Below, one piece after another: positions 1-64,000 of a stretch of DNA of 64,000 nt; position 1 is the stretch's first letter, and every line of letters starts with the position of its first letter. The position numbers and the translations under genes were made by a program. The DNA comes from Rugalucina vietnamica (Eukaryota; Mollusca; Bivalvia; Lucinida; Lucinidae). Under the pieces are notes generated by a model. That model did no database searches, had not been told where the DNA came from, and was given only the letters and a program-made list of their open reading frames with translations. The stretch lies in the NCBI GenBank assembly GCA_964017185.1, contig OZ024869.1, forward strand, positions 890,501 through 954,500, read 5' to 3'.

Positions 1-1497
1 GCAGCAGATCTCAGGTGAGCGTTTACAGGACCATTGGTCCTCTGGTTTAATTTTATTTTCTGATAGCAATGATTTGGTAAAATAAATACAAATAGGGTGT
101 TATACCATACCATTTTTTCCAAAGATAAGTGTCAATATTTGATTTTTTTTTTATAACTGAAATAGGTATAAATACATGTAGCATCACTAACATCACATTC
201 AATGTATTCTATTATAATTGTACAATCTGCGGCACTAATAAAACAGATATTGTCGAATGCTGCCTCTATCTTCATATATTCTGATCATCGGCTCGTCAAG
301 TATTTAGCAACATGGCTAGCATAACCTTGTATGTACAAACTTTTCGGCTTTTGCCTGTTTGCATTTCTGTTTGTCATACCACAAGGCTCAGCTATAGTTC
401 TTTAAAATGGGATGATTTTCCATCACATACTGTAGTTAACTCTGGTGCGAGTTGACCAAAATGGGTACGAGTTGACCTAGGTACGAGTTGACTCAAAGAG
501 TACGAGGTGTTTTTCTCCCTTGACTAAATTTTAAATTTAGAAGCTCACCCCACACCTGAGGTGATGATCAGATATTGATCGACTCAGTATGCACGGGTAC
601 GAGTTGACCAGTTACCCTTTTCATTCAGAAGCTTTAAATTGTGACAATAGAAGTCGTGTTTAGGAGAAATTTTCTCACTGGTGGATAAAAGTGCAATTTC
701 AAGCAAAATACTAGATAAATTATCGCATGTAGTGTGTAAGTCGAAAGAGTGATATCCATTTATAACAGGCTGGTGTTAATTTGTTTCTGGCTACCGTAAT
801 AACAACATAAAATACATTTCAAAAATTGAAGCAGTGCAGAGCCTTTCATTCCTTGCGAACTTTTAGTTCGCCTATAAGAGATTCAGCCTTGTAGTGAATC
901 ATTATGTTTATGGATATACATGCTGAGAACATGCTCTTATAAAATAAAGTGCGGTTACCCGAGAAACTAGGTGCTAAGTCGGGTTAGATAAGGAAGTGAG
1001 GTTTTGAGGCTTCCTGCTGATAACAGGTGGCTTTGATTCACCCAGTAGTAATTATGGCAATAAAATGCTGCGGTTGTCAGTGTCTGATAATCTGTTTGGT
1101 CATTAAAAGGTAATCTGATACCACAATCAAAAGATTAGAAAATATATAAATGTTCAGTTTTAAAATCATACAAAAAATTTGAGGCTATATCTTTAAAGAG
1201 GGGGAAAAGTTAATTGAATTTTGTTTTTCAAATGTTAAATTTGACCAAAAAATAACATTTTTAATATATTGTGGAGGAAAAGAAAATAAGCAAAATACAG
1301 GTAAATGTAGCTGATGACTCTAGGTGTTAATTAGTTCATTTACATAATAGATGCATAACAGCAAGATAAGAATTCTTGTTTACAGATATAAGAGATGTTC
1401 TCATCATGACTCCATACACCTGTGCAGAGACTAATTTCCCTCCTGATGCATCCCCTGGGGAGTCAAACAGGATATAACTTAACTCCCGTATAATCTC
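1..1497. other. Upstream flank or intron 1, no gene seen
   Basis: AT-rich DNA with no coding region I can support. The only structure is a scatter of the motif GGTACGAGTTGAC between about 440 and 615. EIF2B5 exon 1 was not found here. Confidence 0.6.
440..615 (+). repeat. Interspersed TACGAGTTGAC motif cluster
   Basis: Variants of GGTACGAGTTGACC recur near 447, 467, 481 and 597, with a fifth degenerate copy (GTACGAGG) near 500. Spacing is irregular, so this is a motif cluster rather than a clean tandem array. Confidence 0.6.
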
Positions 1498-1543
1498 TTG
1501 GTAATTTTCAGCGCCATTTGTGTGTCTATCTGTCTATTGGTTT

Positions 1544-1786
1544 TTAGGTTGTGTGACTGCAAAATGTTGAGTTTTTGTGCACAAAAGTCTCTACACTTAG
1601 CTCGCATAGTATGTTGCTTCTCCAATCTTTGTATTTGTCATCGTTTCTTGCATCCAGGAGTATATTTAAGTCCAAATGGATAATTCCATACATATTAAAC
1701 AATCTTTTCCTCATAATTTCTCTTTCTTGGTCATATTGGGGACATGACAACAAGTAGTGGCTTACAGAGGCCAAAACTGCGTACAT
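1544..1786 (-). mobile_element. LINE 3'-end fragment
   Basis: An 80-codon antisense frame contains SVSHYLLSCPQYDQEREIM. This resembles the C-terminal H-x-L-L-x-C-P motif that follows the reverse transcriptase in several LINE clades. No RT core is present, so it is a 5'-truncated remnant. The exact clade is not determined. Confidence 0.55.
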
Positions 1787-2139
1787 AGATGAAATTATAT
1801 ATAAATCAAGTGCGTGTTTTGGTCAAACAATTAACCCATGGATTGAAATGCCGGTACAGCGATAAGACAAATTTTCAAGGAATAATGAATATGCCACTAA
1901 GTAGACATCTTTGACCAAAGTGGAATTATGTAACGTTTGCACTAACAACTCTTTGCTCCTTTTGCTCTTGCATGATTAGCAGCCATAATTTATTTTGAGA
2001 ATTTAAATATTTTCTTTTTTTATAATTATTTTTTGATTCCTTGCAATGATGAGTGAAAGAAAATTAAAATAGTGTATTTATCAATATAAATCAATAAAAA
2101 AATATGAGGTTGAAGCTTCAAAGAATACATATTCAAGAT

Positions 2140-2880
2140 ACAAGATCTTTATTATGAACTTTCAGCCCACATATGGGGCATATAAAGACAAGGCATATAA
2201 TGGCAAGAACAAAACATAATGAAGGAAAGAATTCCAAATGACAGACTGCTAATAACAAAAGATTAAGATATGTAGAAAACATTGAACTTCATCAAGGCAA
2301 GGCAATGTACCAGCACACTGGCACCTAACCACGGTTTCCCAACTCAAGTCTTGAGCAATCAGGCAAAAACAAACAAACAAGCAAAAATACCATGATGATC
2401 TTTAAAGGTGTGTGTCACCTGCCAATCAAATACACGAACAACATTAAGCCAGAATCAGTGGAAAATGCTAGCATGCCAAATACCTGAATAAAATATTGCA
2501 ATTGTTTGCAAAGGGGGTAGTATTATGGTGATTTTCATTTGTAATAATTTGTCTAAATTCATATGAACAAAGTACATATGCCAGCTTGCACATTATGGTT
2601 ACATCTTTACAATTTAACAACCAGAAAAATTTTGTAAAGTCGTCCATTTCAGCAAAATTCCCACATTTCTCATTGACAAGATTAATTAGAGGTTCTCTGT
2701 CGCAATAAAAGATCGGACATGTAACAAAAAGTGAATTTCATCACCTAAAACACCAAGGAAACATTTAGTGCAAAAACGTTCTTCCCTATCAATTCTTGCA
2801 TATCGCCAAAAATTTATATAAATAGATTTTGGTGGGATTCCAGCTTTACACAGAAGCAAAGACAAAGAAGGAAAAGTTGT
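2140..2880 (-). mobile_element. Decayed LINE 3' end
   Basis: On the minus strand 2690-2880 reads approximately KAGIPPKSIYINFWRYARI and then FCTKC...GDEIHFLLH, the CX2C...H zinc-binding tail of LINE reverse transcriptases, followed by stops. The + strand start near 2140 (ATACAAGATCTTTATT) looks like an antisense 3' terminus. It is old and broken. Confidence 0.5.
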
Positions 2881-3183
2881 TAGTGGTTTGTGAAGTGTGT
2901 TGTTGACCAGAGCAGACTGGCACAGTGGTACAGTCTAGTACTCTGAACCAAAAGACCAAGTGTTTTAGCCACAGCTTGTGTTTTTTTTTTCCTTGTAGTA
3001 TGACTTTCTGTTTTTCCTTTGAAGTTTTTGTAACGTTAAATCCAATACAAGTCAATATGAAAAGAGGCGGGCCCACATATTATTACAAAGCAAAGAGGCG
3101 GGATGAAAGCCGTACAATAACTTCCTGATATTGGAAGTTACAGTACGGATCTGCCAATTTGTGTTGTGTCATACTACAAGTTA

Positions 3184-3275
3184 GTTAAAGACCTCGTAGA
3201 AAAAAATAAGTAAAAACAGCTCGTCTTCGACTCGCTTTATTTTACTTATTTTTTCTACTCGGTACTTTAACTCTA
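3184..3275. repeat. Short foldback
   Basis: TTAAAGACCTCGTAGAAAAA is inverted about 50 bp later as TTTTTCTACTCGGTACTTTAA (imperfect arms of ~35 bp). It abuts the TCTCCCTATTT element. Confidence 0.55.
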
Positions 3276-3276
3276 A

Positions 3277-4359
3277 CATACATGTGATGTCTCCCTATTT
3301 TGGAGGGATCTCCCTATTTTTGAGAAAGTCTCCCTATTTGGAAATTGGGATTTTCCCTACATACCTTACACATCTCCCTATTTGGAATTGCAGATCTCCC
3401 TACCTAAAATTTCAGAATTGCCTTCTTTGTTTAATTATTCTTTCTATTTAGAAAAGGAAATCTCCCTACCAGTACCGGGTTTTTGGCTTAGAACTTGGAT
3501 GTATCACGTATTGTTTTGTCTAGCAACACAAATGCACAAAACTGTCTACTTTGGTTGCTATATTTGAAGCACATTTTGAAATTGGACGACATGTCATCCT
3601 AATTTTGGGTAAAAGTCCCATTAAAGGAATATGTTCACAAACTATTGCAAGTGCGTTTTATAAAAGCCTTTGGGTAGCTGAACAGTTTGCAACAAATTTC
3701 ATGAAAATCAATCAAGGTATAAGTAAGTTAGAGCAGTTTGAAAGTTTTGATGGCCCAAATCCAGAACAAGGCTGTGAGGGTATGACGTCACTCCCTCACT
3801 TTCATGGAATTTTGATATCCATGAAAAATAAGGCAAGAAAATTGTTGAAATATTTTTCATTCACGTAGCAGAACTATACTGATCTGTTTCCGAATGTAAA
3901 AACTAAGCCTTCTACTGTAAATAAGCATTTTTCCTTTTTGGTCACGTGACTAGCTAAACGAAATGGCGGCCACCATAGGCGACCATTGTTAAATCTTAAA
4001 ACTGTCATATCTTCAAAACCATTAAACCGATTTTAATAAATAAGGTGTCAAAATGTTTGTTTCGCTGATCTCTCTTTTCAAATGAAGGATAATATTTGTA
4101 AACCTATTCCTTTAAATGGAGGCAAAATCCTGACATGACCATACATGTGATACACCTGAGAAGCCAAATAGGGAGATTTACTTTTTGAAATAGGGAGAAT
4201 GATTAAACAAAGAAGGGAATTCTTGATTTCAAATAGGGAGATCTGAAATTTGTAATAGGGAGATGTATAACTTATATAGGGAAATTTTGAAATTCCAAAT
4301 TGGGAGATTTGCTCAAAAATAGGGAGATCCCTCCGAAATAGGGAGATATCACATGTATG
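3277..4359. mobile_element. Non-autonomous element with ~200-bp TIRs and TCTCCCTATTT repeats
   Basis: The left arm (3277-3470) and the reversed right arm (4150-4359) align over about 200 bp, both starting CATACATGTGATRTCTCCC. Each arm carries about six variants of TCTCCCTATTT at short spacing. No transposase is present and the superfamily is not recognised. The repeated motif near the termini could be a transposase binding array (inference). Confidence 0.7.
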
Positions 4360-4677
4360 GATATGACCAAAGCTGTTGACAAGGATACAAAGCAAACAAA
4401 CAAACAAACAAAAATTTATCTTTAAATTTTAACTACAAATCGTCCCAAATGAAATGCCTGACTAAGATTTGAACATAGAATAGAAAACAAAGGAATTGGT
4501 TTAAATAACATTTATTTGGTATAAAGGATACATGAGTAAATACATGTATAATTGTATATACATGTACAATATCATGTGAAACAGGATCTGACCATAAACA
4601 TAAAGCTTTCAAAGTCATTTCCTGGGGTTGACCTGCATTCTCATGAAACTGCTTATTTATTGCATCTACTATTGCAG

Positions 4678-5681
4678 GTATATATTGCCTGTAATCAATG
4701 GAATGCTGCTGGACTTTAGCCTATAGTTCCTGTGTGCTGCTGGTGTGTAGGGCGTGAGGGTTGCCATACTTTCTCATTAAATTTTTGCTCATTCATTGCA
4801 GGTATTATTGCCTGTTGCTAATGGCACTCTACTGGACTACACCTAGGAGTTTCTATGTTCTGGCAGGTCTAGGGTGGGGGTTGGTGGCTGGCATTGTCCT
4901 ACTTTCTCATGAAATGGGCGGCACTAAACACCACAAACCACCACAAAACACCACAGACCACCACAAACCTCCACAAATCAACACAAAACACCATAAAACA
5001 CACCACAAACCACCTTATGCCACACCACAAACCATCTAAGAGTCCAAATTAATAAATGATTCACATGCTCAGAGACATTTTGATCAAATCATTGGAACAA
5101 TGTACTTAAAAATTTACAAGTATGTCTGTCAATACAGCAGATAATTGAATATGATAATAATTATGGATAACTGACTATAATTATGCTTTCATAGAATAAA
5201 TTATACAAAATAAAAACGATAGAATGCAGATTTTAAATGAACTTTCAGTTTGTGAATAAAAGATGTTTTAGTTTGAAAAATAAGTCCTGGCAATATTTGT
5301 CCTCCGTATTGATGACGACATTAATTGTGTGTTCCCATAATTCACATATAAGTGTTTGTTGTAGTTTTTTTTTTTTTTTGTTTTTTGTTTTTTTGTTTTT
5401 TTTTTCAATATAATGACAATAAATATTAATAACCTTTGAAACACTAGGGTTATTAAGTGGTTTGTGGTTTGTTTGAGGATGTTTGTGGTGTGTTCTGTGG
5501 TGGTTTGTGTTGGTTTGTGGTGTTTAGTGCCACCCCATGTTATTGCAGGTATTATTGCCTGTAGCCAATGGTACTCTGCTGGACTACACCCAGGAGTTTC
5601 TATGTTCTGGCAGGTCTAGGGTGGGGGTGGGGGGCTGGCATTGTCCTACTTTCTCATGAAATATTTGCTCATTTATTGCAG
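4678..5681 (+). repeat. Three decayed tandem copies of EIF2B5 exon 2 5' end
   Basis: Copies begin at 4678, 4802 and 5549, each after a GCAG acceptor, before the real exon at 5682. The unit is about 124-133 bp: the first ~75 bp of exon 2 plus intron ending TTTCTCATGAAATATTTGC...GCAG. The 4802 copy has an in-frame TAG, the 4678 copy is out of frame, and the 5549 copy runs open to a TGA. A 621-bp MITE separates the second and third copies. Confidence 0.85.
4916..5536. mobile_element. Foldback MITE with CACAAACCAC-rich ends
   Basis: The left end GGGCGGCACTAAACACCAC matches the reversed right end GGGGTGGCACTAAACACCAC. Both arms continue for about 80-100 bp as imperfect ACCACAAAC repeats. The interior is AT-rich with a poly-T run near 5368. 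It sits between decayed copies of exon 2. Family unknown. Confidence 0.75.
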
Positions 5682-5806
5682 GTATTATTGCCTGTAGCCA
5701 ATGGTACTCTGCTGGACTACACCCTGGAGTTCTTGTGTTCCGGTGGTGTCCAGGAAACCTTCATCTTCTGCTGTCACCATGCCGACCAGGTCAAAGATCA
5801 TCTCAG
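5682..5806 (+). CDS. EIF2B5: EIF2B5 exon 2
   Basis: It reads [18 protein letters not shown] followed by [10 protein letters not shown], the start of the nucleotidyltransferase-like fold. The acceptor is TTTATTGCAG and the donor CAG|GTATGC. It ends in phase 2 and joins exon 3 to complete an arginine codon. Three decayed copies of its first ~75 bp lie upstream. Confidence 0.95.
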
Positions 5807-8800
5807 GTATGCAAATTTATTTGAGCCACCGCATGAGAAAACCAACAATCTGCATACTCGAAAACAAAAGGCGCAGATCAGCTTCGTAGTAACTGCAAGG
5901 CTGTTCAGCTCCTTTGTTTTCACTACAGGGATCATACAATTCCTCTTCTTTCTAAATCCAAAGTTTCCGGCCTCTAACCATCTTCTGTGACTGTTCGGTC
6001 CCTTTTTTGTCAGACCTAGTCTGAGCCCAAATTGTTGGTTTTCTCATGCTCAGGCTCATTTAAACCTTTATGGGGTGGATATTTTGTTGAACTTTGGGAT
6101 GATTTTATTAAAACTTTTTAAGGATAATGAGCATCCTGAACGGGTGAAATTATTGAAAATGGAAAGAACTGTCCATCATTTCGAACTTGCTTTGTCTTGG
6201 ATTTTTATGCTGTAAATCTCTGTTGTTGTTTAAGCTTCAAATACAGCTGTTTTGGTTTTTTGTTTTGGCTAAGTGGGAAGGTTTGTTGTGAGGATTGAAA
6301 TCACAATTATGAGATTGTACAGAAACAAAGTTCTGCGTTTTGTGTTCCTGAAAGGCAAAGGCATTCTCAGGCTCATTAAAATCAACTATTGAAAATAAAA
6401 CATGGGGCTATGTAGGTATTGAGATTTTGAGAACTGTTCAGTTAATAACTACTGTGAAGCTTTCTTATCTTGTCATGGTATGTCATTGACCATAGAAAAG
6501 GCCAAAGGAAGTCATGATCAGAAAATGTCACAATCAGAAAGTCCCACCTCAAAAACTGAAGTTGAGATTAAAACCAAAATGACAATCAGGCACTAATACA
6601 AAGAGAATTTTTGGTAAGCCCTGTGAGCAGCCATTTCCCAACAGGTAGCCACTCAGTTACCTAGACTTAACTAAATGTATGAAACATACATAAGAGGTGT
6701 AAAGTTAAACACCACAAAACTTTAACACCAAAACATATGACGTTTATTGCAGGCAGTCTCGCTGGATGGAGGGTGGTTCCCCTATGACTGTACAGACCAT
6801 CACGGCCGACACCTGTTATTCTATGGGAGATGCATTGAGGGATATAGACGCCAAGAACTTGATCAGAAGTGACTTTATCCTCATGTATGGTGATGTGGTG
6901 TCAAACATCAAACTGCAAAGTATTGTGGAGGAGCATAAGTAAGTGTACAATGATGTTAGTATTCTAGCTTTCTACAGAAATTGTGTGTTCATAAGATGCA
7001 GCTGATGTATTTATTAATATGTGACTTTGATTTTCTCTTAAACTTTTAATATGACTCCAAATCCTAAAACATTGAGCCCTTACAGTTAAGGTTGGTCTTG
7101 AGTGTCATTACGAAAACATGCTAATGCAATATACAGGGATGTTTTGTAGAATTCTGTAGATAAATTATGATATCTTCAAGATTTTTGCTCAATACATTGA
7201 TTGTGGGTACCCACAATCTATGTTTTGAGCAAAAATATAAAATAAAAAAACTCTACTGAATTTTTTCGTCTTTCACATTCAAAAAAATCTATAATTCAAG
7301 GGCATGTTTTCATAATGTGTTGACCATGGTCATCAATCATTAGATCAGAAAACAAACATATATTTTGTAGGAAGAGACGAGAGAAAGACAAGTCCGCCAT
7401 AATGACGATGGTCCTTCGTCAGTCTCCGCCAGGTCATAAATCCCGATGTCTTGAGGACGATGTAGTCCTGGCTATTGACAATACAACCAAAAATGTCATC
7501 CATTATCAGAGGGTCCAGGAACAGGAGGAATTTGAATTCCCTGTGGTAGGAAAAAATAATTGTGGTGTTTCTGTTCATGTCAAGTAGTTTAACCCATATT
7601 TGATGAATGGATTTTCCCATCATTATGATTAGGGTGAGTCCACATTCATTTTAAGAGTCGTCAAGAGTGATTTTTGAATTTTATTCAATTTTTCGATGAA
7701 AATTCTCTATGCAAACTGAATAGCCCAGGATGGGATGCCACGTTCTGCGGCGTCACATCTGGGGCTATTCTGTTTGCCTATGTCCCATAAAAGGGAGGCC
7801 AGGCTTAAATGAGTTAATCAGATTGTCGACTTTCTCCTTTTTCAGAAGTATTCAACTTATCTAGAGCTCTACACTTGGTCTAAGCAGAGTGGCTGCAATA
7901 CTACCTGTCTTATAGATCTTATAGGTTTAAACTAATGCTAATTTAACTGCAAGAGCTGTTGAGATAAAATGAAAATCAGTGGGATTTGAGAACCCCAAAA
8001 TTGGGGGAGATTGATGGAGAAAGTCGCCTGTCTGTAATAGCCCACAGCAATAAAAACACTGTCTTTGGAATTGTAAAACCCCCTTTGACATCTATAAATC
8101 AGACTTAAAAGCACAGTTTATGTAGTACATGTTTGAAATTTGTAGGGGTCTTTGATGTAGAGAAATGCTTTTATTTGTTCTGCTTCAATCACATAGTGAA
8201 ATAGCCGACCTGTGCTGTTGTATTTTTATGATCTAAAAACATTTTTCTCTGGTGTCATCCATATGATAATAGCCCAGACATTGTTTTTATCTGCTTTTCA
8301 TCAGACTCACCTCGCAACCATATTCTATTTTGACAGTGCCTTGGCCTGGTGGTAAAGTCTAAGACTCAGAATGGAGAGGTCCTGATTTAATACCCTACAT
8401 TTGTGGTTAATGATAAAGACATTTACTTTATAAGCTTGGTAGCCTAGTGGTAGAGCTTTGGACTCCAACTCCAGAGGGCTTGGGTTTGAACCATACAGGT
8501 GTTGGGGTTTTGTGTTGTGTTCTTGAACAAGACACAGTAGCTCCGAAGAGCACTGATTAATACCAAGGAAGGGTTGGCTCCATTCTAAAATGTTACACCC
8601 TATGGGCGGTTTGCCTTTATTACGTCAGGGTGAACATTTGTCACCAACATGACAGGCATATGTACCAGCCGGGTTTTGAACCCGCAACCTCTTTATTGCT
8701 AAGCGAATACGCTATCCATTACACCACCGCGGCTGTACTCCAACATGACTTAAAAAACTGTTTGCTGGGATGTTAAACCTTAATACAGATAAACCTCATT

Positions 8801-11800
8801 ATACTGCTATCTTTGGAGTCTACAGAATCAGACCGTGTTATAAATGAACCATGTTATAATGAGGTTCAATACAATAGACATATAGTTACACCCCTATGGG
8901 CGGTTTGCCTTCATTACGTCAGGGTGAACATTTATCACCAACATGACATACATATGTACTAGCCGGGCTTCAATTGCTAAGCGAATACACTATCCATTAC
9001 ACCACCGCAGCTGTAGTAAAATAATCATTTTAGGAGCCATAACATGGCCTTGTTATACTGAAAACTTTGTTATAATGAGGCATGTTATAATGAGGTTGAA
9101 CTGCACAAACAAACAGTCAATATACACACAGTATAGGTACTACCCAAGTAATATTTGCTCCATCCTGAGATGACTGAAAAATTGCTGAAAAGGACATGAA
9201 CCTTTTTCTCAACAACCAAACAGAATCTCTCAAGAGATACTGGCAGGCCATAAAGACGTCCAGATCCGATACAACCTCACAGACAGTAATATCAGCATCT
9301 GCTCTCCCCAAGTCCCAAGTCTTTCCTGACATGACTGAAGAATTGTTGACAGGGGTGCTAAACTTTGCTTTACAAGTCTAACTTTTTATGTCTTTCAGGA
9401 GATCTTGGCAGGACATAAGGACATCCAGATCCGATACGACCTCATAGACAGTAATATCAGCATCTGCTCCCCTCAAGTCCCACAACTCTTCACAGACAAC
9501 TTTGACTATCAGACGAGGGATGATTTTGTTAGGGGCATTCTCATAAGTGAAGAGGTAATAGTTACAACAGAAAGGCTGTTATTTATATAAGATAATTTTA
9601 ACCCATATTTGACGAATGGACATTCCCATCATTACCATTTGGGTCACTTTACTTTCATTTTTAGGTGCGTCAGGAGTGATTTTGAAGTTTTATCTAATTT
9701 TTTGATGAAATTTCTCTATGCAAACAGAATATCCCCAGATGGGACATCATTACCGAGAAGCAAAAAAATGTTAAAATCCATTTTGCGGCTCATATTTTAA
9801 CAATTATTTGTTATGTTTGAGATAATGGGTAATACAATACAGATGAGTACTGTGACAGTACTGTGACAGATGCCTACTGTGCCAGAATATCTAATCTATA
9901 CTTGTATGATACTGTCACATAAACACAATATCTTAACAGTGATTTGTTATGTTTTAGATCATGGGTAATACAATACAGATGAGCACTGTGACAGATGCCT
10001 ACTGTGCCAGAATATCTAATCTATACATGTATGATGCTGTGAGGTATGTATTATTTGAGTACATGTACTTTAGCAGATGTTTACCATGATGAAAATGAGT
10101 ATGTAATGGCAGTTTGTATTCTACATACGCTAGCTTTCTTTTAAGACTGACAATAACAAAGATGGAACATTGTCATGATGCAACTTACAAAAAAAAAAAG
10201 AGACCTAAAGAACACAGTAGCAATCAGGACTGAAAACAGTGTTAAGTCCAGGTTGGGAGTGGTGGCTTTGGCATATTTGAGTTGAACTTTGTTAATTGTT
10301 TCAGTCGAGATGTTGTGAATCGCTGGTCATTCCCATTTGTGCCTGATAATTGTCAGAGAAACAACAAAGATGCAATATCCTATGGTAGACATAATGTGTA
10401 CCTCAGTAAAGACGTGACATTAGCAAGGTAAATCTTTATTGTGTTAATGTGTCACTACAGTATAACAATAATTTAATGGAATATTGTGATATCATAGCAT
10501 AAATTCTCTGGGGACTTTTTCAGGGGGGGGGGGGGGGATTTGTTTCAAGCTGGGATATCAAAGTTAGACAAGAGCTTGTGAGTTTCTGTAGGTACTTTAG
10601 TGAGGTGTAATATTCAGAAATGTCAGCATGCTAACCCTTTATTATATAACTATAAATATCTTCCTCTTTAATACTTGAATCTATAGATATGGATTTTTCT
10701 GTAATCAAGAAAGTGAAAAAGTGGAACTTAGTGTTCTAATGTACAAATATTGTTTGCGTTTGCATCAAGTTACAGCCATTTGCTATACTTAGCACATTGT
10801 TGACTAGGCCTTTGAATCACTGTAACAAAAATCCTTTTTCTCACGTATTTCAGAGGAAGTGTTTTGGAAGAAAATGTTGTTGTGGGCGGGGGTACTTGTA
10901 TTGGTGCCAACTCTTTTGTTTCTCACTCCGTCATTGGGAGGAACTGTAAAATAGGTGAGTTTGCTTGTGTCAGTGATTACGCTTTGTTATACCATTTACA
11001 CCAAACCTTTTAACAGAAAGAAATTACAGGATATGTTACATGAGAAAGTTATCTAATTTTGAGTGTTTTAAGATTTGTTAAATGTGTCTATCTAGCCATC
11101 CAATATACAAGAAGCCAAAATTGAGCCGCCCCATGGGAAAACCAACAATCTGCATGGCGAAAACAAAGGCGCAGATCATCTTCACGGTAACCGCGAAGCT
11201 GATCAGCGCCTTTGTTTTCACTACTTGGATAGTACCATTCCTCCTCTACTTACAGCCCCTTTCACTCGAGTTTGCCGTTTGAGCATTTGCATCACACAAG
11301 AATACCATGTGTTCCGAAGATCTGAGTTTCTTTTCATGTTGTCCTCAAAGACAACTGAATTGATTGATCTGCTGATTTAGTGACAGCTTCAAACTAAATG
11401 ATGTTTAAGTTTAAAAACGGCAAACTCTAGTGAAATTTTTAACTTCCTATGTCAAATTTTTGCCATGTAGATACCGATCAGGTAACTGCTTAAATTGATA
11501 AAATGCTGCTTTTGTCTCTATCCTGTTACATTTGTGTGTTCTTAATATGCATTGTACATATTGTGCAGAAAATTTTGAAATAAAAATGTGCTTTAACCAA
11601 GCAATTACAGTGTTTTTATCAGAAGATGTGACATCATTACCTAAAGATAAATGCTGAATAGACTTTAAGAACACCTGGCACCTGGGACACTGTATCAGCT
11701 CTTAAATAGAATAAAAAGTTACCTGATTTACAAACAAACGGCAAACTCGAGTGAACAAATTTGATTGACCTAAATGCTCAAATGGCAAACTGGAGTGAAA

Positions 11801-14800
11801 GGGGCTGTAACTCCAAAATTTCAAGCTTCTAGCCTGCTTCTGTAGCTTTACAGGCCGGTTTGTGTCAGACCTGTTCGGAAACCACATTGTTGGTTTTCCC
11901 ACGAGGCGGCTAAAATGATGCAGATGAAGTGCAAATTATTGTGCAGACTACATCTGCTTATTCATAAATGAGCCGTCTCGTGGGAAAACCAACAATGTGG
12001 TCTTCGAACAGGTCCGACACAAACCGGGCTGTACAGCCACAGAAGACAGCTAGAAGCTTGTAATTTTGGATTTAAGAAGAAGAGGAAGTTTACTATCCGT
12101 GTAGCAAAAACAAAGGCGCTGATCAGCTTCGCGGTTACCGCGAAGCTGATCTGCATCTTTGTTTTTGCATATGCAGATTCTGATTGTTGGTTTTCTCACG
12201 AGGCGGCTCAAATTATTCTAGATTATGTTAGTAATTTATAATCATAGCAAAGCATGGGGAAAAAACTCACAAGTATTAGCTTGGTACTGAGAAATAAAAA
12301 AGATAACTTTTTTTTTTATACTCAAGTCATAATAAATGTTGGAGTGCAAAGCCTTACACATTAAATTTCTTTATTTCTAAAGTTTTTCCTTTACAGGTAA
12401 AAATGTGACAATAAAAGACTCCTACCTGTGGAACAATGTTGTAGTGGAAGATAACTGTACAATAGAAAAATCTTTACTCTGTGATAATGTTACAGTCCAT
12501 AACAAAGTAACAGTCTGTCCCTACTGTCTACTCTCTTGGAATGTAAGTTGATTCAGACCTTTATGACTCATTTGTAGCCACAGTCCTCTCCAGCCAAGCG
12601 AAGGATGTACGAGTACCAAGCACAAAAGTCACATTTTCAGTTTTGCAACTTCCGCACAGTGTAGGGGAGATTGTTACAAATTTATTATACCCCCCGCAAA
12701 ACGAAGTTTTAGGGGGGTATACTGTTTTCAGCCTGTCCGTGATTCCATGACTCCGTGATTCCGTCAACATTTTGACATCTTTGCTGAATAACTTAAGTAG
12801 TTTTTGCCCGATGTTCCTCAAATTTTCAACACACCTGAACCATTAAACAACACATGTGTGATATGAATTTAGGGGCCAAAGGGTCAGTTTTGCAAGAGTT
12901 ATGGGACTTTTTATACCCCGCCACTTAAAAAAGTGCGGGGTATTATGTTATTCCCTCCAAAAAAAATTTGCGTTCGAGTGTCCGTCCGTCCGTCTGTCTG
13001 TCTGTCTGTCCGTCCGTCAGCGTTTCGTTTCCGGGCTCTATCTTGAGCATTTATTGACCGATTTTCTTCAAACTTTGTATAGGAGTTTATATCAGGAAGG
13101 AGTGGTTTGGGATTGAAGATGGGTAAATTTCGTCAAATAAGTACAGAGTAATGGCCCTTGATTTACGTTAAAATTTCGTTTCCGGGCTCTATCTTGAGTA
13201 TTTATTGACAGATTTTCTTCAAACTTTGTATAGGAGTTTATACCATGAAGGAGTGGTCTAGGATTGAAGATGGGTAAATTTCGTCAAATAAGTACAGAGT
13301 TATGTCCCTTGATTTACGTTAAAATTTTGTTTCCGTTCTCTATCTTGAGCATTTATTGACCGATTTTCTTCAAACTTTGTATAGGAGTTCATACCAAGAA
13401 GGAGTGGTCTTGGATTGAAGATGGGTAAATTTCGTCAAATAAGTACAGAGTTATGGCCCTTGATTTACCGTATTCGTTCTAATTAGCGCACAGTGCGCTT
13501 ATCTTTTCAAAATATCTTAAAGTTAAGGTAACAAAATATCGTTCTAAGGAGTGTTGACCATTTCTATTTAAAAATGCCTATGATTTTTGGAAAAACAAAA
13601 CCCTGGCCGTCTGTCTACTTATGCACATATTAAGTTCCCTGACTAAGGTACTATTGGATAACAGAATTTGTATTCCATGTGTCATGCTAAAGGATCTGAA
13701 TTTTGGGCTGGAACAATCAATTTTTGTATGAAATATATAGTAATCAGGAAAAAGTTTTATAGAGTATTGTTCCCCCCTGAGAACCAATAAAAGCTTTTGC
13801 ATGTGTATGTGTTGCCATGTATTACACAATATGTGAAAGTGGCGTGTTGGTTCTTTGGGGGGAACGATACTCTAGAGCCCAAAAACCAGAGCCCAAATTT
13901 CATAAACAGTTATAGCTACTCATTCAGGCAAAGTTAACATATATGATGTAATGGAAAATGACATAGTATAAAATTGTAATGATATGCACTATTTGAGATG
14001 TTATTAACTTGAAACTGAATGCTGCAAAATCAACTTTTATCATTTGGACAACAGACATTAATGGTCCCCATCATTTTGTGTTTCAAAATTTTGGAGACAC
14101 GCTGTACAAACATTCCTTGTTTTTTGCACGGCCTCTAATCTATAAAATCTGTGTCTCTGTTATTTCTATTTTATGAGGGCAGGTGTTCAGATCTGAATGT
14201 ACTAGTTCCTGATTTTTGCTCAATAAATGGATTTTGCTTGCATATGGTATTAAAATGCAGTCCAGTTAATCTACTTTTGGTGTATTTGATACTAGAGTTT
14301 TTTGAATATGCATTGTTGAATTGTGGAGATAGGTAGCCGTGTTAGTATAGCAGGTGTATATGTCTGTTATGCTACATTGGCCATGACCAACTAGGAAGAA
14401 TTTATCTTACATATTTGGCCACAATAATTCGATTTATACTTGTTAAATGTCAAAATGTCAAAAAAAATGTTGCAAGAACATGCTTATCAAGCTATATAGA
14501 GTTTTGACTTATTAAATAGTTTTTACTGATTCCAAAGTGGAAACTCGACACTTTTTGCAACTTTTAGTTATAGAGTATATATGGCAATCGGTAGAAAATG
14601 CTGAAATGTATACAGGTACCTCCTAAAAGTTTTTATAACGATATTTCATACTGCAAATTTTTAAACATTTTCAGTGCGTTTTTACATGATTCTTGCATGT
14701 TTCTGTCGTCTAAATGTTCCAAAATACAAACATGAGTGATAACAATCGTCAGCATGCAAGATAAAACAATTTTTCTACCTTTCTGTATTCATGAAATTTA

Positions 14801-17800
14801 GACCCCAACCCCACTGAAACTTCAATTTCTACCAAATGATGGCAGAATATGTAAATATCTGAACACATATCCCTTCATAATACATGGAACTATTGTCCTC
14901 AGTATAAAGGATCAGCGCCAGGAGCTTAATAACAGTGTTCTATGCCGCTAAAGTATAGGCATATACAGGCCATATAGTCAACGATCCTTAGCGCACACTA
15001 AGAATGAAAAAATAATAAACGGCTGAAATAAACATGTCAAAAATATCAATGGTGATGTCATATAAGTGTTCCAATCGTCGCAAAAGATACGTTTTAATTT
15101 GGTATTATTGTGTAAAATACCAGAATACTCGTCGAGCAGTGTGCGCTTAACCGCATATTTTTCAGAAACGGACAGAGTGTGCGCTTATTGGAGCATGTGC
15201 GCTAATTAGAACGAATACGGTATGTTAAAATTTTGTTTCCGGGCTCTATCTTGAGCATTTATTGACCGATTTTCTTCAAACTTTGTATAGGAGTTCATAC
15301 CAGGAAGGAGTGATTTGGGATTGAAGATGGGTAAATTTTGTCAAATAAGTACAGAGTTATGGCCCTTGATTGATGTTAAAATTTTGTTTCCGAACTCTAT
15401 CTTGAGCATTTATTGACCGATTTTCTTCAAACTTTGTACAGGAGTTCATATCAGGAAGGAGTGGTTTGGGATTGAAAATGAATAAATTTCGTTAATTAAG
15501 TATAGAGTTATGGCCCATGATTTACATTAAAATTTCGTTTCCTGCCTCTGTTTTGTGCATTTATCAACCAATTTTATTCAAACTTTGTATAAAAGTTCAA
15601 ATCAGGAAGTAGTGGATTGGGATTGAAGATGGGTAAATTTTATCAATGTATACAGAGTTATGGTCCTTCATTTATGACAAAATTTTGTTCTGCTCTTTAT
15701 CTTGAGAATTTATTGAGAAACATTTTTGCTAAATTAAATTTTCGTGGCGGGGTATCATGCATGCCTGCAGCGCTTTTATTAAACCTATACATAGAATGTT
15801 TGCCATAGTGCTAATAGTGCATACTTTGTGAAATCAACTCCTCCTACAGCTTTCAGTATTATCTTTTGATACTTTGCAGATATGTGCCAGAGATATTGAA
15901 GATATGCATGAAGAAGTATTATGCTGAAAAATTGAATTTTGTCAAATTTACAGCATTTTGAACTTTAATAGCCAATTTTCGATAATTGCCATATTCAACA
16001 ATGGTTGGTAGTGCATAGTTTGTGAAATCAACTCCTCCTAGGGCTTTTAGTATTTCTTTTCAATACTTTGCAGACATGTTCCACACATATTGAAGATGTG
16101 CATGAAGAATTATAATGATAACAAAATAATTTTTGACGAAGAATTATAATGATGACAAAATAATTTTTGACAAATTTACAGCATTTTTCAACATAGCCAT
16201 TTTTTGACCATTGCTTGTATACAATAATTGTTGGTAGTTCATAGTTTGTGAAATCCACTCCTCCTAGGGCTTTCAGTATTTCTTTTCAATACTTTGCAGA
16301 TATGTTCCACACATATTGAAGATGTGCATGAAGAATTATAATGATGACAAAATAATTTTTGACAAATTTACAGCAATTTTCAACATAGCCATTTTTTGAC
16401 CATTGCTTATATACAATAATGGTTGGTACTTCATAGATCTACATAATGGTTGGTAGTTCATAGTTTGTGAAATCAACTCCTCCTAGGGCTTTCAGTATTT
16501 CTTTTCAATACTTTGCAGATATGTTCCACACATATTGAAGATGTGCATGAAGAATTATAATGATGAAAAAATATTTTTTGACAAATTTACAGCATTTTTC
16601 AACTTAGCCATTTTTTGACCATTTATACAATAATGGTTGGTAGTTCATAGTTTGTGAAATCAACTCCTCCTAGAGCTTTCAGTATTTCTTATCAATACTT
16701 TGCAGACATGTTCCACACATATTGAAGATGTGCATGAAGAATTATAATGCTGAAAAAATAATTTTTGACAAATTTACAGCAATTTTTAACATAGCCATTT
16801 TTGACCATTGCTTATACAATAATGGTTGGTAGTGCATATTTTGTGAAATCAACTTCTCCTAGGGCTTTCAGTATTTCTTTTCAATACTTTGCAGACATGT
16901 TTCACACATATTGAAGATGTGCATGAAAAATTATAATGATGAAAAAAAAAAAAAGAAGACAAATTGACAGCATTTTTCAACATAGTCATTTTTGACCATT
17001 CTGCTTATATACAATAATGCTTGGTAGTGCTTACTTTGTGAAATCAACTGCTCCAAGGACTTTCATTATTTCTTTTCAATACTTTGCAGACATGTTCCAC
17101 ACGTATTGAAGATGTGCATGAATGATTATAATACTGAAAAAGTGATTTTTGACAAATTTACATCATTTTTCAACATAGCCATTTCTTGACCATTGCTTAT
17201 ATACAATAATGAAATCAACCTCAAGCTTTCAATATATTCTTTTAATATCTTATAGATGTGACTGGCATACTGAGGATGTACATGAAGGATTATAATGCTG
17301 AAAAGATATCTTTGACAAATTTTCTGCATGTTTGAGTTAGGAAGTTATTGGCCAGCTCCAGATAATTTGCGGGGGGTATACTGAAAGCCTTGCTTGCAGC
17401 CAATTTCTAGTTAAAAGCAATTTTTTGACTGATAGGATTTTAGCAGATGCAGAACTGATAAATTTTATGATTCAAAATTTAAATACGAGCAATGATAGGA
17501 GCAAGCAATCAGATTCAAGTCTCGCCCTAAAAACACAGCTGGACACTCATTACGAAAACTTGCCCATGCAATATACAGAGATTTTTAAAGTTCTAAAAAC
17601 TGAAAAATTTCAGAAGAAATTTTTTGACATTTCTCTTATTTTTACTCAAAACATAGATTGTGGGTACACATTAGAACCGCCTCGCTAATGAGTACCCACA
17701 GTCTATGTTTTTGAGCAAAAATAAGAAAAATAGGTATACCCCTGTATACCCCAGTTTTTCTATATAAAAGTGGGGTTCAAGGGGGTATACATTACACGGA

Positions 17801-20800
17801 CATGTTTTCCTGATGCTCAGCTATCCAACCTTCCAGGCTCTATCAGTTTTGTCTACTTTGATATTTATGATACTGGTATCTGTATCATGATGTTGAGCTT
17901 ATATTCACATATTTCCACAGGTGTCAGTTGGTCCTGATATCACTGTACAACGAGGTACAACGGTTGTAGCTGAACAGTTAGATGAATTTGGAGATGTTGT
18001 CGATGCTCCTATGGAAGGTACTGTCAAACATCTAGAATATTCAGAGACCTGATAATTTGTTCATGAATGTGCATGGAATTCTTGTTATTGATGCTTATCT
18101 TTCTGATTGAGCTGTTTCCTGACCATTGCTTACTTTTACATTTTTATGAACAAGAAGAATTTATTTTAGAGCCGTTGTATTTGCTGGCAGAATATCATCT
18201 AAATGAATCCTGATGTCCCTTGAATTGAAAATGGAATCCAATCTATAAACAGAAGGCTCTGTGACCTAGTGATTAAGATACTTTCCTTGTAAACCTGGCT
18301 TAGACCATGAAATTTAACAACCAATCGCTGAACATGGCATAGCCTACATGGCTCATTTGGCATTCTCTTACTTACTCTACTAAGTAGCTGTTATGTTATT
18401 TCAGACACCAGTTCATCAGAGCTAGGCAGTGAGAGTAAAGCCTATCCTTACATCGCCAGTGAAGATTTTGAAGATGTAAAACCAGAGGAGTTGTATAAAT
18501 ATATGTGGGGCTTGTGTCTGGCCTCAGGCTCTAGTGGAGATAATATATCACTACCTGGGGGTACGCCAGGGGGCTCCATTATAACACAGTCAGTGCTACA
18601 GGATGATACAAAATGTGAGTAATGAACATTACAAATTCCCGGTGTCAGGCCTCAGCAATATATCTTTGCCTGGGGGTACGCCAGGGGGTTCCATTATAAC
18701 ACAGTCAGTGCTACATGATGATACAAAATGTGAGTAATGAACATTACCAATTTCCTGTGTCAGGCCTCAGCAATATATCTTTGTCTGGGGGTACGCCAGG
18801 GGGTTCCATTATAACACAGTCAGTGCTACAGGATGATACAAAATGTGAGTAATGAACATTACCAATTCCCTGTGTCAGGCCTCAGCAATATATCTTTGTC
18901 TGGGGGTACGCCAGGGGGTTCCATTATAACACAGTCAGTGCTACAGGATGATACAAAATGTGAGTAATGAACATTACCAATTCCCTGTGTCAGGCCTCAG
19001 CAATATATCTTTGTCTGGGGGTACGCCAGGGGGTTCCATTATAACACAGTCAGTGCTACAGGATGATACAAAATGTGAGTAATGAACATTACCAATTCCC
19101 TGTGTCAGGCCTCAGCAATATATCTTTGCCTGGGGGTACGCCAGGGGGTTCCATTATAACACAGTCAGTGCTACATGATGATACAAAATGTGAGTAATGA
19201 ACATTACCAATTCCCTGTGTCAGGCCTCAGCAATATATCTTTGTCTGGGGGTACGCCAGGGGGTTCCATTATAACACAGTCAGTGCTACAGGATGATACA
19301 AAATGTGAGTAATGAACATTACCAATTCCCTGTGTCAGGCCTCAGCAATATATCTTTGTCTGGGGGTACGCCAGGGGGTTCCATTATAACACAGTCAGTG
19401 CTACAGGATGATACAAAATGTGAGTAATGAACATTACCAATTCCCTGTGTCAGGCCGCAGCAATATATCTTTGCCTGGGGGTACGCCAGGGGGTTCCATT
19501 ATAACACAGTCAGTTCTACAGGATGATACAAAATGTAAGTTATCAGGACTGATAGTTCGTCTCTCACTAATGAGAAAGACCATCATTATTTCTTGAATAG
19601 TGCTGATGTGTGTTGGTGAGTTCTTTGATGGCTGACTAGGCCAATTCTGGCTCTAAACTGTCGGTTGCAAGTAGAGCAAGTCAATGTCATAGAGTCTGAT
19701 GGTGGCACATTTGTTTTGGCTTTGCGCTCTCTTCGCTTTCTTTCAGCTTCACAGATTCTCTTCTTTTCATAAAGAGCTGCCCCTTTGTTGATGAGACCTC
19801 GCCACTTTGATCGCTCCTGTGCAGTCTGTTCCCAGGACCCCATTGGTATTTCGAAATCCTTCAGAGAGGCTTTGAGGGTGTCTTTGTAGCGTTTCTTCTG
19901 GCCACCTTGAGAGCGCTTTCCCTCCTGTAGTTCTCCATAGAAAACTTTCTTTGGAAGTCGCGCATCAGGCATTCTTATAACATGGCCAGTCCATCTTAGC
20001 TGTGCTAGCTTTAAGACTGTATGCATGCTTTGCATCCCTGCTTTCGTCAGGACCTCTGTGTCTGGAATCTTGTCCTGCCACTTGATTTTTAACAACTTTC
20101 TCAAACAGCTTAAGTGGAAATGGTTAAGTCTCTTTGCATGGCGTTGGTATACTGTCCAGGTCTCACATGCATACAAGAGGGTTGGCAGTACCACAGCCTT
20201 GTAGACTTTCAGCTTGGTGTCAAGCTTGATTCCATTTCGCTCCCAGACATTGCACGGAGTCGTCCGAATGCCACACTAGCCTTTGCAATTCTGGCAGTGA
20301 TCTCATCATCAATATGCACTGCTCTGGAGAGAGTGCTTCCCAGGTAGGTGAACTTGTCAACAACTTTCAGTTTTTGCCCATTCACAGTGATGGTTGGTTC
20401 ATTATATGGCTTTCCGGGCGCTGGTTGGTGTACAACCTCTGTCTTTTTTGTGCTGATTGTGATATCATAGTTATCACATGACTGTGAGACTTGATCCATG
20501 GCTCTTTGCATTTTTGCCTCTGTGCTGGCATTCTTATCCATATCATCTGCATAGAGGAGCTCATCTAGCACATCAGTCTGGACCTTAGTTTTGGCTTGCA
20601 ACCTTCTGAGGTTGAATATGTTGCCATCAAAACGGTACCTGATTGGAAAACCAGTGTCACTGTCCTGAAAAGCATCCATAAGCATGGCAGAAAACATCAT
20701 GCTGAACAGTGTTGGTGCCAGAACACAGCCTTGTTTGACCCCATTTGTTACTTCAAATGGTTCAGAGAACTCTCCATCATTTTGCACACGTGCCTGCATG

Positions 20801-23800
20801 CCATCATGAAACTGCCGCACCATTGCTATGAATCTGGGTGGACAGCCAAACTTGGCCATGATTTTCCAGAGTCCATCACGACTAACAGTGTCAAAAGCTT
20901 TGGTGAGGTCAACAAACATCATGTATAGATCTACATTCTGTTCTTGGCATTTCTCCTGAAGCTGTCTTGCTGTGAAGATCATGTCTATTGTCCCTCTGTC
21001 TTTTCTGAATCCACATTGGCTTTCTGGGATAAGTCCCGTCTGATCAAGATGAACATTCAGACGATTCAACAGAATTTTTGCAAGTATCTTCCCAGCAATT
21101 GATAGGAGGGAGATGCCTCTGTGATTGTCACAGACTTGAGGATTTCCTTTCCGCTTGTATAGGTGGATTATGGATGCATCCTTAAATTCTTGTGGGATAG
21201 CCTCCTTTCTCCACATACAGTGAAACAACTTTGTCAGTTTCTCTGCCATGGGTAGCCCCCCAGCCTTGTAAACTTCGGCAGGAATTGCATCTGCACCTGG
21301 GGCTTTGCCAGATGATAGTTGTTGAACTGCTTTTCTTGTTTCCGTAACGGTAGGAAATTCATCTAACAGAACATTGCACTCTATCTGTGGAAGTCTGTCG
21401 ATTGCATCCTCATTGATGCTTGATGGTCGATTAAGCACACTATTGAAGTGTTCTGCCCACCTTTCCAAGATAGCTTCTTTATCTGTGAGAAGAGTGTTTC
21501 CATCTGCACTGAGCAATGTGGTGGCTCCAGAACTCTTTGGACCATAAATGGTTTTCAGTGCATCATGAAATTTCTTCATGTCCTTTCTATCCGCAAAAGA
21601 CTGAATTTCTTCTGTTTTCTTCCTCAGCCAGGAATCTTGCATGTCCCTAAGCTTGGTCTGAACTGTCTTACAAATGTTGCTGTAGGCTGCTTTCTTTGAT
21701 ACTGAGCTAGTATCATCTTGATGTGCCTTGTGCAATCGGTGCTTTTCTTCAAGAAGCCTCTGAATTTCGTCATCATTCTCATCAAACCAGTCTTGATGTT
21801 TGCGAGATGGATGCCTAAAGGTGCTTGCAGCTGAAGAAAGAACTGTTTTATGGAAAACTCTCCAGTTTTCTTCGGGGTCCTCTGAACTGAGATTCATTGC
21901 ATCCAGTTGGTTGCAAATGTCTGTTAAGAAATCTTGTCTCATGCTGTCTTTATTCAGCTTTGAGACATCCAGTCTCTTAGGAGCTTTCTTGCCTTGAGGT
22001 CGCCTCGCAGGCTGTATTCTTAGGTTGAGTTTGCTGACAACCAGTCTATGATCTGTCCAGCAGTCTGCACCACACATAGTCTTTGTCACTTTAACATCCT
22101 GCCTGTCTGTTCTCCGCACTATGACATAGTCTATGAGATGCCAGTGTTTGGAACGGGGATGCATCCAGGATGTTTTGTTCCTATTAGGTAGACGGAAGAC
22201 TGTGTTGGTGATTAGAAGGTCATGTTCAGCACACTTCCTGAGAAGCAAGAGACCATTGCTGTTGCACTTTCCAACCCCTTCTGGACCTATAACTCCTTCC
22301 CAGGTCTGGTGGTCTGTACCCACTCTGGCATTAAAGTCGCCAAGAAGGATAAGCTTGTCTGTGCGGGGTGTTGCAGAAATAACATTGTCTAGATCATCAT
22401 AGAACTTGTCCTTGGCCTCATCTGGATTGGTCATTGTGGGTGCATAAGCACTGACAATAGTTGCATGTTTATTGCCTGACAGAGGAAGTCTCAATGTCAT
22501 TAGACGGTCATTAATGCCTTTTGGCAATCCTGACAGCTTACCAACAAGTTCTGTTTTGATGGCAAAACAGGACTATTGGTTTAATGAATGGAGCCTCCTC
22601 GTCCATTGGTGTGATATGAGCTGCCTCATGGGAAAACCAACAATCTGCATAGGCAAAAACAAAGGCGCAGACCAGCTTCGCTGTAACCACAAAGCTGATC
22701 AGTGCCATTGTTTTCGCTACATGGATAGCACGATTCCTCTACTTCCTAAATCCAAAATTTCCAGCCTCGAACCATCTTCTTTGACTGTACAACTCGGTTT
22801 ATGTTGGACCTGGTTGGAACCCAAAGTGTTGGCTTTCTCACGCACAGGCTCATATTCTGTACCCAGGGATTCAGTATGGCATCTGTTGTTACTGTACTAC
22901 TGAATGATACATGTTATACTCTACATGAGCCGTGACTCGAGAAAACCAGTCTTCGGGGTTTCCGACCAGGTCTGACATTAATCGGTCTGTACAGCCTCAG
23001 AAAAAGGCTAGAAGCTTGAAATTTTGGATTTAAGAAGAGAAATGTTACTATCCGTGTAGGGAAAACAAAGACGCTGATCAGCTGTGTAGTTACTGTACAG
23101 GTGATCTGCACCTTTGTTTTCGCATAGGCAATAATCCTGTTTTCTCATGACACAGCTCAAGTTATTTAAGTGTGGCACAATAGCTTGCAGCAGCATGTAT
23201 AAAGTTATAGAAGAGAAAGTTTTTAGTTACTGAAATAAATGTGCAGTTTTATTGTGCACTTAATACTGAGTTACTATGTTTCTGAGTTTTGTCCAAGGAA
23301 CAGTTTGCTTTAAAAAACTGTCTGTTTGAAAATACAGACTAGAAAATTCAACTTCAAAATGGTCTATTATTTAATATATTTTTCCCTGTAATGCTGTAAT
23401 CTATCTTCAATCTTGCCAGTGTTTCAGTCTGAGTTAATAAACACCCTGAAGAGGGCTAGAGAAGGAGTAAACCAACAGGGTGAAACATACAACAATATGC
23501 CCTATAGTTGATATTTTTCCTGTCAATGCTATAACCTCTTTTTTCTATTACCAGTGTTTCAGTCTGAACTAACAGATACTCTGAAGAGAGCTAAAGAGGA
23601 GAACATCAGCTCTGAGAACCTTATACTGGAAATAAACTCACTTAAGTAAGTATTTAATGTCTGGTTTGAAGTGCTGCTATGCACTGTAGATAATAATGAA
23701 ATGAACAAAATAACTCCTTTCTTCAGTTTTGTTTGGTTAAGTCTTGGAAGAGCCAAACATTAAAAATAGTTAAATACTGTAAATTCTGAAATTTTGGGGG

Positions 23801-26800
23801 GCATTTATTTCGGGACTGACTAAAACGCTGAATTTTCTGCTGAATTCAGCAACCTGCTGATCAGCGAAAACATACTAAAACGCTGAAAAACTGAAATGCT
23901 GATTTTTTTTTCTTAGTCAATTTTGAACTTTGTTTTGCCAACCTGAACCGCATGAGAACATACATGTAAGGGTTCTAATTCTCATGAATTAAAATGCTGA
24001 TTTCTTGTAGCCATGTATGGTGGTTATTTACCAATGTACTGAAGCGATTTTCATGTATAAATTACATGTAAGCGTAGTAAAGAAGGTTAATACACCATCA
24101 CTTAGGGTAATCTAGTTCTTGTTTTACAACTTTTAAGTAAGGGTCCTGATGAGCATTAAACCCATACCCATGTTTGTACGTGTATTTATACATACTGGTT
24201 TGTGACTTACTTGGACAAGTCTTAAAATGAAGGATATCCACTAAGTGAAGGCTGGTTCTTATTGAGACTTTTGGTTCGGATTGCATCAGTGCATTTTCAT
24301 AAACTAGGTTGCACATCTGTGCATAGTTTTTACACCGGACTGGTCACGCTTACAACTTCGAAATTAATATCGTTATGGAAGTATGCTGGTGTCTTATAAA
24401 GGAGAAACACATTTTTCATAGTTTATAACTTCATTAACAAACACATCAAAACAAAACAACAAACGATTCAACAACTTATACATTAACAGAAAGGCAAAAC
24501 AACAAACATAAACATAATAAATCAGGTATACATTAACAAAAAGGCAGAACAAATAATTAAATCAATTATACACGTTAAATATCAGGCAAACTGTCAGTGT
24601 ATATTCTTTAATTAACAAACAAACAAACATAATTAATTAATCCGCTATCTCAAAGAACAATTCTTTAATTGAGTTTAACACATTATTTATCACAGGTATT
24701 CAATGCACTTAATAATCATTTGTGGCAATAATCTTTTTTGAATATAACATCTCTATTTTAAACATATTTCGCATAGAAATTTGTTCTTGGGGCAAGCAAT
24801 ATCTATATGTTTATCTACACAGTGTTTATGAAAACTTATTTTGCATGCATTACACTTAATCATATCTCCTAAGCATTCTGGAAGACGGCATTTACAATGC
24901 AATTTTATTGAAACGGATTTATGCTTTGCCGTGTAACGATTTCTGTTTGGCCTCCTTGGTAAAGTTGGGAAGCTGGAGAGAATACCAGATTCCAAGCAAG
25001 ACTGTAAATGCTTGCGCATAGATTTGGTATCGAATGTAACTGTGGGGTTCAGTGTACCCTTAATACAAAACTCTGTAAGATGCGCTATTGCAAAAACTCC
25101 ACAATCAACACCATTTGTTTGTTTTTGAGTATCATTAATAATGACTTCGAGGTCCTGATCGGTATTTTTCCCGTACATTATGCCTAACTGTATTGATAAA
25201 CTCGGCGTCATTATGGAGCGCGATGGCCTGTCGAACCCTAAACTATCGAACATGAATATGCTGTCGGTTTCATCCCTGAACGTGACGACCCAGTGATCCT
25301 TACCAGTATGATGAATTTGACATGCACGTGATTTATCATTTGAAAGCGGGTTCATTACTGACTGTTGCTGTACATGCCAGCGACTTTCTTTTGTAATGTA
25401 TTTTGGAACTTTTTCCGGAAGTTGTAAGCCAGATATTGATGGAAATTGATTTCTTGCTATTATATTAACTGCTTCGATTATTTGTGAATTTAATTTTTCA
25501 TTATTTAAAATTGCTTCTTTGTCTGAAATTGTTAAGCCTAAATTGGGAAGCCATAAAGAATTTGGTTGTGTTTCTATTTGTTCTGTTACATCAGGAAGTT
25601 CGTCAACGCCTACATCGCTTCTAGAATTATTGTTCATAGTTACCAGGTCATCTGTTGAATCGGAACATTCAGGCACAGGAATTTCAAGTTTCGGTCTTTT
25701 GGGTTCAGGGACATCAGCCTCGGATGTATCAAACAAATTTTTCTTAGATTTTTTCAAAATAGATTTTGGGGTGCGCCGCGGAGACACGATGACTACCTTT
25801 GGTGTTCTAGGAGTTTTTGTCGGCTGAATAGGAGTATCACATAAATTCGAATTAAGTTCTGGTTTTACTGTTTTCGGAGTCGAGTGGGATAAAATGAATG
25901 GTTCTTTATTATCGGTTTCGGATGTTAAGTCATCATCATGAAATGTACTATTAATCAAAATTGAATCTGGTGCCGCGATAACACTAGTTTCATCTACATC
26001 CCCTTTACGACCTCTTTTTGTCCCAGCTTTTTTATCTTTTCTAGTTCGGCTATTTTTACGCAGCTGTGTTAGATTTATTGCCTTCTTGTCTTCACCTGGT
26101 TCCATACCTATTGCCATCATGGCCGACAGAATATGACGACATCGACTAGTAGACGGGCAATTACACGTTTCTTTTGGGAACAGAGTCACAGCATATTTAT
26201 TATCGCGGCTACCTTTCACAACAAAACATTTCATTGCGGGAACTAAGCTTATTCCATTGTCTCTTAACGTTTCTTGGGCGAGAGATTTTTGGCTTAATTT
26301 TTGCTTACTAACGGAAGATTTTTTTGTAAGCGCGGGTTCTTCGGGGCTACTTGTCGATCTAAACTGACCATGATCTATCTCCTTATCGGTATCCGTATTC
26401 AAATCTTGGTTTCTGCGTTCATTATCGAGTACCTCAAGTTCACCCTTAATCATTTCAATCATTTTATCAGGATGACAAACGCGTTTCGGTAAAATGGCAG
26501 TTTCCGGATCTTTCAATGCATACCTAAATTTTTTCAGGAGTGTCATCTCTCCCACACCACAGAAGCTTTTCATTAATTCAGCAAGATCATTGCTTTGCAT
26601 ATAATATAGATACAGAACAATGTTATCAACTTCTTTCTCTTTCCATTCCGTCAATCTTTTTAATTTCGCGTTTATGCTTTCTGAGCAATTATTAGTAATT
26701 CCAGAATACGGATTGTATAAATCAATTTCTTCAAGGATCCAGCGTCCTGCGTATTTGGTTATAGTATCGCGAAGATTTGCGTTGAAATAATCTATCATTG

Positions 26801-29800
26801 GTTCGCTCCATGGTAACATTAGTTCTTCGACTAGAGAATCAAATTTTTCACGTGATTCGCACTGCAGCAGGGTTTTCACTCGACTATCATAAAATTGCAT
26901 ATCTGTCGGAGTTGCCCCATGTTTAGAAAGCCAAAATTTTAAATCTCTTAATATATGATTCCAACAAATCAATAATTGCGCGTTCGGAAAAACTTTTTCT
27001 ATAGCATTGACAATACCTGATTCTCTGTCTGTTACAATTGGAAAAGATTTACGACTTAATCTCGGGATTTTATCTTTAACTACTTCGAAAAACTGCTCGT
27101 GACATTTTTGAAATTTGCGCTCATGGACCATAAAAGCCAAAGGAATTACCGGATTTTCCTCGAACATTATATGTTGAAAGGCTAAAGTAGATACATAAAA
27201 ATCACCTAAACAAAATGTTGTATCATAAAACAAAGGAATGAGATCGCTTGTTTTAAGTTGTAAGAGTCTGTCAAATTCTTGAAACATATCAGTATAGCCT
27301 ATAACAACTTGAAGATCTGGAACGGTTTTTATTTCATGAATATACGAATCAATGTGATATACAAGTTCATGCAAATTATATAAAGAATCATGACCAAATC
27401 TCTTGTCTTTTCGTACATTATATTGGGCGTTTGCCACCTGTTTAACATTCCTAACACTAGAAATCCCTGTCATTTTTAAGGGAACTGTACTTTCTGAATC
27501 AAGTTTATCCTTAACTAATTTTGGATTTTCACCCCCACTGATTTTTATTTTGTTAATTACGGAGGGTAATGTCCTCTTATGTGGTCTGAATCCATTTTTT
27601 CTGTTTCCATGAGATGCACCTTTATATTCACTTTCATCACCTAAGTACTGAATGATTGTAACATGATTATAATCCGTACCGTGGTATCTTAACATAACTC
27701 TCTGGAATTTGTCACTTTCATCTTTTCCGTTTTTAATTCTAAAATAAGACTTTTCAATAATTTTGTCACCGTTTGTCACTTTGCTTTTCCCATAGTTTCT
27801 CCAGGTATACCCATCTGCGCGCCAGTCGTCCTTATTTTGACTTTGTTGTCTATCACTGAATAGGAACACACTGCCTCCCTTTGGTTGATACGGCGGGAAC
27901 GTTGAAAGTTTATTTGAATCAGGATTGTCCAACATTTCCGCAGCTTCAGAATGTTTAAGTTTCACATCACATGTTGTATATATAACGTCTGTAAAGTCTT
28001 CTAGGCCATCCTCACTATCACTGGTGTTGCTACCACCACCTCCTATCAGCAGAGTTCTCGATTGTACACTAACGGGTTCCATGGACTCGTATTCGTAGTC
28101 ATCGTCGTCAACATCTTCATCTTCATCGTCGTTGATCGATAGCATCTGAAACCTGTTGTTTGAAGTTGCCGATTCCCACCATGGAGTCAACGCTTCTACT
28201 GGGATTGATTTGCGTCTGAACGTCTTCACTCTCAGCACCGGCGCAGGGCGGACAGTCGTCGTCTTAGTCGTCGGGACAGTCGTCGGGATCACCTTCACTA
28301 CTTGCGCAGGGCGGACAGTCGTCGGAATCACCTTCACTACTGGCGTAGGACGGACAGTCGTCGGAATCACCTTCACTACTGGCGCAGGGCGGACAGTCGT
28401 CGTTTTAGTCGTCGGTATCACCTTCACTACTGGCGCAGGGCGGACAGTCGTCGGCATTGTCGTCGGCATCAGTCTCTGAATTTCCAACTCGATCCGTCTT
28501 ACCAAAGTTTCTGTGCCCTTAAAACTCAGATGAAGACCATCTCTGCTCAACATACGACGTTGTATTCTCCCTTCAGTCCAAAAATCTTGGTCATGATCGA
28601 GAAACCGAATGTCCGGATAACACTCTAATTTGGAAACCCTAAACAACGCGTAGTTTACCACTCTTGACGTCGAATTGATATCATTCAGAGTCTCATCCTT
28701 CAGCTTCTTCTCGAACTCGCTTGAAGCCCGAGGTAATATCGACGAAAAGATCACGTTGGCCCTAAAATTCAGAACGGGAGAACATTAACTTAGAGCATTG
28801 AATCATAAAGATCAAAGCTTTATATTTGAGATGTACTGTCTGTAATTCAATGACCCGTTGGACCTCGATAAATTATCTTAAATCAACAGAATAGCCGCCT
28901 CGTGGGAAAACCAATAATGTGTTTTTGACCAGGTCGAAGATGCATTTCATTATCGCATGAAATATTCATAATTTATACAACATGTACAAGGGATAGCATT
29001 TTTTTCTTTATATTCAAAGCAGCAAATTGGTTCTCATAATCTGCATAATTTAAATAATGATAAAATGAGTTTATATCTGTTATCAAAGATACAAGCACAT
29101 TCATACAGTAGCATGCGGGTATTTATACGACATAATAAACAATGTATCATTTGCTACTGTTGACCGACACACGTCATTAATTAAGGTGTGAATGATCACG
29201 GAAGGTGTTAACTGGCACGTGTCCTGTAATACTCAGTGCTCCTAATGACACCTTTGTTAATATGTGCCGGAGATTATGAAATTAAAAATTAGATGGTGCA
29301 GTTTCATGATTTATTTAGCAGGTTTCTTAAGAATATTATATAAATGGTAAAATGACAAAGTATGCATTTATACCTGTTATTAAAGATGAGTGTACATTCA
29401 TATTTGCTTGTTACTATATATACGACACAATAAACAATGTTACATTTGCCATTGTAGTCACATTATTCCAGACAGCAATAGATAAGCACTTAGGTTATAT
29501 GCCCACGTGATTAATGAGGTGTGAATGATCACGGAAGGTGTTAACTGGCACGTGCTCTGTAATACTCAGTGCTCCTAATGACACCTTTGTTAATATGTGC
29601 CGGAAATTATGAAATTAAAATTGTACATGTAGTTTTTTTTACATCTCTTCCATATAGTATTTATTAGGCATTAACACTTATATTGATAAATATTTTTACG
29701 AAAATCCTAACCACTTTACTGATAAATAACAGAAAATATGTATTTATATGTATTTACATATTGTCTGTACAACGTTATAAATGATGTTGTACTTTTATTT

Positions 29801-31235
29801 AGGGTGTTTTCTAAGCTGGTTTGCTGTTCCAATATTCATGTGATATTAAAGGTAATATTGAAAATAAAAATGTTTATTTCTATCCAAAAGTTGAGAAAAA
29901 GAATAAATCTTTTTGATATTAACAAAATTAACAAAGAAATGGTTTAGTAAGCAAGTGAAACTGTACTTTTGTCCGCACTTCGATCTTCCTAGAGGTTCAG
30001 ACAATAAATGGTGATTTCCATCAGGAAAACATGTCCATGAAATGTAAATCCCCTTAACTCCCATTTATGTAAACACAGATTGTTGGCACTCGTTGGAACC
30101 GTCTCGCCAAGGCGATTCTAACGTCTCCCAACAATCATACACGTACACGTATTTTGACCAAAAATGATAAAGATATCAAATTGTTTTTCTGCCGTAAATT
30201 TTCATTTTTTACAACTTAAAAATCTCTGTATATTGCATGTGCATGTTTTCAACTTGTGTCTAATTACTTACGTCGGATTTAGATCTTTAATGTCTTCGTA
30301 GAGGCGTTGGAATTTCTCTAGAAGATTCTCAGCCGAGTCTCGTGGCAAGTTGTTAATGCCGCAGTGTACAGCTATGACCTGAAATTGAACTTGTACAGTT
30401 AGAATATGAAAACAAATTATGGTTGTGACTAAATCTGTAACCAGGATCTGTCACAGGAGATGATTAGAGGCTGGACAATTTGGATTTAGAAAGTAGAGGG
30501 AGTGTACTATCCGTGTAGCGAAAATAAAGGCGCTGATCAGCTTCGCAGTTACTGTGAACCTGATCTGCGTCTTTGTTCCCACTTAACAATATTCGGTTAT
30601 GCCTGGGTACTTGACCAGTTATTTGGTAAATAAATTTGGTAAATAGAGAACAGAACGTAACAAATGATAGCGAAAAGGGACTCTTTTCCCAAAAAGCGGC
30701 ACAACGAGATGATTTTGTTATAAAGCCATATTTGTCATTTGTACAGGAAATTAATTTTGCTACTTTGAAAATTTTGGTGATAGACATCATTACACGGTTG
30801 TAATCGGACGGTAGTAGCTAAATAAACAAAGTTGTCATAAGGTAATAATGCGCGTGCCAGTCATTGCATAACTCAATATTTCACACTTAACAATTAAAGA
30901 TGTTCTGTCAGAAGGTAACCACATTATGACATAAAGTCTAACACATGCGCTCTAACATACTGATCTACTATCTTATCATCTTTAATAAATAATTTGTGCC
31001 GCATCATGAAAACCTCTTACTGCAATTCAGTGGCAGATCAAATTTACTATTCTTTTCCGTGGGTTTAAGAAAGATATATATAATGTTGATTCTTTATAAA
31101 TGCAAAGGGTCATTACGGCCTATGAGCATAAATACATATATAATCTTCGCCAAAAGTTTAGCACAGTTATTTGCGTAAAACAACATATAGAATCGTATAC
31201 TGGTAGTGGAGCATGAATCATACCATTTCAGTGTG

Positions 31236-31280
<45 letters not shown>

Positions 31281-34200
31281 GAGTCGGACTGAGTTAGGGA
31301 CATGCGCGGATCTTGAACGCCAAAAGAGTTGCTTATGATACACTACAATTCAGTTATTTCAGGGAGCAAAATAGTAGAAGCATGTCATACTACATGTATT
31401 AGAATTTCTGAAATATTTAATGTCTTCAAAAAAGTACGATTGCTCTTTTTAAAATTACTCTAGGTGTGAATTAACACGGTAGGTGTAGGCTAGCACGCGC
31501 ATATATTGCCTTATGACACCTTGGTTGATATACACATTGCTGACTCTCCAAATATCCTCGATTAAATAGTTCGATCATCGATTAGAAGCAGCCCAAGGCG
31601 GGTTGTATATCGTAACTAATAAACCAGCTACCGTTTATCAATAAGATTACGATAAAATAATGCATGGCTATACTTATGCTTAAATACAAATACAAAACAC
31701 AAATACAACATTATCATTATAATCAGGAAAACATATCCGTGCAATGAATACCCAACAAATATTATTATCATCAGGAAAACATATCCGTGCAATGAATGTC
31801 CCGCGTTTAAATAGCAAAACTGGGGTACGCAGGAGTATACCTAATTTTCTTATTTTTCTCCAAAACATAGATTGTTAGTACTCGTTAGAACCGCCTCTAT
31901 GCATTCTATGTTTTGAGCAAAAATAAGAAAAAAATCAGCTGAACATTTTCAAATTTTAACGCTCAAAAATTCTCTGTATGTTACATGGGCAAGTTTTCCT
32001 AATGTTCTTTCATTTTGAGTGCTTAAAATACATATTTCATGACATGAGATAATAATGATTCCGATTTTAATCATTTTATACATATCGATACCAACGCATA
32101 ATAGCAGAATACATAGGACAAAACCCTATAAAATGATGGAATTGATCTCCCATCTCGTGTCATGTACAGATCTGACATAACAGGTAAAATTGTACTTACA
32201 GAAGCTGCTGAGATGACTTCTTTGGAGTTCGGAAAGGTCAACAGGTCTTCAACCATACATCCGGAGGAAAATAAACACTTAATCTTACTGTCTTGCACAT
32301 ATTCACTAAAGTATTTCACTTGGCTATGTCCAATAATCAAAGCCATTTTGATCACAAACACTAACACTTATAATTCCGAAACAGAAAAATATATATTTGA
32401 CACTAAATTCACAGATAATCCCAACAGTTCATGAAACTCAATTTTAAATTGTAGACCGATTTAGGATACTGTGCGCTTTAAAAAGACAACAAAAACCTGA
32501 GAGAATCAATCAAAAAGCTTCTTATTTACAAGTCAAGAAAACTATAATATAATTGGTTTCCTGATAATTGCCTACTTTTACCTTTTAATTCAATTGGTTA
32601 CATCATTGTAGCATATAATCCCTGTCCTTTAATTAAAGAGCCGAATTTGACACATTGGTCAGCTCAGTCAATCGTGCGATAATTTAGTTATTATGATGCC
32701 CCCCCTCCCCCCCCCATAATTAAGTAATTTGTCACTTAATTAAATTTATAGTAAAACATACAATGAGTCTTAATTATTCAAATATGTTTGTCAGTCAAAT
32801 TAACACAATACTTTATTTCATTTGATCTTCATTGTCATTTTCTTCTCAAAAAGAAAAGGCCCCAGGACAGAAAGCCTGTAATTTGCCGGTTTAGATAACT
32901 GCGAATGGTGCTCAAATTTGTTTTTTTTTTATTATCAATTTTGATTTGTAAGTCAACAAAAACACTTCCCCTAAGTCAAATTATATGTATAAAAGCATAT
33001 ATGTATAAAATCAGCATTTCAGTTTTTCAGCGTTTTAGTCTGTTTTCGCTGATCAGCAGGTTGCTGATTTCAGCGGAAAATTCAGCGTTTTAGTCTGTTC
33101 CATTTATTTCACGAATTTTCTATTTCCAAGTTATTCGTGAGGCCTTAATTTTGCAAACGAGTATTCATGTGGTCTTATGTCTTATAGTGTTTAGGCTATC
33201 ACATACATGTAGTATATGGCAGAGGTGCACCATGCCGGGGATTTTTGTAGACATATATTTTTTGAAAGCCTGTACCCTAAGCTACTAAATGCCGCTTGTT
33301 AGCACTCTGACTGCTGGGGCTTTATCATGCCAGAGCGTGTTACGTGCGTTACCAAAGTATGATTTTTAAATTCAAGCTGCTAAGGGGATCACCAAAATCT
33401 TTGGCAAAAAGCAAATTACTGACAAGATTTTTACCTTAAAATATGTAGCAGAGATGTTACCTAATCTAACAGGACTAAATTCAATAATATTTAGATTTCA
33501 TGACTACTGGTTCAACAAAAGTAACGTAAATAACCCGTGTAATTTGGCATATCCACCGTGTTTTGTTTATAATAAAATATAGTTTAGACAAAATTACAAA
33601 ATACGATTTATATTATAGTTATTTGCAGTCCTTGCCCTTTAAAATGACATAGAGTAGTGATCTCTGTGACCTTCCATCACTCCACAGATGTTGATTGTCT
33701 TCCCCTACCCCCATTTAAATGATATGCCCATTAATAAACATGTCCCAGCAGAAACAGAACAAAGACACTTCCTTTCCTGAACAACATCCCAGTTTTCGAA
33801 ATAAAACTTCCATAGGTATTAAAAGCACACGAACAATCAACTGCAGACCATGCTTCATGATAATGGTAACATATTTTACGTAATGTCATGGTAACAAGTA
33901 ACAATTTTGTATTTTCACTATAGAATCATAAACTTATGATTAATTGCAGATTATCATTTTTCTCTCACAGTTATTTCAATTAGGAAATTGAATTTATTGA
34001 ATATCTGTCCTGAAAGGTATTTTAAAAAAGCACTCAAAAATCAACTACAGACCATGCTTAATGATAACGGTAACATACTTTACGTAATGGTATGGTAACA
34101 TACGTAACAATTTTGTATTTTCTCTATAGAATCAAATACTTATAATTTATAGCAGATTATCATTTTTCTCCCATAATTATTTCAATTAGTAAATTAAATT

Positions 34201-35918
34201 TACTGAATATCTGTCCTAAAAATGAAAGGAATGAGAGCCAAAATGGCAACAATCGCTCACCTGATAATAATTAAGTCTGTAAAGGATTAAATCAGTAACA
34301 GGAATGGAATAAAATTTATTAATTGCGGTTCTATTCTTCTAAAATACAAATTTACTAAAGCTTATTTGCGTATTCTTATTATTGTATAATGCTATTATGA
34401 TCCTTGACTCACGTCACAGATTTACCATTATAAAACTGAATGACTCTCCTGTTGCAATTAGATAAATACATTCACTTCCTTCATAATGTTAATGGTAAAT
34501 CTGTGACGTCAGTCTACTGCGATCGATATAATATATCATACGTATCAAATGGACCATAAAGTGAAGGCTTTAAAGAACATTTTGTTAGTTGAGTGAGCAG
34601 CTATTTCACTAAAGGTGGCCATACAACTACCTGAACTTAACTACTTCCGTGTGACTTCAGAAATCGAAACCAAAACCTAATACAAATACATGTAGGACCA
34701 CAAAAGAAATACAACCCTGGAACATTTGTGAAGCAATGAAAGTTATGTATTCGTGTGGATTTGCTTATTACATGCATCCATTCTTTCACAAAAAAACGAA
34801 AACTACACCACAGATACAACCTGCTATATGTTTTCTAAGTATTATGCCTAATTGTCAATATAGTTATTTCCCAACTCGGTTTTTGGAGTGTGAATTTCTG
34901 TCAGATTGTACCTTTTCCTGACCATTGCCTACTTGTACGTTTCTAGGATCACAGGTAACACAACTGAAACTACTGACTGAATGACCATCTGATTACTGGT
35001 TAACCGCTCAGGTATGAGCCTGTCCAGGAAAAGTGGTTAAGTCAATACATTCATACATACATGTATGTCTCAATGGTTTAGTTGGATGGTTATATTTGAA
35101 GCAATTTTTGGATGTCATGACGTCCTAATTTTGGGCATAAGTCCCATAAAATGAAGGCAACTTTCTGACATGACCATAGTTGTTGACTGGGATGCTAAGC
35201 ATCAATTCAAACAAACAAAGAAACTTTGGAGCAAAAGAAAACTGCCATATGAACTTCATTGGACTGAGCAAGACACACGAAGGGTCTGGCCCCAGCCCAC
35301 CCTACATAAACAATATTTCCAGACACGCCAGTAATGGGATTTTTCATTCCTAACTTACATGTGAACATGTACTTCTTACAGAAGTTTAAATAGGATATTG
35401 AAGGTGCTATAGAATGGCCACACTTACAAATTCACCATCTAACGTATTACATGTTTTGCCTTGTTCTCAAGGGCAGCTTATGTCGTAGTTACAAAGATAT
35501 AACCGCTAGAGTGACCATAGTACTTTCACCCATTAATATTGTCATGGAAACCGAAGTTCTGTTCTGATCTGGTTCTTCCTTATGCATTTAAAGTTTTAAA
35601 CTGCAGAACTGCATCCGTCTAAATAAAAAAACATGTAGCTTGCGGTGTCGCAGACAGTAAATGCTCACAAATGTCAAATTTTCGTGATAAAGAGAGCAGC
35701 TATTGTGTTCTGTCCCATAACACCATTGTTGCTTGCTACTGATTGTTTTAAAGTGACGGTTTGGATTATATTCTTACTTGATGTTAGAAAATTCACCGTA
35801 AAGAAAGCTTCGAACAACCAAGTTCTCACTCCTGGGCTCGACACTGTACCACCACCACCACTGTGTATCTTGGTTCAGAATTAAGTAGTGACTACATTAT
35901 AGCATTATCATCATTAGC

Positions 35919-35975
<57 letters not shown>

Positions 35976-38900
35976 GTCGGCACCTCCGCCCCTACCCGAC
36001 CCCATATACACACCATAATATATATATACATATCTATTTACAAATTTACAGTTCAAAATCAAAATCTCCATGTACGTATTTCAAACACATTTACACTACG
36101 TGACTTATACGCACATGTATACTCACATACACACGCACATTCTATATACATATTACATACACTCATAAGCATCTACGTGTACACACATACATAAATACAT
36201 ACATATACATGCATATCCATGAACAAAAACGTATACACACAAAAATATATACGCATACACACATATAAATATATACGTACATATAAATGCATATATCTAC
36301 ACTATATACACATATCTACTTGTACCTTACTATATACATATATCTACCTAAATTTATTATACATACATACGCATACTCGTATACCCATTGCATCAGCCAT
36401 GTATACAAAAAATTACTATTCATATTTAACACACATACGTATACACGAATATATATCCATACAGACTACACATATATGCCTACACATATGAAAACACAAG
36501 CATAAATACACATATCCAACATATATGCAAACACCCACGTGTATATTCATATACTCACGTACAATTTAAACGCAGATATACTCATACACTCCTACACACA
36601 TATACATATGAAACAACGTACAGTGTTTTGTTTGTTTTTGTTGTTGTTTTTATTTAGTTTTTATTGAAATCTGTACATGTCTTAAATTAAGCAGTAACGT
36701 AAATTTAGATCATCGATTATGTTGCCAAAAGAGAAACAAATATAAGTGAAGAAAAACCCTGAAAATCAGGGAGAAATTATGGCGTGTTTGAACAAATATT
36801 GTTATTCTCGGTGCTCTGATTGTGACCGTGACTGCCCCAGTCGAGCAGGAGCGGACAAGAGGGGGGGGGCACTTTACCCGTCGTGCCCGAAAGAGACAGC
36901 CGCTATCTCAATCCCAGCACCGCAGAGTAACATTTGTTCCCTCTCCTTATTATTCTTTTATTATATTATTTTATTAACAATAATTTCATTACAAGAAGAT
37001 GTATACACAGTAGTAGCTAGCTTAGATCGACATGACTAATTTTATCAAGTTGAACGAAATGTCAACATCGGTAGTTTTATGTGAACCAGTCAATTGATTT
37101 TTTTTTTTATGAGCCAGTCTTTTGCCTTGCAGGAGTTTCACGAGAAATTGTTTACACGTGTCCAGTTACAGAAAAACGGTTGAAAAGTGGATTAAAACTG
37201 TAAATATTCGTGTGATTCCATGGATTTTTGTTGATTTACGTCTACTCAGAGTAATTAATTCCGGCTGATCATTCTGCATTCATCTGAAACGAGAAGGTAA
37301 CTATGAGAATTGGTTTGTTTATTATAGATTTGTGTGTAAAAAAAAAAACAAACTAGATCTACTGTTTAATAAATAAAAAGCTGGCTTCAGTTTTAAGATA
37401 GCAGTAAGTAAATGAACATTTTTTTTTATTAAATATTCTTTAAATAAATGGTAGTTATCATGTGATTTTTGTTGCTAGCATATTTAATTTATAGTCCAGC
37501 TCTTTGTTAATTTATACTCTGTCTCTGATTTAGAATTGAAATAAAGCCCTAATCCTTGCTCTTCTTCTGTCTTCTCCCGCCACCTGAAAATATAAAACAA
37601 AGCCTATCAGAACATATTCATGGCGCATGTTTTAGTGGAATGTCCATGTACATTCTAGTAGAGTTTTTGAATAAAAAGCATTTTTGTCATTAGCCTAAAT
37701 TTATTTATTTATTTATTTATTTATTTTTCATTTTTACAGCACGACAATACAGTACGTGGACATTCTCACTCTCTTTGCATACAAGTTTGTGTGTGTGCAT
37801 GTGGGCTTCAAGCCGCGTATGTGTGAGTAATGACTGTGTATACATGCATGTAACTGCTTGTGTGTGCACCCATATATGTGTCTGCTTGCAGGTGTATGTG
37901 ACTGTGTGCATGTATGCATACATGTGTGTGTCTGTGTTCATTTGCTTGTGCAAACGTGTACGTGTGTGTGGTATACCTGTATGTGCGTGTATGAGGTTAT
38001 GTGTGTGACTGCGTGCATGTATATGTACATGTGTGTGTATGTGTGTGTTTGTGTTTATTTGTTTGTGCATGTGTACGTGTGTGTGGTGTACATGTATGTG
38101 CATGTATACTTGTGTGTTTGTTTGCTTGTACATGTGTATGTAAGTATATGCTGTGTGCATGTGTGCATGTTCTTGTACATATTTGTGGTGTATATGTAAG
38201 TGCATGTAAACTTGTGTGATTGTTGATTAGTGATTGGTAGTTCTGTTTTTTGTTGCATGTTTTTGTTGCGTGTTTACGCGATGCTTGCATTAAGAGTACT
38301 GTACATAATTATTTGTATTGTTGCGGGTGATGTATGTATGTGTAATCATGTTATTGTTTTTGTTGTAAGTGATTTTAATATAGGATATGAAAGCGGGAGT
38401 GATTGTCATATTCTGTGTTAGTTTTGTGTAATATTTTTGGTTTTGCATTTAATGCTTTAAATGATTATTTATTTCAATTTTCTTTGCATTTATTATTGTA
38501 TTTTTCTTAAATAACATATTATTCTTTACTTTTTGAATTATTATTACACTTTGTTTTCATTAATACATTCTTTTCATTATTACATTTTTAATTTGTAGAT
38601 AATGTTTTTTTTTTAATTATTTTTTCCCATTCATTTTATTTTTTTCATTTATTCATATTTGTTATTATTTTTTTTTTTTTTTTTTTTTATACCCCGCCAC
38701 TTAAAAAAAGCAACATTAGCAACTTAATTATGTTGGGTTTTGCAGATTTTATGCAAGTATCCATCTTTCACTAACCATCCAATGCATGTTAGGTGTATAA
38801 CCAATCAAAAGGAACACAACCTCAAGGAGTCTCGCTTAATGTTGTTCTCAATGGAGAAAAACGCTCACTTAGCCCTGCCACTATCTGTCTTACCACATCG

Positions 38901-41900
38901 GTTCGGTATAATTATAATCATTTATAATTTCACTAACAAAGTACGTTGTGCCAACATTTTTCAGCAGTCACATTTAAGAAAACATATGCCAGTGGGAGTT
39001 TCTTTTCTGTGTAATACAAAACACATTATGGTCTAACATTCAAATATCATGTGTAGTTTCCAGCAGAAAATACCAATGTAGAATGCAACAGTTTTGACAT
39101 AATAGAAGTAAATAAAGATATCTTGCCAACCCCACAAAAATCCACCATTTTTGTCGATCCCTTGGATTATGGCATGGCGTTTGAATTAGCTATAACACAC
39201 TGACCCAAAAGCTTTGATGACACCAATCTTGATGTCCATAGACATATCTGCAAGGCTCATTTTTATGTAGCTTCAACAAGTTTAGCCCTATAGTGCATTG
39301 TTACACACCAGCTCTAAGGCTATGTCACATAACCATGGCTAAAGTTAATCAATCCACCTTCATAGTTTGCTTGCATAAATATGACAAAGATTGATTGTTC
39401 TATAATTGTAATATCTAGTGAATTTCGTGATTGATTGATTGAAAGACTGATTAGAATATATAATGATGATAAAAAAAACACTTAAACCATTTTAGAGCCA
39501 AATTCTGAAATCTAAGATGTGTTTTATTTTTGTTCAGATTCATAAGCGTTTAGGAATCTCAGCCCTTTTTGCATGAGTGGAAATGACTTTACGACACTTA
39601 CCGTTATCTACGTTACCATATAACAAGACACTTGGCAAACATGCATTAAGGTTGTGTTAGTATTAAACTTGTAACCATTAAAACAATGGCAATTTTAAAC
39701 TGAAAATGCGTCATTGAATTGAGTTTTTCCCCAATGACACTTCAAGGAAGTATATTATGTATTTCAGATACATCTATGTCAAATACATGCATGTAGGCAA
39801 GCAACAACGACACAAGTTTCACTCAACGGGATACAGTTGCAAACAAAGTCCAAACATTGTTGGTTGAATAATTTGGACAGCAGACTTACTTGCAAACACT
39901 AAATTCATTATTTCGAAGTAAATCCTCACAACTTATTTCACCTCAGCCCTCTGTATGAAGGGAATGTTCTTACGGTATTTTGCCGTTATCTACGTTACCG
40001 ATGACAAAACACTCGGTAACAATTAATAAGATGTCATTGGGTTATGGTAAGTTAACCATTTAGACAATGTCAAGTTTTAATTAGAATGTTTCGCTGAATT
40101 GTACTATTTCCCAGTGTCCCTTTGAGAATGACTAAGTATGATTTAGTTATAGACATAAATATATGTATACCGGCAAGTGGTGACGACACAAGTTTCAATA
40201 TATGACATGCAGCTGCAAACAAAGTACAAGCTTTTGAGTGAACTAATTCGGATAACAGACTTTATTCAAAAATATTTCCACATAATCAGTTTGTTTATTT
40301 GCGTTAGAAATTCGATGTACTGGTTGTTCATATGAAGCGTCTTCTGCATAATTTGTTACATACGTTACCATACGTGGTACAATGAATTATGTTCATAGAA
40401 AAGCATCTGTTTTAGCATATTTTCCTATTTGCTAATTTGTGTGTTTGTTTTAACACTAAAATTCATAAAAAATATACCAAATGTTGATTTTATGGCGATT
40501 CTCATGAAATTTGCAACATGTCACATACGTAACGCATTCAAAAGGCCGCTACGTCCAAACGCCCCAACGGTCAGAGTGCTAACAAGTGTCATTTTGAAGG
40601 GTATTGGATGGGCTTTCAGAAAATTATACCCTTCAAAAATCCCCGGCATGGTGCACCAGGGTCTATTGGCTCCTCAACGTCTAGTTCTATAGTGATTCTT
40701 GATTACTGTCTGAACACCATCTTTCAGAAACAGCATTTTTCGAAATCTCACTTTTCTGAAAGACCTCAAGAAAAATATGAGCATGTCACCATTTTGCATT
40801 CCAAAAGTCTTAAAAAGTGCCACATAAATTTTGAAAATAGGTTAACAAATAAAAATTTTATGCAAGAAAATATTTTTGAATAGGGCTTTTTCCATTGTAA
40901 AATTGCCAGCAAGGGAAGTAACTATTTTCCCTTAAAAAATCTAAATTGATTATTTTTCATCTGAAATGCACCAAACCAAAATTAAAAATGTTTTGTATGC
41001 ATAGCTGAGCGTCAAACTCTTAAAATTATTCCAGAGATTTGCTTGATTTTCAGTTTTAAAGTGTTTGGATTACCTCCCTTGCACACGCAAAATGCCTATT
41101 CAAAATGATTTTTGGGCATAATTATCTTATTAGTGATCCGATTTTCAAACTTTTTGTAGCATTTTTTAGGACTCATGAGTTGCAAAAAGATGACATGGTC
41201 ATATTTTTCTTGTGGTGTTTCAGAAAAGTAGGGTTTCGAAAAATGCAGTTTCTGAAAGATGGTGTTTAGACAGTAGCTTTGAGTTCATGTGAACACAAAG
41301 TCGTGAAAATTAAGTTCCTACAAACATTCCCGAATTAACAGTATAATCTTGAGATGATAACAGTAGTTATGGTCACTCATTTGATAAAAGTTTTTAATAT
41401 TTCTCTCATTGCTGTGGTTTCAAGCTTTGCTCATGTGGGATAAACCAAATTCTGCATGTGAATGTGTTGGGTGATTTTTCCCTGGGATAATCCCATTTTT
41501 TGCCACACGTACTACAAACCCACGCCAGACAAAGCGGTGAGAAGATCGGTTGATTAAGAAACAGTGCTCTTAATAGCTTGGCCATGGGGGCCCCTGTGTA
41601 CCTTTTTACTTCAGTTACACAGAAAGCTGATCAAATGTCTGCACTCATTCTTGAAAGTGCAGATGAAATAGCAGTCTTTATTAAGGGTCGGGAGACATAT
41701 TGTTTTTCCCCGTGCGTCTGTCCGTCCGTCTGTCTGTCCGTCACAAATCGTGTCCGCTCTATAACTTGAAAACCGTTAAAGATTTTTCAATGAAACTTGG
41801 TACACTTGTTAACCACGACAAGACGATGTGTCATGCACAAGAACCATAACTCTAGCTTTAGTATTTTTGGAGTTATTTCCCTTTGATTATTTTCGATACA

Positions 41901-44900
41901 ATTTCGTGTCCGCTGTATAACTTGAAAACCGTTAAAGATTTTTCAATGAAACTTGGTACACTTGTAGACCACGACGAGACGATGTGTCATGCACAAGAAC
42001 CATAACTCTGGCTTGAGTATTTTTGGAGTTATTTCCCTTTGATTATTTTCGATACAATTTCGTGTCCGCTGTATAACTTGAAAACCGTTAAAGATTTTTC
42101 AATAAAACTTGGTACACTTATTGAACATGATCAGACAATGTGTCATGCACAAGAACCATAACTCTGGCTTGAGTATTTTATGAGTTATTTCCCTTTGATT
42201 ATTTTCCATACAATTGCGTGTCCGCTTTATAACTCGAAAATCGTAAGAGTTATTTCAATGAAACTTGGTACACTTATAAAGCACGATGAGATTATATGTC
42301 GTGCTAAAGAACCATAACTCTTGCTTGCATATCTTTGGAGTAATTTCCCTTTGATTATTTTCCATACAATTTCGTGTCCACCCTATAAGTTGAAAACCGT
42401 AAGAGAAATTTCAGTGAAACTTGGTACACTTATAAAGCATGATGAGACGATGTGTCATGCACAAGAATTATAACTCTTGCTTTCATATCTTTGGAGTTAT
42501 TTCCCTTTGATTATTTTTCCATACAATTTCATGTCCACTCTATAACTTGAAAACCATAAGAAATATTTCAATGAAACTTGGTACACTTATAAAGCACGAT
42601 GAGATGATGTGTCATGCTAAAGAACCGTAACTCTTGCTTGCATATCTTTGGAGTTATTTCCCTTTGATTATTTTTCATTCAATCTCGTGTCTGCTCTATA
42701 ACTCAAAAACCATTAGAGATTTTTCAATGAAACATGGTACACTTATAAAGCATGATGCACAAGAATCATTACTCTTGCTTTCATATCTTTGGAGTTATTT
42801 CCCTTTGATTATTTTCCAAACACTTTCGTGCCCCCTCTATAACTTGAAAACCGTAAGAGATATTTCAATGAAACTTGGTACACTTATAAAACGTGATGCA
42901 CAAGAACTATTACTCTTGCTTGCATATTTTGGACATGCACATAGAAAGGGGGGAGACATCAGTTTTCACATAGAAAACAAATTCTAGTTGAATTCTGCTC
43001 TTGTATTTTTCAGACATGCCTACAATATTTCTATTAGAGATCTAACAGTGATGTTGTTTAGATCATTGTTGGAACAGCCATTGCTAGGCAACACAAGTTC
43101 TGCCCCTCCACAGTTAGTGAAGCTTCTCCAAGATGTAAGTGGGCATATTTCTCTTCATAAGACATGATTCTATGAGATATGAAATAACAACACCACTGTT
43201 ACTGGGTTTTGAGTCAATGTACAAGTATATATGATAGATATTTTCAATGTTTACCTTTGAGTATGTAATGAATATACCTGCTATTCCTCACAAATACTAT
43301 CTTTAGACAGACATACTGAATGCTTTTGTTTATGGAGTTTATCTTTTAACAATCTTTTTCTATTGCTAGCCTACTTTAATTATGTATGCGATTTATAAGC
43401 ATTGACCATTTCTGCTTTTTTACAACTCTAGGTACTACATTAGCTCTTACATTAAAGACTACTTTCCAGTAAATTGCACCATAGCCATGCCATTATAGAT
43501 ATAGAGAAATACCTATCTATACATTGTTCTTTCCAGTGGAGTTCTTGATTCATATATCATGTATTTTACAGCATTTACAGAAGCATCTTCCTCTAGTCCA
43601 GAACTATGTCAAGAACTCAGAATCCCAGTCACATTGTCTACTGGCTATAGAGGTGAGAGATAGGGGTATGTCAGAATAAGTTTGGAAATAAATGAGCTGC
43701 ATCATAAAAAAACCAACATTTTGCATATGCAAAACAAAGATGCAGATCAAGCTGATCAGTGCCTTTGTTTTTGCTGCACGGCTAGTAAAATCCTTCTTCT
43801 TCTTAAATCCATAATTTCAAGCTTCTAGCCTTTTTTATGGGCTTCTACAGCTCAGTTTGTGTCAAACCTGTCTCAAAACTACTCATGATTTGGCTTAAAT
43901 TTCAGTACAATAAGCATGCTTCACTGGCCAAGTCTCAGAATACCAGTCTGTTCAGTCTTAGTCTAAAGCTAGAAGCTTGAAATTTTGAATTTAAGTAGAA
44001 GGGAATTATACTATCTATAGGGGAAAGGGGAGGGGGACACTCATTTATGTAGTGAAAACAAAGACACACACATTAGCTGTGCAGTTATTGCACAGCTTTT
44101 CTGTGTCTTTGTTTTCTCATATGCATATGCTAAAAATCAGTTTTCTTATGAAATGACTCAAATATTTTGAATGCTAACAATCACAAAAAAAGAAAGGTAG
44201 ATTATCAGATTTCATTTTTTGTGTCCCTTCCAATTAGAGTCATTATCTGTTTATAAGCCAACTGCCTAGTTCTTTTAAGACTGATGGTTTGTGATTTTTC
44301 GCCATTGTATTTGCATTCAATTGACATTCTGTTTAAGGAATTGTCTATGGCAAAGTGACTAAGCTACTGCCTTGTAAAGTAGGGTCACTGTAGATAGGTA
44401 CAAGACAGAACCAGTTAAATATAATTTTTGATGCAAACTCTTCTTTCTATCCAGGAGTTTGGCTGTAGCAGTTCACAGTTGTTGCATGTGTGGTTCACTA
44501 CCTGTACCATCAGGAAAACTTGTCCATGAAATGTATACCTCCTCAAATCCCACTGTTATATAGTAAAACTGGGGTATACAGTGGCATACATTGTTTTCTT
44601 ACCTTTGCTCCAAAACATGGATTGTGGGTCGCCGTTATAATTACCTCAAAGAGGCGGTTCTAACGTGTACCCACAATCAATGTTTTGAGCAAATATATAA
44701 AAGATATTAAATTTTCATGATAAAATTTTCAATTTTTACAGATGAAAAAATCTCTTCATGTATATTGCATGGGCAAATTTTCGTAATGACGACACCTACA
44801 TCTTGTCCGAGGTGGTATGAGACAGTACAGAGGGCATCATTGTAAAGTGGTACAAGACACAACCTGTTAAAAATATATTTTTGATGCAAACCCATTTTTG

Positions 44901-45974
44901 TTTTCTTCAGGAGTTTGGCTGTAGCAGTCCTCAATATTTGCCTGTGGTGATGAAAATAATTCATTACCTGTACGATGCAGACGTCTTGTCTGAGGAAGTC
45001 ATTATACAGTGGTATGAGAGGGAACCAGTCAGCAAGGAAACCAGTCAGGGACATAAGGATGTCAGGAAACAGGTGGGATAGTACTTCTGTCATATGAACA
45101 AACATCTTTTCTCGTGAAAATCAGAATGTATTTGAATTCCAATGTCATCAAAGTCTTTAAGGAAAACAGACACAATTACCAAAATGAAAAAGTCAGGGAG
45201 GAATAAATGAGCAACACAGGTTTTGCTAATTAAGGCATGCAATTTATCGTCAGCTTGTGGCATTGTTTTGGAACCTCACAATTCAGTTGGGCTCCCTTTC
45301 TGTGTGACAGTGCTCATTTGATGCATGAACAATGAACAAAAATGTTGATCGGCATTAGTTTGAATCTTGATGGTCGCTAAATTTGCATTCCCATTTGACA
45401 AAACAGTAAAGGGGATTAAGTAAGATTCCCATTTCATATATACTATAATTTGGAAATGTTTGCAAGAACTTAATTTTTGCGAATATTTACAAGTTTGTTG
45501 CTTAGCAAATTTAATGTTCTCGCTAATAAAGAATCTCTATGAGCCATAAAGACTACACGAACACTCATTCATGAATTCAAGATATCGCAAATTATTCAGA
45601 AAAAGAAAATTCATAAAGGGGAGAAAACTCACACAAGATTATGGAATGTAAATTTATGGAATACATGTACTAAAAGTTCGGAAATGTTCACGAGAACTTA
45701 ATTTTCACGAATAATTGAGTTTGTTGCCTGGCAAATTTAAGGTTCTCGCTAATAAAGAATCTCTATGAGCCATATAGACTACACAAACACTCATTCTCAA
45801 TGTCAAATTGTCCTAATTATTCGAAAAAAAAAAAAAATCAGAAAGTTTTTTCCAAGTTTACAATACGGGTACCATTACTTTGTTTCCCTAATTATATTTT
45901 CCTGTCCTGTATTTCAGGTGACACCTCTGATCACCTGGCTACAAGAGGCTGATGAAGAATCTTCGGAGGATTAA
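5682..45974 (+). CDS. EIF2B5: Translation initiation factor eIF2B subunit epsilon, exons 2-16 (5' partial)
   Basis: This is the catalytic subunit of the eIF2B decamer, which swaps GDP for GTP on eIF2 in the cytosol and is the target of the integrated stress response. I recognised it by exon-by-exon similarity to human eIF2B epsilon from memory. Exons: 5682-5806, 6753-6938, 7371-7545, 9399-9554, 9958-10043, 10305-10427, 10854-10954, 12397-12542, 17921-18017, 18405-18614, 23555-23645, 43014-43134, 43572-43652, 44911-45072, 45918-45974. All junctions are GT-AG and keep phase; the total is 1917 nt, 638 codons plus TAA. The order is a nucleotidyltransferase-like domain (exons 2-6), a left-handed beta-helix (7-10), an acidic linker (11) and a HEAT/W2 exchange domain (12-16) ending in the acidic tail DEESSED. 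The human protein has 721 residues, so about 65 N-terminal residues are missing upstream. As I recall, the human gene also has 16 exons. Intron 12 is 19.4 kb. Confidence 0.96.
5823..6058 (+). mobile_element. Palindromic MITE, family 1 (forward)
   Basis: TIRs are variants of GAGCCGCCTCGTGGGAAAA. Near the left end is an inner hairpin GCGCAGATCAGCTTCG.../...TGTTCAGCTCCTTTG. It begins 17 bp after the exon 2 donor. Confidence 0.8.
6487..6738 (-). mobile_element. Relic of a Penelope-type 3' region
   Basis: This stretch is collinear over about 240 bp with the 3' non-coding region of the element at 50507, sharing CAATCAGAAA, GAGCAGC, GGTAGCCACTCAGTTACC and AAACATACATAAG. It ends about 15 bp before the exon 3 acceptor. 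It could instead be a SINE that shares this tail. Confidence 0.6.
6753..6938 (+). CDS. EIF2B5: EIF2B5 exon 3
   Basis: It encodes [16 protein letters not shown] and then [20 protein letters not shown] and [11 protein letters not shown], matching human [20 protein letters not shown] and YGDVISNINI. The donor is AA|GTAAGT. A relic of a Penelope-type 3' region abuts its acceptor. Confidence 0.96.
7105..7318 (+). mobile_element. Palindromic MITE, family 2
   Basis: It runs from CATTACGAAAACATG to CATGTTTTCATAATG with a central hairpin GATTGTGGGTACCCACAATC flanked by TTTTTGCTCAA and its inverse. The central part is shortened compared with other copies. Confidence 0.75.
7371..7545 (+). CDS. EIF2B5: EIF2B5 exon 4
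   Basis: It encodes [20 protein letters not shown] and then [20 protein letters not shown], matching human [29 protein letters not shown]. The acceptor is TTTTGTAG and the donor GTG|GTAGGA; it ends in phase 0. Confidence 0.95.
7587..7735 (+). repeat. Dispersed repeat, copy 1
   Basis: TTTAACCCATATTTGATGAA through CTCTATGCAAACTGAATA is closely matched at 9596-9735 (roughly 85% by eye). No TIRs or coding capacity were seen. Confidence 0.65.
8339..8400 (+). repeat. Degraded tRNA-derived SINE head
   Basis: TGGCCTGGTGGTAAAG (box A-like) and GGTCCTGATTTAATACC (box B-like) at tRNA spacing; heavily decayed. Confidence 0.45.
8434..8575 (+). repeat. tRNA-derived SINE
   Basis: Box A GCCTAGTGGTAGAGC and box B GGGTTTGAACC lie at tRNA spacing, followed by TTCTTGAACAAGACAC, a tail motif I have seen in other invertebrate SINEs. 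No intact cloverleaf. Confidence 0.65.
8594..8738 (-). repeat. tRNA-derived SINE (second family), copy 1
   Basis: On the minus strand it starts CAGCCGCGGTGGTGTAATGG with box B GCGGGTTCAAAACCC, then continues through TGACGTAATAAAGGC. A second copy lies at 8882-9018. Confidence 0.7.
8787..9105. mobile_element. Possible pogo/Tigger-like MITE interrupted by a SINE
   Basis: The left end CAGATAAACCTCATTATA and the reversed right end CAGTTCAACCTCATTATA match, with inner GTTATAATGAGG repeats. The SINE at 8882-9018 sits inside. Assignment to pogo is by resemblance of the ends only. Confidence 0.45.
8882..9018 (-). repeat. tRNA-derived SINE (second family), copy 2
   Basis: About 85-90% like the copy at 8594 by eye, with part of the box B segment deleted. 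Confidence 0.65.
9171..9398 (+). repeat. Decayed tandem copy of EIF2B5 exon 5 and its flank
   Basis: From 9234 GAGATACTGGCAGGCCATAA follows real exon 5 for about 90 bp, then breaks down and reaches a TGA. The flank ATGACTGAAAAATTGCTGA at 9171 matches ATGACTGAAGAATTGTTGA at 9333. Period about 165 bp. Confidence 0.85.
9399..9554 (+). CDS. EIF2B5: EIF2B5 exon 5
   Basis: Exactly 52 codons, containing [20 protein letters not shown] and [18 protein letters not shown]. This is the most conserved block of the family and nearly identical to the human sequence. A degraded tandem copy sits 165 bp upstream (9234-9330). Confidence 0.97.
9596..9735 (+). repeat. Dispersed repeat, copy 2
   Basis: Second copy of the repeat at 7587-7735, in the same orientation, starting 42 bp after exon 5. 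Confidence 0.65.
9805..9921 (+). repeat. Decayed tandem copy of EIF2B5 exon 6
   Basis: From 9822 ATAATGGGTAATACAATACA repeats real exon 6 at a 136-bp offset. A small internal duplication of ACTGTGACAGT shifts the frame. The acceptor is TTTGAG instead of TTTTAG. Confidence 0.88.
9958..10043 (+). CDS. EIF2B5: EIF2B5 exon 6
   Basis: It encodes [20 protein letters not shown] and NLYMYDAV, matching human [25 protein letters not shown]. The acceptor is GTTTTAG and the donor AG|GTATGT. A decayed copy lies 136 bp upstream. Confidence 0.95.
10305..10427 (+). CDS. EIF2B5: EIF2B5 exon 7
   Basis: It encodes [15 protein letters not shown] and then [16 protein letters not shown], matching human VIRRWVYPLTPEAN and SRHNIYRGPEVSL. 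It links the catalytic-like fold to the beta-helix. Confidence 0.95.
10854..10954 (+). CDS. EIF2B5: EIF2B5 exon 8
   Basis: It encodes [20 protein letters not shown] and then [14 protein letters not shown], hexapeptide turns of the left-handed beta-helix. It is phase 1 at the donor, splitting a glycine codon with exon 9. Confidence 0.96.
11123..11911 (+). mobile_element. Palindromic MITE, family 1 (forward), interrupted
   Basis: The left half is 11123-11250 with the CGCAGATCATCTTCACGG hairpin; the right half is 11812-11911 ending ACGAGGCGGCT. The halves are separated by a TA-flanked element (11251-11811). A reverse copy follows 58 bp later. Confidence 0.85.
11251..11811. mobile_element. TA-flanked MITE (mariner-like) nested in a MITE
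   Basis: The TIRs are CAGCCCCTTTCACTCGAG and the reversed right end CAGCCCCTTTCACTCCAG. They extend for about 80 bp with a repeated GTTTGCCGTTTG block, and both ends are flanked by TA. The host MITE reads continuously once it is removed, which supports a TA target duplication as in Tc1/mariner. No transposase. Confidence 0.8.
11970..12209 (-). mobile_element. Palindromic MITE, family 1 (reverse)
   Basis: Reverse orientation: asymmetric part first, then the near-perfect hairpin GATCAGCTTCGCGGTTACCG / CGCGAAGCTGATC close to the right end. It forms a forward-reverse pair with 11123-11911. Confidence 0.85.
12397..12542 (+). CDS. EIF2B5: EIF2B5 exon 9
   Basis: It continues the beta-helix with [20 protein letters not shown] and [19 protein letters not shown], matching human [28 protein letters not shown]. 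The donor is AAT|GTAAGT. Confidence 0.96.
12910..15760. mobile_element. Middle nested element with 151-bp tandem array
   Basis: It starts TATACCCCGCCACTTAAAA followed by a GTCCGTCCGTCTGTCT run, and ends GTGGCGGGGTATCA near 15760. The internal unit starting TTTCCGGGCTCTATCTTGAG recurs every 151 bp (13029, 13180, 13331; then 15237, 15388, 15539) and is interrupted by the element at 13468-15221. The borders are inverted versions of TACCCCGCCAC. Confidence 0.75.
13468..15221. mobile_element. Innermost nested element, TA-flanked TIR transposon
   Basis: The left end CCGTATTCGTTCTAATTAGC and the reversed right end match for about 25 bp and continue as GCGCAC-rich sequence. TA lies on both sides and the 151-bp unit of the host element reads on after removal. 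About 1.75 kb with no transposase I can recognise. Confidence 0.8.
17548..17815 (+). mobile_element. Palindromic MITE, family 2
   Basis: It runs from CATTACGAAAACTTG to CATGTTTTCCTGATG. The centre is GATTGTGGGTACACATTAGA...GAGTACCCACAGTC, followed by GGTATACCCCTGTATACCCC and TATATAAAAGTGGGG. Confidence 0.8.
17921..18017 (+). CDS. EIF2B5: EIF2B5 exon 10
   Basis: It encodes [20 protein letters not shown] followed by an acidic stretch, matching human [24 protein letters not shown]. The preceding intron 9 is 5.4 kb of nested repeats. Confidence 0.95.
18244..18330 (+). repeat. Degraded tRNA-like SINE (third family)
   Basis: GTGACCTAGTGATTAAGATA and CCTTGTAAACC resemble the better copy at 58617 (GTGACCTGGTAGTTAAGCTA). 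Confidence 0.5.
18405..18614 (+). CDS. EIF2B5: EIF2B5 exon 11 (acidic linker)
   Basis: It encodes a serine- and acid-rich linker including [14 protein letters not shown]; the WGL matches human LWGLKI. Its 3' tail ([20 protein letters not shown]) has no human counterpart that I can see. Immediately downstream this tail plus the donor are repeated eight more times at 115-bp spacing. Read-through past the first donor meets a TAA in the fourth codon. Confidence 0.9.
18500..19534 (+). repeat. 115-bp tandem array of EIF2B5 exon 11 3' end plus donor
   Basis: Nine copies, each ending GATGATACAAAAT then a 5' splice site, at 18615, 18730, 18845, 18960, 19075, 19190, 19305, 19420 (all GTGAGT) and 19535 (GTAAGT), an exact 115-bp period. 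Each later copy also has a potential acceptor GGCCTCAG before CAATATATCTTTG. Copies 2 to 9 differ at only a few positions, so the expansion is recent. Neither 115 nor the 74-nt exonic part is divisible by three. Confidence 0.95.
19586..20194 (-). CDS. LINE RT C-terminal fragment with C2H2 finger
   Basis: 202 codons: [57 protein letters not shown], a Lys/Arg-rich segment, then a C2H2 finger CSTC...HQRTH. It continues the protein at 20209-22527 after a frameshift, so this copy cannot make the whole product. Confidence 0.85.
   Translation of the reverse strand: MVLPTLLYACETWTVYQRHAKRLNHFHLSCLRKLLKIKWQDKIPDTEVLTKAGMQSMHTVLKLAQLRWTGHVIRMPDARLPKKVFYGELQEGKRSQGGQKKRYKDTLKASLKDFEIPMGSWEQTAQERSKWRGLINKGAALYEKKRICEAERKRRERKAKTNVPPSDSMTLTCSTCNRQFRARIGLVSHQRTHQHTSALFKK
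19590..22565 (-). mobile_element. 5'-truncated non-LTR retrotransposon (APE-RT LINE)
   Basis: A LINE in antisense within intron 11. The minus strand carries the C-terminal half of an APE endonuclease, an RT domain, and a C-terminal C2H2 finger ([21 protein letters not shown] region). It begins abruptly at about 22565 in the endonuclease ([17 protein letters not shown]), so at least 100 N-terminal residues are lost. It resembles a LINE type often mis-annotated as craniofacial development protein 2; RTE-related, clade not certain. Confidence 0.88.
20209..22527 (-). CDS. LINE endonuclease-RT, N-terminal fragment
   Basis: A 772-codon frame. The endonuclease part has [30 protein letters not shown] and [15 protein letters not shown] (catalytic DH). 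The RT has [52 protein letters not shown] (D of the active site), [14 protein letters not shown] and LLYADDMD (YADD). The palm region after YADD is a little shorter than I expect. The frame ends at SSLTPS, where a frameshift leads into the next frame. Confidence 0.88.
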   Translation of the reverse strand: MPKGINDRLMTLRLPLSGNKHATIVSAYAPTMTNPDEAKDKFYDDLDNVISATPRTDKLILLGDFNARVGTDHQTWEGVIGPEGVGKCNSNGLLLLRKCAEHDLLITNTVFRLPNRNKTSWMHPRSKHWHLIDYVIVRRTDRQDVKVTKTMCGADCWTDHRLVVSKLNLRIQPARRPQGKKAPKRLDVSKLNKDSMRQDFLTDICNQLDAMNLSSEDPEENWRVFHKTVLSSAASTFRHPSRKHQDWFDENDDEIQRLLEEKHRLHKAHQDDTSSVSKKAAYSNICKTVQTKLRDMQDSWLRKKTEEIQSFADRKDMKKFHDALKTIYGPKSSGATTLLSADGNTLLTDKEAILERWAEHFNSVLNRPSSINEDAIDRLPQIECNVLLDEFPTVTETRKAVQQLSSGKAPGADAIPAEVYKAGGLPMAEKLTKLFHCMWRKEAIPQEFKDASIIHLYKRKGNPQVCDNHRGISLLSIAGKILAKILLNRLNVHLDQTGLIPESQCGFRKDRGTIDMIFTARQLQEKCQEQNVDLYMMFVDLTKAFDTVSRDGLWKIMAKFGCPPRFIAMVRQFHDGMQARVQNDGEFSEPFEVTNGVKQGCVLAPTLFSMMFSAMLMDAFQDSDTGFPIRYRFDGNIFNLRRLQAKTKVQTDVLDELLYADDMDKNASTEAKMQRAMDQVSQSCDNYDITISTKKTEVVHQPAPGKPYNEPTITVNGQKLKVVDKFTYLGSTLSRAVHIDDEITARIAKASVAFGRLRAMSGSEMESSLTPS
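22618..22851 (+). mobile_element. Palindromic MITE, family 1 (forward)
   Basis: GAGCTGCCTCATGGGAAAAC to CACGCACAGGCTC, with inner hairpin GCGCAGACCAGCTTCG / AAAGCTGATCAGTGCC. Paired with a reverse copy 74 bp later. Confidence 0.8.
22926..23158 (-). mobile_element. Palindromic MITE, family 1 (reverse)
   Basis: Reverse partner of 22618-22851; hairpin CGCTGATCAGCTGTGTAG / CTGTACAGGTGATCTGC near the right end. Confidence 0.8.
23380..23520 (+). repeat. Decayed tandem copy of EIF2B5 exon 12
   Basis: GCCAGTGTTTCAGTCTGAGT at 23415 repeats the acceptor and first ~60 bp of exon 12 at a 135-bp offset, including the upstream TTTTTCCCTGTAATGCTGTA. The copy degrades after AGAGAAGGAGTAAACCA. Confidence 0.88.
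23555..23645 (+). CDS. EIF2B5: EIF2B5 exon 12
   Basis: It encodes [20 protein letters not shown] and [10 protein letters not shown], matching human [31 protein letters not shown], the start of the C-terminal HEAT domain. A decayed copy lies 135 bp upstream. Confidence 0.96.
24753..32346 (-). CDS. MULE-like transposase fused to SGNH hydrolase, SWIM, Ulp1 protease and PHD domains (3 exons)
   Basis: Exons 32200-32346, 30272-30378 and 24753-28761 join with GT-AG sites in phase to 1420 codons. Residues 1-180: SGNH hydrolase-like (IIGHS at 4-8, HCGINN at 54-59, DGLH at 159-162). 185-262: five imperfect [13 protein letters not shown] repeats. About 290-315: acidic. 377-462: possible CG-1-like domain. 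About 565-850: MULE DDE transposase (D598 in LFYDTTF, D663 in VTDRES, CWNH 684-687, E779 in [10 protein letters not shown]). 951-962: SWIM CNC...CRH. 1241-1305: Ulp1-type protease (H1241, D1257, Q1299, C1305 in NGVDCG). 1372-1420: PHD finger. The frame is open throughout, so it may be active. The start is the ATG at 32346; the first intron is 1821 bp and the second 1510 bp. Confidence 0.88.
28230..28475 (-). repeat. In-frame minisatellite inside the transposase gene
   Basis: Units of 39-54 bp encoding [13 protein letters not shown] repeat five times between the hydrolase-like and the CG-1-like parts. It is a Thr/Pro linker that keeps frame. Confidence 0.85.
28891..28940 (-). mobile_element. 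MITE family 1 fragment
   Basis: AGCCGCCTCGTGGGAAAACC and GACCAGGTCGA, an end fragment in reverse orientation inside the MULE second intron. Confidence 0.6.
29174..29625. repeat. Tandem duplication in the MULE second intron
   Basis: GGTGTGAATGATCACGGAAG through TATGTGCCGG is repeated about 333 bp apart. A more diverged third copy lies at 31460-31540 in the first intron. Confidence 0.75.
30019..30256 (-). mobile_element. Palindromic MITE, family 2
   Basis: CATCAGGAAAACATGTCCAT to TGCATGTGCATGTTTTC, centre GTTGGCACTCGTTGGAACCG / GATTCTAACG. It ends 16 bp from the splice donor side of the MULE middle exon. Confidence 0.75.
30440..30598 (-). mobile_element. MITE family 1 partial copy (reverse)
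   Basis: Contains the asymmetric GGACAATTTGGATTTAGAAA part and the hairpin GCTGATCAGCTTCGCAG / CTGTGAACCTGATCTGC; the outer end is degraded. Confidence 0.7.
31235..31283. repeat. (AG)n microsatellite
   Basis: GAGAGAGA with occasional AAAG interruptions, within the MULE first intron. Confidence 0.9.
31731..32004 (-). mobile_element. Palindromic MITE, family 2, with duplicated end
   Basis: The end ATCAGGAAAACATATCCGTG occurs twice (31732 and 31778). The centre GTTAGTACTCGTTAGAACCG is damaged on its other arm. Confidence 0.75.
36000..36610. repeat. Cryptically simple ACATAC-rich tract
   Basis: Long imperfect runs of ACATA, TACAC and ATATAC on the + strand. Open frames here are a by-product of the low complexity. 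Confidence 0.85.
37775..38220. repeat. Cryptically simple TGTGTA-rich tract
   Basis: Imperfect GTGTGTATGTG runs on the + strand, roughly the complement of the 36000-36610 tract, giving spurious His/Thr-rich or Val/Cys-rich frames. Confidence 0.85.
40703..41275. mobile_element. Palindromic MITE, ~570 bp
   Basis: TACTGTCTGAACACCATCTT on the left is inverted at the right end. Arms match for about 120 bp (TTTCAGAAACAGCATTTTTC) and continue as weaker symmetry nearly to the centre. It follows the 33224-40657 element by about 45 bp. Confidence 0.75.
41680..42985 (+). mobile_element. GGGAGACAT element with 156-bp tandem array
   Basis: It starts GGTCGGGAGACATATTGTTT, then a CGTCTGTCCGTCCGTCTGTC run. 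About eight units of 156 bp follow, with CGTGTCCGC at 41749, 41905, 42061, 42217, 42373, 42530, 42686 and 42827; the last is short. It ends GGGGGGAGACATCAGTTTTC. No coding capacity. The layout parallels the element at 12910 with unrelated sequence. Confidence 0.8.
43014..43134 (+). CDS. EIF2B5: EIF2B5 exon 13
   Basis: It encodes [20 protein letters not shown] and then a segment ending LVKLLQD, matching human [20 protein letters not shown]. It follows the 19.4-kb intron 12, and the 156-bp array ends only about 40 bp before its acceptor. Confidence 0.94.
43572..43652 (+). CDS. EIF2B5: EIF2B5 exon 14
   Basis: 27 codons, [20 protein letters not shown] then HCLLAIE, corresponding to human [27 protein letters not shown]. 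Phase 0 on both sides; donor GAG|GTGAGA. Confidence 0.93.
43694..43895 (+). mobile_element. MITE family 1 (forward, decayed)
   Basis: GAGCTGCATCATAAAAAAAC with a collapsed hairpin CAGATCAAGCTGATCAGTG and the TTAAATCCATAATTTCAAGC segment. Confidence 0.7.
43940..44160 (-). mobile_element. MITE family 1 (reverse, decayed)
   Basis: AGCTAGAAGCTTGAAATTTT then the hairpin TTAGCTGTGCAGTTATTGC / ACAGCTTTTCTG; interrupted by a G-rich stretch near 44025. Partner of 43694-43895. Confidence 0.7.
44336..44400 (+). repeat. Degraded tRNA-like SINE (third family)
   Basis: GGCAAAGTGACTAAGCTACT and CCTTGTAAAGTAGGG match the family at 18244 and 58617. Confidence 0.45.
44370..44910 (+). repeat. Decayed copy of EIF2B5 exon 15, split by a MITE
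   Basis: CCAGGAGTTTGGCTGTAGCA at 44451 repeats the acceptor and start of exon 15. After the MITE (44508-44788) the copy resumes with ACATCTTGTCCGAGG, matching ACGTCTTGTCTGAGG in the real exon. The flank AGACA.AACCAGTTAAA also repeats. Net period without the MITE is about 175 bp. Confidence 0.85.
44508..44788 (-). mobile_element. Palindromic MITE, family 2
   Basis: CATCAGGAAAACTTGTCCAT to GGGCAAATTTTCGTAATG, centre GATTGTGGGTCGCCGTTATA / GGTTCTAACGTGTACCCAC. Inserted inside the decayed exon 15 copy. Confidence 0.8.
44911..45072 (+). CDS. EIF2B5: EIF2B5 exon 15
   Basis: 54 codons, [20 protein letters not shown] then [18 protein letters not shown], matching human [23 protein letters not shown]. 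This is the W2-type exchange domain. A MITE-split decayed copy lies upstream (44455-44835). Confidence 0.95.
45430..45800. repeat. Tandem duplication in EIF2B5 intron 15
   Basis: AACTTAATTTTTGCGAATAT through GAATCTCTATGAGCCATAAA recurs about 234 bp later (45690-45790) with moderate divergence. No exon is involved. Confidence 0.75.
45918..45974 (+). CDS. EIF2B5: EIF2B5 exon 16 and stop
   Basis: It encodes [18 protein letters not shown] and TAA, almost identical to human FIQWLKEAEEESSEDD. This is the acidic/aromatic box of eIF2B epsilon and eIF5 C-termini. Possible AATAAA poly-A signals occur at 46459 and 46611. Confidence 0.96.
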   Translation: MTPLITWLQEADEESSED

Positions 45975-47180
45975 TCTTACTACATACATTAAATGAATAC
46001 CTATCCTCTGGGTTTCTGATCAGGCCTGACACAAATATATTGGACTGTACTTTGAAAAACTCAAGGCTGTTAATTCATCTCTAATTTCGGGCAAGAAAAG
46101 GAACCAAATTTTGACTGAGAAGTTAAACAATAATACAAACAAACTTTCTATGATGGATGAAAAAAAATCTTGATAAAAGAAAACACAGAAAGAAAAATAT
46201 TGCTTTGTGTTCATTCTTTGTTTTACTCCCCAAAATACGAGGGTCATCCAATAATTTCTGACAGTGGCCTCTTTTCTCATAATAATCAGAATTATTTTGC
46301 TACACAAATGTGGCCATGGATATTAGTAATTTATGTGCAAAATATGGTGTCTTTTTTCACAATCTGATCTATAGCTATATTAAATTACATTCAACACTAA
46401 GAGAGCTCATGGCCAGGAAAATCATGATTTTTGCTTATTTTTTGCTGGGGGTAGTGGAAATAAACATTGTGCTGTGGTTCTTTGGGAAGTAAAACAATTG
46501 CTTTTTTAAGGTCTCTGAAACAAAACTGCTCCACAAAAACAATGTTGCAATGACAGTCTTCGACAAATCGTTGAATTGTCCTTTAAATTTACAAGAACTG
46601 CTATATACAAAATAAACTACACTATTTAATATGACTCAGTTTTTATGTTAAAATGATGTTGCAAAAATGCTGCCATGTTGAAATTGAAACTCTCCAAAAG
46701 TAACACTTGCAAGCTTAACCACTCAGTTTGTTTGTGTTGAGACTTAACGTCCCAGTCAACAATTTTTCAGTCATGTCGGGACGGATTAACCAGTCAGTTT
46801 GGTAGTCTAACCCGACATACAAGTACATTCATATATACAAAACGTTTTTGAATTTGTATGAAACTGGACCCATAAAACTGTATATAAAGCTGCGGCCATG
46901 ACACTTTACTTTCTGATATTTAGTTGCATAGCAACCGGTGTAATGGCAGCATGGCTAATATTTTACCAGATGTAGGTCCTTATACTCACACATACATGTA
47001 TGTATGACTAAGTGAAACACTCCTGATAGTAATAGACTTTGTTATATGAACTTATTGTCGGAACTTATTTGATAACCCTCATCTATGGCTACAGTATGTA
47101 TCCCTATGCCTCAAGATTCATTTTATCAGTGCAAGATTTTATAAAAGTGGTCCTCACCAGTCCCTTGTATACGGAATAGC
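45975..47180. other. 3' UTR and downstream flank of EIF2B5
   Basis: AT-rich, with AATAAA at 46459 and 46611. Near 46735 is a fragment of a dispersed repeat with GACTTAACGTCCCAGTCAAC, related to one near 49738. No gene seen. Confidence 0.6.
46238..46320 (+). mobile_element. Possible mariner end fragment
   Basis: ATACGAGGGTCATCCAATAA resembles the TIR of some mariner families. No opposite end or transposase was seen. Confidence 0.35.
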
Positions 47181-47184
47181 AAGG

Positions 47185-47415
47185 TGTATTCATGCTGATG
47201 AGAAGGTTGTAGGGTATTCATGCTGGTAAGGTTATTCATGCTGATGTGGTCTTGAAGGTTATTCATGCTAGTAACAAGGGTATTTATTTAACTGCTGGAA
47301 GCACCTCGGTTATCCCCGAGTCCATCAAGATAACCTAAATGATGGAACTACACCGCCCGCCACCAACCATCACCTCAACTATGGTAAGAAGGGTATTTAT
47401 GCTGATGAAGAAAAT
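47185..47415. repeat. Scattered TATTCATGCTGRT motif
   Basis: The motif occurs about five times between 47189 and 47405 with irregular spacing, in otherwise unremarkable DNA. Confidence 0.6.
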
Positions 47416-47728
47416 GTCACATCCATGCACTAGGCAACCATGCTACTTGCCAGAATTATAATGCCAATGGTTCCTGGTTCGATACACGACTGGATTACTA
47501 TTTGTCAAAATATAGATCCTACAGTGGGGCTTTTTTGCAAATGTGCTATACACGTCAAACATTAAATTGACTGCACCATGATTGCATGCATTTGCTTATC
47601 CTTGCTGTCATTTGGTCTTCTAGCAGCGATCTTCAAGACAGAAAAGTAACTGCTTGTAGTTTATTTCAAGGTGTGCGCGGCCAGTCATTGTTTTAGCATA
47701 ATTCTTTTTCATAGGAGTGTATGATGCA

Positions 47729-48183
47729 CCAGTCATTTGTATCCCCGGCTCCCCCGGGGCCGGGGATAGCGGGGACATAGCGGGGCTAAAGTGCCTGGCT
47801 TTAACCTCTGATGTGTCCTGGCAGTGCCGGGGATTTGCCGGGGTTATGATTTACCGCCAATACACTGTCACATTAATTCAAATTAAATTATCATGATATT
47901 TTTAACATTTAATTATCTTTATGGTACTTATTTAATTTCCAAATGCACCTAAACATTTACATGCATAAAGTGAGGCCCTTCTCCCATGTTTCAGTTTCAT
48001 CAGAACAACTCCCAGCTGTTGTTCCACGTTATTGTCAGCCCCTGGGGAGCCGGGGCTTTTAGCAGGGGTTTTACCAAAACTCTTGCACGGCAAGGCCGGG
48101 CTTTTAGCCGGGCTTTAAAAATTGAAAAGTTAAAAGCCCCGCTATTCCCCGGCCCCGGGGGAGCCGGGGATGCAAATGACTGG
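47729..48183. mobile_element. GC-rich TIR element, 455 bp
   Basis: The left CCAGTCATTTGTATCCCCGG and reversed right CCAGTCATTTGCATCCCCGG ends match for about 45 bp, including the perfect palindrome CCCCCGGGG. The interior keeps GCCGGGGCTTTTAG-like repeats. Very GC-rich against an AT-rich background. Family unknown, no coding capacity. Confidence 0.8.
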
Positions 48184-48294
48184 CGCATGCTGATATTGCA
48201 GCTGACTTGCTATATTAGTGTCAATGGTAGCTTTTGGTTTCTTGTAGAAAACCTTGCCAATTCTTGTCCCATGGAGACGTCATGTGCAAACATT

Positions 48295-48526
48295 GAGCCA
48301 TCTCATGAGAAAACCAACAATCTGCATATGCGAAACCAAAGGCGCAGATCAGCTTCGCAGTAACTGCGAAGCTGATCAGCGTCTTTGCTTTCGCTACAAT
48401 TAGTACAATTCCTCTTCTATCTAAATCCAAAATTTGCAGCCTCTAGCCAATTTCTGTGGCAGAATAACCTGGTTTGTGTCGGACCTGGTCCGAAACCACA
48501 CTGTTGGTTTTCCCACGAGGCGGCTC
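48295..48526 (+). mobile_element. Palindromic MITE, family 1 (forward)
   Basis: GAGCCATCTCATGAGAAAAC to CACGAGGCGGCTC; strong inner hairpin CAGATCAGCTTCGCAGTAAC / TGCGAAGCTGATCAGCG. One of the best-preserved copies. Confidence 0.88.
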
Positions 48527-48552
48527 AATTATTGGTATTAGACAAGACGTAA

Positions 48553-48794
48553 GAGACTCGTGGGAAAACCAACAATGTGGTTTCCGAACAGGTCTGAAGC
48601 AGGCTAGAAGCTTGAAATTTCGGATTTAAGTAGAAGAGGAATTGTACTATCCGAGTAGCGAAAACAAAGGCACTGATCAGCTTCGCGGTTACCGCGAAGC
48701 TGATCTGCGCCGATCAGCTTCGCGGTTACCGCGAAGCTGATCTGCGCCTTTGTTTTCGCCTATGCAGATTGTTGGTTTTCCCATGTGGCGGCTC
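48553..48794 (-). mobile_element. Palindromic MITE, family 1 (reverse) with doubled hairpin
   Basis: The hairpin GATCAGCTTCGCGGTTACCG / CGCGAAGCTGATCTGCGCC occurs twice in direct tandem (about 48675-48747). It forms a forward-reverse pair with 48295-48526, only 26 bp away. Confidence 0.88.
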
Positions 48795-49860
48795 AATTCT
48801 GTTTGATAACTGAAACACAAACTCGGTATGTATGACCATTTATTTACAGGCAGTCTGTCAAAATAATTAAATTTTACGCTTTCATGCTGTTGAAAAAAAA
48901 ACGTCGAAAACAGTCATTTCTCCATATGCCACTTGTTTGGATAATGCATATAATATTGCAGCTTAAACCTATACAATAATAAATTTATTACATAAGTTTT
49001 GTGATCTCGAGATTAGCATTACAATATGGACCCTTAGCTCCGTTATACCAAAGAAGACATGCCGCTGCGAAGAAAAACTCGACATAATTGGTTCTTTGGT
49101 AAATGGATTCGCAACACATTGGGGTTGATTATTTTCCCCATTTACTTTCCATTGAGCAGTTGTGGGCTGAGGTTTTGATACGCAGACAGCGTTTTGTGAC
49201 TGCCAGAGCCAACATGTGCACGGGGACATACAGTTTGAGTTAGTTTTGTTCGCCACCGGCCCAAATACAAACTAAAAATATCCCACCTACAAACAATTAA
49301 CAATATTTCTTTTTCATAATGTTATATGAATATTTTGATATAATCTATCTGAGAAGTAATTAAACAATTCAAAAGCAGTGAGCTGAAATGTAAACAAAAA
49401 CAAACATGACCGGTCGAAAATAAAAACGGTTAAACGTGTCGCTTTCCGTTTTGTTCAATATGTCACGGAAGTTTCTTAGTTGTCTAAACCTATATCTACA
49501 CAGTAAGGAAAGACTTAATTCATATTATTATATAACTATAAATAGACAGTATTTCAGACAATGCTTTCAGCCCGTTGCATATTTTGTCATATTCTATGAC
49601 CTGGGGTTTTTCCCATTAAATATATGTTGCTAAATTTAGAACACTGTATCTATCATGGAAATATACATTGATTGATGTCTGTCAGTCCTGCTGATGAACT
49701 ACAGATGGTATTTACTACTGTTTTATTTATTTGAATTAAGACTTTATGTCCCAATGAACTTTTTTTAGTCATGCTGGGACTTTATGCAAGCTGTTGAAAA
49801 CAATCCATTTTCAAATGATTTTTTTCTGCTCATTCTTTTTTAAAGTTTTGTATTAAAAGA
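48795..49860. other. Intergenic DNA, no gene seen
   Basis: No coding region, repeat array or RNA gene that I can support, apart from a short relic near 49738 (TTATGTCCCAATGAAC). Confidence 0.5.
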
Positions 49861-49865
49861 AAGTG

Positions 49866-50030
49866 TTATACAATAAAACAATTGTTGACTATTGAGTCAT
49901 TGAATATGATGTGATATCCAACAGAGACTACCAATATTGACCTCGGCTTCGCCTCGGTCAATATTGGTAGTCTCTGTTGGATATCACATCATATTCAATG
50001 ACTCAATAGTCAATAATTGTATAATATTAA
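49866..50030. repeat. Near-perfect palindrome, ~64-bp arms
   Basis: Arms run outward from a 13-bp centre (TCGGCTTCGCCTC) at about 49943. ACTATTGAGTCATTGAATAT...CCAATATTGACC is mirrored with one mismatch. The outer TTATACAAT is also inverted. Probably a palindromic MITE family. Confidence 0.85.
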
Positions 50031-50133
50031 AAGCGTGTCATTCGAAGATCTATGTCTTCTGAAAAATGGGCAGTATGCGACAAAGTCCGCTAAATATCCT
50101 CTATGAGGACAATGTACGAGTTAACTGTCTCCG

Positions 50134-50328
50134 CATCAGGAAAACATGCCCATGAAAAGTATACCCCCTTGAACCCCACTTTAATTTAGTAAAACTGGGG
50201 TTTACAGGGGTATACCTATTTTTCTTATTTTTGATCTAAAACAGATGGTGGGTACTCGTTAGAACCGCCTAGCCGAGGCGTCACAATCAATGTTTTGAAT
50301 ATTAAAAATATTATTTTTTCCACCGTTT

Positions 50329-50387
<59 letters not shown>

Positions 50388-50412
50388 ATTACATGGGCAA
50401 GTTTTCGAGGAC
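50134..50412 (-). mobile_element. Palindromic MITE, family 2, with expanded (TC)n
   Basis: CATCAGGAAAACATGCCCAT to ACATGGGCAAGTTTTCG. The central hairpin is degraded on one arm, and a (TC)n run (50335-50382) has grown inside it where other copies read AAAATCTCTGT. Confidence 0.75.
50335..50382. repeat. (TC)n microsatellite
   Basis: About 24 uninterrupted CT repeats inside a family 2 MITE. Confidence 0.95.
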
Positions 50413-51122
50413 ATTATAGACGGCTGTAAATCATAGCCTTTATATTCATACACTTGAAAGCGCTAAAAAAGACGAAGCCTTTAAACTTCTGGTTTCTCGG
50501 TCACTTAAAAAGGTACAAGTAGGCAAAGATCAGGAAAAGGCGCAATCAGAAAAAGATTCCCACTCCAAAAACCGAGGTGGGAAAAAACCAAACTAACAAT
50601 CAGGTACTTATACCATGAAACATATCGTAAGCCGAATGAGCAGCTATTTTCCCAATAGGTGGCCACTCAGTTACCTTAACTAAAAATATGAAAACATACA
50701 TAAGGCGCCAACAGCACAAAAAATTTTAAACACCAAGACATAAAACAAAAAGAACCACTACAGAAGTATCGACTTGGAACGATCAGTAACACAAAGTTAC
50801 TGGCGGGCTTAAACCGGTTTTACAGGTACCTAACCTCACCCTCAGCTTCTGCAGTGGTCCACAACATTTAGTTAGTTCTTCGGTCCTCGTGGTGAATCTC
50901 TAACTAGTCAATGAATCATCAAGAACAAACAAATAAATCATGATAAACATCCTGATGAATCAAAAACCAGGACTCACAGATTGAGTAAGCTGCCCGACGA
51001 TGGAGATCCCTGGGCGCCGAATAACCTACTAACTCCGGAGCAAAAGAAAAACACCAGTTGGACCCCGGTGGGCCAAGCAACAGACAAGAAGCTCCGGCCC
51101 CAACCAACTAAAATGAATAGCT

Positions 51123-54100
51123 TTAAGTCGGGGCCATCATAGAGTCTGACGCCCGACCCACCGGCGTGCAATTAAAGAAGGCAGCATAGTTATCAACCAT
51201 GATTGGGTTAAAAACTAAGCATGCAGACTGTCGCATAACATTCAAGTTATAACCTATACGTCTGTAACGTGTTATGATTTTTCCGAACTGAAGAGAAAAA
51301 TCATTTATTCCTTTAAGTTTCTTTAATTTGTAAACCAAGTCACCATAAAATTCAGGTTCCGAAAGGCCCTCACTTAAAAGTGTCTTTAACCCAACATTAT
51401 ATTTGGAAATCAATTCATAGTGTCTACGATAAAATTTAGAAAAGGTTTTTCGAAGTTTATGATACCGATAGCCCTGTTGGAGAAGTTTTGCCGTTAAACA
51501 TTTATTTCGAGCGTTGAAGTCTGTAACATGATTGCAGACTCTAGCAAACCTAATAAGTTGCGAAATGTATACACCATAAGAAGCACGACGAGGAACGTCA
51601 CCATCCAAAAAAGGAAAATTTACTATATCAAAATCAAAGTCATCGCGCTTGTCATAAATTTTAGAAGAAACAAATCCATTTGCAACAGAAAGATGTAGAT
51701 CTAAAAAGGGGGCTTCGGTATCTGAGATATTAGCTTTGTTCAACTGAAGTTCAGGTGGATAAATTTGATTGACCATACCTTCAAAATAAGGGTGGTCAAT
51801 GTTCAAAAGGTCATCGAGGTACCTAGATGTGGAATTAAAAGCCTCGATAACATCAGCTTGATTATCATGGTTAAGAGAATCCATGAAATCTCTTTCGTAG
51901 CAGTATAAAAATAAATCAGCTACGAGAGGTGCGCAATTTGTACCCATCGGAATTCCAACAATTTGTCTGTATAACTTGGTCCTCCCAAATCTAATATAAA
52001 TATTATCAAGGAGATAGGATAAGGCGTCGCACACATTCTGACATGACCAAAGGGTATACCGACTTTGGTCAGAGGAAGTGAAAAAAGCCTTTCTGTCATT
52101 ACATGCCAAATAAAGTGAACCATAGTTTTTTTAAACGCCCTTTTGAAGGTCCACTCTATCAAATCCAGAAGTTTTTCTTTAATTAGATTATGTGGTAATG
52201 TTGTATACAGAGTAGAAAAATCATATGTGGACAAGCTTGTCGCACGGAACCCTCTACACTTCAATTTACTGAGCACCTCACCAGAATTTTTTATTGACCA
52301 AAACCAATTTTTATTTGAAGTTTCATACACTGTCTCACAGTATCTTATAACATGAGATTTGATAGCAGTAAGACAAGAAGTTAATAATTTAGAAAGTTCA
52401 GTGGTAGTACAAGAGCTAGAATTTGCAATAAATCTAGCTTTGTATGGTCTTTTGTGAAGCTTAGGTAACCAATACATCGTAGGAAGTTTGTCTTGGCCTT
52501 CATTGACACAAACAGAAAACTTAACAGGTAAATCGTTTAAGTGGGCATTTACTACAGACACCTCATCAGTATCTGTCTCCAGATAAGCCCTGGTACCATC
52601 AAGCTCCTGTTTTAAGGTGTTAACGTAGTGAAGTCTACAAACGACAACAACATTGTTTGCGGCTTTATCTGCCGGAACCAAGACATACTTTCTATGAAAT
52701 TCTTGGATACCCTGCTTCAAATGCCTAAATGACGATTTGGGTTTAGGAGGTAAAAGATTAGTATTTTGTGAATAAAACTTAATACGTTTATCCACGATAG
52801 TGAAGATACTTCTTTTCCATTCTTTAAGAGCATTATCCTCAACACCCTCTCGTTTACACCATCGATTACCGAAATCATTTAATGCAGATGCAATCTCCTC
52901 TCTACATTTGTCGAAATTAATGTAGGAAGGGAATCTATATTTCGGACCTTTAGAAACAATTTTGCGAATTCTAGAATCCGAAATTATTTTTAAATTTCCA
53001 GTAACTATATGTCCAGCTGGTTGATAAACATATTTTGAATCTTTACAATCTCAAGACTTAGGAGTATTAGCATGGATATCAAGATCAGAAACAAGTTTAT
53101 TGAAATTAAAAATAGTATTTCTGATTGGTTTGTTATATTTGTAACAAATAATAGGAGGTTCTGAATTTTGGAAGTAGGTAGGTATAGACTGTATCACTGA
53201 TTTATCCTGGAATATGCTTGGTAAATCAATAAAGTCAATTCCTTTATTGATGAAAGGAATTTTAATAAAACTTCTAATGTGATTAGATTCGGAATCGATA
53301 AATGGACGAAGAGCATGCTGAGTATAACATCTTGTTAACAGTGCAGCGTCATACATTTGATGATTTCTATCGTAAAATCTATTAGCCTCTGTGTCCAGGG
53401 AACGTAATGCAGCAATAGGTAGAGAACTAAGATAAGACAGCATTGGATGTCGACCGTGAATCCTTAGTTTAACAGCTAAATCATTAAGGGAAATGTTCAA
53501 TTTCAATGCAGCGCACCGTTTACGTTTGTCATTACCCCTTTTCCGTATACCATGAGATCTAGATTTACGTTTACGAGACTCTGAAAGTGTAAGTACATCA
53601 AAATCGGGCATTTTGGAAATATTGCCTTCATGGTAAATGTTGTCGTTAAATCCCAGTGGAAAGGGTGTTTGCAGTAATTTTATCCATTTAAGTTCAGTTT
53701 CAAATCGTTTAATATTTTTGAATCTAACTGAAGAATTTTCATCATATGAGATTTTCTCCACTGGTTGAACTTTAACATCATAGGGAGAATGACCAGTGCG
53801 CTTAAAATGCTGGTACAGAAAGGTATCATTATTTTTGGGCTTTCTGATTCTACGATAGTGCTCACCAAATCGTTTTTGCAAAGTTCGACAAGTTTGTCCA
53901 ACATATTGCATCCTACAATTGTTTGTATTTCAAGTAAGAACATATACAAGATCCATTGATTTTCAGTCTAAATCAGAATCATTAACCACTGAAAATGTCC
54001 TACCATTCACAGATGAAGTGATAGTAGTCTTAGAGCATAAATGATTGCAACAGTTGCACTTCTTGGCATTGCACTTAGAAATACTAGGGTACATTCCAGG

Positions 54101-54433
54101 TCTCTTGAACGGATTAATATATTTACGTAAAATTGGTGATTTGAGTGGAGATAACCTAATCTGAAGATTATTACGAAACATATTAGAATTAGAAGCTCCG
54201 TGTAGATTAACAGTAGATGTCGAAAATAAATTAAGAGGTGTCACCCTAACAGTAGGTAATAAATTTTGAAAATTGTTAGTTGAATGAGGAATCCGTACAG
54301 TAGACGCGGCATGCAACCTAAGGGGAGTTAATGTAATTCCTAATCTTTTTGTGATAGTCATAGTTGGGAGTATTGTGTTGATACTGCCAAAAGGAGCGCG
54401 ACACTCATACCGGTTATAGAATAAATAATGCAC
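51123..54433 (-). CDS. Penelope-like (Naiad-type) GIY-YIG endonuclease-reverse transcriptase, candidate selenoprotein
   Basis: The reading starts at a GTG after a stop (54433); the first ATG is at 54361. Order: Cys-rich CNAKKCNCCNHLC; GIY-YIG domain from QYVGQTCRTLQKRFGEHYRR to RFETELKWIKLLQTPFPLGF; basic region (SRKRKSRSHGIRKR); a conserved block YQPAGHIVTGNLKI...KGPKYRFP; then the RT with STLYTTLPHNL, GIPMGTNCAPLVADL and SRYLDDLLNID (YLDD). Three in-frame TGA codons (53963-53965, 53930-53932, 53051-53053) stand where relatives appear to have Cys, consistent with selenocysteine recoding as I recall reported for some bivalve Naiads. One frame change within the RT is shared by both tandem copies. 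Confidence 0.82.
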
Positions 54434-55355
54434 TTAATCGTAATGCAAAATCTTTCGAATGAAAGAAAAAAGGTATAACCGAAACCCACATCTCAGGTCC
54501 ATGTCTAATACAAGTCCATGGATAGAAACGTAAGAATCGCTTATACAACGAGATACGAGTGACGGTCAACTAATGACCTTCAATACGGTATCGAAGAGTT
54601 GTGGTAGTTAGAGATAGGAAAATACAAACTGATTGCAAGCAATCCCTGAGGATTGGAAAAATAAGAGCATTAAATGGATGTACGGGGAGACTTTTTAGGG
54701 CCGCCACACGGCACAACCACAAGAACTCTGATATAAAAAGGTACAAGTAGGCAAAGATCAGGAAAAGGCGCAATCAGAAAAAGATTCCCACTCCAAAAAC
54801 CGAGGTGGGAAAAAACCAAACTAACAATCAGGTACTTATACCATGAAACATATCGTAAGCCGAATGAGCAGCTATTTTCCCAATAGGTGGCCACTCAGTT
54901 ACCTTAACTTAACTAAAAATATGAAAACATACATAAGGCGCCAACAGCACAAAAAATTTTAAACACCAAGACATAAAACAAAAAGAACCACTACAGAAGT
55001 ATCGACTTGGAACGATCAGTAACACAAAGTTACTGGCGGGCTTAAACCGGTTTTACAGGTACCTAACCTCACCCTCAGCTTCTGCAGTGGTCCACAACAT
55101 TTAGTTAGTTCTTCGGTCCTCGTGGTGAATCTCTAACTAGTCAATGAATCATCAAGAACAAACAAATAAATCATGATAAACATCCTGATGAATCAAAAAC
55201 CAGGACTCACAGATTGAGTAAGCTGCCCGACGATGGAGATCCCTGGGCGCCGAATAACCTACTAACTCCGGAGCAAAAGAAAAACACCAGTTGGACCCCG
55301 GTGGGCCAAGCAACAGACAAGAAGCTCCGGCCCCAACCAACTAAAATGAATAGCT

Positions 55356-56858
55356 TTAAGTCGGGGCCATCATAGAGTCTGACGCCCGACCCACCGGCGT
55401 GCAATTAAAGAAGGCAGCATAGTTATCAACCATGATTGGGTTAAAAACTAAGCATGCAGACTGTCGCATAACATTCAAGTTATAACCTATACGTCTGTAA
55501 CGTGTTATGATTTTTCCGAACTGAAGAGAAAAATCATTTATTCCTTTAAGTTTCTTTAATTTGTAAACCAAGTCACCATAAAATTCAGGTTCCGAAAGGC
55601 CCTCACTTAAAAGTGTCTTTAACCCAACATTATATTTGGAAATCAATTCATAGTGTCTACGATAAAATTTAGAAAAGGTTTTTCGAAGTTTATGATACCG
55701 ATAGCCCTGTTGGAGAAGTTTTGCCGTTAAACATTTATTTCGAGCGTTGAAGTCTGTAACATGATTGCAGACTCTAGCAAACCTAATAAGTTGCGAAATG
55801 TATACACCATAAGAAGCACGACGAGGAACGTCACCATCCAAAAAAGGAAAATTTACTATATCAAAATCAAAGTCATCGCGCTTATCATAAATTTTAGAAG
55901 AAACAAATCCATTTGCAACAGAAAGATGTAGATCTAAAAAGGGGGCTTCGGTATCTGAGATATTAGCTTTGTTCAACTGAAGTTCAGGTGGATAAATTTG
56001 ATTGACCATACCTTCAAAATAAGGGTTGTCAATGTTCAAAAGGTCATCGAGGTACCTAGATGTGGAATTAAAAGCCTCGATAACATCAGCTTGATTATCA
56101 TGGTTAAGAGAATCCATGAAATCTCTTTCGTAGCAGTATAAAAATAAATCAGCTACGAGAGGTGCGCAATTTGTACCCATCGGAATTCCAACAATTTGTC
56201 TGTATAACTTGGTCCCAAATCTAATATAAATATTATCAAGGAGATAGGATAAGGCGTCGCACACATTCTGACATGACCAAAGGGTATACCGACTTTGGTC
56301 AGAGGAAGTGAAAAAAGCCTTTCTGTCATTACATGCCAAATAAAGTGAACCATAGTTTTTTTAAACGCCCTTTTGAAGGTCCACTCTATCAAATCCAGAA
56401 GTTTTTCTTTAATTAGATTATGTGGTAATGTTGTATACAGAGTAGAAAAATCATATGTGGACAAGCTTGTCGCACGGAACCCTCTACACTTCAATTTACT
56501 GAGCACCTCACCAGAATTTTTTATTGACCAAAACCAATTTTTATTTGAAGTTTCATACACTGTCTCACAGTATCTTATAACATGAGATTTGATAGCAGTA
56601 AGACAAGAAGTTAATAATTTAGAAAGTTCAGTGGTAGTACAAGAGCTAGAATTTGCAATAAATCTAGCTTTGTATGGTCTTTTGTGAAGCTTAGGTAACC
56701 AATACATCGTAGGAAGTTTGTCTTGGCCTTCATTGACACAAACAGAAAACTTAACGGGTAAATCGTTTAAGTGGGCATTTACTACAGACACCTCATCAGT
56801 ATCTGTCTCCAGATAAGCCCTGGTACCATCAAGCTCCTGTTTTAAGGTGTTAACGTAG
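55356..56858 (-). CDS. 5'-truncated Naiad-type RT, second copy
   Basis: Same RT as in 51123-52620, with GIPMGTNCAPLVADL, SRYLDDLLNID and the C-terminal FDFDIVNFPFLDGDVPRRAS. It lacks the GIY-YIG part because the copy is cut at 56858. One three-base difference removes a residue near RFGTKLYRQ relative to the other copy. Confidence 0.85.
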
Positions 56859-57316
56859 CCTTTTATCCATTTTTTTGTCGAAGACATCTCAGATCATTTT
56901 TGACCTGCATCCGGGTTTTTCCCATATGGAAAATGAAAAAGGCAACAAACTGCATCTCTTTAAAAAGTACTTTAAGATGATGTTTTTTACTATACAAGCC
57001 ATCATTGGTCCTTATTGTTATTCATTTTAATCGCTTTTTTGTGTGACGAAAGCTTTTGCAAAGAAAAATTAAAATCTAAAATCTGTGGATTTTGAAATTT
57101 TATGATCCATGCAGGCCACCGTAGATAAGATGCGTTCGGATTTTTTCCATAAAATATAGGCGTGTTCGGATCAAAGGCTCTGCTCAACAGAACGAGTCGT
57201 TTCGGTCCAGCGACTCTTAAGGACTCTCGTCGTAAGGACATTTGAAAAGCATTTCCACTCAGTCATGTCTGGAGTTGGCTTTGCAAGAGTCATACTGTCT
57301 GTCCGTCCGTACGTCC

Positions 57317-57318
<2 letters not shown>

Positions 57319-57371
<53 letters not shown>
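57319..57371. repeat. (CT)n microsatellite
   Basis: About 26 CT repeats after CTGTCCGTCCGTACGTCCGT. Confidence 0.95.
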
Positions 57372-57374
<3 letters not shown>

Positions 57375-57541
57375 CATCCTGTACCCTATTGCAGAACAGA
57401 TATTAATCTTCGACAATTATCTTTTTTAAAGATGTTTCTTGTTAATGTATGTCTTGGTTGCATAAAGGGCTTAAACGTTTGTTGGATTTGTCATATGGCG
57501 GCTAACATTTTGAACTTCCCGCTATATTGAAAATAATGAAA

Positions 57542-57544
<3 letters not shown>

Positions 57545-57577
<33 letters not shown>
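57545..57577. repeat. Poly-A run
   Basis: About 32 A residues; no clear retroelement attached. Confidence 0.85.
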
Positions 57578-57992
57578 AATTAGTAAAATTATTTTTACTT
57601 TTTGTTTACAAAACAATTGTAACCCTAAATGACCCTTGTGACACATTCGCCTGGCTTGTTTTAACCCCATATCACTGATTCAAATCGTAGATAAAACGTT
57701 ATCGCCCTTTATCTTTTTGTCAACATTTCTTCACTTTCGTAATTTGACAAAATGTTTGTTTGAAATATAAGTATGTCACGCACATATGCCGTAATTTTGT
57801 AGTACTTTCTATATGCCAACGTTAGCAAGGTGGATTGGAGTGAATTCATGAAACAACGGTACGGCCAGTAACATCTAGGCACAGATGCAGTTCTTATATT
57901 TGCTGACATTAAAATACTGGGAAATGAAGTATCTGCAATCTCTAACGTAAACCAGCCGCTTTCACAAATATGTCATCATATTGAATTGCTTC

Positions 57993-58200
57993 TTTAGCGT
58001 AATAGTGGTTAGAGCGTCCACTACGAGAGCGGAAGGTCATGGGTTCGATCCCGCGCCGCGTTATACCAAAAATCATTAAAAATGGTACCAGTGCCTACCT
58101 TGTTTGGGGCTCAGCATTATAAGGCAAACACTGGCTTCTCTTCTCCATAGACTATAGCAGGACTAGCATCCCATGTCTAGCAAACATATGAACAAAAAGT
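57993..58200 (+). repeat. tRNA-derived SINE
   Basis: Box A TAGTGGTTAGAGCGTCC and box B GGGTTCGATCCCGCGCC lie at tRNA spacing, followed by TTATACCAAAAATCATTAAA, a body without coding capacity and ACCAGAATAAAAC. This is the best-preserved tRNA-like head in the window. The acceptor-stem complement is absent, so it is a SINE rather than a tRNA gene. Confidence 0.7.
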
Positions 58201-58225
58201 CTACCAGAATAAAACAGTCCGATAA

Positions 58226-59042
58226 TAGAGAGGTTGAGAAAATAAACTTGTAACGTGTACGTGTACTTGTAGCTTTATTTACCCGTACACGATCGTTTTG
58301 AGTGTAAAATCGTTTGAGAAAATCGAACGTGTACGTGTAGATTTCATAAAGTATATACAGCTGATTTTTTTTTATTGTTTATACATGTGTTGATATGTGA
58401 AAGTAAATATGGATGATTTATTGTTAGCCGGACTTTTAGACAACGATGAGGAGTTAATTTTATTGTCACAAGTTCCGGCTCCGATGTTCCATCTTTTTCA
58501 AAGTCAAATTCCAACCACACAGCAGGGCCAGTCTGTTGTAAAAGCACCACCGCTTTCCTCGCGTTACAATTTTGCATCCAAAAATAAGAAATAAATAAAA
58601 AAAAAAATAAAATAAAATAAAAAGCCTTCGTGACCTGGTAGTTAAGCTACCGGCTTTGTAAACCAGGGATAGTGCGTTCGATTCTGGACTTATCCAGTCT
58701 TTCGAACGATACTTTAAACCGAGGTCCCGTCTCTATATGACCTACATACATATATGGTCACATGTACGTCGATTCGTCTTTGGTCAGATATACTTCGGCT
58801 GCACGTGCAAAACGATTTGGCAACGCTTCATCGAACTTCGTTTCTGCTTGTACCTACCTGACCTATCGATGGAAACATATAAAAAAAAACTTACAAGTCG
58901 CAAATTTATTTCATTCACAGCCTAACTGATTCTCAACGTGTAGCGAGTATTTTGAACTTGTAATAAATGACGAAGTTTGGGGATAAAACTGTTCTACACG
59001 TACACGTACAAGTTACAAGTTCATTTTCTCAACCTCTCTAAT
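58226..59042. mobile_element. TIR element with a possible PIF/Harbinger-like leader remnant
   Basis: AGAGAGGTTGAGAAAATAAA on the left is inverted at the right end (AGAGAGGTTGAGAAAATGAA); arms extend about 45 bp through CTTGTAAC.TGTACGTGTA. Inside, MDDLLLAGLLDNDEEL (58409) resembles the N-terminus of some Harbinger transposases, but no catalytic part is present. A SINE is inserted at 58617. Confidence 0.6.
58617..58745 (+). repeat. tRNA-derived SINE (third family), best copy
   Basis: GTGACCTGGTAGTTAAGCTA and box B GTGCGTTCGATTCTGG, preceded by an A-rich run. The decayed relatives are at 18244 and 44336. Confidence 0.6.
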
Positions 59043-59126
59043 AATCAATGTCTGTATTCACTGGAGGACCGTATGGAAGACTGGCATTTATGCTAAATAC
59101 GTTATCCTCTTAAAATATAATGAGTA

Positions 59127-59163
59127 CTACTACTACTACAACTACTACTACTACTACTACAAC
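59127..59163. repeat. (ACT)n microsatellite
   Basis: About twelve ACT/ACA triplets. Confidence 0.9.
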
Positions 59164-59273
59164 ATATCGGTCAGATAGTCTTGCCATCCATCCATGTCTG
59201 TTGAGACAATCAAATAAGGACAGCACGGGGTCGTTTGCAGCGATCTAGAGCGATCCATTGTATCTTCTTTTCA

Positions 59274-59560
59274 CATTACGAAAACGACCCCATGCAATAA
59301 ACGGAGATTTTTTTCAGCATTATAAACTGAAATTTTCATTGCAAAAATTTGGTTAATTTTAATATGTTTGTTCAAATAATTGATTGTGGGTACACGTTAG
59401 AACCGCCTCGGTGCCTCGCCGAGACGGTTCTAACGAGTACCCACAATTTATGTTTTGGAACAAAAATAAGAAAAATAGGTATAACCCTGCAATCCCCTGT
59501 TTATCTATATAAAAGTGGGGTTTAAGAAGGTATACATTTCACGGACATGTTTTCCTGATG
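59274..59560 (+). mobile_element. Palindromic MITE, family 2
   Basis: CATTACGAAAACGACCCCAT to CATGTTTTCCTGATG, with the best-preserved central hairpin GTGGGTACACGTTAGAACCG / CGGTTCTAACGAGTACCCAC. Confidence 0.82.
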
Positions 59561-62500
59561 AAAAGCGAGACCTGCATCATGCATACAAATGGGTTTATTT
59601 TCTTCCATACCACAATCCGTCCCATTTATCTTGCTTTCACCGAGTCAACCGCAATGCTCGTTCCAATTAGTTCGGGTAATGCGAAGCGATAATTTTGCCA
59701 TCTACTAATAGCCTTTAATTTTCGCGGGCTGTTGACAAAAAGCCTCATTGAAAGTCAACCAATTAAAGCCCAATTTCAATTATGAAGGGTAGCTTTTTCA
59801 TTTCTCCATGGTCGGTGGCCGTGTATATAGATGTCAAAGATGAGATGATATGCCCCAGACCGTTTTAAAACATAAACAATAAAGTATAATTTTCAAAGTA
59901 AAGTGAAGCATGAGTCATAGCACTTTGCCTTTCAATATGCATGTCAGTGTGGATTCCCGTTTAAAAACCCACTTCACACATTTGCACACAATAAGAGGCA
60001 GGTTGGTTGGCATGGTCCCCTGACAGTGCATGAAATTTATCTCAGTTTAGACATTTCAGACTCTATGATCCTCTATGTCTCTTGCGCAGTTATAGTCTAA
60101 CAACACACGCTGGTTTTGGGCCACATTGTCAGCGGAAACCATCTCAAAGACAATGTCGGAGAAGATAAGCTTCTGTACATTTTGTTGATTGGATTGTGGA
60201 CTTGTAATCGCGCCATTAAGCCAATGTCCCGATGTTCATTTAGTGGGGTTTACGTTTTGATGCATACTGACATGGCGTGTTGGCCTGTTTGACCATATTC
60301 TTCTGTATTCTCATCACAGCAGTCAGAGTATTGTCACTCAACTGTCCAGGGTTCCATAATCCTTCAAACTTTTCAAAATTGCTTCTGGACAAGCCATCGA
60401 AATATGCAATTTTCATTAGATATTGACCAGGTCGTGACAATTCATGGGAAAACCTGTGCCGTTTTCAGTAGTTACATAGTGTAGTGATAGGCCAAATTTT
60501 GAAAATGGGATTCGAACAAAATATTGTCAGGAGAGACACACACTGGGTGCGTTGGTAGTAGACTAGCTGCTGGCCTGATAAAAACAGTTCTTTGTCCTTT
60601 TTTGTAACATTTTGAAAGCTAGAGTAACAGATATTTTCTAGGCCCAGTTGTTCAAACTTCGCTAGCTCAACTTGTTTGCTATATATCAACTTGAAAAACA
60701 AATACACTGTTATTTTTTGTTGAAAAAACACAAACTAACAGTGTATTTGTAATATTGCCATTCGAAATTTTAACAAATCGTTAACTAACGACATCGTTAA
60801 TTTTGAACAACTGGCCCCTGATGTACAAGTCTTGGCTAGATTTAAAACCAAGACATAGTAGTAGACTAACAATACAATATAAGTTTTAGCTCTAATATTA
60901 GATGATTTTTACATCTTTGTAGACAATTCCAAAGTTTAACACCTTTTATCTAGGCTAAGTTGGTACGTAAAAGGTAGAAGGGAGGACTCCAAAGCGAGCG
61001 GCTGTTTGGGGGAGGGGGTCGAAAGCAGACGCCACTGTGTTGTGTCCTTGCGCATGTTACTTCGCTTAAAACGGTCAAACAATCAGAAAGCGATCGTCTC
61101 GACTTGGCAACGGTCATTTGTGTCTGTCTTAGATGAAATGCGGCGAGGAACGTTTTCATGTTATTCAACGTCTCTCTGTATGGTGGGGTCATTGAGTTTA
61201 AGTGTTTTCTTGTTTTCTCACATTTCTGTTCCGCACCCCGGTCCATAGGCATAAGCCAATACTGGCACGATCGGCGTTTTCCGGGCTCTTGTAGTTCTGT
61301 TATTTTATCTAATGTCCACCACTGTCGGTGAAACGAGAACATAAACATATCTAGAATCTTCATCGGCGAAACTTTATGAAATGAGTATAATGAAAAGCAT
61401 CAACGTCCGACTGTACAATCTGGAACGAAACACTCGTGCAACTGTAAATAAGTCACTCGGTTCGTTTCAAATGAGCAACATAACGATTTTGATGGTGGTG
61501 ATAACAGCAAACAGTCCAACAATGGAAGAGGTAATGAGAAGTATAAGCAGGTTGTTACAAGTCGAATGACTGAATTTGCACTACGCAAAGACAAAAAAGG
61601 TTTGCAATGAGAAATAATCAATAGGCGCGTGACGTCGAAACAACGCTGTATTTGAGTGATCAACGTTCTGGACACTGAAGCGGCATACGGCGTTGATATG
61701 GTATACTTTTGACCACATGCGCCCATTTGATTGCTTTCGTTTGTTAGAACGCTACTTATGGTGATCGCTGCTGGAGCCAGATGTAATTTCGCAAACATGT
61801 CCCTATCCATTTTGTTGTTTAAGCATGCAGTGACTCAATTTACTTTTGCACCAAGAAAACTTACAACTTCATTTAGTTTTACACGATAATAGATCAAAGG
61901 ACCAGGGAACAATCAATCTTAGATTGATACAAAACTCATTTATTAAGAGCATACGGTCTGATTGAGAATTCATTTATCACCGGGTGACAGTCCATTTGAC
62001 CAACTTGTCACCAGCCAATCATAGAGGAATAAGAGAGTCGAAGGTCAACAATGCAACTTTGGTTATAACAGCGGAAAAGCGATGGTTGCATGGTGCCGTC
62101 CGTCGTATGCTGTAGTTTCCCACAAAGTCCCATAGCATTTAGAGAAATACAATTTGCTACCGTCCATAATATCAGCATAGCCGTGAGAAGGATAGATTAT
62201 ATGCGGACAACAAAGGTGCAATTTGGCAGGACATGCAAGCTTGCTCAGCTGATAAGCTTTTTTGCGTTTCGTTGCAGCCTGATTGTAATGCTGCACAACG
62301 TAAACAATGTCTAAACAATTTATACTGTGAATTGTATGTTTACGGCTATGTAGTCTTAACCCCCGTATAAATATACACAACTGAACTTGTATTATTATAT
62401 TGTATGTGCATATTGTTAAATAGTGTTTGTTTTGATATCAATCATAACTTATATAATTACTTTTTTATTTGATATAATTGAAATTATATATTTATATTCA

Positions 62501-63912
62501 GAAATAATACGGCCTGGAATATATTTACATTTCGTAACAATTGAACTTTTGTCTTTTTTGTAGTTTTAATCTGACAAGCTTCTATCCATATATGAAAAGA
62601 CTGGTACTGACAGAAATACATTTTCACAACATTTGTGTTGTAGATTGCTCTTTCCGAGTGACTTTCCTATGTATTCCTACTAATAGAACAACCAAGTTTG
62701 TTTCTGAATTGAAATTCAGAAGCGCTAGATGATCGATATAAACTTGTCCGTTTAGTTGAAAATATGCCTGGCTACCGGCTGTGCATTTCAAATAAAGTTG
62801 TCACCACAAAAGTTTAAGAAAAGATTACCCTGCAAAATGTAATCAAGACGCAAATTTTAAACTTTATTGCGCTTTCGTACCGTTTTTACTTCACAATGTT
62901 TTGCCTATCATTCATTCAAGCCCCTGTTATTAAAAAATATGCAGACGCTATCACTATTTTGGCGAAAATTTCCAGGCTGTTTATCGAAAGATACAGTATG
63001 AGAAAATGTAGACCCTAAGATTTGAACTATGTATGGCAAACGGCCAGTGTTCCTACAGTCGGACCGCAAACAGCGAAACGACGGTGAAAGTCAGAAAGTC
63101 TTAATCTGACGCTTGCCTTTTGGATCCCGCAACTGACACTTGTAGAGGCAACTTGAATAACAAGTTCGGGTTAAAAGTTGAACATTCGATTTTACAATCA
63201 CTGCATTATTGGCGTCTTTAGTTTCCCATTCATGCGCATGATGGCATTGCATCAAAATCTAATTGAAACGATGCTCAAGCAGTGTAAGATGAAAAGAGGT
63301 GTTTTTGTTGAATTACATTTTCAACCCTTGTTGGCAATTCTAATAAAGCCATGATTTGAGGATTATCTGAGTTTCTGTCTACTTAGATCAATCACAAATA
63401 TTGTGGCTTTTCAATACCTTTTGCAATGTATTAATTAACCCTACAAAAGATAGTTGAAGAAGCTGCCAATCAGCAGCAGTCTCGCACTGTCTCACGACAG
63501 CGGGATTTATTTGTAATCTCGCGATGATGCGCGTAATCGGAACACCTCTGACCGAGTCGTTGTAAAATTGCTTTATTCAAATCTCGTTCCCTCGAGACCT
63601 GGAGGAAACAATCATGGTCATGCAAAACTATCTAATTTGCCTTTCATCAAACTATTGATTAGGGGTCAGCAGAGATTGGATTATAGGATCTGCTGGAATA
63701 GCGCAGAAATTGAGTCCGAAGTTTTGAATGCGCCATTAATGAAAACATTTTGGTGCCCAACTAGACAAATTATCTGGAAATTTGTATATCCATTGCTCGC
63801 AAGTGCACTCCACCAACGAATCGATTTAAGCTCCTCAGTTATTTCTTTACACCATTCCAAGATTTATCAGCCTATATACATTTATTTTGTATATTTATCT
63901 TTTGCTTTTTAG
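59561..63912. other. Intergenic or intronic DNA, nothing recognised
   Basis: Several short open frames exist (for example 61381-61569 + and 61400-61810 -), but none resembles a protein I know and they overlap on opposite strands. The base composition is more even and repeats are fewer than in the rest of the window. Confidence 0.5.
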
Positions 63913-64000
63913 GTGGTCCTCGGATCCAATGGTTATTTTGTATCTGAAGATGGTCACATTGCTCGAAAAGAACAAACCCGCTTGCCCTTCATACGTATAT
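63913..64000 (+). CDS. Possible 5' part of an exon cut by the window end
   Basis: A strong polypyrimidine-AG acceptor (TTATCTTTTGCTTTTTAG) precedes 88 bases that are open in two of three frames (VVLGSNGYFVSEDGHIARKE or SSDPMVILYLKMVTLLEKNK). I do not recognise either. It may be chance. Confidence 0.25.
   Translation, partial: MVLGSNGYFVSEDGHIARKEQTRLPFIRI

Follow-up and report, generated by a model that had tools for sequence, protein, structure and literature searches.

The window, a 64,000-nucleotide stretch of the Rugalucina vietnamica genome, carries a complete Mutator-like DNA transposon (MULE), which we read, with a probability of roughly 0.6, as a cut-and-paste element whose single gene encodes a polyprotein, the SGNH half of which is freed by a Ulp1-type protease. 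The terminal inverted repeats (TIRs), the 9-bp target-site duplications, the moved copies, and the domain set together with its conservation in relatives were all directly observed. That the element is a self-contained system for transposition and interaction with the host, as initially proposed, is an inference.

The gene lies on the minus strand and is predicted to comprise three exons which, joined at GT-AG, give 1420 codons plus a stop with no internal stop, in agreement with the initial annotation. Predicted exon 1 (32200..32346) codes for blocks I (S8) and II (G29) of the SGNH domain and has a homologous exon in two related families, F2 (41%) and F6; predicted exon 2 (30272..30378) codes for block III (H54 and N58) and has a homologous stretch in F2 (60%) and F6 (39%). 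Exon 3, including the stop codon, extends over 24753..28761, within an open frame at 24753-28784, and starts with the remainder of the SGNH domain (28467..28761; S91, D159 and H162, placed by sequence alignment). All six modules attributed earlier to this one gene (SGNH, CG-1/WRKY-like, MULE DDE, SWIM, Ulp1-type and PHD) were recovered, and they are conserved in relatives. A Pfam search of the window protein bore this out in part: MULE and CG-1 scored above their cut-offs, whereas GDSL, C48, PHD and SWIM remained below theirs, even when searched as excised pieces. The weak C48, PHD and SGNH assignments are nevertheless firmed up by the matches and profiles obtained with the relatives.

The MULE DDE core (26679..27230), assigned by Pfam and alignment, matched the MULE domain PF10551 with 35.9 bits against a cut-off of 27.6, and its triad of D598, D663 and E779 falls at the positions read before. 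A SWIM motif, C951-x-C953-x5-C959-x-H961, was located by motif and alignment at 26133..26165. The presumed DNA-binding domain (DBD; 27600..28001), also found in relatives, matched CG-1 with 32.0 bits against a cut-off of 23.5 (1.1e-7), and CG-1 matches at E≤0.5 were obtained for six of seven aligned rows, the window included. The WRKY match of the window domain sits at the Pfam cut-off, and that of F3 exceeds it. WRKY domains are recognized by a WRKYGQK-like core and a zinc site; the corresponding core here is WRNYGKS, and an alignment of seven rows of the domain has no conserved Cys. The CG-1-like character proposed initially holds, but the domain is about equally WRKY-like.

The Ulp1/SENP-type cysteine protease (24966..25523; H1241, D1257, Q1299 and C1305) and the C4HC3 PHD finger (24756..24905; residues 1371-1420) were both identified by profile and alignment. 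The H-D-Q-C active site is invariant in all 10 aligned sequences, each of which gave a C48 match at E≤0.05, and the C48 match of F6, unlike that of the window protein, exceeds the Pfam cut-off. Among solved structures, the protease profile matched yeast Ulp1 (1euv, 9.8e-10), SENP8 (1.6e-8) and SENP1 (3.5e-8). The Ulp1 domain shares one frame with the MULE core in F1 (the family of the window element), F2, F4 (C12 copy), F5, F6 and F7; in the copies of F3 and F8 that were read, the two are in separate frames. For the C17 family, Ulp1 went undetected in a scan that also missed the Ulp1 domain of the window itself. PHD matches at E≤0.05 were found in 7 of the 10 rows, the C4HC3 pattern is kept in 9 of them, and the PHD profile matched the PHD of PHF2 (1.3e-10). 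Many histone-binding PHD fingers that read H3K4me3 have an aromatic-cage Trp; this position is Trp in F4, F6 and F7 and Ser in the window. The presence of the finger is upheld, but the suggestion that it reads chromatin is weakened for the window copy, and we dropped the view that H3K4me3 reading by the finger is proven.

The catalytic residues of the SGNH domain in the window protein are S8, G29, N58, D159 and H162; in F5, the catalytic D is changed to G (GGLH in place of DGLH). The top match of the SGNH profile among solved structures was 4c1b (2.7e-11), the LINE ORF1 esterase of ZfL2-1. According to the available part of PMC3905857, the H191/S228 pair of ZfL2-1 marks transposon esterases. 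Counterparts are present in the MULE rows (H54 in 3/3 and S91 in 6/6), and both residues occur in all five LINE rows and in none of three other SGNH rows. A tree placed MULE and LINE domains apart from those three others with a weak support of 77/82, which was not starred and involves long branches. At the sequence level, the window domain resembles a retroelement ORF1 esterase. SGNH pieces were detected in 7 of 9 families, with exon 1 only in F4; none was found within the few kb read upstream in F7 and F8. Given the change in F5 and the loss of SGNH exons from the F1 copies other than that in the window, the elements may not need the esterase in cis. One SGNH-Ulp1 relative, L085, has no MULE core between the two domains and lacks both GGG and the two transposon-type residues.

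The element occupies 23812-33101 and is bounded by TIRs of 95 nt each, 95% complementary, found by an inverted-repeat search (left, 23812..23906, plus strand; right, 33007..33101, minus strand); the match of other copies also begins at 23812, and the runner-up inverted repeat in the region has arms of 30 nt. Although CATTTATTTC is present at both flanks, which had been taken as a duplication of 10 bp, the right TIR reaches 33101, and the target-site duplication defined by flank comparison is therefore the 9-bp ATTTATTTC (23803..23811 and 33102..33110). For MULEs, duplications of 8-11 bp, mostly 9, are the measure of membership. Perfect 9-bp duplications were found in six of the seven end pairs read in the genome; the exception is the pair on C10, whose flanks mismatch in register. 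The F6 family has TIRs of 503 nt (96%), and the target duplication of its C8 copy lies in a C-run and is ambiguous. No convincing TIR was seen in the stretches examined of F2, F3 and F4. An inverted pair of 126 bp (77%) is present at C12:18.60M. When viral contigs were searched once with the exon-3 protein, no relative was confirmed among them.

Two other readings, both improbable, concern what the element is. The window copy could be a relic, or a MULE-derived host gene that was domesticated and no longer moves. This reading, which we consider quite unlikely, draws on the fact that, of the copies found, only that in the window has every exon intact, those on C12, C14 and C1:18.66M being truncated or broken in frame. 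Against it, 40 related ends were found among the matches listed, near-identical copies share the same boundaries, and the three of them for which both ends were read, being 98.5-99.3% alike over their long segments, bear three different 9-bp duplications. We dropped the relic-only reading. The copies also sustain the earlier proposal of fairly recent movement; the likeness of the two TIRs does not serve as a clock. Least likely of all is that the MULE by chance adjoins a host gene or an unrelated retroelement fragment of which the SGNH exons are part. SGNH-like matches are indeed abundant in the genome (at least 142 and at least 150 in two listings), and the four non-MULE ones that were read are all LINEs. 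Yet the C-terminal SGNH half, with its DGLH (GGLH in F5), is in one open frame with the MULE core in F1, F5, F6 and the C17 family; F2 and F6 repeat the order of the exons, with intron 1 placed alike in F6; and identities are 44/34% for SGNH and 50/35% for the MULE region (F1-F2/F1-F6). Three F6 copies with both TIRs were found among the matches listed, and their TIRs enclose SGNH, DBD, MULE, Ulp1 and PHD on C8, SGNH and Ulp1-PHD on C3, and SGNH and DBD on C13. That these TIRs enclose SGNH and transposase jointly indicates that the hydrolase belongs to the transposon, as initially annotated, and a host-gene origin of its exons is largely refuted.

The role of the protease is where the preferred reading and a third alternative, which accepts the transposon, part ways. 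In the window protein, a GGGG run (residues 325-328; 28032..28043) provides a candidate cleavage site, LIGG|G, that is conserved in relatives. One such run per family was found in the frames read of all seven SGNH families, in the pattern [L/Q]xGGG, with L or Q at P4 in 7/7 and always in the linker preceding the DBD, 14-104 residues ahead of its anchor (the F4 "linker" being merely the frame ahead of the DBD). GGG was absent from 12 control frames (five other pieces of the same families, three of F7/F8 and four LINEs), and its chance per linker, estimated by shuffling, was 0.0002-0.026; the families share ancestry, so that these counts are non-independent. The likeness of [L/Q]xGGG to ubiquitin and SUMO tails raises the possibility that the Ulp1 domain cuts the esterase half from the transposase, and the conserved GGG suggests self-cleavage as a more specific role for the protease. 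Enzymes of the Ulp1 class normally require a ubiquitin-like fold in the substrate. The GGG run could be a hinge. It is conceivable, if unlikely, that the run is a flexible hinge only and that the Ulp1 domain acts in trans, stripping SUMO/NEDD8 or ubiquitin-like modifiers from the transposase or from host silencing factors, with no polyprotein processing. The solved structures matched by the protease are those of deconjugases, and 10 of 11 C48 matches near F6-type TIRs, two of the ten being read in part (L084 and L086), have no adjacent MULE-domain match; such short derivatives offer no long polyprotein for processing. A hinge leaves unexplained, however, both the L or Q at P4 in every family and the fact that the frames read contain no further GGG.

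In the polyprotein reading that we prefer, the CG-1/WRKY-like domain would bind the TIRs and the DDE core would cut and join DNA. The Ulp1-type protease would cut after [L/Q]xGG in the linker, splitting SGNH off from the half made up of transposase, Ulp1 and PHD, and SUMO/NEDD8-like conjugates may be additional substrates. The SGNH part, of the LINE ORF1 kind, may be an accessory enzyme or a membrane- or lipid-binding module, and the PHD finger may tether the complex to chromatin, at least in some families. Weighing against this reading are the SGNH changes in F5 and in the other F1 copies, the features of L085, the Ulp1 result for the C17 family, and dN/dS values among copies of 0.38 to 1.48, which leave recent constraint unsupported for most of them. 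We are almost evenly divided, leaning slightly against, on a broader proposal: that this is a self-processing transposon in which a built-in Ulp1/SENP-family protease cuts the ubiquitin/SUMO-tail-like [L/Q]xGG|G that precedes the DBD in all SGNH-bearing families read, that the cut splits a retroelement-type esterase, ending in di-glycine, from a transposase-protease-PHD unit, and that class I and class II elements have the esterase, the protease and the chromatin finger in common as accessories.

Cut-and-paste transposases are customarily viewed as single-purpose proteins. A MULE lineage with a retroelement-type esterase, a SUMO-class protease, a PHD finger and a conserved candidate self-cleavage site would suggest that a cut-and-paste transposon of eukaryotes processes a polyprotein, and that domains have been exchanged across the divide between class I and class II. 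It would also give further context to the SGNH esterases of mobile elements, the role of which is unsettled.

ULP1 regions in plant transposons were reportedly described by van Leeuwen in 2007, and CR1 is said to have esterase and PHD domains. As far as the available text of PMC2528002 goes, the ULP1 regions of plant MULEs and CACTAs likewise place a Ulp1-type protease on a DNA transposon, but they are transduplicated and occur in either orientation relative to the transposase, whereas that of the window element shares one frame with the core. The MULE DDE core, the SWIM finger (in some), the TIRs and duplications of 8-9 bp are common to MULEs such as the animal element Muta1 (available parts of PMC5225508 and PMC6446971). 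Table 1 of PMC6446971, in the part available, gives no SGNH, Ulp1 or CG-1 module for its MULE groups, the molluscan groups 15 and 19 included; it also leaves out the ULP1 of plant MULEs, so that little weight can be put on a module missing there. Rehavkus, compared by description, is also MULE-related with a 9-bp duplication and a PHD finger, but has a minisatellite, and the available text mentions no esterase or Ulp1 (PMC6446971). In fish, Helitrons likewise mobilise an SGNH hydrolase, Texim, which the accessible portion of PMC4021074 describes as a captured gene with no DDE transposase fusion, unlike the SGNH domain of the window. The LINE ORF1 esterase of ZfL2-1 (4c1b) has S, G, N, D and H together with the H191/S228 pair (PMC3905857, in part), and the SGNH domain of the window has their counterparts; in contrast to the LINE esterases, that of the window is part of a DNA-transposon transposase, with predicted introns and a Ulp1 domain.

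On the minus strand of the window, three exons (32346-32200, 30378-30272 and 28761-24753) would be joined at GT-AG sites. The 1420 codons of the initial annotation were recovered at these joins, and its two introns stay predicted. In Pfam, only MULE (1.1e-8) and CG-1 (9e-6) exceeded their cut-offs in the window protein; of the other domains initially named, GDSL (4e-4; the esterase-like SGNH domain), C48 (1.3e-3; the Ulp1 protease), PHD (4e-4) and SWIM (9e-3) stayed below them, even as excised pieces. The evidence for these four predicted domains comes from relatives. An exon-3 protein query gave 47 matches in the genome, and those that were read were sorted into families F1 (that of the window element) to F8; a further family, on contig C17, was added through an SGNH search. 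F2-F8 are 24-55% identical to F1 over aligned parts.

In a 10-sequence Ulp1-PHD alignment, no sequence departs from H1241, D1257, Q1299 or C1305, and nine have all eight PHD ligands; the F5 frame terminates ahead of PHD. Scanned one by one at E<=0.05, C48 was detected in 10/10 rows and PHD in 7/10; MULE was found in 9/12 and CG-1 in 6/12, some of these 12 being fragments outside the domain. The alignment profile matched the solved structures of Ulp1 (9.8e-10), SENP8 (1.6e-8), SENP1 (3.5e-8) and the PHF2 PHD finger (1.3e-10), and the profile support anticipated for Ulp1 was thus obtained. F6 exceeded the C48 cut-off and F7 that of PHD. Where many PHD fingers have a Trp that forms part of the aromatic cage, the window protein has Ser, and F4, F6 and F7 have Trp.

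The SGNH domain is a component of the transposon. It was found in seven of nine families and shares a single open frame with MULE in F1, F5, F6 and C17. It is complete in F1, F2 and F6; SGNH exon 3 was read in F3, F5 and C17, whose other exons are search matches only, and F4 has SGNH exon 1 alone. None was seen in the upstream regions of F7 and F8, read in part. The position of intron 1 is common to F1 and F6, and intron 2 is absent from F6. The terminal inverted repeats (TIRs) of F6 measure 503 bp, and copies on C8, C3:62.38M and C13 are listed with the two of them. The C8 copy, whose target-site duplication (TSD) is ambiguous within a C-run, holds SGNH, a presumed DNA-binding domain (DBD), MULE, Ulp1 and PHD; the C3 copy holds SGNH and Ulp1-PHD without a MULE match, and the part read of the C13 copy holds SGNH and DBD. 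Short derivatives with F6-type TIRs, such as C1:62436103-62441997 and C2:9264587, retain the Ulp1 part; in the latter (L086) the H, D, Q and C are intact and a PHD sequence follows. Ten of 11 C48 matches near F6-type TIRs lack an adjoining MULE match. At locus L085 (C9:23239950-23241400), SGNH is followed by Ulp1 in a separate frame with no intervening MULE core, and a resembling pair is seen, from coordinates alone, at C3:34170618/34171733.

A profile of six MULE SGNHs matched the zebrafish LINE ORF1 esterase 4c1b at the top (2.7e-11), followed by bacterial 2hsj (3e-6) and PAF-AH (4e-5); the window domain alone matched a designed GDSL protein best (8e-4) and 4c1b second (0.0019). According to the available part of PMC3905857, H191 and S228 are conserved in transposon esterases only. 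The matching H54 is present in 3/3 MULE rows covering that exon and the matching S91 in 6/6. Both occur in 5/5 LINE rows (four from the same genome, plus 4c1b) and in none of three other rows, one designed protein included, so that LINE and MULE SGNHs have this pair in common. Several observations nevertheless count against a LINE-type origin of the MULE domain: the tree joins MULE and LINE sequences at only 77/82 with long branches, the catalytic Ser is missing from the LINE L082, the catalytic Asp is Gly in F5, and L085, which the tree does not include, is without both the H and the S. When two F6 copies were compared, dN/dS was 0.38 for the SGNH part (131 codons) against 0.57 for the linker; nine other comparisons ranged from 0.38 to 1.48.

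A run of at least three Gly occurs once per family in the frames read of all seven SGNH-bearing families (C17 read except its end), in the linker 14-104 residues before the DBD anchor; because no SGNH exon 3 was found in F4, its linker is the frame preceding the DBD. The site reads LIGGGG in F1 (LTGGGG in the C12, C14 and C11 copies), LIGGG in F2, QSGGG in F3, LVGGG in F4, LSGGG in F5, QCGGG in F6 and QVGGG in C17. P4 is L or Q in 7/7 families, as in the tails of ubiquitin (LRGG) and SUMO (QTGG). GGG was absent from 12 control frames (five other pieces of F2, F3, F4 and F6, three from F7/F8 and four LINE ORF1s) and from the open frames of the F6 copies L078 and L084, which stop short of the DBD. 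Shuffling each linker gave chances of a GGG of 0.0002 to 0.026; their product, 2e-18, treats the families as independent and overstates the case, because they are related. The run could be a hinge. Since the same protein carries an Ulp1-class protease, we favour self-cleavage, in which this protease would cut its own polyprotein at the GGG site. Elsewhere in the linker, tandem repeats with steps of 39, 51 and 63 bp run in frame through window 28226-28466 and encode linker sequence; other families have low-complexity linkers of different sequence in its place.

The CG-1-like stretch of the window matched CG-1 at 1.1e-7 and WRKY exactly at its cut-off, and F3 lies above the WRKY and below the CG-1 cut-off. 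Eight of nine solved-structure matches were WRKY domains, every one at E>=0.056, so that WRKY kinship is a possible lead only; the core is WRNYGKS, and with no Cys conserved across the seven aligned rows, the WRKY zinc site is missing. In the C17 family, FAR1 (6.7e-7) stands in place of the CG-1/WRKY-like domain. There, locus L083 (C17:10450535-10452607) is a second MULE type: a single frame of 1448 residues encodes SGNH, the MULE core and a DNA-binding domain of the FAR1 type, with a linker of TTSQPTTNVRK-type repeats and one GGG within the part read.

The window element spans 23812-33101 (9.3 kb). Its TIRs, put at ~94 bp initially, are 95 nt long and 95% alike, and its first base is also where the ends of other copies start in an end search of the genome (1.09 Gb). 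Its TSD is ATTTATTTC; the duplication noted initially stands at 9 rather than 10 bp, the tenth base belonging to the right TIR. Perfect 9-bp TSDs were found in six of seven end pairs (window, C14, C1:18.66M, C17:24.06M, C6:5.48M and C1:64.01M), which bears out the expectation of further copies with 9-11-bp TSDs in five other pairs; the C10:10.92M pair has eight bases in common but out of register, and no perfect 9-bp TSD. At least 40 ends were scored, 32/40 being 86-91% alike to the query. Because no MULE frame was recognised, without Pfam, among the ORFs listed for 22 loci with such ends, and a genome-wide MULE scan had no match inside the four such pairs read, these elements look non-autonomous. 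Besides the window copy, F1 is represented by four near-identical copies or pieces, whose long segments are 97.9-99.3% alike. Window 30935-32270, with part of exon 1, is missing from the C14 copy, the C12 match ends at ~30238 of the window (7 kb beyond were read), and the frames of both are broken; the C1:18.66M copy and its adjoining duplicate both lack window 27235-32295. Given these deletions and broken frames, a full set of exons was found in the window copy alone, and among the SGNH matches listed exon 1 of its subfamily is whole only there.

By title and abstract opening, the literature listed (few subscription journals; Repbase outside its scope) contained no MULE with SGNH. The available part of PMC6446971 tabulates ~50 MULE groups without Ulp1, SGNH or CG-1, Rehavkus being the sole group there with a PHD, as predicted for the window element; this listing is not exhaustive, because the ULP1 of plant MULEs is missing from it. 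The corresponding part of PMC13359780, on arthropod MULEs, does not mention Ulp1, PHD or SWIM. Excerpts of other works describe ULP1 carried by MULEs and CACTAs of plants (PMC2528002; also via a citation in PMC9569675), GDSL domains of LTR elements and Penelope-like elements (PMC5408684) and of rotifer terminons, together with gene capture by MULEs (PMC6431247), Helitron-mobilised SGNH (PMC4021074; cited in PMC7599744) and an active animal MULE with TSDs of 8-9 bp (PMC5225508).

Within inferred intron 2 lies a 104-nt direct repeat (29184-29287 and 29517-29620, 97% alike). Immediately ahead of the element, 23376-23640 holds two similar exon-like stretches (76% alike) encoding coiled-coil-like peptides, and the element may have inserted in a host-gene intron. 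The minus strand of 19586-22572 carries what seem to be the endonuclease and reverse-transcriptase frames of a LINE. At 51123-56893, also minus, a set of reverse-transcriptase-like frames occurs twice in near-identical form, with a GIY-YIG-like frame (53051-53929) beside one of the two; these look like tandem elements, presumably Penelope-like.
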